A DNA stretch of 64,000 nucleotides. It comes from Triglochin maritima (Eukaryota > Streptophyta > Magnoliopsida > Alismatales > Juncaginaceae). The position numbers and the translations under genes were made by a program. The notes below the pieces were generated by a model. It made no database searches. It was not told where the DNA came from and saw only the letters and a list, made by a program, of their open reading frames with translations. Numbering within the stretch: the first letter of the stretch is position 1; each line of letters begins with the position of its first letter. Of this stretch, positions 1 through 64,000 are shown in pieces. The stretch lies in assembly GCA_963682175.1 (NCBI GenBank), contig OY821782.1, positions 394,501 to 458,500 of the forward strand. The letters run 5' to 3'.

Positions 1-295
1 GGAAACTCAGGCATTGTTGTTGCACCTTTTTCAGGATCGCAGTAGGTCCGGGTGGGTGGTGACCGAGGACGGAGCGCTTTGGAGTCGGATCATCTTCGGC
101 AGTTGCTAGACCGTACGACTACTTGTATTCTATTCCATTGTATCAGTATTGTAGTTGTACTTCTTTTGGAAAACTCCTTGTATTTTGGGTGCACCCGGAT
201 TTATATATTTATATATTAGTGACGTTCCCGCGTGAGTTGTCTGTTATGTTGGTTATTTTGAAATTTTAAATCTTCCGCTGTTTCGGGACGTTACA
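1..295 (+). mobile_element. Right end of a probable LTR retroelement (cut by window edge)
   Basis: The stretch ends in a run matching a retroelement LTR terminus: an AT-rich block, then TTTCGGGACGTTACA, with the terminal CA at 294-295. The inverted form of nearly the same text (AACATCCCGAAACATC) occurs at 44952, at the edge of the probable solo LTR there. No coding domain is visible and the left boundary lies outside the window. This is a pattern call only. Confidence 0.35.
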
Positions 296-639
296 AGATG
301 GAAGACTCAAATAGTTAGTGTCCATAAAAAGAAATTCCACACATGACATCTCAACCCAAGACGTTGCAAGATCTGACATTAGCATACTTTCAACAAAAAA
401 GACTACAGGTCTCACCTTGAGACGTTGCAAAATCTGAGATTTGCCTGGTTCCCATGGAGAAGAGGAGAATGTTGCCCCCATCCATTGAACTACTTGGTTT
501 GCCATCAATAGATGATATCAACCTAAAATAAAACAAAACGAAAATGATTAGGAAATCTACAAGGCAATGCCATTTGTGCCAGGACATGAACATTGGGATA
601 GATAGTGAGTACAAAAATAAATCATGACGGCTAAATATC

Positions 640-1160
640 AACACTATTGCAACTGACACCAACATCTGCATTTTACATTTCAAAACCTGATAGATAGACA
701 AAAACAACAAGTTCTGATAACCAAATTCCACGGCATCAAAGACTAGTAATGAAGCCTAAGAACTGCCGCACAATTGGAAGATCATTCAGTAACATCATTG
801 CAACCAACATTGAAAACCTATAGACTATAGTACTAATGAGTTCCAATGACCAAATTCCAAAGAATCGATGCTGGTAAGGAAGCCTAACAACCATAGCACA
901 GATGGAGATCATTCACTCACATCAAGATAACAGACACCAACATCTCTAGTATACACTTCAAAATCTAAAAGACAAAATCACGAGTTCTGGTCTCCAAGTC
1001 CAAAGACATAAACACTATCAGTGAAGCCTAAGAACCACAGATGGGAAATCATTCAGTGGCCTCACAACAACCAACACCTAAATCTCTAGCATGCACATTG
1101 AAATTTCTTACATACGAAATCACGAGTTTCGATAACCAAATTCCTAAGACATCAACACTT
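640..1160. repeat. Degenerate tandem repeat, period about 130-145 bp
   Basis: The marker GAAGCCTAA recurs at 751, 879 and 1023. A second marker, close to ACACCAACATCT, recurs near 655, 945 and 1075, always in the same order with AATCACGAGTTC-like and GATCATTCA-like text between. Copies differ at many positions, so the array is old. Similar phrases reappear at about 1335 and 1805, on both sides of the TRIM-like element, so that element probably inserted into the array. No coding potential is evident. Confidence 0.55.
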
Positions 1161-1433
1161 GCAATGTAACACCCAAAATATAGTCTAACATTGCCTATAA
1201 AGACATATTGGTTTACAAGCACGACAAAATCCAACTCAAGTATTTTGGCAATTGGGTCAGTAGACTCATGGATGAGGGAGAGGAACGGGGACGGGATGAT
1301 ACACACACAGATGGTAACCAATCCATTGCAGCCGATACCGACATCTACATCTTACATACTCCAATCACCGGAAGAAACTCCATTGAAAGTGCTTATGGAT
1401 CTCAGATGAGGCAACACAACACTACTCCAATTC

Positions 1434-1773
1434 TGTGAAATTTGGTTGGTCCAACACCTCAACAAAATCTAAGCACTTAGGTAAAATGTAGTGAATTCAA
1501 CTCTATTATAGAGTGTTGCACACATTTTTGTGTTTAACAATGTAGGACTAATTGTTCAACATTTCCCCGCACGCGTGAACGAGATTATTTTCTGTGTCTA
1601 TGTGTGGACAATATAGGTTGAAGTTGGCCCCCACAGGTCGATCGGCTTGCTCTGATACCATGTAAAATTTGGTTGGTCAAACACCTCAATAAAACTTAAG
1701 CAATTAGGTAAAGGATAGTGGATCTAATTATAAAGTGTTGAACGCATTTATGTGTGTTTAGCATTGCTCAACA
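1434..1773 (-). mobile_element. TRIM-like miniature LTR retrotransposon, minus orientation
   Basis: Two direct repeats of about 128 bp (1434-1561) and 113 bp (1661-1773) enclose under 100 bp. Read on the minus strand each begins TGTTGA and ends near ACA. The right copy is followed inward by TGGTATCAGAGC (1649-1660 on the minus strand), the standard primer binding site for initiator tRNA-Met. The left copy is preceded by the purine run GTGCGGGGAAA (1562-1572), a polypurine tract. LTR, PBS, PPT and LTR in this order within 340 bp and without an ORF is the definition of a TRIM. The LTRs differ clearly and no target-site duplication is visible, so the copy is old. Confidence 0.6.
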
Positions 1774-3000
1774 GATACGATCGTGCTGAGCTACACAATT
1801 TCAACTAATACAAACATCTCTGGTCCACGTTTCGAAGCCTAACCGGCGTATACAATTTTTTTGAAAAGATACGATTTATAACCGTCACAATCACAACGCA
1901 TCCACAGCTTACGATCGGAATCCAAACCGAATTCCGGTTTAAAAAACTTAAGAAGCTTTTAGAAGATAAGAGATCGTTACCTTACCTTCTCCCTTAATTT
2001 ACATTCGGAGGAGACGAAGATGTGAGATCGGAGGAATAGTGTAAGACGAGGTGGAGACCACAAACCCACCACACCACTCACTGACCATTCACATTGATTG
2101 CTCTCGGGAAGACGAAGCTTCTTATCGGGTCGGGCATCTTTGTAAGTTTCCTTTACGTACTAACAATTAAGTGACAGTAAACTATGAATTGATGTTGATT
2201 TGTGCTAATTGTAATTTCATAGGAATATCCAAAGTTTCCCTTGTGCACTTACAATCAAATAATATGAAGGAAAAAAAAAACTGTAAGCTATGTATATGCA
2301 TGTATGCTTTGGAAGCCTTTGTACTTTAATTTTGTATGAAAAGGAAAGATTAAAAACAATAAAGAACCCCCAACCCCATATGCTTTGATAATGATTAATG
2401 GCTTTGCAAGTGGAGCAAAGCTGAGGTTGATGCAATGCAATCAAGATCTCTCCGAAAATCCAAGTCCCAACCACTCTCCCAATTTTCCACTAACCATTCT
2501 AACAACTATAATATCTACTTCTCCAACTAACCCAACTTAATGTACTCACAATGTCACATGACACTTTACCCATCCATCTCATGGATTAGATGGACTTCAT
2601 CAAAAGAATACAACCAACTAACAAAAGTGTAACACAACACGAAATTAGGTAACTATTCATTCACATGTGTTTAGTGTCATTAGCTTAATAAATGACATAA
2701 GTATCCCGTCTATCGTCTGCAGGAGCAAGAGGAAGTCAAGCCATAGTAGTAACGTCCATACCGGTGCAGCCAAGAACATCCAAATGTAAACATGATTTGA
2801 TGCATTTGCTATAGTAAACACTAATTGAATGATTTGATGCATTTGCTATAGTAAACAAACATCTAAGAAAATTGCAAAGTAAACATCTAAAATTCTTGTC
2901 TTGGGAGATATGAGTTTTGGTCAACATGGGACAAAATGTAACTACCAAAAGTTTGTTGGGGGAATTTACGATTTTTTATTCACAAAATATAATAATTACT
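1774..3000. other. Intergenic, no gene recognised
   Basis: AT-rich sequence without a convincing exon. Around 1985-2130 the minus strand shows a pyrimidine-rich leader-like stretch followed by a donor-like GTAAGGTAAC, which could be the first exon of an untranslated minus-strand transcript divergent from the HVA22-like gene. I cannot support a protein from it. A 26-bp phrase (GATTTGATGCATTTGCTA and flanks) is repeated at about 2797 and 2831. Confidence 0.4.
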
Positions 3001-3546
3001 TATTCCACCTCTCTCTCTCTCTTTCTCTGTTTCTTAGATGCTATTATAGCGCCAAATCGTCTCTTGGAAGCAACCGCTTCTCTCAACCTCACTTCTCCTC
3101 ATCATCATCATTCGCTCTCACCTCCAAAACCTGTTGTTCTACTTCGTGGGTCTCAAGCCTTCCTTCTTCCCATCCTCGTCCTTGTCTGCAAAAAAAATAA
3201 AAATAAAATAAAATAGGTTCCTGTTTTTTTTTGTTCTATGGTCGGAGACATTGATCCGACAATTATTCCCTTGGAAGGTCGGAATCGAGATATAAGAGGT
3301 TCGTTTGGATTTGGGTCGGTGTCGGTTTTTGGGTTCCGATTGCGGTTCGTGTGATCGAGCGAGCCAATGTGGTTTGATTTTGCCCTGTTTGTTTTTTTTC
3401 TTTTTTTCAAAAAATAAGTTCTTTTATGAATGTTGTTTGGGTTAATTACGATTGAAATTGAACACCCAAAATCATGTTGATTGTGATAACAAGTTTTGAT
3501 GATGGATTCGTGTTGTTTTTGTTGTTTGTCTCAGATTTAGGTGAAA
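3000..3546 (+). promoter_or_regulatory. Proximal promoter and leader of the HVA22-like gene
   Basis: A CT microsatellite at about 3010-3030 (typical of plant core promoters) precedes a pyrimidine-rich leader. A candidate 5'-UTR intron ends at the acceptor TTTGTCTCAG (AG at 3533-3534), leaving 12 bases of leader before the ATG at 3547. I see no clear TATA box. The transcription start is not determined. Confidence 0.4.
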
Positions 3547-5465
3547 ATGTTGGGGGAGTTCATCGCCCAAATTCTAGGGTATGCAGCTCTTCCTTTTAAT
3601 TAGTTAGATAATTTTGTTGTTTTTATATTATTCGATTTATAAGATTTTATTTTTGTGCGATTTCAGGTTGGTTCTGGGATATGTGTACCCTGCTTTTGAA
3701 TGTTTCAAAACAATTGAGAGGAATAGGCATGGTTCTGAGCACCTAATGTTCTGGTGCCAATACTGGTAATGCCTCTCAATTTTTAAGACACTTTTTGCAA
3801 AAATTATTTTGTGGTCGTATTCTATTAGTTAGACAGATCACGTTCTCGAACGACTGTCCTTTGTTGTGTGACAAATAAGTGTAGAGTCTCGACCAACTTC
3901 ATAACGGACAACGACCAGTTGACACTTGAATTTGCATTTGGTTACTTACTAAGCTTTATAATGATATTGTTTCAGTTAACTTGGCATAGTCAGCTAATTT
4001 AAGTCAATGTCAACATCTCTATCTACTTTGGTTACCAATCAATTCAATAGCTCTTTACATCAACATGTCACTACTTCCAAAGTACTTAATGGTATGGCTG
4101 GAATTAATTATTCATGTCAATGTTTACTAGTACATTTTTATAAATGAAGCACTGTTACATACTGATCTTAAAAAAAGATTGGTTGAACCACTCGTGCTTT
4201 TCTGGTTGCCAAGTCCACTCTAGCTGGCTTGTATCCTAAGATTCTAACATGTCTCATGGTTGCATTGCTAATTATAAGATAATAGTCAAAGTAGTATAAT
4301 ATTTTCTCAACTTTCACATTCTCTTCTTTGTTCCATTACCAAATTATTGGCTACCACTCAAAACTATCTTCCAATCAATAATTCAGTTCTGGGTTTCCCT
4401 ACTTACTGGTAATTAACGAACATTATCTCACTATATCAGTAAAATGACTGGTCTGACAACACCAAATATCTAGTGATGTAAAGAATTTACCTGAACTCCC
4501 AATATTACCTAATTATGAGAAAACTGAAACTAATCAAGTCTCTGAATGTCGTCACTACAGGGTCATAATTGCAATACTGACTGCTTTAGAGAAATTCGGC
4601 GATATATTCGTTTCTTGGTAATCGTCTAATCCCAATCACAATCCGTTGCCTCTCCAAATTTCCTGTCTTGAATTTTATCTTACCATGTTAATTGTAACCA
4701 GGGTACCTCTCTACGGAGAAGCGAAACTCGCATTCATTGTCTACTTGTGGCATCCGAAAACAAGGGTAATTCAACAGCCAACCGACATGTTTCATTCTAA
4801 CACTCTAATGTTAAACATGTTCTTATACTGCCTATGTTCCTCCTCAATGTCAGGGAACCATTTATATCTACAATAGAGTAGTGAGGCCATTCATGGCTCA
4901 ACACGAGATGGATGTTGAGAAGAGATTGCAAGGAATGCTGACTAAATCTATAGACTTGCTTCTGTTCTACATTAAGCATTTTACCGACAAAGGGCAGTCG
5001 ATCGCGTTTGAGATCCTCAATCACATCCTCTCGCGTTCCATGTGCTCCTCAACCACCCCCGAGGTTCGCAAATCGAAAATTCTCTAATAATCTGACACAA
5101 ATTTTTTATTGTATTGCCGAAAAATGCAATGAAAATTAAGCCGATTAGTGTTCTGATTATGTTTTTTTCTTTTGGTCATTCGACTTATGAAGAAGGTAGA
5201 TAAGATGGTGTCTGAAGGAACAAAAAGGCGAATGGCTGCGAGTCCACCACCACTGGCTTCTCCTAAGCCTTCTGGGTGGAAAGGGAGGTCAATATTTAAA
5301 CGGTCAACGTCAAGTAGAAATTCAAGGGCAGTAGATATGGATGATGATGATGAATTTCAACTAAGCAAGATTGAAGAAGCACTTCGGGCTGCTGGCGTCA
5401 ACCTCAAGGAGATCAGCAGACCAAACACAAGAAATAGATTTACTAGATCTCAGACATTTAGATAG
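3547..5465 (+). CDS. HVA22-like protein (TB2/DP1/HVA22 family, i/j type)
   Basis: Six exons: 3547-3578, 3667-3765, 4561-4617, 4702-4765, 4854-5063 and about 5196-5465. They join in frame to roughly 243 aa. The family consists of hairpin-membrane proteins related to yeast Yop1p and animal REEPs that shape tubular ER; the founding barley gene is induced by ABA and stress. Seen here: an N-terminus MLGEFIAQILGLVLGYVYPA, the FKTIERN segment, WCQYWVIIAILTALE, and VPLYGEAKLAFIVYLWHP, which are the family hallmarks in the right order, followed by the conserved region ending in FMAQHE. The last exon encodes a polar tail with an Asp run and an SPPPLASPKPSG-like stretch, typical of the longer i/j members. 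The start of the last exon is the least certain junction (AAG at 5193 or GTA at 5196). The family call is secure. Confidence 0.9.
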
Positions 5466-8400
5466 AATTGTTTTCTTTTTTTAAAATATCATTAAGATAG
5501 ATTCTGTACATTGGTCATTGGTGTCTGTCTGCTTATGTTTCTTCATAAGTCATGTTCATAGAATTACATGAGAATAGTTGGGAAAGTAAACAAATCTGTT
5601 ACTGAAAAAAAATAGAACAGATATGTAACTGCACTTCAAATTTGTTGGATTTGGTGCAAATTTAGGACGGTATTTGTTTGGTGTCACGGCATTCTGCTAA
5701 TTTTTTTAATATATTTCATTGCTTCACTCTTTTTTTACGACAATTGTCAGAATAAGATGCCAACTGAGTCATTTGCGGTTGGTCTTGAGGAGTCGAGGTG
5801 TGGACTGGGAAAATCAAGAAACTATTTTAAAAAAAACTTCGAAATATGTAATGCTATTTTTTATATAAAATGTACTTCAAATTCTTATCGATTGTTACCA
5901 TTTATCATGTAATCAAACATCTGATCCCCCTGTAATGGGTCAACTATCTACCACTTCAAAACAAAAACAAAAACAAAAAACAAAATAAAATAAAATTGAG
6001 GCAAGAGACATGTTGTGTGAAGACTGAAGACCTACATGACCACATCCTATGAGAAGAATACAGACCCATTAGACTTCCCAACCGATATAAGAGGAATCAA
6101 GTCAGTTGGAGATCAAAATTAGATATGTGATCATGATTGTCTCTTACAACATGAACAATTATTACAATTTTCAACTCTTCTATTCGATCATGGGTCAATT
6201 GGAAGCAACCTATTTGCTATAACAAGGGTAAGATTACCTAAACTCGACCTCATTACACTAGTCGGGGTAGTACCCTTTTTGAGTCTTTCGTGTAACATTG
6301 ACATTCACGTCTCCTATTTCATCTCTAATTATCACAACAGAATTCTATTCTTGCGCGTAAATTGTATCAAACAAATTTCATAATGCAATGATTGCCATCG
6401 ATCATTATGATCATGTAAATAGATATTCATTGAAATTACACTAAGTCCGAGGAACCAAAACATGTGGACTCAAGTAGGAAGAGTTGTTGCACCACCCAAG
6501 TTTCTAAAGACACGAGAGAACATCATATCTACATCCAATTCATATTTGCACTAGCCCAAGTTGGCAACACACCTCATCTATCAAACACTTCCACTTACAC
6601 ATCACCCCACTATAATAGTAGCACTTGTGTTGTTGTAACAATCATAGTTCTCTAGTGAAAAAGAATGATACATGGCCCACCCAAAAAATATCCTTGTTTT
6701 GTTTTTGTTCTTTTGGTCAACCTGCATGTTATGTTATTCCCACAATTAGAATATAAGAATTTTAGATTATGTTTTTGTGTCTCATTTGACTCTAATGATG
6801 GGATGTTGGTGTTAATACCTGCCACTTTGTTGCGGGTTTGGAGCTTGTAGAGTGACTTTGTGTTTGTAGGAGTTTTGCATGTTCCAGGTGATTAGGATTT
6901 TTGTAGGTGGATGCGCACCTTCTGTGCTCAACTTCTGACTTTGAACATTGCAGGTGTTTGATTTTATGCCACAGACAGCATATTTTATCTCAGTGAAATG
7001 GAGCAGGAGGTACATGTATTGTTTGTTGTTATTTGCACTAGATGTTACAACTAATATCTAATGTTTGTTTGAGAAGGGTTTATTATCTTGGTGTTCGAGA
7101 AGGGTTCATTCCTTGATTGCTCAAATTTAATTTTCCATGCATGGTGTTTTTATCTGCCATTGGCTGATGGTATATATCTGCTCTTGATTTCGGAAACATT
7201 AACATTTGGTTCTGTTCATGAACACAATTCAGGGTCAAGTAAAAGAAGAATATTTATTCTCTCTCCATAAATCTTTCAAAAGAGACATATATTGTTGGAG
7301 AACTTATATGAAATATGTAACTTTTACCAATATGATATCACTTAGATAAGAGACTAAGAGAGAAGTATTAGAAAAATCAATTAGTTGCTCTTAATTGTTT
7401 TCAAACAACAAAGATCCTTTGATTGGTGGTCATAGACTACCCTCTGTAGAACATTTTTTCTAGTGTAATTTTTTTTATTTTCTTATAAGAAAGTATGGCG
7501 AACAGCTTATCTGAACGGGGCTAGCTAGTATGGTATTATATGTAATCAAACACGCCATCTAAGAAACGAAAATTTGGTATGGAAGAGCAATTCAAAAGGA
7601 AAATAAGCTCAAATTTAAATGTCTTGAATTGTTAATGCATCACCACAATGTTGATTAAGTTTTGAATCTTCTGATAGAAAAAGGATCCGAACAATTTGTG
7701 TACCTTCCGATCCTTACACAGCAGAGAAAAGGTCAGAAGGTGGGACTACGCTTCCAAGTCGAAAGATAATTTTATCAAGCTGGATTAAGATGAGAATTGA
7801 GGCATGGCATGCCTTGGGCATATGTTCCTATATTCATTGTAATGGAGCAGTGAATGGTCCACCTTCCACAGCAGGAATTCCAACATCCGCCACCAAACAA
7901 AAGCGAATGCTGAGAAGCACAAATCACTAAACCAATGCCATAATCTCACGTACGGAAAGAGCCAAGCAGAGATACCTTGATAAGGCTCTGATGGAGGCAC
8001 AAGAATGGAATATGAAAATGACTTTTAACTGGCTGGGGAGTCTTCACTATATCCCCAATGTAAGTTTTATTTCATGACTAAAACCATGTCATTGTTACCA
8101 TCATACCAAAAAGGTTAACACGACAGAATATTAAACGGAATGGAATGGTTCATTCTCGAAGTTAAGAAATATACAAAACAGAAACGAAATTGAGTGCAAC
8201 ATGGTTGCTCCTTTGACTGGGAATTGGTGATTATAGTAAGAACAACTTAGAATGATCATGAGCTGGCTTCGAGAATGTGATGGTCGTTTTCAGATTCTAA
8301 TCCTTATTCATTTTTAGATGATTATGAACTTGGAGAATGCCATTGAGTTGCTTTTGTATTACTATTCTAGGAAATAATTGACATGCAAAAAACAACAAAC

Positions 8401-9352
8401 TATCATTTAGTTGACTTCTCAACCTCCCTTTATAAAGTTGGTAACTTATACCATGAGATAAGTGTTGTACATCAACATTTTGTAATTTCATATTAATTAA
8501 TAGTATTATATTTGAGTGCCTAAAGTTAAATATGGTAACATTTTGAGTAATTGACTTGGATATGAGATCCACTCACTGTCATATTCAGATGGTGAGATGT
8601 TTCAATTTGGATAGAATTTTTTCAAACCATCCTACCACAGTGCCACAAATTGGTCAGGAATGTGAATCTACATTCGGCCTTTTGTCATGACCGATAAAAG
8701 CCTTCTTGCAAGTATATCTCCGATAGTTTGAATTTACATTGTTATCTTACATTCTTAACCTAGTCGAAAATTCATTACTTAGTCATCTAGGCCTGTCATA
8801 TCTGACTCCTCATTTTGAGTGTCAAAACTTTCTGTGTCTTCATAGTTCTTCAGTATGTCATTATGACGATTCAGTGGACGGGGTTATCAGAAGAAAAAGG
8901 AGCTCACCCACAACTTGGTTTCAGTTTGCAAGTGAACAATAGGGTCCAGAGCACCATCTCACAGCAGTCCCACTGAACAATACTAGATGAAGAACCAATT
9001 TGCCGAAGTTTTCTTATCCTTGTTGACAAGTAGGATCAATATCCTTTCCACTTCCACATCTTAGCTAGCCATCACAATCCTCTCCATAAAGTACTTTACA
9101 GCAATCACGCCTCGTTCTTCTCGCGTTGCTTGGAAAAGCTCAAAGGCAATTACCACAAATTCAATGATCCATCTTCCCTAAAGGTTCGCATCGTGGCATT
9201 TTCCTTACATTTTATATTCCTTGGAATGTCATATATTGTGTCATATTTTGTCTCTATATATACCTCCCTTTCCAACATCTTTACTCACTCAAGTGTAGTG
9301 CTACTAAAACTTTCAGTTCCATCCCTTAGAGATATTTTTACTCCACTAACTA
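5466..9352. other. Long intergenic region between the HVA22-like gene and ALMT
   Basis: About 3.9 kb, AT-rich, with only short random ORFs. I found no domain, splice-linked exon pair, tRNA or convincing repeat boundary. The last few hundred bases must hold the ALMT promoter; TATATATA-like text lies at about 9256, roughly 100 bp upstream of the ATG. Confidence 0.6.
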
Positions 9353-11551
9353 ATGGAGTTGTTTTTCATAGAGAAACTAAAAGATGGAGTGATTGGAGTA
9401 TTGAATAAGGTGAAGAAAGTTGCAGTAGATGATCCGAGAAGAGTCATCCACTCTATCAAAGTGGGATTGGCGCTTACATTTGTGTCGGTATTCTATTATG
9501 TCAACCCTTTGTATGATGGATTTGGAGTGTCAACTATGTGGGCTGTGATCACTGTTGTATTTGTTATGGAATATACTGTTGGTAGGTTTTTCAGTTACTT
9601 ATTTGATTCTTAATGTTTACTTTATTTTAACATATGTCTGCTCCTTGGCATACTTTACGATACTTTTACATTTTATAGGTTTATCTTTTTCCTCTGCTAA
9701 AATGACTGCACTCTTTTCTGACTGATCTTTTATAGTTTGTTATGTATCATGATATCATATGTTTTGTCTAATTTAGGTGGAACCTTGGGGAGAAGTTTCA
9801 ACAGAGTGTTCGCAACACTCGTTGCTGGTGCACTTGGAGTTGGTGTTCATCATTTGGCTGTCCTGTCCGGATCAAGAGGAGAGCCAATTATTCTTGGATC
9901 CTTCGTATTCTTACTAGGTAAGATGTTTGTGCCGAAAATTCAAATGCACCTAACTCAGAGACAATTAATTAAATGAGTATATATTAGTCAAAATGGGGAA
10001 GCAAATATAAATGATTGTTTTGTTAATTGTTGCAGCTTCTGGGGCAACATTCTCGCGGTTTATACCAGGTATCAAGGCGAAGTACGACTACGGTGTGGTC
10101 ATATTCATCCTGACATTTAGCCTCGTAGCAATTTCAAGTTATCGAGTGGACGAACTTCTAACGTTCGCTCACCAGAGACTCTCAACTGTTGCCATAGGCG
10201 GTGCTTTATGCATAATAATCTCAATCGGTGTGTGTCCAGTGTGGGCGGGAGGAGAGCTTCATGATCTCATTGCTCTCAATTTGGATGAACTTGCCACACA
10301 CTTGGATGGTAATAATACACAAATATAACAACTATATATTTTTGATAAACATTTCATCCAACTTTAGAATAATTTCCAGGATTGGCATCAGATTATTTCG
10401 AGGAAAAAGGATTGGAGAATAAGGCCCACCTTCATCAAGCTTATAAAAGTGTTCTGAACTCAAAAACCAACGAGGAATCGCTGGTAGGCCATCACTTCTT
10501 TTCTATCTCCTACGTGGAATCTTAAAGTCCAAGTTGATAGCAATGACAGAAAAAAGGTTACCCATGAAAGAGTTGTCTTTGAAATCCATCTGTGTTCCCT
10601 TTCTTAATAAAGCAAAGTTCTTGTCTTGATGGATGTATGAACCCATGATCACCACTCGTGTTTATATCACTGTCGATATCTCAGTATACTTTTTATGCTT
10701 ACTTAATAGGGAAAGTGTGAACAAAGAGGTTCACATAATGATATATCTTTATTGAGATGCTTGAAACAAAATGATTCCCAAGTACATTTCTTGCCACTTT
10801 GGTCAATTTTTTCTCTAGAATTTGAAGTTGGAAGCTTCTATTAGACTTCGATTTATAATTTGATACATGAGCAAATATGGTTTTGATGCTGCAGGCTAAT
10901 TTGGCTAGATGGGAACCGGGGCATTGCAAATTCAGCTTTAGGCATCCATGGAAGAAGTACCTAAATGTTGGAGCCTCGGCTCGTCAATGTGCTTATTACC
11001 TTGAGGCCCTGAATGCTCATATCACCAAATCTAAAGTCGAGGTAATCCCTGGAAAAAATATACATCATGCTTTTTATAAAAAAGTGGTCCCTGGGGATTA
11101 TCGACCATGAAAAACATTGTGAATTACTAGTCAGGATTACATAACATCGTGCATCAAAATGCAGGCATCATCAGAATCACAACGAAAAATTCAAGAAGTG
11201 TGCAAGGAGATGTGTTTGGAGTCTAGTACAGCACTGAGGGAATTGTCTATCGCCATTCGGACGATGACAATATCGATGATAGCCGATACACATGTTGCAG
11301 CATCCACCGCCTTAATCAGCAGCCTAAATAACATACTTTTACAGGGTGACATGCTGTCTGATGTCCTCCATGTTGCCACCATAGGATCCATACTAACGGA
11401 AGTGGTCATAAGCACACAGAAAATTGCAAAATCGACTGAAGAACTCGCCCTCTCTGCAGGTTTTAAGAATGTGATCGCACTCCCCAAGGCCACAGTGAAG
11501 CCAATTTCAGAAGATGAAGGCAATAACCATGTCTCTATTAGAGTAGAATGA
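9353..11551 (+). CDS. Aluminium-activated malate transporter (ALMT family anion channel)
   Basis: Six exons: 9353-9581, 9777-9917, 10036-10308, 10380-10483, 10895-11041 and 11165-11551. They total 1281 nt, 426 aa and a stop, with all GT/AG junctions in phase. ALMTs are plant anion channels of the plasma membrane or tonoplast that carry malate in aluminium tolerance, guard-cell movement and vacuolar storage. Visible: the N-terminal [20 protein letters not shown] block starting the first membrane helix, [15 protein letters not shown], then [20 protein letters not shown] and further hydrophobic helices up to about residue 215. The family-specific WEP motif (in [10 protein letters not shown]) opens the cytosolic helical C-terminal half. 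The length is on the short side for the family (usually 430-560) and resembles the ALMT2/7/8/10 type more than the long ALMT12 type. Whether Al3+ activates it cannot be read from sequence. Confidence 0.93.
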
Positions 11552-13250
11552 TGCCAATCTCACTAATGCACATTAGACTTGGGTTTTAACTTTTAAGGTT
11601 AACTAGACTAGTTGGTCCTAAGTTGCCGGAAACTAATTTAATTGTCGTTAGACGATAATGTCTATTGCAATCATAATTTGGGATGCCAAAATAATGTCTT
11701 TGGCTTTTATGGAATGTGTATTCGTATCTAGTTTGTACTATTGCACTAGAATTTTTTTGTGGTGAATGGCTGACCAAAGATCATCATTTTCAGTTTCTAA
11801 ATTTACTTTTTCAGATGCAAATGCTGAATCTACTTATTTCAGAAACAAACTCACTTTTTAATTTGTACAGTATGCTTTTCAAGAGGAACCGTCATTTGGG
11901 ATTAATCTTTTTTCTATTAATAAATCCGAAAAAGTGATATTTAGGTAATACTACAAGATCTTGAAATGGAAAGAGTGGTTGCAAATGAATACGAATGAGC
12001 AGCATATCAACTTTCCTCCTGATCACCTTATCTTTCCCCCCTGCTGTCTCAATTCTGCTTATAAAGAAAGTTAAAATTGGCCCACTTATCTTTCTCAAAT
12101 AAAAAATGCTGTTTATTTGTGTATTACATGAGCTAGTGTTCTTATTATAACTTTAATGAAGTTATGTCATTTCTATTAAGTTCTTCATTATATCATTTCT
12201 AGCAACTTGAAAATTCCAGCCTATATCAATTAAACAACACCACTGTTTAAATTCTCATGAAACATGTTAGCAACTTGATGTTTCCAGAAGTCGAAATTCA
12301 ACCAAACAACTTGGTACTACAATTTCACCTATGGCTTCACCACCCCAGCTGTCTTTTCTCAAGAAAGCAAAATGGAGGTTCTGGTTGGTGTATAGGTCAA
12401 CCTATTAACATTTTTATTGCAAAAGAAACCATCACCACCAAGCTATAATTCTATAAAGAGTTCCACTAATAACAACATGTTGGGACACACATCAGCACTT
12501 GGATGTTTACATGTCTGTTCAGCAACACCAGGGCTGAGAAGCCTGCCTGTTGGACTCATTGGAATCCTTCATTGTCATCAACTAGAGAGTTGGTAGGGTG
12601 GAAGGGTTGTGGTCTCAGTGGTCCGTTCCATTCAGATTGAAGTGGAGGTGAAATCCAGAAGGATAACAGAATCTATAACCTCAGGAATTCTCTGAACATG
12701 AGATTCTGAGAAGTGACAGATGAGTCATTTTGTTGCAGAATCCACTACGGAGTACCAAGACTATCTTACCCACAACAGGGACCACTTCAAACCAACTTAA
12801 CAGAACACATACCATGACTTCGGTAATTGCTATTGTTGGCCCCGAATAGGTGGGATTAGGAGAGTTTTGTCTGATAAACCAAACTCAAGCATCTTGAACA
12901 CCAAATTCATATTTTTATTCTGCAGTTTCCCACATGCTTTTCCTCTGCAGTTTAACAAGTGCTCCTTGCAACTTGCAAGAAATAAATGCATATCATCCAC
13001 AAGACTTCCACATATTTAAATATTTTTTATTACAAGAAAAAATAGGACTTCCTCAAGACTTCTTTGCTAAACTAAAACACACAACATTCGTGGAGAATTA
13101 ACAAAAAGGAGCTTTGTATTACAGTATCTCAAGTTAGTTACAAAAATAAATAAATAATAAGAACACGTTAAGAGCTCCACTCACCCCGCCAATATTTACA
13201 ATCAACTCAAGTTGATACATCAGACGTATTTACAGTGTGTATCCTTACAA
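11552..13250. other. Convergent intergenic region (ALMT and DGD1 3' flanks)
   Basis: ALMT ends from the left and DGD1 from the right, so this holds both 3' UTRs and terminators. An AATAAA-like signal for DGD1 is plausible around 13145-13160 on the minus strand. No coding domain, repeat boundary or RNA gene was recognised in the middle. Confidence 0.5.
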
Positions 13251-16200
13251 TTACCACCCGTAAGTAGGATTTTGCACGTGAGGAGGAACGAGATGTAAAT
13301 CCTTGCTTTGCTGCATATCATAATCCCTACTGCCAGGAATTGCTCCAGTAGCCAGTCTTAAAGCTTCATTTCCTGTTAGACAGTAGTGGGCAAAAGCCAA
13401 ACCTCCATCGACAACATTGGACAAATTTGGCATAGAAACTGATTTTTTGATGCTTCTGACATCCCGTGATTGGATATCTCCAACTGAATCCTTGTTATTT
13501 TCATGCAACACGTTGTCCAACTCTGAGAACTCCAAAAATCTCCAAGTTGCAGCTTCCCATGAAAGGTTATACATCTGTTCAGGGGTGAGAGGTTGAGGCT
13601 CACAGTCCATTGCTTCTCTTACTTTCGCAACAAAATCCTCTGATGTTCTATAAACAAGGCAGTTGGGAAATGACCTGAAAAAATCATTTGAAGGGTGATC
13701 CGCACAGACAACAAATTTTCCCATAGCAAGGGCCTCGGCAGTGGCTGTGCAAAGGACATCGCTGATGCTAGGGTTTATGAAAACCTTGTAACTGCAATAA
13801 AGACAAGAAATCTACTATCAATCTCCAGAAATGATGATTAGAAAACAAATGTATCAGCACTTAGTAGGAAAGTGTAAGTTACCCATGAAGTAAATCATCA
13901 GCATGATCTCTTCCTTTGAGAAAATTGAGATTCAGCTCCAACTTTCGAGCTGCAGATTGGACATCATGTGCATCCTCACCGTTTCCATATACATCCAACT
14001 TGAAGCCATCAAGATCGTTTTTGTGCTTGGCTAACAAATCTAGGAGTTCACGATAACCTTTCGCCCATACCATTTTGCCCAAGAAATATGCTCCCTTATG
14101 GAATGATTTGTGTCCAAGCTCCTTATCAGCAGCAACTTTCTCCCCAAGCTTCAGAAATTTGGGGTTCACACCATGAACGTTACATACAGAAGACTTAGGT
14201 AGATCCTGTGTTGCCGCAGAAAGACGAAGAACCTACACATTGATAACAAGCGAAACACAGATCTTCACATAGCAGAATAGATGATGTAAATCAAGAGAAG
14301 CCTAGGCATACATTTAAGATCTAAGTACAGAATTAGTTATCAGGACCAAAAGGAGAAAAAAGAAGTAGCTCATCAAGATGAAAGGCAATGAAACCTTGTG
14401 GCAATATGCTCTAATCAGCATGTTATTGATATGCTTGACAAAGAAGGCTTGGACTGCACCATTTTTCTCCCTCTTGATATATTCCAAGTAATTGGTGTGG
14501 ACAACTCCAACAACATGATTAAACTTGTCCGTCCAGCGTTTTCCATGATGATACCAGTTTAGGTGTTCTGGTTCTTCAAGTATTGCAATATCAGCTTCAT
14601 TGCCAGGAATAAACTGCGAAGTGTCGCCAGCAGGAATTATGCTCCGCCTTTCACTTGAGAACTAAATTAATGCAAAGGTAATCAGTGAAATCCATCAAAT
14701 TTGAAATGCAGGTGCAGGGCACTATAGTAGGGAGCGATACCTTTCCAGGGTAAAATGATATTTTGAAATCTGGTTTGAATCCTACCCTTTCCTCCAACCA
14801 ATTTCTAATATAAAGTTCATGTTCTTCAGGGGAACTAAATGTGAGACTGTTTGGATAGACCAATTCCTGATCAGACTTACAAAGCCAAGGAACTAGCAAA
14901 GTTACATTTTGTTTTGCAGCCTTAGCCAGATAGAGTGCTCGAAAAAGTGGATTCACAGCAGTTCCAGTCATCCAAGGAAGACTTGCAGTTGTGATGATGG
15001 AGATATGACGTTTCTTATCGATGGAATCATGCTTCTTGGAGTCCCAAAACTCATCCTCATAGTGATGTCCAGTACTTCGGAGGACACTTTCTATTCTGTA
15101 GTCCAATTCGTCATTTACAGTATCCATATCAAGACATCCTGTTGAAAAAGACCGTGAAAGAAGCTGGTTTTCCCTTTTGCTGCACAGTCCATCCACTATT
15201 TTGTCTTGTATATCTATACAGAAGTAAATCTTGTGTCAATAAAGTAGATTAATTGTATTTACTTGCATGTATGAGTTGGCTTAACCGACCACTCAGATAC
15301 TGCTTTTTAGAACAAAATTGTGGAAAAGGGAAGTTAAGGCTTGTATAATAAAAACAATTCTAATCAGTGAATGCTTTAGTACTTTTATATTTCAATCATC
15401 TAGAGAATGAAGAAAGCATGCACATCAAAAGTAATACAAGGGATAATTGCTGTTCTGAGACATTTCAAGGATTAAGTACAAATATTCTCTTGAAGACTTG
15501 AACAATATTTAGATGACTGTCGAACAGTCTCCTTACTTTTGTCAAAATCATTGCACAGGTATATAATTAAAAAAGACTCAATTATCTCTTGATGATCAAA
15601 ACTAAATGATATGAAATTCTCACCATCACCACAAAATCTAAGATTGTAAAGTATTTCCAAGCCTAATACATTGACACCACTTTATAGAGAACTAGGCCAG
15701 ACAACCCATGTCAACAAAATAATAATTAAAATGTCAACAAAAGCTTATAGGAATTTACCCTTAAACAAATCATTGATGGATCACAAAGCAACAAAGAAGA
15801 CAACATACAAAGAACAAACTGAGAGTGTGAGCCAAAAACAATAACCCGAGTATCTTCTGCATACCTCTTTTTATACCAAGTTGATCAAATAATGGACCCG
15901 ATTGCTTCACCAACGAAGCCAAAAGTTCTGGGATATCCAACGGGAGAACAACCTGTGGTAGATATAAGGGAGAGCATTAGCCTTTAGTAAACACTAGTCA
16001 AACTCAGACAGGCTGCAAGGACAAGATGCACTCTGAGTTTTTCATCAAGATCTCTTGATTTGATTTTTTTAATTCAAATCCGTTGAATTTAATAGCTAAC
16101 TAAGATCTTCATTTGTGATCCATGGCATGCCTATCTTATCCAAGATATATATATGTCTCCTTATCCTTAATGTAATTTCACTTTGCAGTTTGAACTAATC

Positions 16201-17409
16201 AGAATTTCTCTCATGCATCCTAATCTTTTCAGCATGTCATGTTTAAACAATACCAATGATGCTATCAATTAAAATTTAAAGCCAAGGATATAAGACCAAC
16301 CTAACCTTTGTATCTTCAGCCTCCCCACAAAGTGATTTCTGCAGAAACAAAATAAAACAAAAAATAAATATCTTTGATCCTGAAAGTCCTCAAATCATTT
16401 TTTCGAAGACAAACAAAGAACAAAACTAACTACATAGCCAATTCAGGTGCAACTTAAACCCTGATGTCATATGCACTGGAGTTTGGAGTTTGGAAATGCA
16501 TTAGAAATCCATTTGGCCATCAAAACTGGACAGGAACGTAAGAAATTTTTTACCATGCCGATGTCACGATGCAATGGGCATGGCATTGAAAATTGTATCA
16601 TATAAAATCTTGACTGTTACCTCGTTCATGCATGAACTGAGAACAAAACATTATTTTTTCTTAGGGTGTATTTGCTTTTAGGAAAATTACACTTCTAGAA
16701 TGACTTCAATGTGATTGATTCTCCAAAGAAAATTAAAAAAAAACCTATTAGTAGAATTCCAAAACTACAAGAAGATGCATTCTCATCTCACTACAACATG
16801 GATAACTTTCTTGCACTACAACATAAACACATTATATGAACCAGAATTCCGGAAACTAGAGTTCCATCAACTAATTTCACAGTCAAACACCACTTGTTCC
16901 AAACCAATTATACAGATACAGCCACGCACGAGTTCAAGCACAATTACCGGTAATCCAAAACGAAACTACATTCCACCAAACTGAGTTACGCGTACCAAGT
17001 TGGACTTGACGTTGCGATCGACCTCCCCTAAGCTCTCCTTCAACAACCTGATGGGCCTCCACTCCCCTCTCTTCTCCTCCACCTTCCCTCTCAGCCTCTG
17101 GATCCGCTCCCAATCCCAATCCCATTCCCACTCCAACTCCTCCTCCGTAACAAACCTCCCCCTTATTGCCGAAAGATCGATCTTTAACCTCGAATTAGTC
17201 CCCGAATCGTACCTCCTTCGGATCCTCTCGACGATACCGAGCTCCGGAGAGGGGGTGGAGGCGGAGTTGATGAGGGTCTTGAGCTCGCGGTCGGCGACGT
17301 CCTTGAGGTGGTTAGCGCGGGCGCGCATGAGTTGGAGGTCAGCGTTCCAGCCACGGGAGAGGAACGAAAACGCCGCCTTCTCCTTCTCCGGGGACGGACG
17401 GGAGTCCAT
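13251..17409 (-). CDS. DGD1: Digalactosyldiacylglycerol synthase 1 (DGD1), chloroplast envelope
   Basis: Seven exons on the minus strand: 17409-16996, 16338-16306, 15952-15865, 15213-14741, 14661-14395, 14232-13883 and 13791-13251. They total 2166 nt, 721 aa. DGD1 is a GT4 glycosyltransferase of the outer chloroplast envelope that moves galactose from UDP-Gal to MGDG, making DGDG, a major thylakoid lipid. Visible: an N-terminal extension (about the first 225 residues, including SFLSRGW and [14 protein letters not shown]), then [18 protein letters not shown] and [18 protein letters not shown]. The donor-binding half follows: [41 protein letters not shown] and [18 protein letters not shown]. 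The N-terminal extension marks it as DGD1 rather than the shorter DGD2. It is shorter than the Arabidopsis protein (808 aa), the difference lying in the poorly conserved first exon. The 11-codon exon 2 is real by phase and homology. Confidence 0.95.
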
Positions 17410-18183
17410 CGGATTCTAGGGTTAGGGTTTGGGATTTGGGGTCGAGATGGAAGGGTTGAGGTGGTGTTTCTTTTAGTGGGGACCACACCTGCTGATGTGG
17501 AAAGATTTGATGACGTGGACTTCTTCTTGTCAATTTCTTATTTTGATTTATTATTATTATACTGTTATGGAAAAGTTAGAAGTTTTGTAATGGAAAAGTT
17601 AGAAGTTTTTAGTCATTCCACTCATGTCTTCCCTCTTAATTAATTAGGAAGTAAGATATTTCATTCTTGTTTCGAGACTTTTATGATCATAATCTTTAAA
17701 TACATTCTTAACTTTCATTCTTTACTTAAGTTGAGTAGCCAGTGGCTGAAGATTTATAAGTAAATGTATGATGAAAACATATGCATAAAAGCTTAAGTTT
17801 TTTAATTTTAATTGATGTATATTATATATCAATTTTGATTAAACACACATAATGACTAACATAAGCGACCTCTTGAATATAATCTGATGATTTAGTTAAT
17901 TATGATTTAATTTGCTCGTCATGTATGGGTAATGTAACATTTAGTAGACATGATCTCACACACGAATGCCTAACAACTCGACGGTCCATTCTAGAGATGA
18001 TATAATAAAACAAAAGTAGATGTAAGACGAAGCAAATTACCCATCCATAATACCCGTACTCCGCGTCAACCAAAATGGTCCGAATCGAATCAAAATTTAT
18101 CCGATTTCCCAATCACAGACGACAACAACAAAAAAAAACTCCTAAATCCGCTTCGAAACGGAAATTTCATCGCGAAAGCCGAC
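17410..18183. promoter_or_regulatory. Divergent promoter between DGD1 (-) and the LRAT-domain gene (+)
   Basis: A 774-bp head-to-head spacer. Next to the DGD1 ATG, a GGGTTAGGGTTTGGG-like run at 17419-17436 (AAACCCTAACCC on the DGD1 strand) is a telo-box-type element common in leaders of plant housekeeping genes. The middle is AT-rich with no ORF. A GC-richer leader starts near 18130 for the LRAT gene. Shared regulation is possible but not shown. Confidence 0.5.
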
Positions 18184-19703
18184 ATGGGTTTGCTCTCCAA
18201 CAGGTTTCCGTCCACATCCCCCCATCAATTCCGCTCTTGAAACCATAAAAATCGTTTCTTTCGTTGTTTTTTTGGCCTAAAAGTTGTGATTTTGGAAAAC
18301 GGCAGGATTGGGAAGGAGAGATTGGAGGCCGGAGACCACATCTACTCCTGGAGGGCGTACGTCTATGCCCATCATGGTCTGTCCCATTGATTTTTCCATT
18401 TTCTGCTGTTTTCTGATTTGGGTTCGATCTAAAGTTGTGATTTTCGAGTTTTTGCGTGATAAATTGGTCTTTGGAGTCAAATTTGTAAGTTCAAATCAAA
18501 GTTGTGAGCTCGTGTGGATGTCGATTTATTTGGGTCAACTATTAATTGTCCTCTGGTTTTCCACGGCAGAAATTTGGAATAAAAAGGTATTTTTTAAGTT
18601 TTGTTGTGTACATTTTGCTTCATGGGTGCACATCACCAATGATCTTTGATGCCTCTATTGCCTTTGCCCATTGCATGGACGTCAATTTTGAGTTTAAAGG
18701 TTGGATTTTTCTAGTTTTTTACTGTTCAAATTTAGTATTTTTTAGGCTTATAATAAGTGGAAAGTACGATCGCAGTACATGCTTCGCGTGTTTTTGCCCC
18801 GCTGCTCCTATTGTTTTGGATGTGATTTCCGATTTTAGTGTATGTATGTATCCTTCACATGCTCCAGTAATAATGAACTGTCAAAAAACAAACATAATGG
18901 GAAAGAGAAATCATGTTTTACCTAAAGAGGCCACCTTTTCCCCATTAATTCGGTTCATTCAATAATTTGATGTGCAAATTTTTGGAATAGGCATCTATGT
19001 GGGTGACGACAAGGTAATACATTTTACTCGAGGACGAGGTCAAGAGATCGGGACAGGAACTTTTCTGGACATTCTTGTCAGCTCCAGCCACAAGCACTCT
19101 GGAACATCCTGCCCTGATTGCGCAAGCAAGCTCCAGGACTCCAATGGAGTGGTCATCTCTTGCCTGAGTTGCTTCCTGGATGGCGGAGCTTTATACCGCT
19201 TTGAGTATGGTGTTAATCCAGCCCTCTTCGTCGCCAAGGTGCGAGGCGGCACAATGACGTTAGCCGAGTCGGACCCCAATGAAATTGTGGTCCACAGAGC
19301 TAACCATCTGCTGAATAGTGGTGGCTTCAGATGCTACAATGTATTTAAGAGCAACTGTGAGGATTTTGCTATCTACTGCAAGACAGAGTTACTGGTGATC
19401 GAGCAAGGAGTGATTGGGCAGAGTGGGCAGGCAATTTCGATCATCGGTGGACCTGTGGCAACTGTTTTCTCGACGCCCATCCGCCTACTGACTACAAATG
19501 TTTACGGGATGACAGCCACTGCCATCGGGATCTACTGTGCTAGCAGGTATATGGCTGATATTGGGAACAGAATTGATGTGGTGAAGGTGGTGGTTGAAGA
19601 TTTATCAGCGAAGCTCAGCACTGGAAGGGTTCTGCTCGTTCAAGAGACCAAGAATCCTAACCGCACCGGAATGCTAGTGTCATTAGTTTTGAAGGACGAA
19701 TAG
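18184..19703 (+). CDS. LRAT/NC-domain protein (LEAD-SENSITIVE1-like)
   Basis: Three exons: 18184-18203, 18306-18376 and 18991-19703, total 804 nt, 267 aa, in phase throughout. The protein has an LRAT-like (NlpC/P60-superfamily) fold. Visible: the H-box region RLEAGDHIYSWRAYVYAHHG, running on through IYVGDDKVIHFTRG, and the NC box in SNCEDFAIYCKT with the conserved Cys. Hydrophobic stretches toward the C-terminus (GGPVATVFSTPIRLL and following) suggest membrane association, as in animal relatives. In animals the family acylates or hydrolyses lipids through the His/Cys pair; the plant members' biochemistry is largely unassigned, so the catalytic role here is inference. The tiny first exon (MGLLSN and part of an Arg codon) is typical of this plant subfamily. 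Confidence 0.88.
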
Positions 19704-20211
19704 TAAAAGTTACAGCCTTATTGCGTGATTTATTGAGTGTGGATTGATAAGCCGTAACTGCTGAATTTGTTACTTCTGGTGCTTGATCCGTTTGTATATC
19801 ATCTAATAACTTTGCTACTTAATATATCTTGACTGGATTTGTTATCAACTCGAGCTCCCCTTGCTGTAAAGAAGATCTGTTTAACTTCCCTTGACCAAGA
19901 TTTAGAAACATCCGACCATTTATTTATTAAATATGAACTTAATAATACCCCAACAGATTGTCATAATTTTGCTAATAATATGGTAAAAAATGAATATGCA
20001 CAAATGACAAACCAAAATGGCGGTGCCCATTTCACCATTTTGACCCAAAAAATTGAAGACGTCTTAAATATTGCTAATGATACTGTTATTTAGAAAATAA
20101 GAGCATAATGAAGGTCAACAAAATCCTCCGTCCCCAAAAGACTCTTTAACAGTCATAGTATTGACAACGGTTACTCTAAAAACAACATGAAAATTTGAAT
20201 CTTCAACTCTC
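19704..20211. other. Short convergent spacer (LRAT and NSA2 3' ends)
   Basis: 508 bp holding the 3' UTRs of two converging genes. An open stretch at 19839-20093 has no recognisable domain and looks like chance. No repeat or RNA gene seen. Confidence 0.5.
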
Positions 20212-23014
20212 TCAAACAAGCAGAACAGCGTTTATACAACCATCATTTTCGGGATTGTTGGTAACCTGGGCATATTTACCTGCATGGAGTAAAGAAAGAT
20301 TAGTCACCAAATTTATAAGGAAACGAAAACATAGAACAAATAAATATGTTGAAGTGTAAATGAAAACTTACCCCACACAACTTTTCCACCAGGGGTAACC
20401 AGCCCAAGTTCACTAACATTAACCTGTAAGATATTTTTTTAAAAGGGTTAAGTAACCCAAACACTCAGGGAAAAAAATTAACACCCGCATAAAAACATAG
20501 GAAGGAATTTTCATTACCTCGATGATGGTTCCTCTGGTGATGACACCAAGAGAAGTGTACATTGAACCATTTGGATTTTTCTTTATTCCAATTATTTCAA
20601 GATTAAATGTGCACTTAAGCTCAGGGTGAGTCACGTGGGCCTTGTTAAATCGCAATCCCATTGGACGAATGAAACGCTCGTACTTTGGAGGCTTTCTAGT
20701 GAATCCAGGTCCCACAAATGTGACCTTAGTAACCATTCTCTTCCACTGCTTGGCTGATAAGTAGCAAACACCAGAAATTAATGGTAAGTAAGATGAAAAT
20801 GTATGTGTGAAACTGCTTCACTGACTAGGAATTTTCTTAAAGGTCTGATTCTGTTAAGAAAGAAGTAGCCCATTGAGAAAGCTTTAGATGAAAAATGGAT
20901 GATGAGGAACATCTCAATAAGCTAGCCGAGGCATCAATGCCTGTTTTCCTTTTTCGCTAAACTAAAATAATAATTGGCGCAAATAAAATACAAAACGTGA
21001 ATGGAAAAACTGAAGATGCAAAACCAAAAGGCCTGGAACACTTAATTTTTGTTCATAATGACCGAGTCGACTTTAGATAATACTACATAAGTTATCAGTT
21101 CATAAGGTTATTAGTACAATACTACAATTCAGGCAAACATTGCTTACTTTTCCTTTTGCCAGTACGAACAACACGGAACATCTCATCTTCGGCAACAGGT
21201 CTCACCTGAAGAAAATGAAAGATTGATCAAAAGATTAAAAACTCAAAAGAGAACAAAAGCAAGTGACCAAGTGACAACAGTTGCATCACATGAATGGCAA
21301 AGTGACTGCTAAAATCCCTACGAGCATGCCAAATTCTAATACCCGGTGCTAGTAGAGATTAACATCTGTATGAATAATGACTGTAGAAGACTAAAGTAGA
21401 CTTACCTTTGGTAGAGGAACTTCCCATTTACCAGCCCTCTCCTTTCTTTTCTGCTTGATTGTGTTACTCAAGACCTGCAGGTGTTGAACATGATAATGAT
21501 TTAGATAGAGGAGATCGTGATTCATAGAACATACTGTTATACAATACAGGTGTGTGGTTTAACAATTTCAATACCCTGCCAACAAGCCAATGGATAATTG
21601 GATTCATGTACATGAATGCCACTAGTGATAATATTTATAGAAGGTACCTTCGCTCGAGTTGTTTCGTCACGATCCAATAGGTATGCTGGAACAGCTCCAT
21701 CATGGACTGTGTCATCCACCTTGCGTCGAGTTGATTTCTCATCATGCATAAGAAGCCTGTGAGAGTAAAAAAATAAACAGCAGGTTAACCTTTTGCATCG
21801 TCATTTTTTTCCAAAATAATCATCATAGCAATATAATAGACGGTTACCCTTTCCATCACCTAAAAAACAGTACAACGCATTCATCCAACAAATTTTTCGT
21901 TCGGAAATCTATGAATATGACACAACTTTTTATAAATTCATGATCTACTTAAAGGAGGATATCACAGGTCACAGCAGCATGAAATATCCAAACCACTCAA
22001 GAAGAACAAAAAATCTAAGATAACTGGCAGAAAGCTAAAAGGCGTAGTGCTTCTTGTGCTACAATGTTGTGTCTGCGTAAATCCCAAAGACCTAAATTGA
22101 ACCTTGCAGAGGATAATTGTTCAAAAATCAAAATCAAGTGAACCACAACCTAACCATGTTTCTACAGATACAAAGTCTAGACACATCAAGCTTTGTACTT
22201 AAAAAAAGCTTCTTGTGCAATCACTGCTTGTAATGTTGGGAGACAAACAACTGAACTTAAGTTTACTAAGATCCAAAAATTAATATTTCCATTGACAACA
22301 TAATCCCACACTAAACTATAGCCATATTCATTAAGTGGTATCCGACAGACAGCAATTGTATCAACAACTACACTACAAAAATTCAGTTCTGACTACGGTA
22401 GGAACTGAGTGTGTCAGTCTTCGGTTATGCTTAAACAACACTTGATCTCCACAACACACCTTTTGGGTCTTGGCATACAACATTACAAACACTTAAAACA
22501 TCATAGTTCTCAGAAACAACTACGTTTCAAAATCGACAAAACACGAACAGGGACTCACTTAACTGCCCTTCCAATAATCTACCCACAAACTAAACCTCTG
22601 TAATATCAACAAAAAAAACAAGAAAGCTTACGTTTTCTTCATTAGCGCCTTCTCCGCGTAGCGCTTCTTGGCAAACATCTTACCCTTAATACCAATAGCC
22701 TGCAAACAAACACACACACACACAACCAAAACCATTCAAACCCCACATACGTATCCAAATCCGGAAAGAAAAATGGTGTAAAAATCGGACCTTTTGGGCA
22801 ATAGCGGATCTCTTGTGGACCTCACGCGCCTCCTTCTTCCTCTTCCTCTCGAAGTGGTCATGGCGGTACCCATGCCGCTTCCTGTGAAGCTCGATGTAGT
22901 CTCCCTGCGGCTGCAAGAACGAAAAAAAAAAAAAAAAACCCAAATCGTCAGAGCTTGATTTCGGATTTGGATGGGTTGGGAGGAGGAAAGAGGAGGAGGA
23001 GGAGGAGGAACCAT
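20212..23014 (-). CDS. NSA2: Ribosome biogenesis protein NSA2 (S8e family)
   Basis: Nine exons on the minus strand: 23014-23012 (ATG only), 22910-22791, 22699-22632, 21756-21648, 21474-21406, 21205-21148, 20753-20518, 20423-20372 and 20279-20212. They total 783 nt, 260 aa, the usual length of eukaryotic NSA2. It is a nucleolar factor of late pre-60S assembly. Visible: the invariant start [17 protein letters not shown], lysine/arginine-rich helices ([36 protein letters not shown]), then the S8e-like beta domain: [79 protein letters not shown]. The first exon codes only Met and its donor is the weak GTTCCT; the fit to homologs (MPQGDY) and the total length support it. It converges on the LRAT gene and originally diverged from the bZIP gene. 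Confidence 0.95.
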
Positions 23015-23035
23015 GGCGGATCGAAGCGGGGCGGC

Positions 23036-23102
23036 GAAAAACCCTAGGGTTTTGGTTTGGGTCGAGTCGAGTCGGGGGGGCGATGGAAGTTTGGTTATAT
23101 AT
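23036..23102 (-). promoter_or_regulatory. NSA2 core promoter: telo-box and TATA box
   Basis: On the minus strand, TATATAACC (about 23093-23101) lies some 80 bp upstream of the ATG. AAAACCCTAGGG (23042-23053) between them is a telo-box-type element. Telo-boxes with a nearby TATA are common in promoters of plant ribosomal-protein and ribosome-assembly genes; a link to growth-dependent expression is inference. Confidence 0.5.
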
Positions 23103-23463
23103 GGTAGTTACTAATCGGGTTGTCGGGTCGTTTGCAAACTTGCTTGGTTTTTTTCTGTATTTCATTTACCGTAATACTAATAGATTTTAAATACGAGGCA
23201 AATCGGATGCACTAGCAGTAGTAGCAGCAAAGTTAGTAGGAAAACTCCCATTCTATTATATTCTATTCTATTCTTTTCTTTTCTGGAAAGAAACTAAAGT
23301 CAAATAAATAGCAAAACAAGAATAGATCCACCCGAAGTGGCTCGGTGGGTCCCAAGTGGGTCGAACCCAAAACTTTGGGCACGCACGCATGACCCACCAA
23401 CCAACCAGTAGACCGACCAGCCCTAACAAGTTGGTCAGCGAAACAACCTTTACAAACAACCTC

Positions 23464-23544
23464 TCTTCTTCTTCTTCTTCTTCTTCTTCTTCTTCCCCTA
23501 AAAGTGTATTGCCTATTCTGCCACCGCCACCGCCACCGCCACGA
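23464..23544. repeat. (CTT)n microsatellite followed by a (CCACCG)n run
   Basis: About eleven CTT/TTC units at 23464-23496 and about four CCACCG units at 23520-23543. Both lie directly before the LTR retrotransposon insertion site, in what was the spacer between NSA2 and the bZIP gene. The short ORFs across them are low-complexity artefacts. Confidence 0.8.
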
Positions 23545-23564
23545 CACCCCACCACCAAACCCTA

Positions 23565-23927
23565 TGATAGCAGTCAAAATAAATGAAGTGACGTGGCCAA
23601 TCGTAATTGGTCTAATACACTTGATGAAGATTGATGACTTGGCATATTTTGATTGGGTGTTTGGGGGTTACATGGATTCTATGTTAGTTAGAGTTAGTTT
23701 TAGTAGTTAGAGTTAGTTGGAGTTAGTTAATTGAAGTGGTTGTTGTAGCCTATAAATAGGTCATCACTTGTACTTGTATAAGCATCCATTTTGAATAATG
23801 AAATCTTAGTTTGGTTATTGTGTTTGTTTGGAGTTTTGTGTCACTCGAAGAGCACTAATTGTATCGGTTCGTAGTTGGTGATCGCATTCATGAGTCCGGT
23901 CCGGAGTGGATCCGTTGTGGGCTAACA
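23565..23927 (+). repeat. 5' LTR (363 bp) with TATA box
   Basis: Begins TGATAGCAG, ends GGGCTAACA. It contains CCTATAAATAGG (TATA box, about 23749-23760), followed 3' by AATAATGAAAT, a likely polyadenylation context, so U3, R and U5 can be placed roughly. Several GTTAGTT-type units (GAGTTAGTT, TTAGTAGTTAG) repeat at 23680-23730 in U3. The 5-bp target duplication CCCTA precedes it. Confidence 0.95.
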
Positions 23928-23930
23928 ATT

Positions 23931-23942
23931 TGGTATCAGAGC
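23931..23942 (+). other. Primer binding site for initiator tRNA-Met
   Basis: TGGTATCAGAGC, three bases after the 5' LTR, is the exact complement of the 3' end of plant initiator tRNA-Met and the standard minus-strand primer site of many plant LTR retrotransposons. Confidence 0.95.
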
Positions 23943-23957
23943 CTCCTCTGGACAACT

Positions 23958-25565
23958 ATGACGAGGAGATCACTTTCTTTAGAGGAGATTCACCCCTACC
24001 AATATTGCGGCGACGAAGACGTGGAGTTTTGGATAGCGTACATGGAGGAGTATTTTGCTTCCAAGCAAATACGAAAATCTTTTCAAATCCGTATGGCGGG
24101 TTATTATCTCGTCGAGGAGGCGTACGAATGGTTTCGGTCGTGGTACCGCAATCATTCAAAAGATTCTACATGGTTGGATTTTGTTCAAGCGTTGGTATTT
24201 CGATTTGGGAGTAAAAACGAGGAGCAAGATGAGGCCCAACAAAAGGAAATTTGTACAATGCAAGAAGATCTTATGCTCATGTCTCATATGGGTGAAATGT
24301 GTGCAATTCAAGAAGATCCTATGCTCATGTCTCATGTCGGTGAAATTGGTGCAATTCAAGAATATCCTAGGCTCGTGTCTCATGTTTGTGAAATTTGTGC
24401 AATTCGAGAATATCATTTGCCGCCACAAGAGCGTCGAATTGAAGCCGGAGCACTTGCATCCCGTAGTCAACCACCAGTTCATCAACATCCTCATATTGAT
24501 CAAAGAGCATGCACAATCATGCGAGATGTTGGCACGTCAAGAATTGAAAGGAAGGGAGTTGTTACCGTGGTTGCATATTTTCTTGGGCTATCTACAGTAA
24601 AGGCCATTAGAACAGTACAAAATCACGTCAAGATCCAGCGTTTGCATGAAAGTCTCCATGTCGAAGGCGAAAGACCGCCGGCCGAGCCTCCGCCAAAACC
24701 CATAGTCTCCTCGGACTCACCGACCAAATCTTTCTACTCTTCCCATCAGAGCATCAGAATCATTGGAGGAGCTGTCACAACGGCCACTCCCACGACAAGG
24801 ACGATGGGATCTTCAAGCTCGGTCTTGTCGCCATTGTCGTCCTTGTCGAGTACCATCTCCCTAACACCAAGATCCCACCTTTCCACCACAAATCGCGTTA
24901 AATCGTGGTTCTGGAACGACCCATCTCGTCGATTTGGCGAAAGAGGTCGCGATTGGGCGTCGATGGGGTGCTCTTTCTCGGGGTTGAACGCTTTGTACGA
25001 GGCCGTGAACGGTGGGGCGGACGTCTGGATTAACCAGAACCGATTTAGGATCGTGAGGCAGCTAGGAGAAGGTGGATTTGCCTTTGTTTACCTCGTCAAG
25101 GAGATCGTCAGAGATGGGTCTGTTGGTGGCTTGGCCTTGAAGAACCAATCTCATGTTTCAGATGATGATATGTATGCGTTGAAAAAAGTGCTGATTCAAA
25201 CTGAGGAGCAGCTGAAGCTTGTGAGACAGGAGATTCATGTTTCATCCCTGTTTAATCACCCCAATTTGCTTCCTCTTCTTGATCATGCGATCATTCCAGT
25301 TAAGAGTGCACAAGGAGACTCGCAAAATCATGACGCATACTTGTTATTTCCTGTTCATCTCGACGGTACATTGTTAGACAATGCTAAAGTAATGCAATCA
25401 AAAAAGGAGTTCTTCTCCACAGTGGTGGTTCTTCAGATCTTTCATCAGATTTGTGCAGGATTAAAGCATATGCACAGTTTTGGTCCTCCATACGCACACA
25501 ATGATGTGAAACCTGGTAACGTCCTCATTACTCACAGGAAAGGACAATTTGAATGGTGGGACTAG
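23958..25565 (+). CDS. Gag-like / truncated STK16-type kinase fusion ORF of the retrotransposon
   Basis: 535 aa from the first ATG after the PBS; the frame is also open upstream to 23859. Residues about 15-85 form a retrotransposon Gag domain (VEFWIAYMEEYFASKQI, AYEWFRSWYRNHSKDSTWL, QALVFRFG). Residues 99-150 are a 16-residue repeat. After a Pro/Ser-rich linker, a kinase segment starts at residue 336 (24963) with MGCSFSGLNALYEAVNGG. It holds the glycine loop LGEGGFAFVYLVKE, YALKKVL with the catalytic lysine, HPNLLPLLDH and the catalytic loop AHNDVKPGNVLI. It stops before DFG, so it cannot be a complete kinase. The segment matches plant STK16-like kinases (NAK relatives; the N-terminal MGC suggests lipid modification in the parent). 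It is intronless over about 600 bp, which suggests capture from spliced RNA. No zinc knuckle, protease or polymerase is present. Confidence 0.85.
   Translation: MTRRSLSLEEIHPYQYCGDEDVEFWIAYMEEYFASKQIRKSFQIRMAGYYLVEEAYEWFRSWYRNHSKDSTWLDFVQALVFRFGSKNEEQDEAQQKEICTMQEDLMLMSHMGEMCAIQEDPMLMSHVGEIGAIQEYPRLVSHVCEICAIREYHLPPQERRIEAGALASRSQPPVHQHPHIDQRACTIMRDVGTSRIERKGVVTVVAYFLGLSTVKAIRTVQNHVKIQRLHESLHVEGERPPAEPPPKPIVSSDSPTKSFYSSHQSIRIIGGAVTTATPTTRTMGSSSSVLSPLSSLSSTISLTPRSHLSTTNRVKSWFWNDPSRRFGERGRDWASMGCSFSGLNALYEAVNGGADVWINQNRFRIVRQLGEGGFAFVYLVKEIVRDGSVGGLALKNQSHVSDDDMYALKKVLIQTEEQLKLVRQEIHVSSLFNHPNLLPLLDHAIIPVKSAQGDSQNHDAYLLFPVHLDGTLLDNAKVMQSKKEFFSTVVVLQIFHQICAGLKHMHSFGPPYAHNDVKPGNVLITHRKGQFEWWD
24252..24413 (+). 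repeat. In-frame 48-bp tandem repeat (3.4 copies) in the Gag part
   Basis: Units start at 24252, 24300, 24348 and 24396 (the last partial). Each encodes 16 residues of the type CAIQEDPMLMSHVGEI. Copies differ by a few substitutions, the third most. The length is a multiple of three, so the reading frame is kept. Confidence 0.85.
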
Positions 25566-25569
25566 TGCT

Positions 25570-26260
25570 ACGACGACGGCAAGAAGAGTTGCAGACAAGC
25601 TGTTTGACAAAATGCGGAACTTGGCGATAACCATCTTAAGATGTGGAAGTGACGCTAATGATGCCAATTAGTCTTGGAGACAATGCTCCTAGTGCTGCAA
25701 GGGAAGTGTTCGATGGAATGCTTGTGAGGGTGGCTCCAATGTTTTGATACTTCTAACTTACGCTCTCAAGGTGTTCGATAAAATGCCTGGGTGGACGTTG
25801 CTGGATGTGGATGACGAGAAGGGCAGGAATATATATCTATTGATTGAATCACCAACTTCAAGGTTGACCTTAGATGTGTGCCTCCAAATTCACAACTATT
25901 CAGCCATGGGAGTCGTCGAGAATGATCAAGCCTCATCCCTTTGTTTTGAAAACATGTAGCTTTTGTGATGCGATTGGTTTCCTTGGAATTTTGGGTTTCG
26001 TGGATGTTTCTTTTCTTCTTATGCAGCCCAACCAAGGATTTCACAGTCCACCTGAGAGTCGGCTTACCCAACCTTGATATCAAATTTGCAAAGAATGCTG
26101 CACACAAGCTGCTCGACGAAATGACTATATGGGTTACATTCATCACAATGAGGCTACAATTGAACATGACAAGGTCTGGTGGTAAGATGGAAGATTGGGC
26201 CGAACTTCCATGCCTTACGAAGAAGATAATCGAGGACGTAAAGGGAAACAATCCCTAGCA
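25570..26260 (+). pseudogene. Captured non-coding filler with PPR-like fragments
   Basis: Downstream of the fusion ORF the frame is broken, but short stretches echo the A-helix of pentatricopeptide repeats: ADKLFDKM (25596), AAREVFDGM (25700), ALKVFDKMPG (25765) and AAHKLLDEM (26098). The spacing is irregular and stops intervene. This may be debris of a second captured gene. The resemblance is short and could be chance; no function is claimed. Confidence 0.3.
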
Positions 26261-26329
26261 AGGCCACCATGGGTTCATCATCCAAATTCGTTGCATTTCA
26301 TCCACAACCTTGGGGACAAGGTTGATTTT

Positions 26330-26342
26330 AAGGGGGAAGGAG
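26330..26342 (+). other. Polypurine tract
   Basis: AAGGGGGAAGGAG, ending one base before the 3' LTR, is the expected plus-strand primer site. The preceding translated text (NLGDKVDFKGEGVD) resembles the far C-terminus of Ty3/gypsy polyproteins, probably the only trace of pol. Confidence 0.85.
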
Positions 26343-26343
26343 T

Positions 26344-26706
26344 TGATAGCAGTCAAAATAAATGAAGTGACGTGGCCAATCGTAATTGGTCTAATACACT
26401 TGATGAAGATTGATGACTTGGCATATTTTGATTGGGTGTTTGGGGGTTACATGGATTCTATGTTAGTTAGAGTTAGTTTTAGTAGTTAGAGTTAGTTGGA
26501 GTTAGTTAATTGAAGTGGTTGTTGTAGCCTATAAATAGGTCATCACTTGTACTTGTATAAGCATCCATTTTGAATAATGAAATCTTAGTTTGGTTATTGT
26601 GTTTGTTTGGAGTTTTGTGTCACTCGAAGAGCACTAATTGTATCGGTTCGTAGTTGGTGATCGCATTCATGAGTCCGGTCCGGAGTGGATCCGTTGTGGG
26701 CTAACA
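26344..26706 (+). repeat. 3' LTR (363 bp), identical to the 5' LTR
   Basis: Base-by-base reading shows no difference from 23565-23927. It is followed by the second CCCTA duplication (26707-26711). Its TATA box points toward the bZIP gene about 1 kb downstream, so read-through or new promoter activity is possible. Confidence 0.95.
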
Positions 26707-27738
26707 CCCTAACCCCTCCCAAAGCTTCGCGTCCGGCCTTCTCCGGCCCGAGTTTTGGGGTTCGTTTTCAGAGCTTTGGTGGTGCTTTTGTGTGTGAGAC
26801 TGGAGTTTTGGTCGGTTTTTTGCGTAAAGTTTTGTGCTTTCGGAATGTGGGTTCGGTTTGGGGATTTGGGTTGTCGTTTGTTTTGGGTTTTGGTGGGTGC
26901 GTAGAATGTGGGCTTGGGGGAGGGTGTTTGTGTGTTTTTTGTCTTAACTTTCGTGCTTTTGGATTGTGGGTTTGGTTTGGCGATTTGGGTTGGCGTGGGT
27001 TTTGATGGCTGCTTTGGTTGGAGGTGTTGGGGTTTTGGTTCTTTTGATGGGTGTGGAGAATGTAAATAGATTTCGGTCGCTGTTGTATCAGTCTGATTTG
27101 GTTTTCGGGGTTTGATTTCTTGCTTCTGGGGTTTTAGGTGCAAAGGGTTTTGGTGTTGAGCTTCTTTTTTTTGTAATGGGATTTTTCATGTATAGTTTGA
27201 GTTAGAATATGCACGGCTTGTTTGTTTGATTGATTTGTTGTTGTTGTTGAAGTATTTATTACATTTTTTATTCAAATAGATTGAGTTGGAATATGCACTG
27301 CAACTGTCGCTTGTCTTTGTTAATGGCTTTTATGATAGAATAGGTTTCAGGTTTGGGTTGCAGAGTTTGTGAATGTTCTATGTTAGAACTAGGATTTGTT
27401 GTATTCAGTTTTGTTACACAGTGGGCTTGTTTGGATTAGGGAACTCATGCTTCGAGAGTCATTTTCTATGTTGTTTCTGTTTTATGTTTTAAGTACAATC
27501 AAACATGTTGATTAGATAGTATGTTTTTCTTTGGAGTCTACTTAATGATCGGAAGAAAATACCATTTTCTAATTTCGATAAGTCATTTTGTTTTTAAAAA
27601 GCAGCATTGGACCTTTTGAAGCTGGTTGTTTTATGTTTCATTGGTTTATTGGTTTGCAATTTGTTTCTCTGCAGAGGTTGATCAGCATTTAAGTCGATTG
27701 AATTAGTAGAAAGTGTTAAGCCGAAGAATCATATTAGG
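26707..27738 (+). promoter_or_regulatory. Leader and 5'-UTR intron of the bZIP gene
   Basis: The sequence after the insertion continues the original CCCTAACCCC motif into a GC-richer leader (about 26712-26760), then a T/G-rich stretch with no ORF of note that reads like a 5'-UTR intron. An acceptor TTCTCTGCAG ends at about 27674, leaving some 65 bp of leader before the ATG at 27739. The original promoter lies on the other side of the retrotransposon, so transcription must cross the element or start in it. Confidence 0.45.
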
Positions 27739-29806
27739 ATGTCACGGCTTTCTCAACTTCCTCCTCGGTTCCCAGTTCGAAATGCTGGATCCTCAACCCA
27801 CCTTGTGAATCTCATCTCCCCCAAAGAAGATGAGTTGGAGGTACCAAAGTGTAGGCTCTCATCCCAAGGTTCCATGTTCGAAGAGCAGCCCAAGTGGCTC
27901 GATGATCTTCCCGATGACTGTGGAACGAGTTCGAAGTTGACCCCCCTTAGGAGAACAGTGAGTGACCCAGTAGCTACTCTTGAGGGAAGCTCGATATTTG
28001 ATTTTTCAGCTTTCCCAATTGAAGATGATGTCTCTTTTACAAGTGATGCTTCTGGTGGACTAGACGCCGATTGTCTATATGGTCCAAATTCTCCCAGGAA
28101 CACCAACAACTTAACCCCATCGGAGAGCTCGGTGGTATCTGCTGTTTTTGAGAGTGTCAACAGCAATCCCTTTCAGTTTATCACCATGGATGGCCTAGGC
28201 AGTTGTGTAAGCGAACGTAATGCTGGAGGTGAAAATTTTGTTGCAGCCAACAACTTAGATACAGAGAAACAATCAAGAAGGTACCACTATCTTACTTGTA
28301 AATTCACTAACCAATATACAAGTAAATGACTAATTGGTACTTCACTACAGATGAAACAGTCAAGTGTGATATATATTTCGTAGTTCATGATATTTTATTA
28401 TCCTAAACAATCTTCTCGTATGATTTACTTTGTTAAAGTTGGTTCGGTGGAAACCTATTTTTTTATTTATTTGTTATGTCATTTGTTTTTAGGTGTTTTT
28501 ATTTTTATTTTTCTCAAATCAAAGTCATTGTGATTGCCTTCTAGTTGCGTGTTATGTGTCTTAAGTTCGTATCTGTGAAATGTTCCTTACATTCTTCTGT
28601 TTCAGAAATGATTTCTCCTTCACAAATTTCTTCCGTGTACCAATATGTGATCTTTTGAAAAATAATAACCTCTCTTATCAACTTTTTATATATTCCAGAC
28701 TACCGGTGAATCAAAATGTCCAGGAGGGGAAACAGACAGCGCATATTGGCACGTAATATATATCATTTTCAGTGCTCTTTTGCTATCTAGGAACTCAAAA
28801 TGCTCACTTTCTTCCATTTCCCCTTTAAATATTTCCTTAATTATTGTTTGCATAATCTTGTCTATTCCGCTTGTATATATGGCCACTTAATTTTATTAAA
28901 AATATTTTTCATTCAAACTCTTTCTTTTCTTTCAAGTTTCAAATGTTGAAGAAAAAACATATGCATCAGGTTCACATTCTGTTTGGATTTGAACATATCT
29001 TGTTCTTATGCTTACACCACTAACCATTCAGTTTTCAGTTTTGCCATGATTTGCTACACCAATAATATCTTATTATCTTTTGTTTTACCGATAGAAAATT
29101 ACTACTAACCTTTACATGTTGAGCAGTTGAGTGACATTTTTTTGATGATTAATGAGCCTCAGTTGAATATTTCCAGGCATAATGGGCAGAGATCAAGAGT
29201 ACGCAAACTTCAATACATTGCTGAACTTGAAAAAACTGTCAATGTTTATCAGGTATACATCTTATGCGTACCAAAGCCATTGCTAACATTTAGCAATCAT
29301 ACTTGTATACTTATATTGACTTCTTCTATTTGCTAGACTATGGGAGCTGAAATGGCTGCCAAGGTTGCTTTCCTCTTCCAGCAAAGGGCCATATTGTCCT
29401 TGGAAAATAGCACCCTAAGAAATAAGATGGCAAGTCTTAAGAAGGAAAAAGTTGTCAAGGATGGTAAGTAAGGCTCGTAAAGCTTTGAGTTTCTACATTT
29501 TACCAAATACCAAAAAAATGTGCATATAATGGTAAAAGAATCGCCATTTTCAGATGAATTTTGAGATTTCATACGATGCCTTTGTTTTTCCCCCTCAATG
29601 ACACAGGACAATATCAATCCCTGAAGAATGAGGTGAACAGATTAAAGAGCAACAATGCCCGTCGAGCTAGAAGCAAAAGCACTATGTGTTTTCCACTAGA
29701 ATCAGTCGACAAAGAGTCCCTACCAACCAATTGGTCGACGTTGAACATTGAAAAGCTTAGCCTGAAAGAGAAAGCAGCTTCTTCTCTTCATGGAATTGGA
29801 AATTAA
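27739..29806 (+). CDS. Atypical bZIP transcription factor (At4g06598/At1g58110-like)
   Basis: Five exons: 27739-28280, 28699-28752, 29177-29252, 29337-29463 and 29607-29806. They total 999 nt, 332 aa, in phase. The N-terminus [13 protein letters not shown] and the [13 protein letters not shown] and LRRTVSDP blocks are typical of a small plant bZIP subfamily. The bZIP part is split over exons 3-5: [20 protein letters not shown], then [19 protein letters not shown] and [20 protein letters not shown]. The basic region is unusual: normal bZIPs have N-x7-R, but here the position of the invariant Asn is Gly, with Thr where subfamily relatives have Arg (GTHNGQRSR). Direct DNA binding may therefore be weak; dimerisation through the zipper looks intact. 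Exon 2 is the weakest junction, though only this acceptor for exon 3 keeps the frame. The retrotransposon lies about 1 kb upstream. Confidence 0.85.
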
Positions 29807-30276
29807 GACGATATATTGGTCCAAACTAAGCTGAAGAAAATCCCAAACTTCAACAAACATATTAAGTTTGACACCCTTTTAAACACATGAATTGGCAGAT
29901 GTCATTCAGCTCATTTTGCATCAATCTGACTTCATGAGGTTAACTTGGGTGAAAGGTTCATAGGTTTGTGCCTACAATCATGATAGGCATCATGTTAAAG
30001 ACTGTTGACTGTTATCTTCTAACTTCTAGTCATATTCCTGTTGATTATGATAGTCATCTAATATTCCTAATTTTGATATGCTGATAGTCATCTTAACCAT
30101 TGGTTTGAATCAAAGGTGACGTATCTTCAAAATGGACCGATTCAGAAGCATTTTAAATAATGAAGGAATTAGTGGTTGCAGCCTTGCTCTGACTTGAATT
30201 TGTTCTTTTTATTTTTTAGTCCTTCCATCAGTTGGTTTTATCAGCTTGCGACCTGGCGTGCAACGAGGTATATTAA
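29807..30276. other. 3' flank of the bZIP gene, nothing recognised
   Basis: About 470 bp of AT-rich 3' UTR and spacer. No ORF with a domain and no repeat boundary before the MITE at 30277. Confidence 0.5.
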
Positions 30277-31025
30277 GACCATCTGTCGGATGGTCTTTTG
30301 GGGTCAGGTTGGGGGTCGACCCGACCTTGGGCCCCTTAACGGGGGTCGGCCCAGGTCGGGCCGCGACCTGGATCGGGGACCCGACCTGAGTTCTGACCTG
30401 GGTTGGCCGAATTTTTTTTGTTTTTAAAAAAATAAAGATTAAACTTTAGTTTTTTTATTTGTTAAATAATACTTAATTGATATGTATATGTTTTTATATA
30501 ATTAGAATTAAATTCTGAAAATTAAAATAAACGAAAATAATTAATGAAAATTAGTAAATAAATATAAATAATTAATCAAAATTAGTAAAAAAAAATGTAA
30601 TTAATTAAAAAAATTACCTAGCAAAATAGAACACATGAATTTACCCAGGTTCACCTAAAAACGAATTAGTAATCTAAAAAATCGGTAGAGAATTACTAAT
30701 AAATCTCAAACGAGACCCCGATTGACCTGTTGGAGTGACCAATATTAAATATAATTTTTCAAAATTATTTGGCAATTAACGTAATTTAATTAGATTAAGT
30801 TATCGTAGAAATAATTTATTTAGTAGTTTGTGTATTTTTGTGATTAAAATAGAAAATGAGGTAAAAAAAAATTATGTGGATGAGAGAGAGTGTTGAGAGT
30901 GGAGTTGGGGTTAAGGAGTGAAAAATAGGTTGGGTTGGGTGGTGGGTTGCATAGTTTTTTTTGCTGACGTGGTGGAGAGAGAAACTGGGTTGGAGTAGAA
31001 AATGGAGTTGTGGTTAATGGTGCTC
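30277..31025. mobile_element. MITE-like element, TAA-flanked (PIF/Harbinger-Tourist style)
   Basis: Flanked by TAA at 30274-30276 and 31026-31028, the 3-bp target preference of PIF/Harbinger. Ends read GACCATC and, inverted, GAGCACCATTAAC. The left 150 bp is GC-rich with stacked hairpins (GACCATC..GATGGTC; GGTCGACCC; repeats of GGTCGGGCC type), the rest AT-rich without coding capacity. It resembles the element at 62635-63134 in ends, flanks and architecture. Terminal similarity is short, so the superfamily is inferred. Confidence 0.5.
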
Positions 31026-31059
31026 TAACAACATCCCACGACCCGGTTGGTCCGGATTT

Positions 31060-31965
31060 TTTTTAAAATTTTTGTTTTTTTTTGTTTTGGTATTTGTTAT
31101 AATAATTAGGGGTTTATATTTTGATAAATAGCTAGGATTTAAGTAGTTTTAAATGATATTTTGATAATAATTAGGATTAGAATTTATTATATTTTGATAA
31201 TGTTAGATTTTGAAGATCTAATTTTTTTGGTGTGTTATTTGGTTTATATCGTGTATTTGTCTAAAACTTAAATATACCAACTTATCTGAAATAGGGAATA
31301 TTGCACTAAATTAAAAGTAGAAAAACAATAATTAAACTAAAATAAAAATAAGGAAGATAAGTCTTAAATTTAAATAAAAATTACAACTACAAATTATGAA
31401 AGATAAGTTATAATATGGAGAGAAAAAATCGACAAGATAAGACATCACGTACATATTGTACATTGTCAATCTAACAAGATAAGACATCACGTGTGTAATG
31501 TACATTGTCAGTCCGACAAGATAAGTCGTGTATTTGGTTTATACCGTGTATTTGGTTTATCGTCTCGGGTAATGTAAGTTTACGTTTGTTTAATTTAATG
31601 TAATATTTGATTTATTAATATTAATGATATTTAGTATTTGATAATTATTGATGGTTAAATAATAAAAAATGCAATTTCGAATTATAAATTTTATTGGTAT
31701 TTTTATTTTTCAATTAGATTATTAATGTTTTTGGTAAATATAAATGATTTTGAAATAGAATAAGAGTTGATAACGAAATGAATGATGTGGAAGAAAGAGA
31801 GTAGGAAGACCTAGATCATGGTAAATTGTTGAATAGTGAAGGGAAAAGAAGATGTTGATTATAATGACGTGCAGTAAGAGAAATGAAGAGAATGTGTGCA
31901 TGACCTACATCATTAATATAATTTTCAGGAGTGAAGAGAAATGACCTATGTTATTAGGATTTATG
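31060..31965. repeat. AT-rich dispersed repeat, copy A (internally deleted)
   Basis: Runs collinear with 60370-61470: shared phrases include TAATTAGGGGTTTATATT at 31104, CAGTCCGACAAGATAAG near 31510, TTGATGGTTAAATAA near 31648 and TGACCTAGATCATGGT-like text near 31808. Relative to copy B it lacks the block at about 60725-61080 that carries the NAM-associated protein fragment. No ORF. It ends near TTATGCTCTAA (about 31957-31968). Confidence 0.6.
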
Positions 31966-32333
31966 CTCTAAGAGAATTTTCGTAAATAAATACATATTTT
32001 CTCAGATGTCCCCTCGCCATGATAATTATACTCTACTATGGATGTCCTTATAAAATGATACATAAATCTCATAGCCCTTTGGAGGTTATATTACATACTA
32101 TATTTAGAGAAAGAAAAAGGAACTACTAAACGTCGCCCCAAAACTACTTAAATCGTCCCTTGAAATTACCAAATTGCCCTTAACAATATATTTAATACCC
32201 ATATCGTCCCGTGTTTTTAAACAAGGTTATTGACTCAGTTTTACTAACATTCCTAGTACCAACACCATGAAAATGTCTGGCGAAACACCTAGATCAGGCG
32301 AAGTAACAGAGGCGGATTTTTTTTTTCCGACAC

Positions 32334-32486
32334 GGGCGTCTGGCTAAGACGCATGTACCATCGTGGAGGCGTCTGGCTAAGACGCCTCCACCATCGTTGA
32401 GGCGTCTTAGCCAGACGCCTCCACCATCGTTGAGGCGTCTTAGCCAGACGCCTCCACGATGGTACAGGCGTCTTAGCCAGACGTCC
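32334..32486. repeat. Palindrome array, unit GGCGTCTTAGCCAGACGCC
   Basis: Alternating direct and inverted copies of GGCGTCTGGCTAAGACGC joined by short linkers of the type CTCCACCATCGTTGA. Four to five units in about 150 bp, any two neighbours able to pair. The arrangement mirrors the arrays of the larger MULE at 33741-38556, with a different motif. Confidence 0.85.
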
Positions 32487-32903
32487 CGTTTTTTTTTAGT
32501 TTTTTTTGTCAAATTAAAATTATACAGTGTGTTATCTCAAATTATTTGACGTTTCTTTGCAAGTTTTCGGTGGTAACCGGTCGGATTACAATGCGTTTTT
32601 TGCAAGTGATGAAGATTCAAAAAAATTCCAGATCCAACATTTTTTAAGATCCAAAATCCCCCCAGCGGTAAAACATCATCACTCACAAATACCACCTCGA
32701 CAGGTCGTGCGGGGGTGGCAAGGGGGCAGCGGCTCCTGGAAATTTTTTGGATTTTGAAATTGTTGGATCTGGAAATTTTTGAATTTTCGGTGTACCGAAG
32801 GGGTATTGGTCATCCGAATATAGTAATTATTAACTTATTAATTAATTAATTTAACAATTATCTAAATTTATAATCAATTATCTTTTTAAAAAATTAATAA
32901 AAA

Positions 32904-33097
32904 ATTACGGGCGTCCGAAGGAGCCGCCCCCACGTAGGAGGGGGCGTATGTGTAAGACGCCTCCCCATGGGGGAGGCGTCTTACACATACGCCTGTCCCA
33001 TGGGCGGGGCGTCTGGGTAAAACGCCTCCCCTATGGGGGAGGCGTCTTACCTAGACGCCCCTGCTACGTGGGGGCGGCTCCTTCGGACGCTCGTAAT
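32904..33097. repeat. Large nested hairpin (cruciform-capable), about 194 bp
   Basis: Outer arms of about 33 bp (TTACGGGCGTCCGAAGGAGC at the left and its inverse ending in CGTAA at the right) enclose two inner hairpins. Each inner hairpin has arms of about 25 bp around GGCGTCTTACACATACGCC or GGCGTCTTACCTAGACGCC. A single strand would fold into a three-way, cloverleaf-like shape. It is GC-rich in an AT-rich setting and has no ORF. Confidence 0.85.
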
Positions 33098-33740
33098 TTT
33101 TTATTATTTTTTTATTAAAAAGATGTTAGATATTTTACCATATTCGAGTACACTGGGGCGTCCGTTGTCTCATTACTGACCTCCAAAACATTATTTTTTA
33201 TGATTATAAGAGAAAGATGAAGAGATATGTGTGATAGGAGTGTAAAATGTCGCGTTATAGCAGTAGAAATGAGAGAATGACAAAATGGTAATTTCAATGG
33301 ACGATTTAAGTAATTTTGGGACGATGTTTAGCAATTCAGAAAGAAAAAGAGACATAAGTCTACATTCTTATCTTGAAAGGAAATAGTAGGGAAATCTTCA
33401 CTCCTGAAAATAGAAGGAAGCTACGAGATTATGGTTATTGTCACAACTCACAACTAAGAAGAGATATCTCTTCTGTGATAGCGAAGCGAATTACCCGACG
33501 TTGTTATGACGTATGAATCAATCAATGTTGACTTAAAAAATAAGTCGTGTTTTGTTATCTAAAAATGTAAACATTAGGAGGACCGGAATGCAATATTGAC
33601 CTTATCCGCCCAACGGAACGAGAACCTTCCGTGGATGTGTTGACCGGCCCTAACCGATGGTACATATCGTAATTCGATCAAATTCCAGACCCAATTCCCC
33701 ACCCCAACCACCTCAAAAGCGAAATCTTGCGTCACAAGTA

Positions 33741-33905
33741 GGAAATTTTTTCAAAATAATATTTTTTTTAAAAAAATTTGCCAAAATAAACCTCCACTAA
33801 AAATAATTATCAAACTAGACCCGCTGCCACCACGTGGTGACACGTGGCGGCGGCGGGTTTTGTTTTTTTGTGCATAAAGAACTCGGCATCACCAGTGCCG
33901 AGTTC
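33741..33905 (+). repeat. Left terminal inverted repeat of the MULE
   Basis: Starts GGAAATTTTTTCAAAATAAT, then A/T-rich text, TCAAACTAGACCCGCTGCCA, a CCACGTGG G-box region, GGCGGCGGCGGGTTTTG, and the first palindrome unit. It matches the inverse of 38392-38556 with few differences; the left copy has an extra TGACACGTGG block. Confidence 0.9.
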
Positions 33906-34298
33906 TTCTTGGACTAACTCGGCACTGGTGATGCCGAGTTCATTCTGGGAATTCCGGGCTAGTTCCCAGATCAAACTCGGCATCACCAGTGCCGAGTTAT
34001 TACAAGACGAACTCGGCACTGGTGATGCCGAGTTCAACTTGGTTTTTTATTGGCCAACACTTGACAATTTTTACTGATGTGATTCAAATAGAACTCGGCA
34101 CTGAGAGTGCCGAGTTCTATATAAGAAACTGTTCTCCTGGCGCTCAGATCGTGCATGAGACGATTGACGCGCCAGGAGAACAGTTACTTAAATAGAACTC
34201 GGCACTGAGAGTGCCGAGTTCTAAAGGCAAAACTCGTCGTTACTAACGCCGAGTTCACTTAAAAAAAAGTGAACTCGGCGTTTCCAACGCCGAGTTCC
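33876..34298. repeat. Left palindrome array, eight units of AACTCGGCR..YGCCGAGTT
   Basis: Units begin at about 33879, 33916, 33975, 34010, 34091, 34195, 34229 and 34270. Each has 9-bp arms ACTCGGCA/TGCCGAGT around a 6-8 base core (ATCACCAG, CTGGTGAT, CTGAGAG and others); the last two have CGTCGTT- or GCGTT-type variants. Spacers are short and vary. A longer hairpin (CTGTTCTCCTGGCGC arms, 34129-34183) is nested in the array. The ORFs here are by-products of the repeat. Confidence 0.9.
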
Positions 34299-34323
34299 GT
34301 CGGGCTATAAAAGCAGCCCGACG
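34298..34323 (+). promoter_or_regulatory. TATA box inside a perfect palindrome, PMD gene promoter
   Basis: CGTCGGGCT (34298-34306) and AGCCCGACG (34315-34323) pair perfectly and leave the TATA motif in the loop (TATAAAAG at 34306-34313). It follows the left palindrome array directly and precedes a CT-rich leader (CCCCCAACTCTCCCC). Role as core promoter is inferred from position. A 5'-UTR intron probably ends right at the ATG (TTATGTACAG at 35022). Confidence 0.6.
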
Positions 34324-35022
34324 CCCCCAACTCTCCCCTTCCGCCGAGTTCTCGAGTTTTGAGGTTAGGGTTTCGAATTTTTTTCGTTTTTCACCGTTTT
34401 CTTGCATTTTTTATGTATTAGGATGATATACATTGTTGTTTTAGGTATGATTGTGGTGTTTTTGTTGGTTTAGGAACCCGTTTTGGTGCAAAATCGAAAT
34501 CGAATTTGGGTTTTTAGGCAAAACGTTTTATTTTTTCTTTTTTAGTTGATTATTGAATTTAGTTTTGTTGATCATAGTTCTACGGTAGTCATCTTAAAAA
34601 AAGTTCAAATTAAGTATGATTATTGTGATTAAAATTAGATTTTTTGTTGTTATTTATGTTTGAATGTATGTTAAATTGAATGAATGTAAACCTAAAAGTG
34701 CTTTATTTGTGTTTAAATGTATGTGACTTTGAATGTATGTGAGTATTGAAGTTTGTAGTCTTGTTAGTTTTCCCAATTTACCAATATGAAAAATATAGGG
34801 GATGTTCTGTCAAATTTTTTAAAAATTCTCTGACATGATTCGTAACGTTGTTTATTGTAGTTGATTTTATTGGAGAGATTGTTCGACGTTTACAGTCATT
34901 TGCTTCTACACTCGATTGAGGTAATTCTCAACTTTTAAAGTCATTTAAACTCGGCATTCTCAACTTTTTAAGTAGTAAGTAATGAAGAACAACCATCTCA
35001 TTTTTTAACGTGTTATGTACAG

Positions 35023-36887
35023 ATGGAGGTTGGTGGTTCCAGTACTGGTTCAGTTAGAGGTAGCTACGCTTCACAGGGTCCGGTAGACAGATCAGTGTTG
35101 GTTTTGCAGGCCAACCACAAGTCAGACTTGTTCAAAGATTTTGTAAGTATTTTACATTTTCAAATTAAATATTTGCACGTGAGTTTCAATATTCTGAAAG
35201 TTATCTAAATTTATGCAGAAGGATGTTGATGGTGTAAAATGCGTTGAGCATGGATCGAAGCTCAACGCATGGCAGATCACTGATGAGAGGATGTTGTTCC
35301 TGCTAGATATGGCAGGGTTTGACACAGTAACTCGGTTGGGCAGAGTTCAGTTGGATCATACGTTGCTGGGGGCGATGGTCGAGCGTTGGAGACCGGAGAC
35401 TCATTCATTTCACCTGCGACATGGTGAGATGACGTGCACATTGCGTGACATCTCGATGATTACCGGCTTGCGCGTAGATGGATTGCCGGTGTGCGAGTCT
35501 CAGGAGTACGATTGGTCAGAGGTTTGCATGGATTTATTGGGTCAGGTCCCCGATGATTTGGGTCGTAAGGGTTCCGTAACTTTGGGTTGGTTGCAAGCTC
35601 AGTTTCAGCACTTGCCTTTTGATGCTGACGAGGAGACAGTTACACGACACACCAGAGCCTTCATTTTGTTCCAGCTGGGATGCAGTATATTGGCAGATAA
35701 GAGTGGCACGATGGTTCACTTGAAGTACCTATCCTTGCTTGGAGATTTGGCAGTCGCATCGGAGTACAGTTGGGGTAGTGCGGCTCTGGCCCACTTATAT
35801 CACATGTTAGACGAAGCCTCACTGATTCCGACGAAACATTTGTGTGGTTTTCTTACGTTCCTGCAGTTGTGGTGTTGGGAACATCTACACATTGGCAGAC
35901 CTTTGAAGAGGAGACCTTTAGCATACCCGGAGGACGACAGGGCACCATTAGGTGCCCGTTGGAGACGACCAAGAACATTCAAGGGTAGTGCGAAGACGAC
36001 CACACTTGATTTTTATCGTAATGAGCTGGACGTGCAGGAATTCGATCAAGTGATCTGGGACCCTTATGCAAATTTGCTACTTAATCAGTTACCACCATTA
36101 TGTACGGAAGGTTCAGAGATCTGGACGAGTCGCACTTGGCTTATAAATTTTGGTGAGGTGGTTATGCATTGTCCAGACCGAGTGATGAGACAGTTCGGTC
36201 TACAGCAGCACATTCCAGAGCCAATGGAGAGACATGTAGTGAAATCGGCTCAGGGGAGGTCGGATGTTAATTGGTTGGTGGAAAATCACCAATTCATTCA
36301 GCATTGGTCGCACCGAAGAGATCATCTACAGTTTGAGCGACCACTCCTAGGTGCCAATCCTGAAGAGAGCACACGACTGTATATGGAATGGTACTGGAGC
36401 ATCACCGTCCGTTGGATAGTTCAGCACGTCTTGGCTCCAAATAATACATTATATAGACCTCGAGCGGGTAGAGAGCGAGAGATGGTAAGATTTAAACATT
36501 TATTTTAATAATGACCATGTATTGAAATTGTGTTTTACTGTTTCATAAACTTTTAATGAACTGTAGGTGCATGGGGTTTATGAGTTTCACGAAGAACTCC
36601 ATCAAATTCACCAGGTGATCAAAGATCACAAGACAGGCTCTTCGATGGTTGGAAAATTAAAGGAAAAAATGAAGGCTTGGCTTATGTGTTTTGGTGCTGA
36701 AGAACCCACATTACATTTGAGTCAAGATCGCGTGGTTGAAGAAGAAGATTCACAGTCTCAAGAAGACGCTGGCGGTCTGACTCAGGATACTGAGAATGCA
36801 GCACGAGGAGGGGGACGCGGCAGGGGGAGAGGACGTGCTCAAGCACGTCCTAAAAGGAAGAAGAGATTGAGAGGTCACTTAGGATAG
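35023..36887 (+). CDS. Plant mobile domain (PMD) protein, MAIN/MAIL-like, carried by the MULE
   Basis: Three exons: 35023-35142, 35219-36484 and 36567-36887, all in phase, 568 aa. The core (about residues 50-420) is a plant mobile domain: MLFLLDMAGFDTVTRLGRVQ, LLGAMVERWRPETHSFHLRH, EMTCTLRDISMITGLRVDGL, FILFQLGCSILADKSG, YSWGSAALAHLYHML and FLQLWCWEHLHIGRP. The domain is known from the Arabidopsis genes MAIN, MAIL1-3, which act in silencing and genome stability, and from many transposons. The C-terminus is acidic, then Gly/Arg-rich and basic (GGGRGRGRGRAQARPKRKKR), a likely nuclear localisation or nucleic-acid-binding tail. No frameshift or stop, so the gene has been kept functional or is young. 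Its role in the element is unknown. Confidence 0.88.
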
Positions 36888-37377
36888 ATATGTAGTTGTG
36901 AATTTATTTGATTGTTTGTATGGTACTTTTGGATGTATGTTAAAATGTTGAACTTCATATTCCACTCGTAGTTGTATTGTATTTTATCGTACTTGTTTGT
37001 GTGTCGTGTTCGAATTGTGTTTTCGTTGATTGTGTCGTGGTTGAATTGTTTTCGTTGATTGTGAAACAGGAAATGAACAAAAAAAACTCGAGTTCTTAAA
37101 TCAATGAACTCTACAAGAGAACTCGGCATTGTAGATGTCGAGTTCTCTTGTTGTGAACACGGCATCACCCCTGCCGAGTTCACACCAATAGAAATCGGCA
37201 TCTACAATGCCGAGTTCTATGTAAGTTTTTTATTGGCCCACTTGATATTCCACTCGACTTGAGTTGCCAGGAGAATAGTGATTCAAATAGAACTCGGCAC
37301 TCTCAGTGCCGAGTTCTATTTGATTCACTATTCTCCTGGGCTCATATCGTGCATGAGACGATTCACTATTTGAAGAA
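36888..37377. other. MULE interior: PMD 3' flank and first right-array units
   Basis: The PMD 3' UTR is followed by palindrome units at about 37118, 37155, 37190 and 37290. The TTCTCCTGG / CCAGGAGAA hairpin text is shared with the left array at 34129. No separate gene. Confidence 0.6.
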
Positions 37378-38430
37378 GGAGTTATTACTTGCACTTGTGG
37401 ATACATAATTGCAATGCACGTCCCATGTTCACATGTACTAGCAGTTTGCAGTGGCAGACATGCAAATGTCAACACTTCACATTTGGTGTCCCCGTATTAT
37501 GAGGTTCAAATGTACAAGGAGGCGTACAAACCGATATTTATCCCAATTCCTGATGTGAGGTATTGGCCAGATCGAGGCACCATCACAATGAAGCCTCCCC
37601 AAACCAAAAGACCTCCCGGTCGGCCTAAATCAACGCGAATCCGAAACGAGATGGACGAACACTCTGGAAGAAAGGTAAGGTGTGGGAGATGCGGCGGTAT
37701 AGGGCATAACCGAAAGCGATGCAAGGAACCTATATAGCAAAATATTTTGTATGTAACTATTTAGTGAGACTTGTAATGTATTTGTAATGTATTTTGTTAT
37801 GACTTGAATGAATGTACGACTTAAATCCTTTTTAAGAGTTGATCAATTGTAAGACGATAATTGTAAGACGAATGAATGTAATGTATTTTTTAGGACCGCA
37901 AATTTGCCTACTTAAGCCTATTGAATTGGACTTCTGCCTATGAAACTCGGCATCTAGAATGCCGAGTTCTATTGTAGACATGGGCCACCTGGCCGTCACC
38001 CATTTTCACACAAGATTTGAGTGCCAGGAGAACAGGACCAAATAGAACTCGGCATCCCCAATGTCGAGTTCTATCTGAATCACTGTTCTCCTGGCAACTC
38101 AATTCGACTGGAATGTCAAGTGTTGGGCGATAAAAAATCAAATCGAACTCGGTATCACCAGTGCCGAGTTCTTCCAAAGCGAACTCGGTATCACCCGTGC
38201 CGAGTTCTATCTGGGAGAACTCGGCATCACCAGTGCCGAGTTCTATTTGAATCACCTCAGAAAACGTCAAGTGTTGGGCAATAAAAAATCAAGTAGAACT
38301 CGGCATCACCAGTGCCGAGTTCGTCCAAAGAAAACTCGGCATCACCAGTGACGAGTTCTCTGGGAGAACTCGGCATCACCAGTGCCGAGTTCTCTCTGGG
38401 AGAACTCGGCACTGGTGATGCCGAGTTCTC
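37115..38430. repeat. Right palindrome array, about thirteen units
   Basis: Same motif as the left array (ACTCGGCA ... TGCCGAGT). Units at about 37118, 37155, 37190, 37290, 37942, 38045, 38145, 38180, 38217, 38297, 38332, 38365 and 38402, interrupted by the transposase remnant. Several are single-base variants (GATGTCGAG, ACTCGGTA, GTGACGAG). The ATCACCAG core dominates near the end, as in the first left unit. Confidence 0.9.
37378..37737 (+). pseudogene. C-terminal remnant of a MURA-type transposase (SWIM plus zinc knuckle)
   Basis: Encodes about 119 residues to a natural stop. A SWIM zinc finger opens it (GVITCTCGYIIAMHVPCSHV, pattern CxCx(n)CxH). The typical MURA linker YYEVQMYKEAYKPIFIPIPD follows, then Pro/Arg-rich text (KRPPGRPKSTRIR) and a CCHC zinc knuckle (CGRCGGIGHNRKRC). 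The whole upstream part, including the DDE catalytic domain, is missing; palindrome repeats abut the break near 37370. It cannot be an active transposase. It could at most bind DNA if expressed, which is speculative. Confidence 0.85.
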
Positions 38431-38556
38431 TATGCACAAAAAAACAAAACCCGCCGCCGCCACGTGGTGGCAGCGGGTCTAGTTTGAGAAATACTTTTGT
38501 TTAAGGTTTATTTTGAGAATTTTTTTTAAAAAAAATATTATTTTGAAAAAATTTCC
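38392..38556 (-). repeat. Right terminal inverted repeat of the MULE
   Basis: Inverse match of 33741-33905, including the G-box CCACGTGG (38460-38467), the CGCCGCCGCC block and the end GAAAAAATTTCC, followed by the second TCACAAGTA. Confidence 0.9.
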
Positions 38557-38565
38557 TCACAAGTA

Positions 38566-38687
38566 AACCCACCTCCTCCTTCCACGCTGTCCAATACCCA
38601 AACTACCCCTCTAAGTCTTCTTTATTACATCCCCACCCCTCCGACAACTATAAAAACCCCGTCCAAAACCCTACCCGCCATGGAAAG
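38566..38687 (+). promoter_or_regulatory. Core promoter and leader of the DUF7138-like gene
   Basis: TATAAAAA at 38649-38656 lies only about 93 bp from the MULE end. An out-of-frame ATG (38680, good context) overlaps the start of the real frame eight bases before its ATG (38688) and could reduce translation by leaky scanning. Confidence 0.55.
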
Positions 38688-39302
38688 ATGGAATCCTCTC
38701 TCCCCGTCGTCTTCTCCTCCGGCGCCGGAGACGGCGAGACCGACGTCGGGACGATCCTCGTCGACGCGTCCACCGACTTCCACCGGTTCGCAGCCAAGAT
38801 CGGCCGGCGGATCGGCGTCGACCCGCACCAGATCAGCCTCTCTCTCGTCCGGCGCCGGAAGGGCCGGTGGAAGACCCCGATCGACGAGACCTCCAACTTC
38901 ACCGACATAGCCAGGGCGAAGGACGTCTTCGTTCTCGCCGTCCTCCGCCGCCGCCGCCCCAAACCCCGCCGGAGCCACGTCGACGCGAGATCCGATCGGA
39001 AGATCGAGATTCTACGCCGGCCGCAGACGTACGGGATGGTGGATCCGATTAGGGATCCGATTGGGAGGTTGTACGAGACGGCGTATTTGTCCGGATTCGG
39101 AGCTTTTCCGCCGGTGTACGACTTCCCGGCGGCGCCGGGGATGACCGATTCCGGCAGGTTCTGCGAGGTTTGCGAGAGGGAGTGGGGGTCGGGGAAGACG
39201 CCGGCGTTTCACTGGTGCGTTTACGACCCTATCGTGTTCGGATTCCACACCGCCGCCGGACCGATTCAGAGACCCGGAAAGGTGCGAGCTTTGGTGGGTT
39301 AG
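38688..39302 (+). CDS. Plant-specific protein, DUF7138-like
   Basis: Single exon, 204 aa, strongly GC-rich compared with its surroundings. The N-terminal half (MESSLPVVFSSGAG, then TILVDASTDFHRFAAKIGRR, IGVDPHQISLSLVRRRKG, DVFVLAVLRRRR) has the strand-rich, ubiquitin-like layout I associate with plant DUF7138 proteins. The middle is basic (RRRRPKPRRS). The C-terminal half holds a Cys/His cluster (FCEVCEREWGSGKTPAFHWC) that could bind a metal. Function unknown. I chose ATG 38688 because the overlapping ATG at 38680 opens only a 76-codon low-complexity frame. The name is from memory of the family pattern, hence moderate confidence; that it is a real gene is likely. Confidence 0.65.
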   Translation: MESSLPVVFSSGAGDGETDVGTILVDASTDFHRFAAKIGRRIGVDPHQISLSLVRRRKGRWKTPIDETSNFTDIARAKDVFVLAVLRRRRPKPRRSHVDARSDRKIEILRRPQTYGMVDPIRDPIGRLYETAYLSGFGAFPPVYDFPAAPGMTDSGRFCEVCEREWGSGKTPAFHWCVYDPIVFGFHTAAGPIQRPGKVRALVG

Positions 39303-41584
39303 ATTGAGAGGAAGTGGTAAAATTTTCGCCTTTTTGGTGCAGAAACGGAAATTCGGTTTTGGGTTTTTAGTTTGGGTTGTGTTTATGGTGAAATTGGATT
39401 CTAGAGTTGTGTTTTTTGAGGTATAGTTGAAAGTGGTATAGTGTTGACACATTAGGGTTGTGTTACTTATTGTTGATTTGGGAGAAGCAAAGCAAATGGT
39501 TGCGGCGTCTCTGGTTGGGAATTGGTTGGATGTGAGAAATTGGAGGTTTTGGTGCCTCTGGATTATTGATTGGTATTGGTAAGTGCTGGAATGCACTTTT
39601 TAATTAAAATTAAATTTGGTTTTGATGGTTGTTTAGTGTTGGACTGTGTTGTGTTTGACCTTTTTAATGATGTGTTTCAGAAGATGTTTTGTTTGAGAAT
39701 ATTGAGATTGTGACTCTTTTGTTTTTTTAGATTAAAAAAAAAATTCTCTTGAAATTTGCTTTTGGGTGTAAAGGTTAATTAGAATGTGGTAAATGTGATG
39801 TTTGGATGGAAGAAAAAAATCATGTGTAAACGTTTTTGGTCCTTTGCTGTTATTCCCATTGTTTTGAAATCTGACATGCTTGTTCAGAATCAGAAACAAA
39901 GTAAGGAGTTGTTTAATTAGCAATGGTTGACTGTGATGTGTATGAGGTGCATGTTCTGAACTGAAGTGCCATTGTTGACTATGATTTGAGGTATGATGTG
40001 CTGCCAATTTTAGCTAAAAAAAGTTAGTATATCTAATCTATTGTCATTTGTGCATCAATTGTTGGATTGGAGAGTGTTGGTTAACTTATCTGGTACTTCC
40101 ACTGTCTGGCTACACCCATTTGTTGTGGATTGTCTTCAGGGAAGGAAGCATTAATGGAATGTGCGGTTGCTTTTGCCTCTCTTTTGGTGATTCACTTTTC
40201 CTGTTTCGTTTTGTTTGCTTTGTAACAACTGACAAGCCAACAATAATTTCTTGTCTTTTTTTGTTGTTGTTGTTGATAAAGTGGTGATTTTCATTAAACA
40301 ATACTTTCTTGTCGTGGGTATAAGAAATCGCATTCGTTCATGAAACACTTAAATTGCAGGTGGCAAGAATCCAGATTTGATTATCTACGCGCCATACTAT
40401 GTAAACAGTAAATATGTAATGTAATAAATCATAGTTATGTATTATATAATAAAAAAATCTTCGTTGTTGGATTGGGATTCGAACCCCGTTGGTGGATTGC
40501 CATTATCGTCCCTTGGTAGTTTATTGGTTGGTTGGTCAATGCTAATATTCGACCGCCATCATATCTAAATACGACCGAATGCTTGACGGCATGCACATTA
40601 TCGTCATTTCTTTTTCTAAATCATCTTTCAATGTCATAATAAGAAGAATATCTGATGAATCTGAAATCTTATATTATTGTGTATGATGTCATCATTTTGG
40701 TTCTTATCTCGTATGAACAAATGCAAAATGATAACTTCTCCCTTTCCAACTCATACCAAAGTAGTTCATTTAAGCATCAACAATCATCAGTATCTCAATT
40801 GTACTTTTCCAAATCAGAACTCTTAGTTAGTTATGATCCTGGTCATTTTTATCTCTCCCCAACTCATTTGGGGGGCACATTCGTTAAGAATGCTCTTACG
40901 AACGTAGTCAAGAGTAATATGAAATTCTGACCCAAACTCTTTGGCCACCTTTAACGGGTGGCCTTTCCTGGGCGTGCCATGGCACGCCCAAGATGACCTC
41001 CCTTAATGGGAGGTCAGTTCCTGGTGGGATCTCACCAGGAATGGTGTCCAAAAATTTTTAAATTCCTATTTTATTAATTGTAATGTTAATTTTATTGTTT
41101 TAATTTCTGATAATAGTAATTAATATTAATAATATTTTCTGATAATATTAATTAAGGTTAGTACTATTTTATGTTAATATTAATTTCTGTTAATCAAGAT
41201 TTTGTTGCTATTTTAATTATTTATCATTACAACACCACTTCTTCCTCGCGCACAAAACACACCAAACCAAACATGAACATCTCCCTCTCATCACGAACTT
41301 CCACAAGTGGGGCCCCCACGATCGCCACGTTTGACCCCAACATGGGCCCCCACCTCTTATGTCTCCAGAAAAATAAATAAAAATAAAACTACTTTAAAGT
41401 TTAAACACTATTTATTACTTCACATCACCACACCAAAAAGTACTAAACCTCCACTTATCCCATTATTATCTCCATAACTCTCTAATAATAATCCAAACCA
41501 ATAAAGCCCCGCTCTTTCCCCTTTAAAACCCCAAAAACCCCCCACTTTTTTCGCTACTTCACTTCTTTCTCTCATTCTCTCTCA
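39303..41584. other. Intergenic region with a hairpin cluster
   Basis: After the DUF7138-like 3' UTR the sequence is AT-rich and without recognisable exons. A tRNA B-box-like GGTTCGAATCCC occurs on the minus strand near 40475 without the rest of a tRNA. The hairpin cluster at 40943-41041 is listed separately. The last 150 bp (CCCCGCTCTTTCCCCTTTAA) look like the core promoter of the next gene. Confidence 0.5.
40943..41041. repeat. Four consecutive perfect hairpins
   Basis: 40943-40963: GGCCACC/GGTGGCC arms. 40970-40989: GGGCGTGCCATGGCACGCCC, a 20-bp perfect palindrome. 40994-41016: TGACCTCCC/GGGAGGTCA. 41018-41041: TTCCTGGTG/CACCAGGAA. Each is complete and separated by 1-6 bases. The GC-rich hairpin cluster resembles the ends of the MITE-like elements at 30277 and 62971. 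It is probably part of such an element whose borders I could not fix (a TTAAGAATGCTC-like end may lie at 40884). Confidence 0.8.
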
Positions 41585-43320
41585 ATGGAGAGTTACCACT
41601 ACAAGCACCACCACCTCGTCGGCGCCGACCACCTCCGGCTGCCACGTAGGGTGGAGTGCTCACCGGAGTTGTCTGATGTGGACAAGTTGGAAAGAAAGCT
41701 TGCTGCCTTTGGACTACTAGACATCACACACTCTGTGCCAATCAACACCAACGAGGTACGTGTTCAGGTTCTTGTCTACACTTTGTTTCATTTTATTTTA
41801 TTTGAAATTTGAGGTTTTGGGTAGTTTCGTTTTCCACTTTTCTGGACACCCTTTTGTGATATGGTTTCAGGGGTTTAGAGGTTTTGGGTTGGAGAAGAGA
41901 GTGGATGGGAGTTGGGGTCATGTCTATTTGCCTCGAGTTATGGTGCCTTTCATGTCTCAGGTAAGAAACAACACTAGCATAGTGTCTTTGTTGTTGGTTT
42001 TGATCTTTGGAAGTTAATAGCATTTTGGGTTTTCATGGTTGGCATGTATGGTTAGTTATGGTAACTGTTACCTTCTTAATTATTGTGATATGTAATATGG
42101 TTATGAATTTATGATATCTGATCTGTTGGTCTCCTGCCTTTTTGTTTCTTCCATTTGGGTTAACTTCATCTCCAATTCAAACTCTTTGGTCAACTGTGAT
42201 ATAAAAAAAGGTGCACCAACTTTGTGAAAGTAAAGATCATTGTCTCTGTCTCACTCAAAGTGTTTATTTTGCTTTTTTTTTTAAAAGTTTGTTTGGTTTG
42301 GTTTGGTTTCAGAGGTGCGGCTATGGTATTGATGAAAGTTTGATTTGGAGAAGACAGCTCCAGTCACTACAGCAAAGATGTATGTTTCCACCGCAAGTTG
42401 TTGGTTTGAGGAGGAAGGGCAAAGGCACTGGGGTTTTTCTTCCTCGAGTGGTTCAAGAGGATACATGGAAATCCAGTGAGTATTTTATTTTCTACTCTAG
42501 TAATTAGGAGCGAAATTTCTAGTAATAATCATTATCTTATGTTATTAACAAATATAAAATAATAATTATGAATGAAACAATAAAAAATTCAAACAAACTA
42601 TTGAGTAGAACCTCAATGTATTTCGAGATTACCGAACTAAATTTGAATATTTTTTGGGTTTTTATCGAGATTCTTCATTATCAAGTTAAACTAAAATCAA
42701 ATGTTTTCCGAGTCCAACTATCGAACCGAATTAAAATTGACATCCATGCATAGTTACTGGGACTATGCATGGATGTCAATTCTCCAACATTATCAAACCG
42801 AATTGGGAGTAGCATAAATGACTTGTCATTCTCCAACATAATTTTTGTAATTGTATTTGACGATGTGGCTTTTTATATTAACGAAGAACCACCGATTATC
42901 AAAAAAAAAATACAACATAAATCCAAGAAAAAGATAACATTTCCCCATGTTTTTCCCCTACAAACTCTGCCGTCTGCATTTTACCTTTACTAATCAGCAA
43001 AAATCTTCCCCTGAGGGAAATCTGGTTAGTGGTGAGAATGAGATGTGAGAGTCGCTTGGGTTAGAGTTCTGGGTAATGAGGGTGTAACTTGTAAGAGTAT
43101 TCAAGTTAAAAATATATTTAGGAACATGTTAATTAAGTTTTTCATTCAAAGGAAGTATCATTAGTCTTTGCTTGCAGAAAGGAGGAGCAATAGTGCTGAT
43201 GTTCAGAAAAGAAATGGTGCTGATGTTCAGAGAACACAGAAAAAGCAAGAAGAGACGGAGGAGCTCAATAAAAGCTATAATGGTGATGAATTCGACCTGC
43301 CCAAGGAATGGACATATTGA
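41585..43320 (+). CDS. Unrecognised plant protein, four exons, 188 aa
   Basis: Exons 41585-41755, 41871-41960, 42313-42475 and 43178-43320 total 567 nt with all GT/AG junctions in phase. I do not recognise the family. Visible: a His-rich start (MESYHYKHHHLVG), a short helical stretch LSDVDKLERKLAAFGLLDI, and two similar strand motifs GHVYLPRVM and GTGVFLPRVV. A basic segment (WRRQLQSLQQR) lies between them, and a polar, Lys/Glu-rich C-terminus (KKQEETEELNKSYNGDEFDL) carries two copies of NGADVQ/NSADVQ. No signal peptide or membrane helix. The twin LPRV motifs suggest an internal duplication. The core promoter is CT-rich with TTTAAAACCCC upstream. A small nuclear or cytosolic protein is the best guess; no function is claimed. 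Confidence 0.75.
42736..42780. repeat. Perfect 18-bp hairpin in intron 3
   Basis: Arms TTGACATCCATGCATAGT and its exact inverse, with the 7-base loop TACTGGG. It is flanked by shared AACCGAATT phrases in inverse context (TCGAACCGAATT before, CAAACCGAATTG after), suggesting a small inverted-repeat transposon relic in the intron. Confidence 0.8.
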
Positions 43321-44627
43321 CTGACACATCCTGTTACGACGATGATAGCCCTCTAAAGCCACCAACTTTTGTCTTTCTTAGCTCATGTTTGGATCGTACT
43401 ACTGTTGTCTTGTCTGACATGTTGGGGAAATTAATAAAAGCAATAAATCTCCCTTTTGGTGGTATATAATCACTAATCAGATGTGATGTGGGGATGTTTT
43501 TTTTTATCTATTATACTGCAGGTTGGCAGAACAGACCCAACTTGCAAAATCAAAATACAAGCAATAAAAACATCATAATTCAAGGAGGCCACGATAACAT
43601 AGGAATAGGAATTTAATATGTTTTGGTCAAATTAACTTGATACACATGATAACATCCGATAAGATATTCACTTCAAAAAGAAAGGGAAAAAAATAGAGAA
43701 TGAGTACCGAGTAGACTACATATATGAGTTTAGAACAAGGAAAGATACTCTTAAATACATGGTGTTGTACATTGAGAAAGAACAACCCCAATAACCATCC
43801 TATTCAACCAACTAAATTGCTACAAAATTATGGACATGGCTTAGCTGCAATTATTTGTGACCAGTATTTCTTTCTTACCAGCTGATCTACATAAATACAT
43901 TGGGCTGCTGATGCCTCTCACCCGTTGTGTAACCACCAATTAATGACTAACAGTCAAAAATTGCCTGCGATGATGTCAAACTCCACGTAGGAGTAGAAGA
44001 CGCTTGTTTTTTGTTGTAATGGATAAACTGACAAGAGAAGGTTCAGACTTCTGCAAAGCAAGACTAATGCCTGTGCAATACCTGCAAGAAAAGGAAGATA
44101 GTTAATGAAGGATGCATGGAGAAGGCAGAACAGAGGAAAGCAATCTGGAAAATAGATTAGCACATCGAGAAGGCAGAAGCAGCAGAATGTTTAAGAATGT
44201 GTCTATCTTGAGAATCGCGGTTGCAAATACCATTAAGATTACCGTTGTTTGGTTCCTTGTTGTTCGACTCCACTGTGGCGGACAAACCTGTGCAGTTCAA
44301 CATGGTTATCCCCTTGTGGTTTGCTTCCTCAACTCTTTATGAATCATATGAATTTGAAATATAGTAAGAATCATGTCAATAGCAAGCCAAATAACACGGG
44401 AAGGAAACCAGAAAGCGTTCAAATTATTCCAAAAGAAACCAAACTTAGTAGTTTTTTCTTGTCCGTGCTATGTTGATCATTACTAATTCCTATACAATTA
44501 GATGAGATTGCAAATTTTGATACAATAACCCAATTCCTTGTGAAACTAGAGGAGCACAGTATATTATGTAAGTGAAACAATGTGGTAACGTACTGAAAAT
44601 AAAATACGATTGTGATGAAAAACCCAC
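43321..44627. other. Intergenic, possible last exon of a minus-strand transcript
   Basis: Mostly AT-rich and featureless. On the minus strand the acceptor TTTCTTGCAG lies at 44086-44095, and the sequence after it could be the last exon of the transcript including 44774-44628; in the carried-over phase it would add only five codons (VLHRH) before a stop. Not supported as coding. Confidence 0.3.
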
Positions 44628-44774
44628 CTGAGTATCACTTCCATCCCGACTCATTTCTTTATTCTTAGACTCGATATTAGCAAATTTCTGAACAGGTCTT
44701 TTCATGCCATTTTGGGCAGACATATCTCTTGATCTCATATTTATACTTTTGGGTGCATCAGGAAGAGTAGACGA
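44628..44774 (-). CDS. Putative single exon of an unidentified minus-strand gene
   Basis: Bounded by a good acceptor (TTTTTGGTGCAG) and donor (CAG then GTGGGTTTTTC), 147 nt, open in the frame reading SSTLPDAPKSINMRSRDMSA onward for 49 codons with a charged, disordered composition. I could not identify the family. An upstream exon may lie near 47110-47180 (a stretch followed by the donor-like GTAAGTGTTG on the minus strand); if so, the solo LTR sits inside an intron of this gene. Start codon and remaining exons not found. It may equally be a decayed fragment. Confidence 0.3.
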
Positions 44775-45639
44775 CTGCACCAAAAAGTAATTTAACATTA
44801 ACATTGAATGCAAGGAACGACAAATGGTGAATTAAGAAAGGAACACCAGAAAGCAGGAAAACAGACAAAGAACCCTACACAATGCTTTCGCCACACATGC
44901 TACCACAAGTTCCTTAATTCGTTCCTTCGAATTGGTTTCACGAGAAACTTTAACATCCCGAAACATCACAAAATTTGAAATTTTAAACAATAAAGATATT
45001 TTAAGATAACGACAAACAAACGAGAGTGTTACTCATATAAATCAACAGTCGGTGCACCAAAATACAACAGAGTTTGTCAAAAGACATGATTACATCACTA
45101 CAACAAATGAAAACAGGTAATCATGACGACCTTGAAAAGTCTGAAGAGGATCATGATCTCAAAATATGTACGCCAGCTGTCATCACCCGACATAACATAC
45201 TACGGTCATGAAATATGAATCAAACAACGATGTCTGAGTTTCCCATTAGGAAACCCCGTATGCCAAACTCGCCTAAATGAATGCAACAGTACGGTAAATG
45301 AACCTATCATATTAGTAGCGTTATGTCAACATCTGCAATGCAACAAATCCCTCCTAGGGTAAACGAGACCTCAGTCCAACAACACAAGTACCCTCAAAGA
45401 GTCAACAAAGACATCAGTCCAGCAACAACAACGGGTCTCCATCGGAAACCTACTGTAGGCACATACGGTCTTACGGACAGTACGCGACGCACCCTACATG
45501 GGACTACTTGAGGCAAAGGATCGGTGATGAGCGTCCGCACTTCCGCGCAAAGTAACCACGTGGTCTACATCACCCCCAACGGAGCAGTAACCTGGTCGGT
45601 CAACATCCCAAGATAGGTGCCCAATCGGGGATCATCGCT

Positions 45640-45825
45640 GGAACAACATCGACGACATCGCCGGCACAACATTGGCGATACAACATACGTCTGGCACAAC
45701 ATCGGACGGCAAAACCACAAGCCGGAACATCGTCGGCACCATCATCGTCGGCAAAAACCTCGGCGGCATCGCTGGCAAAACCTCGGCGGTATAACATACG
45801 TCCGGCACAACATCGGAAGGGTTCA
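45640..45825. repeat. Degenerate short repeat, CGGCACAACATCGG type
   Basis: Repeated phrases GGCACAACATCGG, CGGCAAAACC and ATACAACATACGTC in irregular order. The ORFs across it in several frames are produced by the repeat, not by selection for protein. Confidence 0.7.
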
Positions 45826-46108
45826 GACCGTAGTCTGCAGGGTCATCATGCTCCACGAGCCATGCATCAACATGCAATGAGATCCGCGATCCCTCAAGTC
45901 TACTGCTCTATAGAGAGTCAAGCAACAACTCGTCACACCACTGTCCATCACGGAGGTGACGCGACCCAAGTGTCCACACAGCGGTCCCCGACCAGGCACG
46001 AGCAAGTACCCGCAGTCACCTCCCGGCTCACGCTGTAAGCAAGAACACAGGTTTTCATGGACAAAGTTGACACAACACAAGGACCACGAATTCAGTTCTG
46101 CGTACAAA

Positions 46109-46590
46109 CAGTCGACCGAAAAAACCTAACCAGTCGACCGTTCCCAATAGGTTCGGTCGACCGAAAGTCTGCAACGGTCGAACTCTTCTGCGCATCGCTT
46201 AAGTCCAAACGGTCGGACAACAATCTAAAACCGGTCGACCGAATACGAGGTCAAAATTCGGAGTTAGTCAAAACCACACAAGACTATTCGGTCAACCGAC
46301 TCAGGGGTCCCGGTCGACCAAAAACTATCAGGGTAATCCTAATAGTCTACGTCATATAACGGTAGAACAATATATATAAATCAGTCGAACAACATGCATA
46401 ATAATCAAGTACACTTAAGTTCTGGTCGAATCAAAAGCTAGGGACGGTCGACAGAAAGTCTCTAACACACCAGCACACATGAAACCGGTCGACCGCCACA
46501 CGACATCGTTCAACCGGTGTTGGTTAAAGTTGGGCAAAACAGTAAAACCGGTCGACCGCCCGAAGGCACCGGTCGACCGTTGGTCGACAG
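46109..46590. repeat. Scattered palindromic 10-mer CGGTCGACCG
   Basis: At least a dozen exact or near copies (for example around 46153, 46231, 46311, 46485, 46548 and 46569) over 480 bp inside the solo LTR. The 10-mer is its own inverse complement. In an LTR, such clustering may reflect factor-binding sites in U3 or a minisatellite in the making. Confidence 0.75.
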
Positions 46591-47418
46591 CAACCTCACG
46601 CATGCCGACAACAACTCTCCGACCTCCCGCGACCGACCACAACTTCCCACCAACGTGGGGAACAACAACCCAAACTACTAAGCCGACATACCTCAAAGGA
46701 AGACGGAGCACGTTGAAGTTCGCTCAACGTCGACGCCCGACAGCAACCTCCGCACCCACGTGTCTCACGTCCGTGCCTCCTCGACTCCAAACTCGCCTCC
46801 ACACGTCGGAGTCGTCTCCACCACCTCTGGATCGCCGGAAAAGGAAGAGAATGTGAGATGAGTGCTGGCAAGGAAAAGGGAAGAAGAAGAAATGAGAGAA
46901 AACGTTTTGGTTTTTAAAACCAAAACTCAACTCAACAGTTACCCTCTCCCTCATCCACAACACCTCAACCCATCACTCTCCACGCCTCCACTATTCACGT
47001 TCCCTTTCCCCTGCAAAGTCTTCCACTAAACAAGAGATTATCTCCCTAGACAAGGTTAGGGTCCCAACAGAAAGTCTACAACACCTTTCAACATGCATGC
47101 AATTGTACACAACACTTACAGAATCATGGGAGGGCATCACTGTCACGGAAAGTATCACTATCAGTGGGTTACTCAAGATTGAAGAAAATAACAATATATA
47201 ACATGTTATTCACCTGAAATGTTCAGGTAAAAATGCATAAACAAAATGGAAAGAAAAGTTGGGAGTTGGAAAACTAAACAATTATCAATTGGTGGAATAT
47301 TTACCATGCGGTGGTAATCCCGAAACCAACTAATTAATTAATTTATTTTTAAAAAGAAAAAGGAAGAAAGGCGCGAAGCGAACAGCTCACACTCCCTAGT
47401 CCGAAGTGTTTCCAACGA

Positions 47419-50400
47419 ATGGAAACCCTAGACGGGAAGGCGAATTTCGTCAGGGAATCCCTCCGCCAGAGCGCCGCCAACGCCGATGGGGTTGTTTCCA
47501 TTCTCGGCCACTTCGACCTCCGCCTTTCCGCCCTCGAGGCCGCCATGCGTCCCACCCAGGTTTGCCTTCGGAGGATTCTCTTGCTTTTGCGATGTGGAGT
47601 TGGACTGGTTTTGTTGGAAGACTTGGAGTCGTTTTATGTGGATCGTGATTCTCTTCTTCTTGGATTTCGGAATTTCTCGTGTTTTTTGGTGGATGATTCT
47701 AGAAGAAGTTGAGTTGTTTCGATGTGGTTTTTCCTGGATTTGGACTGTGTTTCTGATGCAGATTGTGAATCTTTTGTTGGATTATGTGTTATTACGGTGA
47801 ATTTGGAGTAGTGCTTTTGAAGGAGTTGGAGTGGTTTGATGTGGTTTTTAGTGGATTTGCAGTGTGGAGTGGTTTGGGAGAAGTTAGACTTGCTTTTGTT
47901 GGATTCAGGAAGCGCTATGCTCTCATTGTTGGTGGATACAGAGTGGTTCTGGAAGAGTTGGAATTGTTTGGATGTGGTTTTTTGTCGTCCTTGTTGGTTT
48001 GGGTAATGTGTTTTCAATGTTGAGGGAGTTGGACTGGTCTGGAAGTGTTTGAATGATTGATTTGATTTTTGGCTGTGTTTGTTTTGTTTTGGAAGGTATT
48101 GGCTTATGTGGACGTGGAGTGGTTCTGAATTTGAATCTTGGCGGGTTTTGTTGTATCATGGAAGGTGTTTAGTGTGTGTAGGTTTGGAGTGTTTATAAAA
48201 GAGTTGGACTGGTTTTGCTGTGTACTTTATTTGGATTGGAAGGGTTGTGTTGTTTTTTGTGGATATGAAGGAGTTTGGAAGAGGTGACATGGTTTTCATT
48301 CTTTTACTGGTTTTTGAAGGTGAGGACACATGCGATCCGGAGAGCGCATGAGAACATCGATAAGACCTTGAGATCTGCCGGGGTTATTCTTGCGAAGTTC
48401 GATCTGTTGCGAGAGGTTCGTACTTTCTTCACACGTATTAAATTCATCTTTCTAAGTTGTGTTTATTATTGTGGAGCTTCTAAAATTATGATGAATATAG
48501 ATATAAGTTTATGGTGTAATTTGTGGTCGTACGAAAGTTTCTCTAAATGTCATTTTCCTCTTGAAATTAAAATATACAACACTTTGGTATAATCATGGAG
48601 ATTTAGGACGTCATGGTACTGCCTGAATCATGAATAGTAGTCAGTAATATCATTGTGTGTGATACGACTCATGGAATTTCAGCAATATATTTTTGCATTT
48701 CTAGTTTTCATTGGCTTGGCATTGTCTTATGCTCTGCTTTTCTTCTCCACATCCCTGGTAAAAACATTCCCTCAAAATTTGGAACCCTAGACATATACCA
48801 TTCACATTCAAGATTCCTCAAATAGCACATTGTTGGCATGAACCTACCTGCTCTGCAACAAGCTTTGATTTTGGTGGTCTGGAGGAAAGCGAATTTCGAC
48901 ACACATTCCTTTTCCAACTGAAATGTCACGGTTTTTATGGAATTCCTCCGTATGCAAAATAGCTAAACAAACACATTGTATTCCTCTTTCTGCAATAACT
49001 TTCTATGAGTTTCCCATCTAATACTCAGATCTTTCTAAACACAGGCTGAAGCTAAGATACTGAAAGGACCTCACGAGGATCCAGAAAGTTATCTAGAGGC
49101 AGTTTATCAATTAAGGGGCATTTTGGAATTCTTCAGATTAAACAAGAGTTTCAAGAGCAGTGACGAAGTGGTCAACAATGCTAGCAATCTTCTTGCTAAA
49201 GCTAATTTAGATATAGAGGAGAAGTTTAAGCAAATTTTGTCTAAATACAGGTTTTACTCTTGTCAACCAATAATGTCATATAATTGGTTCTCCAATAACA
49301 TGTGTTGTCCCTACACGAGTTTCTACCACAAATTTATCATATTTAATGGTCTTGTACTTATTTAGTTTTCCATAAGGGATTATTTACATTTTGTTGTTAC
49401 CTACACAACTCAATTCAAGTTTTGGTAGCATGTTCCTTTCTTGAAAGTATCCTTACTGAATTACCAACAAAGAATGTAGATCAACATTCTTTTGATCTAC
49501 ATTCTTTGTTGGTAATTGGTATTGATCTACATTCTTTGTTGATAATTTAGTCAAGATACTTTCTTTGGTGCACTTTTTTTCTTTAAAAAAATTGACTTAA
49601 AAGCACTCTTCCTTTTGTAGCATCTAGTAGTTATGCGGTTTTTAGCAACTAAACAATTCATTGAGTGTAAAAAATGGTGCAGCTGTAATCTTTTTCATCC
49701 AAAAACCATATTGCTTAATCCAATAAGCTGTGTATTTGGTGTTTTATATTTTAGTGCACAACTAATCAACTGCTACCCATTATCAATATGTTTTTTTCTT
49801 TTTTTCTTCCAGTAAACCTATGGAGCCCGATCGTCTTTTTGATTGCCTACCCAATACACTGAGACCAACTGGGTCGCCTGGGCATCCAGGTGATTCTAAT
49901 GCTGAACTTCCAGATGCAGTTATTAATCAATCTCAGATTTCAGAAACAGCTGCTTACACGCTTCCAACTCTTATACCATCAAGAATGTTAAGTTTGCTAC
50001 ATGATCTAGCCGAACAATTAGTTCAAGCTGGACGGCAATCCCAATGCACAAAAAATTATCAGTAAGTTAATTGAACTGCTTTTGGTTGTCATTTTTTTAA
50101 AGGTTTATGTATGGTAATTGTTGCTATATTAAAAGGTTAAAATTGTGAGCAAAATCTAGCATAAGAACATTCTGGATTGTCCAATGTTGAGACCATTCTC
50201 AACACTTTGTTGCTCATGCATTCTCTAAGTTGTACAGGGAATACCGTTCTTCTGCGTTGGAACAGAGCCTTGGGAAGCTTGGAGTAGAAAAGCTCACTAA
50301 AGATGATATGCAGAAAATGCAGTGGGAGGTCCTAGAAGCTAAAATTGGAAATTGGATTCACTTCATGCGAATTTCTGTAAAAAATCCCTCTAGTTTCTCT

Positions 50401-53400
50401 GATGAACTTTTGTTAATTATATTAAATTTCTGAGGATTGTTTGGAACAGGTGAAGCTTCTCTTCGTTGGGGAAAGAAAAGTGTGTAACCAGATATTTGAG
50501 AATATTTCTCCTCTTAGAGAGACATGTTTTGCTGAAGTGACTAGGAATAGTTTTATGTTACTTCTTAGTTTTGGTGAGGCAATTGCTAGAAGCAAAAGGT
50601 CACCAGAGAAATTATTTGTGCTCTTAGATATGTATGAGATAATGCGGGAGCTTCACCCTGAGGTAAATACATAGTTCAAATTCACAAGTTAGTTTCTATT
50701 GTGGAGATCTTTTACTAACCATGTCCTTCTCTATTTAATTTTATTCGTGAATATTGCTTTACCATATAACATAGGGCGGAGGAACGAGTTTTGAACCTCG
50801 TACCTTTTTCTGATTCTGTGCGAAATATCAACATAAATCTATAGACAGACTAGCAATGAGTCTTTACTCTTTATGAGCCAAACTACAATTAGCGTTAATT
50901 TTGCAACAAATATTTTTAATGTCTTCTTTTTGAGAATCAAATAAGAAGTTGAACCTTTTCATTTACTCCGTAAGATCAGGATTTCTCTAATAGATCCTAT
51001 ATACCTACTTGTTCATCTTAAATGGGCAACCTCGTTATTGGAAGCCATGATCGTCAATCAAAGAAAACTAATAGCCTTAAATGAAATTTTCTGACAAATG
51101 AAGCATTTTCTCAGCCAATTGGGACGGGGCACTGTTGATACTTCATCATTCATATTTTTTTACTATGTGATGAATGTAACCTTCTTATTGGTGTAGTGTG
51201 CCTATTGTATTGCCATAAGATATTTGTGTTCTTCAAAACATTGACAGGTGGATGTAAATATCACTATTTTGAAGGGCTGGAATCATATAAAACGTACATA
51301 TTGTAGTGATTGTAAGCGTGTTGAGGAGTGGATATTATTTAACGTTCTTGAAATTTGATGGACTGTTGCAAGTTATAATTGGTAAAACAGCAATATGGTT
51401 TTTTTAGGTTGAATGACAAAAATAATTATCCATAATAAATTTTATTTCATTGTTTATCATGGATTGGTAGTTATTTAGGGGTCTAAATATTTTGTGCCTT
51501 TCAACTAACATCCAGATCAAAGAAATATTTGATGGCAAAACTTGCTTTGATATGCGGGAATCTGCACTGAATTTGACAAAGCAGTTGGCTCAAACAGCTA
51601 AGGAAATATTTGGTGATTTTGAAGAAGCAGTTGAAAAAGATGCTACAAAAACTACGGTTCTTGATGGGACAGTCCATCCTCTCACTAGCTATGTTATTAA
51701 TTATGTGAAGTTTCTTTTCGAGTAAGTCATCTGTATCTTCTCACTCGGTGCATATTACTGTGTTGGGTGTATTTTTGTTAATTTACATATCCTTCATCGT
51801 TTTCCTTTTGTGAGTGATTTTGACATTTTACTGGAAAAGCTATTATATTTCATCCAACTTTCTGCTGCAATTTTCTAAATCGGAGTCCTTAGTAATCCTA
51901 GGTTCTGATTGATTTTGATTTTCCAATGGAAAGTTACTTTTCTTTAAATTATTATTTTGCTGCAATTTACTAAATCTGAGGAATTTGAAATCTTAAAGAT
52001 CAAAGATTCAAGTGTTAAATGTTTTGGTATTTTTATAAATGTGAACGTAAAAGACACAAAGCATTTGTTTATTTTTCTTTACTAATAAATTCCATCGGTT
52101 CCTACACAATTCACTATAACCCTTGTGTTTTTTTTTTGAATAAGTAGATTAAATGTTGGAGAATATTTATTTTTTATCTGAACCAAAAAAATTGCAGTTA
52201 TCAAACTACATTAAAGCAGCTTTTTCAAGAGTTTGATACCAATGGCGGGTCAAACTCCCAGCTGGCCTCTGTGATTATGCAGATAATGCAAGCTCTTCAG
52301 AATAACTTGGATGGAAAATCTAAGCAGTACAAGGATTCTTCTTTGTCCCACCTATTTTTAATGAATAACATTCACTACATTGTGAAATCTGTGCGCAGGT
52401 GAAGTAACAATTTGATTTTTTTTCTCACCAAAATTTCCAGAGTAACTTAGGAGTCTTATTTTCCATGTTGGTCTATTTTAGATCAGAAGCAAAAGATTAT
52501 CTAGGAGATGACTGGGTACAAAGACATCGTAGAATTGTGCAGCAAAATGCAAATCAGTATAAAAGAGTTGCCTGGGCAAAGGTGCTATGAATTACCCAAT
52601 ATAATGTGATTAAATGTATTTGCCAACTTTTTCCTGTGCTTCCTTTAGTAGCTATGATTGTCTACTTAAATTTAGCCACAGGCTGCCTTCCGATTTTAAT
52701 ACTCGATAATAGGTGCTGAAATACTGACCAAATAGTTAACAGACATTACAAGTGTTAGAATGTATGATCTCTATGGTCTCTATGTCATAATATCTCATTT
52801 TATCCTACTGATAAGTATATCAAAACCAACCAGTAGGCAAGTTGATTACTCTTGGTATTTAAGTTCTTTTTGAAGAAGAGACCATAGGAAGATAGGAAAC
52901 TAAAGTTAGAAAGGAGGAATTTTTTAACCAGATCGGTCTAATTTTCATGACATTAGTTAGGAAGGGAACAAAATCTCCATTGACATTCATGATACAAATG
53001 TATCAACTAAGATTTACTTATAGTAGCATGTGGAGATCTGCAAAATGTAAAAATAAAAAAAATAAAAAATCATGTATGTGGAAGGGGCTCAAAGATGAGT
53101 TGCCATGGACAGGTCTTTGGAGGTTTTAATGGTTGTGCTTTGGTAAATTGGTCAAATATTCTTAGATAATGTACTACCCCTTCATGAAGTGCTAATGTTA
53201 TTTTCTTGTAATTAAATTGATTATGAAAATGTACTCGAATACTTTGTACTACTATTTGCGTATAGATAACATCGTCATCTGTAATTGCCTTCACAAATTA
53301 GTAGTTTCGGAAGTGGAACCATGACATGCATCTTTAGAATTTGGCTTAGTGGTACAAGTACCATATTACTGTCGACACCTGAACTGCACTCATCTTTAGA

Positions 53401-54076
53401 TTATTTTGCTCAGATTCTTCAAACTCTCTCCATCCAAGGTTCGAGCTCATCAGGTGGTAGTGCCATAGGAAGTGATGGTGGAAGCAGCAGTGTTTCAAGG
53501 ACATTGGTTAAAGAAAGGTTTGGATATACACATATTTTTCTCACACTGGCAACATTCAGATTCTAAACAATCATCTATGTGGCTGTTGATCAAGCAGGTT
53601 TAAGTCATTCAATTTTCAGTTTAACGAGCTTCATCAAAGACAATCCCAGTGGACAGTACCTGATCCTGAGTTGCAGGAATCCCTGAGACTTTCAATTGCC
53701 GAAATCCTCCTTCCAGCATATAGATCTTTCATTAAAAGATTTGGGTACGAGTAAACCTTGTCCATACTAAAATATAGTGGAGTTTGTTTGTTAATAACGC
53801 TGAATCCAGTCTCACTACAGTTGTTTACTATGTTTAATCATCTAAAGTGAAAGTAAACTGTGTAAAACTCTTTGCTCAAGAAAAGAAAAGAAAAACTGTG
53901 TAGAGCTCCTCTCTTAATATTATTGATGATAGTATGCTGTACCCTTCAGGCCACTGGTAGGGGATGGAAAGAACCCTCAGAAGTACATCAGATACACTCC
54001 AGAAGACCTTGATCGGTTACTTGGAGAATTTTTTGAAGGGAAAAATGTCCGAGCAGAAAAGATAAGCACAAACTAG
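47419..54076 (+). CDS. EXO70A1: Exocyst complex component EXO70A1
   Basis: Twelve exons: 47419-47559, 48320-48415, 49045-49250, 49813-50061, 50238-50376, 50450-50662, 51516-51721, 52198-52398, 52482-52581, 53414-53517, 53598-53744 and 53950-54076. They total 1929 nt, 642 aa (Arabidopsis EXO70A1 is 638 aa), all in phase. It is a subunit of the exocyst, which tethers secretory vesicles to the plasma membrane; A1 is the main housekeeping isoform in plants and binds phosphoinositides. Visible: the N-terminal coiled region ([20 protein letters not shown]), [20 protein letters not shown], the regulatory loop, then the conserved helical bundle ([74 protein letters not shown]). The C-terminal domain D holds [33 protein letters not shown] and [20 protein letters not shown]. 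Many exons are unlike most other EXO70 genes, which are single-exon; this is expected for clade A. Confidence 0.97.
49459..49517. repeat. 26-bp perfect inverted repeat in EXO70A1 intron 3
   Basis: The left arm starts AATTACCAACAAAGAATG and ends in AGATCAA at 49484; the exact inverse occupies 49492-49517, with a 7-base loop CATTCTT. A third, direct partial copy (TTGATCTACATTCTTTGTTG) follows at about 49523. In the intron RNA it would form a near-perfect hairpin, possibly a small-RNA substrate or a MITE relic. Confidence 0.85.
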
Positions 54077-55590
54077 AAATTTTACATTGAATACCCTCAT
54101 TATTGTAATTTCCTTGTAGTTTCTTGTAGAGTTCCATTTTCTTGTTGATAATAAGTGGTATTTAAGGTTTTTATGTTGTATCTGGTGTCTTTTCTTTTCA
54201 ATTTTTTTCATTGCATTGTACTAATATAATAATGACAAATTAAGAAGGTTGGCCCTGTATTTAAGCTAATGACCAACAAAATTGTTCATTTTAGTTGTTC
54301 CAGTTTTGTTTCTAATCGTCTATATCTTCCTTCTGGTTCAAGAAATATGGCCATGAAATATCTTTCGAATTGAAAGATCATGCTCAAGTTGTGGTAAGAA
54401 AATGCAGGTAATGAAGCTGGTGCCGAGAATACTTTTTTCCTTGAAATGGGCAGTTTATGAGGTCAGAGGCCACTATTAATTTCTCATCCTTCCTTTTTGC
54501 AATGATCTTAAAATGCCTGTGTAAAAGTTATGCCATGCAATTTTTTTAAATATGTCATTAACCATTTGTCTTGCCTTGCTGCTATTTAATTCTGGTGATC
54601 CTTCATGCTTGCTTGTTGCATGCCCATTACACATTTACACCAAGTGCTTGAACTCGTCACCATCTTTCCTGTAATTTCATTATGATCCCGAATTCACACT
54701 GCTTTGTCTTCTTTCTGGTCATGAGGGTTTAGGGATCTTATTATTCATCTTGCCCCAAAAGATATGTTTACTGACACCATGAATAAGGAGAGAAACCTAT
54801 TTTGTTTGTCGTGTTCGTCAGCACTTGAGTCACTTGCTGATTGATCCATTTTTGAAAGAGATCACGAGCTTCTCTTTATTCTCGTCAGCTTTAGTATATC
54901 TGATAGAGGAAGTGATCTTTAGACCTTTATTCCCTATTTTACACTTATGTTGGTGTTCCTTTAGCTAACGTCCTTAATGGTGGGATATTCATATGCTTTA
55001 CATTCAAATCAGGAGCTTTGAGGAAGGGTTTTGCTAAGAATCCGACAGGATAAAGTCAGTAAGTTACAGTATATCATTAGTATAAAGTATGGTCCTTTTG
55101 AGATTCCGATGTTTATACTGAAACCATTCGTCAGACTAGGTATATCCTTGGCTTCTATTGTCTGCAAAGTCATTGGTATCTTATTTTTCTCTGCCCTTTA
55201 CCTGTTAAAAGTACTAATCTATAACATGGTTATGAAATTACAAAGCTACAGGCTACTTAATTGGTTCAGGTAAATATCATGAAAAAGCTATTGGATCTAT
55301 AATTAAGAATGCTCAGTTTCTGTCTTTAAAGAAAGAGTTATTCGGTCGTACTTAGAGAAGTGTCACTATCTACCATTGTTGATACAAGTTAGACTACATT
55401 TGATTTTACTACCAATGAGATTGTAATCAACAAATAATTATGGTGGGTGAGACTACAAAGAGGTAGTGTACAGCCTACAGAGTGCAACTACTTCCTTATT
55501 TATTTCTCCCCACAGGGTGAGTTTCTGAATGTAGTGGTCTGAGCTCCCTTCTCACTTTCACTCTCCACAGTCACCACCACCACCACCATC
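54077..55590. other. Intergenic between EXO70A1 and the NHL gene
   Basis: EXO70A1 3' UTR, then about 1.3 kb of AT-rich sequence without a recognisable exon. The open stretch at 55031-55273 looks hydrophobic by chance and lacks a conserved motif. The NHL promoter lies at the right end, with a CTTCCTTATTTATTTC-like leader. Confidence 0.5.
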
Positions 55591-56229
55591 ATGTCGACGA
55601 GGGAGGATTGGGCAATCCGTGGGTGGCATATCCACCACGGATTTCTCCGTCGTCTATTATTGTTTCTTCTTGCGATTGTCATCGTCGTCCTCTTTGTCAT
55701 CTTCATTGTCTGGCTCGTCCTTCGTCCCAAAAGGCCAAAATTCATGCTCGAAGACGCATCCATCATCAACTTCACTCTTTCTTCCAACACTACAAGCGTC
55801 CTCTCGTCCGCCATCCAAGTCACTATTGCATCCCGCAACCCCAACAATCGCATCGGCATCTACTACGATAGGTTAGATGTATACGTGGCCTACAAGTCAC
55901 AACGCATCACAATGCCCAGTGCAATGCATCATCAAACCTACCAAGGCCACAAGGACGTCTCAATGTGGTCTCCCCCCTTACTATCCGGCGTCTCTGTCCC
56001 CGTGGAATCGTATCTGTCGACGTCGCTACGGCAAGACGAGAACGGTCATCACTTGCTGTTGCACGTGAGGATGGACGGGAAGGTGAGGTGGAAAGTGGGT
56101 AGCTGGATTTCCAGGGCATACCATCTGTTTGTCAACTGTCCGGCACATTTTGTGATTGGCAATGGTAGAGGTGTTGGCTCTAGGGGGACCAAATTCCAAC
56201 AGCTTTCCACCTGTGAAGTCCAAGTTTGA
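55591..56229 (+). CDS. NDR1/HIN1-like (NHL) protein, LEA2 domain
   Basis: Single exon, 212 aa. A short cytosolic N-terminus is followed by one strong membrane helix (about residues 19-45, LLLFLLAIVIVVLFVIFIVW), a basic stop (LRPKRPKF) and an extracytosolic LEA2 beta-sandwich. Visible LEA2/NHL landmarks: NFTLSSNTTSVLSSAIQVTI, then SRNPNNRIGIYYDRLDVYV and the KVRWKVGSW strand near the C-terminus. NHL proteins act at the plasma membrane in defence signalling and stress. The NPN-IGIYYD motif is shared by NHL12-like members. It has no GPI-type hydrophobic tail, unlike NDR1, which argues against direct NDR1 orthology. Confidence 0.93.
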   Translation: MSTREDWAIRGWHIHHGFLRRLLLFLLAIVIVVLFVIFIVWLVLRPKRPKFMLEDASIINFTLSSNTTSVLSSAIQVTIASRNPNNRIGIYYDRLDVYVAYKSQRITMPSAMHHQTYQGHKDVSMWSPPLLSGVSVPVESYLSTSLRQDENGHHLLLHVRMDGKVRWKVGSWISRAYHLFVNCPAHFVIGNGRGVGSRGTKFQQLSTCEVQV

Positions 56230-56774
56230 TTATGATGGATGACGATGATGATAGTGTTTTTGTTTTTGTTTTTGTTTTTGTAAGAAAGAATCATATATAT
56301 CTGTTTCCAATATATGTATATATATATGTATATATGTATATGCAAGTTGAGGTTTAATTACTAATTTTGCATTATAAGATGTGTTGTGTACTTAAACCAA
56401 CTGAGTTAACATCATTTACTGTCTTATCATTTATGCACGTAGAAAGAAATATAAGAACATAGTGTAGGATTATGTAACATAATAATATCACAGGAGGTGG
56501 TGGGTGTATTGGTTGGTTGTGAAATGCATATTTTGTTTGATTGGTGGATTGGACTGAAACGAAAGATGTGCCCGCGGGACTTAAGTAAATGGGCCAAGAC
56601 TGAGAGGCGTTGCGTGGTAGGTTGAGGTTGTACTTGTGCTTGTTGTAGCGCCACATCGCGCGGCTTCCTAACAACCACACATTTGTGTTTTAGAAGAAGA
56701 AGAAGAAGAAAAGAAAAAACAAGAAAAGAAAAGAAAACCTATATGCATTTCTGGATAATGCAATTACAAAAAAA
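56230..56774. other. NHL 3' flank with simple repeats
   Basis: Contains a (GTTTTT)n run (56254-56280), an AT-rich TATATGTA microsatellite (56295-56345) and an AAG-rich stretch (56693-56740). No gene seen. Confidence 0.6.
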
Positions 56775-57236
56775 AATGTGGATCTCAACGCTCTCATCAA
56801 GCTAAAGGTTTCTCAAGGCAAGATCATCCGTCATGAGGATTGGTATGTAGAATAAAACCCTTGATGTCTTTCAAGTTGAGAACATATAGTCACTTGTATG
56901 AGACGTGCTGTTCCTGTTTCTCATATACTTCTGTTCAGTACTTCTCATTAAGTATTTCTACCTTTAACTGGTGGTCTGTCTAGTCTAGTTCAACTATATT
57001 GAATTTTTTGAAGAAAAATACGACCAGCATCTTGGGTCAAGAGGTCCTTCTCGTAATGAATATTACAATCTTAACATGAAAATTTCAAAGTGCATTGCAG
57101 GTGGAACAAGCAGCCTCTGATGAATAAAGACACCATCAAGATTCCCTTTGTGGGACAGGTTGCGGAAATCGCACGTCGAGGTTCTATGTTTGTCACCCAT
57201 GTTTTGATGGGCTTTGGGAAAGATCCCACTCCCTAG
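56775..57236 (+). pseudogene. Two-exon C-terminal fragment of a NTF2-like/DUF2358-type gene
   Basis: 56775-56842 and 57101-57236 join in phase through a normal GTATGT...TGCATTGCAG intron. They encode KLKVSQGKIIRHEDWWNKQP and, further on, IPFVGQVAEIARRGSMFVTH and MGFGKDPTP before a stop. The RHEDWW-x-K-P-L and TRRGSM..TH..MGFGKDP patterns match, from memory, the C-terminus of plastid NTF2-like/DUF2358 proteins in plants. The N-terminal two thirds is absent; an A-rich run precedes the fragment. The intact intron points to a DNA-level duplication, not a processed copy. The family name is recalled, not searched. Confidence 0.5.
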
Positions 57237-58754
57237 ATACTTACATAATCTTGCAAAAAGAAAATTGTTGGCTTCATAAGTTTTCTTTTTCCATGCTGGA
57301 GAGTTATTCATGTCAACTCTTCTTTCATTTGGGCACAATTGCCATAGAATTTCTTCATGTATACATACTGTCTTGTATAATTAGTAGTTTGTGTAGAGCT
57401 TATGGATCGTCAATGTATTGGAAACAACTTTTGAAAGCTGAAACACATTTCATATTGTTACGTCATCTCTCTTTGGAGTAGCATCTTTTCTTGTTTAGTA
57501 AAGATGACGTAACTTAAACAGAGAGAACGGTGATGATAACCACAAAATATAATTTTGACATGATGTGACACCACTTTGGAGAGGATTGCCATCAGCATGT
57601 TTGAATCGAGAAAAATACCCAATAAAGAATCCACCGTCTAGAACAATATTTATGACCAGTGGTTGGATTATTTGAGCACCCAATTCAAATGGATGCGAAC
57701 CCGAATTAACTGGTCAATTTCCAACAATACATCTATCAACCACCTCATTTTTAATCTGCGTAACAAAGTCCTTTCACATTTGAAAGGTCAAATATTCAAC
57801 CTTTTCTTCTTCTGAAACCATTCTTATTATATCACGTTCATGTTATTTGGTTTGGTCTGCATGCAATGATTCTGTTGCATATCTGTTTTGTTTCTCGTGT
57901 TTCACCTTGTGTAGCAAATAATGATGGTGATGGAGAATATGAGTGACAATAAATGTCTTAAAATAAAGCCAAGCAGAAACGTAAGGTAATAATTGATTTC
58001 ATAAATATCCTTCAAATTAATAAGCGAAAATACCATGTTAGATATTATTATTATTCATTTTTACAAACATTCAAATGTATTACATGTTGAATCATATTTG
58101 CAGCTTAATTGGCACTTAGTTCTCTCATCCTTAATGTGATGCCAAAATTGCTGAACTGAAGCTTCAAGAGTAAATGTCTATAAATATAAATCTACTTTTT
58201 TTAATGTCGTAATCAAGGTTGAATTGGTTACCAAAAGTTCAACTGAAATTGGAATGTATCAAAGATATTAGAAAACATTAAAGAATGCTAATGATATTCT
58301 AAATTATTTGGAGCGCAGAAACGTAATTATCCTAAAACCTTTTGAGACTCACTGATAAGGAAGTGAGTCAGTGAGTGGATGCAAAAAAGATAGAAAGGTA
58401 TAGCAATGTCATTACGTAACTTCTTTGAACCAAACATCTACTCTTTGGCGTCAAAACATGAGTGCGTTGTTTTTTGGCCCTTTATTATATGTTCATCTCG
58501 ATAAAGGAAATGATATTAAACCATACAACTAAGTTCCCAATTCATGAATAAACTTTGTGTTTACAAAAAAAAAACTCTAACCAAAAGGCTTCTTCATCAA
58601 TTACTTGACATGGCCACAATTGCGTGCCCACATATATAGTGTAGTATATCAATATCCAAACACAAAAATAATTCAATGGTGATCATATCATAATATGCAC
58701 ATAAATAACCTAATAGTCAACTAGTAATTATTAATTGTAATCTCCATTAATCCA
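57237..58754. other. Intergenic, nothing recognised
   Basis: AT-rich spacer between the truncated fragment and the 3' end of the U-box gene. Scattered short inverted phrases (for example GATGACGTAACTT near 57505 and AAGTTACGTCATC-like text near 57460) but no gene or clear element. Confidence 0.5.
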
Positions 58755-60002
58755 TCACTTGGGATAGGAAGCAAGAAAGTGTGGAGCAATGCAAGGTGAA
58801 TCTCTCCAAACCCTAGAGTGCAACCTAAGTATCTCCTTTGCCTTCTCTTTGGTCTTCTCTCCACATTCCAAATGCAACACATAGTAAAGCTTGGAAACAA
58901 CCCCAAGTTGGAGCATTTCCTTCACCAACGCCGGCGAGGCTGAGTACTTGCCGACGGAGTATATCACCCTAACCGCCCGCTCGGTCGCGGTATTCGACAC
59001 ACCGTCGATCGATTTCGCCACCACTGCCAACCCAGCCGCGTGCCTGAGGAGCTCTGCTCTCCCCTCTGCGCAACCGCACAACAATTCCAACACAATGATG
59101 CTCATTTCAACTATCTTTTTATCCGTCGACTCTTCTAGTACAAGTTCCACAATCGCCCGCACCGCACCGGCACCTGCGGCTTTTATCCTGTTCTTACCCC
59201 AAGGGCATAATTCTCCCAGTATCCACAAAGCAGCTTTGGTTGTATTGCGAGATATTTGGTCTTCTATGATCTTGATTATTTCAAGGAAAAGACTGTCTTT
59301 GACTGCGATCAACCGAACTGGACTTACCGCAGCAAAGACAAGTTTAAGCAGGAAGAGTGCGTAAGTTCGAGACTGGGTGCAATTTGATTGTTGAAGGACT
59401 GCAACCAAAGCCGAGACAACATCGTCATCGTGTTTTGCAAACACGTTTCGTATATTATCGTCCGAAACGCGTAGAGCGTTGAGAAGCGCGAGTGCCTCGT
59501 GGGTCGTCGTTGTCGTATTGTCGTCGTGTTTTTTGATCCTTTCGACAACGACCGATAAAAGAGCCTCCACGGCTCCAGCCGCCTCAGCGCACCGCCTATT
59601 GCGGTCGCTACACGCCACTAACTCCCGCAACTTGCGAAGCGAATTAGCGGAATCGGAGTCGTCTTGAAGGAGAGAGAGAACGGTAACACGGTCGACCGGA
59701 GGACGAGGAGTAGGGAAACGCTCTATACCGGTCCCTTTAGAGGCGTTGGCGGCGCACCAGGCTTGGGCCAGGCGGCGGAGGGTATGGTTGGGTGTGAGGT
59801 CGGGGTCGGAAGGGAGAATTTGGTTGGTGAGAGGACATGTAGTAGTCTTTTTATTGGCCACGGCGGTGGCGGTGGTGGAGAACAACCACTTCTCAATGCT
59901 CTCCCTATCGTATGTGATTCCGGTGGGTAGCGTCACCGGATCCTTCATAATTTGGAGGCTTATTGGGCAAACAAAGTAGGTTGGAACCTCAACTTCTTCC
60001 AT
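58755..60002 (-). CDS. U-box E3 ubiquitin ligase, PUB22/PUB23-like
   Basis: Single exon, 415 aa. Residues 7-85 form a U-box: VPTYFVCPISLQIMKDPVTL, GITYDRESIEKWL, CPLTNQ, then PNHTLRRLAQAWCAAN. This recruits E2-ubiquitin. The rest is ARM repeats (LRKLRELVACSDRNRRCAEA, AGAVEALLSVVVERI, LWILGELCPWGKNRIKAAGA, IVLELLCGCAEGRAELLRHA) for substrate binding. Length and the short U-box/ARM spacing match the intronless Arabidopsis PUB22, PUB23 and PUB24 group, which target exocyst EXO70B2 and other factors to dampen immune and drought responses. Which orthologue it is cannot be decided by eye. The promoter to the right has a (TA)n(GT)n run at about 60083-60120 that includes TATATA. Confidence 0.94.
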   Translation of the reverse strand: MEEVEVPTYFVCPISLQIMKDPVTLPTGITYDRESIEKWLFSTTATAVANKKTTTCPLTNQILPSDPDLTPNHTLRRLAQAWCAANASKGTGIERFPTPRPPVDRVTVLSLLQDDSDSANSLRKLRELVACSDRNRRCAEAAGAVEALLSVVVERIKKHDDNTTTTTHEALALLNALRVSDDNIRNVFAKHDDDVVSALVAVLQQSNCTQSRTYALFLLKLVFAAVSPVRLIAVKDSLFLEIIKIIEDQISRNTTKAALWILGELCPWGKNRIKAAGAGAVRAIVELVLEESTDKKIVEMSIIVLELLCGCAEGRAELLRHAAGLAVVAKSIDGVSNTATERAVRVIYSVGKYSASPALVKEMLQLGVVSKLYYVLHLECGEKTKEKAKEILRLHSRVWRDSPCIAPHFLASYPK

Positions 60003-60360
60003 ACCTTAGCTTAGATGTTTGAAGATATATGTTAATTCTTGAGTTTGTTGGTTTGGTTTGGAGTTTTTGCAGGATTGATTGGTGTTATATATATATATAT
60101 ATGTGTGTGTGTATGTGTGGTTGGAATTTGGTCAAATTTGAGGTGGAGTTAGGGAAGTCTACGCGTAGTGGATGATGAGTTCTCGGAAGGAAAGTCGATA
60201 TGGTTATTGATTCATGAATAAGCGTCGAAGTTGGACTTCGAATCAGTATTTGACTTTCTCTGACTTTGACTGCGCCTACTTATTATGCATACTTCTCTTC
60301 AATTGATCGTTGCATGCATGCAACCGTGGAATATTATTCGGATCAGATTTGATTTTAACC
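60003..60360 (-). promoter_or_regulatory. Upstream region of the PUB gene
   Basis: Leader without ORFs, then the (TA)n(GT)n microsatellite at 60083-60120, which supplies TATA-like sequence about 85-100 bp from the ATG. Further up are several GACTTTG and TTGACTTTC phrases (60240-60275), which resemble W-box cores (TTGAC) of stress-responsive plant promoters. The regulatory reading is inference. Confidence 0.4.
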
Positions 60361-60369
60361 TTTTGATTT

Positions 60370-61660
60370 TTTTTATTTTTTTTGTTTTAATAATTAGGGG
60401 TTTATATTTTGATAAATAGTTAGAATTTAAGTAGTAATAGTGGATATTTTGATAACGTTAGATTTTCAAGAGCCAATCAAGATAGACATAAGATGTATGA
60501 GCCGATCCCAACAATAACGTTATAATTAAAGTACGAAAATTATACTAAAATACACCATTTTCTCTAAAATAGGGAGTATTGTACTAAATTGAAAGTATAA
60601 AACAACAATTAAACTGAAATAACAACGATTGAAATTTTAAATTGATAATTAAAATAAGAAAGATAAGTCTTAAACTGAAATAAAAACCACAACTAAAAAA
60701 TAAGGAAGATAGGTTATAAACTTGAGAAAAAAACGACGGAGTTCTACTTAAAGATTTGGTCACTGTTTTTTTTTCCAAATTAATTTCATCTTGCGGGGTC
60801 AGGATGCCGAGTTCATTGCCCTTCAGAAGTGAAATATAAAAGTTGTACTTCATAGAAACCAGACGAGTTTGTTCTTTCTCCATTTCCAACATTATTTTCT
60901 CTCGCCGAAAAGTAATTTCATCATGTTTGACCGAGGCGGCAACCTGAAGAGCCTGTAAGCGTGCGTCGTTGTCCGAATACTTCGTCACCGCTTCCCTTTT
61001 CATTTTAGCTTAGCTCCCTAAACAAGATTTCCATTTTATTAGTTTCCCCAATATGATTTTAAGAAAATTATATTCTCAAACAAGATTTCAAATCGATCAG
61101 AGTAGGCATCACGCATGTACTATATAGTGTCAGTCCGACAATATAAGGTATTACGTGTGCACTATAAATTGCCAGTCCGACAAGACAAGAGTAGGCATCA
61201 CGCGCGTACTGTAGTTTGTGTAAATTGATGTAATATTTGCTTTATTGATATTAATGATATTTCGTATTTGATAATAATTGATGGTTAAATAAATAAAGTA
61301 TATGCAATTTGGAAATACGAGATTTATTGGTATTTTGGTTTTTCCAAATAGATTATAAATGTTTTTGGTAAATATAAATGATTTTGGAATAGAATAAAAA
61401 TTGATAAAGAAATTAATGATGTGGAGGAAAAATAGTGGGATGACCTAGATCATGGTTAATGAGTGAATAGTGAATGAGAAAAATGATTATTATTTTACAA
61501 GGAATCGACAAAACGAAAAAGATAAATAAGATTATTTTTCTTTAAAGTTTTTTCTTGTGGAATTTAAATAAACTTCGGTTCATGATGACGTTGTAGAAAG
61601 AGAAAGAAGAAAGAGAAAGGAAATGATCTAGAGCAAGACTAATGGTGCTCTAATTAGGAA
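60370..61660. repeat. AT-rich dispersed repeat, copy B (with protein fragment)
   Basis: Collinear with copy A at 31060-31965 but longer by about 350 bp in the middle, where a minus-strand protein fragment lies. Shared anchors: TAATTAGGGGTTTATATT at 60395, CAGTCCGACAAGACAAG near 61172, TTGATGGTTAAATAA near 61279 and TGACCTAGATCATGGT near 61441. The right end near 61645-61652 reads AATGGTGCTCTAA, the terminus type of the TAA-flanked elements, so both copies may be PIF/Harbinger-related derivatives. The left border is not fixed. Confidence 0.6.
60733..61003 (-). pseudogene. Fragment of a NAM-associated / Myb-like C-terminal domain
   Basis: From the ATG at 61003 the minus strand encodes about 90 plausible residues (LQALQVAASVKHDEITFRRE, MLEMEKEQTRLVSMKYNFYI, GNELGILTPQDEINLEKK) before AT-rich nonsense. 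The heptad-like, Lys/Glu-rich segment followed by L-T-P-x-x resembles the C-terminal 'no apical meristem-associated' domain found in plant transposon-linked genes, including the Myb-like second protein of PIF/Harbinger elements. The N-terminus is missing. Similarity recalled, not searched. Confidence 0.45.
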
Positions 61661-62634
61661 AGACATATTCGAAACTAAGGTTGCCACTCGACAGAGATTA
61701 AAAGACCTCTTCTCCTCCAATATTAGCTGCTATCTGCAACAAATTGATATATTTGAATTTATTGGAGGAAGAAGATAAGACTCAATAAATAATTCTTCAA
61801 GGTGCGTAAGTCAAATCTATAAAAAAAATTGTCTTTTCTGTGGTCCACTAATTGAGAAATTGCTTTAAATTAATTGTGACAAACTAAATGGGTCGTGAGT
61901 AGGATGTGGAATCTGATTTGATCTGTACACTGAAGCCTGATTAAGATGAGTATGCAAGTGGAGGGACACACCAATCTGTCTAACTATATTATTCCCATAA
62001 GATTGAGGTGATATCAATTAAGATTGCTTAAGGAAAGTAGAAAAAGTGCAAAATCAATTGCTTAAGATAATCATCTAGTATATTTTTCAGAAAGTTTTTC
62101 GAAATTTACTGTAATTAACTATTCCTCTAGATTAGATTTCTTAGACGTGATCCTCAATAATATAATAGTTTAGGATATGATTGTAATACTGGACCGACCT
62201 TATGAGTCCAGGTTCAGTCTATAAACCGATTAGCAATCTCTTATAATAATTACTCAATAGTCAATACACTGGAATAAATAAATAATAAATAGCGTCACCT
62301 TTTATTCATCTACTCCACCTTAAATTGAAGTCGAGATACGATATTTTTGTCGCAACAACTTTAACTTCAACTCATTCTAAGATAAGTAATTTATCAAATA
62401 TCATTTTTTTTCTAATATCTCATCATACTCGGGCTTTCATGGAGATTACATTTGCTTTTAAGCTAGTATCTTAGTTATTCAGACATTAGAGGAACTTATG
62501 GAAGGTTATGTTCCACCCTTAGTTATTGTCGTTGTGGGTTGTATAACAAGGTGATAATAATTTAAGATTATAACTCTTATTATTAATTAATATTAGTAGC
62601 CCAGTTTTTACCCTTGAAAATTTATCATCATTAA
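61661..62634. other. AT-rich intergenic, nothing recognised
   Basis: No ORF with a domain, no clear repeat or RNA gene between copy B and the MITE at 62635. Confidence 0.5.
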
Positions 62635-63134
62635 GGTCATCACTAACCATGACCTGGACGACCCGTTCATCAGCTCTCTCTCTCTTCAAAATCAGCTTTC
62701 TCTCTCTTCCACGTCAGCTTTCTCTTTCCTCAACCCACCTTCTTCTCTTTCCTACACTATTCATCTCTTAACCACAACCCAACACAACCCACAACAACCT
62801 ATCTCTCTCCTCCACGTCATTTCGGGGTCCATCTTGGTAAAAATTTAAAAAAATCAAAACAATTATAAAACGAATTTTCAAAAAAAAAATTTATAAAAAA
62901 ACTCAAAAAAAAAATTAAAAAATTCAAAACAAAAAATCAAAACTAAAAAAAAATCAAAAACTAAAAAAAAAACCCGGACGCGCCACGTGACGCGTCCGGG
63001 TTGGCTGACCTGGGACGACCGGGTCGTCGACCCGGGCGTTGGAACGCCCGGGTCGACGACCCGGGCGAAGATGACCTGGGTCATCTTCGACCCAGGTCCC
63101 ACGACCGGGTAAAAATCCCCGTTAAGGGATGGCC
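62635..63134. mobile_element. 500-bp MITE, TAA target duplication (Tourist-like)
   Basis: Starts GGTCATCACTAAC and ends, inverted, GGCCATCCCTTAAC, with TAA on each side (62632-62634 and 63135-63137). The GG start and TAA target fit PIF/Harbinger-derived MITEs. The left half has CT-rich repeats (TCAGCTTTCTCTCTCTTCC type), the centre is A-rich, and the right 160 bp is a hairpin cluster. It has no coding capacity. Compare the element at 30277-31025. Confidence 0.65.
62971..63112. repeat. Hairpin cluster in the MITE
   Basis: Consecutive inverted repeats: CCCGGACGCG/CGCGTCCGGG (around CCACGTGA), GACGACC/GGTCGTC, CGACCCGGGCGTT/AACGCCCGGGTCG, GATGACC/GGTCATC. GC-rich against an A/T background and reminiscent of 40943-41041. 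Confidence 0.85.
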
Positions 63135-64000
63135 TAAATCCTATTCAAATTATAAACCCTAATATTTGTTGCCACAGTATCCAAGACAGACAGACAGACA
63201 CAGTCCCAATAAATCTTGTAGATGATAAGAGCTTCACGCAGAGTGCCAACCGAGTGGAGTGGGTGTGGGTGTGGTGGGTTTTTAGGTTTTATGATATCTG
63301 TGACAAACCAACGGTGAGTAATACTTGGATTAGCTCTACACATTACCCGACAAATATTACTAAAAAAATAACTCATTCAATGCCACCTTTTCGGTCTAAT
63401 GCTGACTTATATATAAGTTCCAAAGCTGACCAAATCACTCAAAAGGGTGACTAGGCGATTCCAATATTTTACTTATCCTAATTAACTTAATACAACCCCT
63501 AATTGATTAGGTAAAGTGTATGCTATTTATTTATTTATTTGAAGTTAGTGTAAATGTGAATGCGATAGTTTAAAAGGTATGTTAATTTTCCAAGTCAAAT
63601 TCATGATCTTGGGTAGATTAGATTGCTTGCCTTATGATCTGAGATTAGTTTAGTAGTGAGAGTCAAATTGTACAATCTTCAAAAGGCCAAGTCTCCCATT
63701 TTGTAGCTTGAAATATACAATTCAAAAAATACTTAATAAATGATTGTATTAGTTCTAATGTTCTATCTTATCTCATCTTAGGTTTTAATAAAGAGATGTA
63801 GGTTGCAATGATGTAGACTCCTATCTAAGGGGAAACGATCAAATCCCACGGCTAACCTCCCATGTTTGTTCCTTGTGCTGATTAAATTAATCTCAAGGGA
63901 AAAGAAGTTTCCAAATGAGAATGCTTCAATGGTGACATTAACTTGACATGGAAATGGAAAACATAACATATATTTGGACGAAGTAAATGTAAATCTTACT
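63135..64000. other. Right edge of the window, no gene recognised
   Basis: AT-rich. A short (GACA)n run lies at 63187-63201 (GACAGACAGACAGAC). No exon or element boundary is supported. Confidence 0.5.

Follow-up and report, generated by a model that had tools for sequence, protein, structure and literature searches.

The window, a 64,000-nt stretch of Triglochin maritima contig OY821782.1, contains a 3142-bp LTR element (23565–26706) whose one long open reading frame (ORF) runs from a partial Ty3/gypsy-type capsid domain, through element sequence, into part of a spliced host mRNA for an STK16-type kinase. The same kinase segment is found in five copies of the element. Very probably the element belongs to a young, non-autonomous family related to Ty3/gypsy, in which a reverse transcriptase supplied in trans switched template twice onto the mRNA of a kinase gene on contig C8, the kinase part most likely being a dead passenger.

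Structure of the element and its reading frame

Features of the element are listed in Table 1. Its organization is that of a non-autonomous LTR retrotransposon: paired LTRs of the TG..CA type (TGATAG at the start, CTAACA at the end), a target-site duplication, a primer-binding site and a polypurine tract, but no pol. The primer-binding site is presumably of the initiator-Met tRNA type, and we take the TATA-box-like motif of the LTRs to be a putative TATA box. The initial annotation had listed identical 363-bp LTRs, a perfect 5-bp duplication, a primer-binding site and a polypurine tract, and had proposed a recent insertion; each of the structures is present, and recent insertion is supported by LTRs identical at 363 of 363 bases. 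No Pfam match to protease, reverse transcriptase or integrase was obtained for the four ORFs searched, and a single ORF inside the element exceeds 190 aa. LFDxM-like peptides recur towards the 3′ end, but a PPR origin for them was rejected: the three 3′ ORFs searched have no Pfam match.

Table 1. Positions of features of the element in the window
Feature	Position	Strand	Detail
Target-site duplication CCCTA, left	23560..23564	.	perfect pair with right copy
5′ LTR	23565..23927	+	363 bp
TATA-box-like motif CCTATAAATAGG	23749..23760	+	in LTR; second occurrence at 26528
Primer-binding site TGGTATCAGAGCC	23931..23943	+	3 nt past 5′ LTR
Chimeric ORF	23958..25565	+	535 codons; position includes stop; longest ORF, ATG at 23958
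Gag-derived module	23958..24245	+	96 codons; partial Ty3/gypsy capsid domain
48-bp tandem repeat	24246..24414	+	3.5 copies, within ORF
Element middle segment	24415..24866	+	in frame
Captured spliced kinase mRNA segment	24867..25546	+	680 nt, exons 1–4, by comparison with donor gene
5′ junction microhomology CCAAGA	24867..24872	+	common to element relatives and donor gene
Donor 5′UTR	24867..24962	+	32 codons translated in frame; precedes kinase ATG
Kinase coding part	24963..25546	+	MGCSFSG through GGFAFV, ALKK, HNDVKPGN; Pfam Pkinase
3′ junction microhomology GGACA	25542..25546	+	common to element and donor
Element sequence 3′ of ORF	25566..26343	+	0–1 differences per tested segment from nearest L033-type relatives
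Polypurine tract AGGGGGAAGGAGT	26331..26343	+	purine run abutting 3′ LTR
3′ LTR	26344..26706	+	363 bp
Target-site duplication CCCTA, right	26707..26711	.	perfect pair with left copy

The long ORF comprises, in order, a Gag-derived part (96 codons), element sequence (207), donor 5′UTR (32) and STK16-type kinase (194). It is by its Gag part that the element is related to the Ty3/gypsy lineage: Pfam Ty3_capsid matches aa 28–93 with an E value of 7.8e-5, a score below the curated cut-off, and aa 16–89 (74 aa) show 41% identity to part of the capsid domain in a chromovirus that is autonomous and carries a chromodomain. The Gag and middle parts together gave no homologue at E 1e-3 in the protein collection (3883 candidates). 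For the kinase part, Pfam Pkinase matches aa 397–529 (E 2e-13), and the best solved relative is STK16 (2buj). A full-ORF protein search, which scored the 7998 candidates sharing most words, returned 353 proteins; the best 120 of these all have kinase domains and cover 36–39% of the query. The uninterrupted, in-frame passage from Gag to kinase that had been read from the window is supported, and the ORF is kept in all five kinase-bearing copies. The Gag part, however, is no complete Gag but a partial capsid domain, and it does not adjoin the kinase directly: the 207 codons of element sequence separate it from the captured part.

The middle segment has 34 matches in the genome (all 34 candidates scored). 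Of these, 29 coincide with element matches at the same locus, which disfavours an origin from a host gene, a rejection left incomplete by the other five (one on C1, two on C8, one on C17 at 4.69 Mb and one on C6 at 50.96 Mb), which have no element assignment.

Kinase-bearing copies and the donor gene

The donor is an STK16-type kinase gene on contig C8 with GT..AG introns at the three exon joints that lie within the captured segment (25161/25162, 25304/25305 and 25448/25449). All three introns are absent from the element, which therefore holds spliced host exons, as Bs1-like elements do. Because the introns are missing exactly at the donor splice sites, capture took place at the RNA level, and capture of DNA is rejected. 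Over the 680 captured nt, the spliced C8 sequence shows a single difference from the copies in the window, on C7 and on C4, and two from that on C20; the C10 copy has a 3-nt deletion relative to the donor. A duplicate gene on C9 was rejected as donor, there being 20 differences as against one for C8.

Several expectations of the initial annotation can be judged from this comparison. RNA-level capture of an intronless kinase part is supported, a search for the parental gene having led to an intron-bearing locus and not to an intronless one. The kinase part does end just before DFG: the donor protein continues beyond the capture with PPFAILMDFG, absent from the element, and the ORF terminates in GQFEWWD where the donor reads on as GQPPFAILMDFG. 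The capture does not, as had been supposed, begin at the MGC N-terminus; it begins 96 nt upstream, in the donor 5′UTR.

A search in which all 13 candidates were scored gave five kinase-bearing copies, each with LTRs free of substitutions between them, its own distinct perfect target-site duplication and an open ORF of 534–535 aa. The element of the window is thus not a unique, damaged copy. Five different perfect duplications at five loci also reject chance or mis-assembly.

Joints, flanks and the route of capture

Sixteen kinase-less relatives were read. Nine (L032–L039 and L047) have, between the same flanks, ∼410 bp of other sequence in place of the kinase; the other seven (B type) are uninformative on the replaced stretch because they have no match over element positions 724–1977. 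The flanks of the kinase are mosaic: the 5′ flank (element positions 501–1311) is closest to L032/L047, while the 3′ flank (tested over 1978–2155 and 2204–2740) is closest to L033-type relatives in four of the five kinase copies. Recombination between L032- and L033-type sequences may have preceded or followed the capture of the kinase. At the joints, CCAAGA and GGACA are shared with the donor, although shared words as short as 6 nt and 5 nt could be due to chance. Together, these words and the likeness of the flanks to two separate sub-lineages point to template switching by reverse transcriptase onto spliced host mRNA. The same family has made a second capture: in another branch there is a SAR1 GTPase fragment, for which the match to the donor and the match to the element have 10 nt in common.

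We envisage the following course. A spliced mRNA of the C8 gene would have been co-packaged with element RNA, and a chromovirus-type element would have provided reverse transcription in trans. The minus strand, begun on one element RNA, would have crossed at GGACA into donor exon 4, been extended back as far as the donor 5′UTR and switched at CCAAGA to another element RNA. Because the insert preserved the reading frame, the ORF would then have consisted of capsid fragment, element middle, 5′UTR peptide, and kinase N-lobe and catalytic loop, and the chimera would afterwards have been mobilised to five loci.

A candidate for the helper is L063, an autonomous relative encoding protease, reverse transcriptase, RNase H, integrase and chromodomain. 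This chromovirus is 92% identical to the element over 25 nt spanning the LTR end and the primer-binding site; beyond those 25 nt its similarity to the element LTR and leader amounts to one 15-nt match (E 0.38). An LTR search in which 40 of 138 candidates were scored found no helper with matching LTRs.

Host-transcript pickup by plant retroelements has usually been inferred from older copies. Here a single assembly contains the donor, relatives without the kinase, the two joints and five fresh insertions, so that the template-switch model is testable at nearly single-base resolution, and populations could be followed for new captures by the family.

Fate of the fusion and comparison with known systems

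The kinase domain is incomplete: DFG and the activation segment are missing, and because of this no kinase activity is expected. If a fusion protein is produced at all, it is most likely a passenger with no catalytic activity. Of the two fates that the initial annotation had offered, a packaged kinase-like decoy or a simple passenger, the first is unsupported.

It is possible, but unlikely, that the ORF persists because an open frame headed by Gag has to be translated in cis, whether to stabilize or package the RNA or to tether it to helper particles, the C-terminal cargo being largely free. An ORF of 453–535 codons is present in 17 of the 21 copies read, despite differing C-terminal parts behind the common Gag module, and the remaining frames of the compared stretches contain 2–20 stops; however, the 21 copies are those that match the element of the window best at the DNA level, hence young ones are over-represented, and in a wider search with the Gag module only 18 of 45 rows (at least 55% identity) had a stop-free frame of at least 450 aa. 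Away from the C-terminal end, indels in intact ORFs come in multiples of three (an unalignable L032/L033 stretch being left out), but this is implied by counting intact copies. A null simulation gave a joint P of ∼0.05 for the lack of stops. The pN/pS values of the true frame (0.30–0.73) overlap those of the wrong frames (0.28–2.54), and dN/dS of the Gag module ranges from 0.30 to 1.12 across ten chosen pairs, with one pair lacking synonymous changes. The ORFs of the five kinase copies show four amino-acid changes and the loss of one codon, while synonymous changes are absent.

A still more doubtful proposition is that the family works as a gene-capturing shuttle, in which the capsid-fragment head of the open frame is kept, template switching exchanges the host and element sequence that follows, cargo peptides are thereby attached to virus-like particles of the helper, and selection acts in cis on the frame itself. 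Were this so, the kinase and SAR1 captures, along with the mosaic copies and the varied C-terminal parts, would each record a moment of such a cycle.

We regard it as improbable that the fusion acts on the host, whether as a dominant-negative kinase decoy or as a source of small RNAs silencing the C8 and C9 kinase genes. Near-identity to the donor mRNA makes small-RNA targeting possible, and unique small RNAs are reported, in the portion of the study available, for 85 of 672 LTR-captured genes in rice and 812 of 1343 in sorghum (PMC3726574); against a decoy, the kinase part is without DFG and activation segment, and the MGC terminus is internal in the fusion.

The element is an unusually fresh example of a known process, gene transduction of the Bs1 kind. 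Bs1 has no pol, and has a link to Gag. As outlined in PMC13317346, this maize LTR element joins pieces of host genes in a chimeric gene, with several captures in the one element. Ours likewise fuses host sequence into a chimeric ORF, but with an STK16-type kinase as donor (SAR1 in another branch) and one capture seen per branch; it is one difference in 680 nt from its donor, exists in five intact copies and has both joints readable. Capture as such is not unusual: besides Bs1, excerpts of published surveys give hundreds of LTR captures, with 425 gene-fragment-bearing elements and at least 189 captures in maize (PMC2774510) and the rice and sorghum genes cited above. An in-frame Gag–kinase ORF with both joints resolved is not described in those excerpts, and a limited literature search by title found no plant Gag–kinase LTR element. 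TR-GAG elements, as characterized in extracts of PMC8704663, have two LTRs, a single GAG ORF and no pol, and one transposed in Arabidopsis ddm1; the present element shares this plan, with a single Gag-headed ORF, but instead of a whole GAG encodes a partial capsid domain, element-specific sequence and host cargo.

In form, the element is the plant equivalent of kinase transduction by retroviruses. Acute transforming retroviruses carry Gag–kinase fusions, and in them, as here, in-frame host kinase sequence stands behind Gag in place of element sequence; the resemblance is of form only, since the kinase here is cut before DFG and is not expected to be active. Such retroviruses are helper-dependent, according to the accessible part of PMC4276931, as our element would be. 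Least probable of all is read-through transduction after the classical model of oncogene capture, by which an element inserted near the C8 gene would have given a joint spliced transcript that later recombined: promoter insertion with read-through can yield retroviral oncogene capture (same source, same part), but the 8 kb around the C8 gene hold no element sequence apart from the captured exons, and the joints, one within the 5′UTR and one within exon 4, are both sharp and both marked by shared words.

Element structure, kinase donor and age

Genome searches covered the 1.06-Gb assembly, including the window (G000:C14:394501-458500). The identical 363-bp LTRs, perfect 5-bp target-site duplication (TSD), primer-binding site (PBS) and polypurine tract (PPT) described in the initial annotation were all seen at window 23565–26706, with PBS and PPT at the expected positions; a motif search also found a TATA-like box in the LTR. 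The main ORF consists of 535 codons, and two short ORFs (3 and 11 codons) lie upstream of its ATG. A Gag-like domain and a kinase do share this ORF, as had been claimed, but the former is only the front part of a capsid and 207 codons lie between the two. Nor does the capture begin at MGC: 32 codons of 5′UTR precede the kinase part. Of 34 genome matches to the middle segment, 29 fall at places where other parts of the element match too, and five are without assignment. The kinase part is nearest to angiosperm proteins (top match Anthurium, 81%, among the 7998 protein candidates scored).

Features of the element and of a relative bearing a SAR1 fragment
Feature	Location	Details
LTR element	window 23565–26706	LTR pair identical over 363 bases, TG..CA ends, perfect TSD CCCTA
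Gag module	ORF codons 1–96	
48-bp tandem repeat and middle segment	ORF codons 97–303	
Kinase 5′UTR (32 codons), then kinase (194 codons)	after ORF codon 303	
QFEWWD-stop	ORF C-terminal end	spans joint from kinase into element sequence
SAR1 GTPase fragment in other branch of element family	L066 1–450, C19:3462100–3466900	minus strand

The parental kinase gene with introns that had been sought is present on contig C8, the captured 680 nt corresponding to four of its exons. With its GT..AG introns removed, this donor shows one difference in 680 positions to each of the window, C7 and C4 copies and two to the C20 copy; the C10 copy has lost three bases within the segment. The duplicate gene on C9 shows 20 differences, and paralogs on C5 and C6 are more distant (76–83% match). 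At the single difference common to the copies they carry the C9 base, so the change, judged from these alignments, may belong to the C8 reference allele rather than to the element. The donor reads on into PPFAILMDFG within the exon in which the capture ends: the kinase part indeed stops just before DFG. A copy without the kinase (L045, C9:5766696-5769669, and L029) is found ∼10 kb away from the C9 duplicate, although the donor is the C8 gene.

Other copies with the kinase exist. A search with the captured segment (13 of 13 candidates scored) returned gene exons and five element copies, each with an open ORF (535, 535, 535, 535 and 534 codons) and with TSDs CCCTA, AACAG, GCGAG, GGGGC and GTCTG. 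Their LTR pairs are all without substitutions (0 in 1815 sites; 95% upper limit near 0.17% divergence), giving these insertions an upper age limit of about 60 thousand years at the grass rate of 1.3e-8 substitutions per site per year, and an older one under slower rates. LTR pairs lack substitutions in 13 of the 21 copies read (the best DNA matches to the window element), indicating a young age for the whole family.

Joints and mosaic flanks

Nine of 16 kinase-less relatives read (L032–L039 and L047) match on both flanks of the kinase and have a different stretch of about 410 bp where the kinase would be; the remaining seven (B type) have no match at this stretch. Element and donor have CCAAGA in common at the 5′ joint and GGACA at the 3′ joint. 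On the 5′ side (element positions 501–1311), each tested segment differs at 0–7 positions from its nearest relative, which is L032 or L047; the next sub-lineage shows 11 differences or more. On the 3′ side (1978–2155 and 2204–2740), the window, C7, C4 and C20 copies show 0–1 differences to the L033 type; L032 has 96% identity over 1978–2156. The C10 copy carries an L045/L047-like stretch instead at 2431–2740, and the R/U5 part of the window copy is nearest L033/L045. Frequent switching between co-packaged RNAs would generate such mosaic flanks in kinase-bearing copies; the simplest reading is that the kinase event itself fused the two sub-lineages. Earlier accounts (PMC13317346, PMC3726574, PMC2774510, PMC7264820, PMC8704663, PMC4276931) have established maize Bs1, captures by hundreds of LTR elements, template switching and transduction that depends on a helper, which makes the present element a very fresh example of a known process.

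At L039 (C7:4469000-4474900) and C11:7981855-7982902 oppositely oriented family LTRs adjoin or lie no more than 300 bp apart, an arrangement that would result from one copy inserting at or next to a second one.

Open ORFs and a plausible helper type

The long frame is kept in 17 of the 21 copies read (kinase type 5/5, A type, also kinase-less, 6/8, B type 6/7; not in L047); in a wider Gag-module search a stop-free frame of at least 450 aa occurs in 18 of 45 matches of at least 55% identity. pN/pS of the true frame differs only slightly from wrong-frame controls, Gag dN/dS for ten chosen pairs is 0.30–1.12 except in one, where it is undefined, and a no-stop simulation gave a joint P of about 0.05. 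Kinase-bearing copies show four amino-acid changes and have lost one codon; synonymous changes are absent. Youth by itself may explain the open ORFs. The captured part has the glycine loop, lysine motif and HxDxKxxN loop of a kinase and is without DFG, activation segment and C-lobe; MGC, presumably an N-terminal lipid signal, is internal in the ORF, so that this signal would be lost. On these motifs the kinase part is most likely a dead passenger. Several frames of the 3′ part (window 25566–26343, plus strand, and relatives) encode short repeated peptides (LFDEM/VFDKM/LFDKM-like), reminiscent of PPR and without a Pfam match.

Gag module residues 16–89 show 41% identity to residues 124–196 of L063 on C3, compared over the N-terminal 450 aa of an open frame 1528 aa long. 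The Pfam domains of this frame (capsid, protease, reverse transcriptase, RNase H, integrase and chromodomain) identify L063 as a chromovirus; its Ty3_capsid match runs from aa 141 to 288, so the element retains the capsid front only. Among the 100 Gag-module matches listed (150 of 216 candidates scored), those of at least 55% identity have frames of up to 612 aa, and frames of 776–1537 aa were seen only at 41% identity or less. Across LTR end and PBS, L063 matches the element over 25 nt (92%, E 1.7e-5), with a single further match (15 nt, E 0.38) in the rest of LTR and leader. This resemblance makes a helper of chromovirus type plausible; an LTR search of the genome (40 of 138 candidates scored) found no particular helper.

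A SAR1 fragment and neighbouring ORFs

L066, an older family relative, contains a fragment of SAR1 (Pfam Arf 8e-12; PDB SAR1b 4e-15). Its element match starts at CTCCAATGTT, and SAR1 matches on C7 (98%) and C10 (96%), to genes in which the stretch is uninterrupted, extend through these 10 nt at the query end: by match boundaries, donor and element overlap by 10 nt at the 3′ joint. Match positions place the fragment within or close to copies of the element on C9, C4 and C17 as well (9 of 9 candidates scored), with one further, unassigned match on C22.

An ORF at window 27682–28329 (plus strand), by eye a bZIP-type transcription factor, starts ∼1 kb downstream of the element, which may thus have inserted in its promoter or 5′UTR. 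A 436-aa ORF at 35198–36508 (plus strand) resembles, by eye, a plant mobile domain protein (transposon-related).
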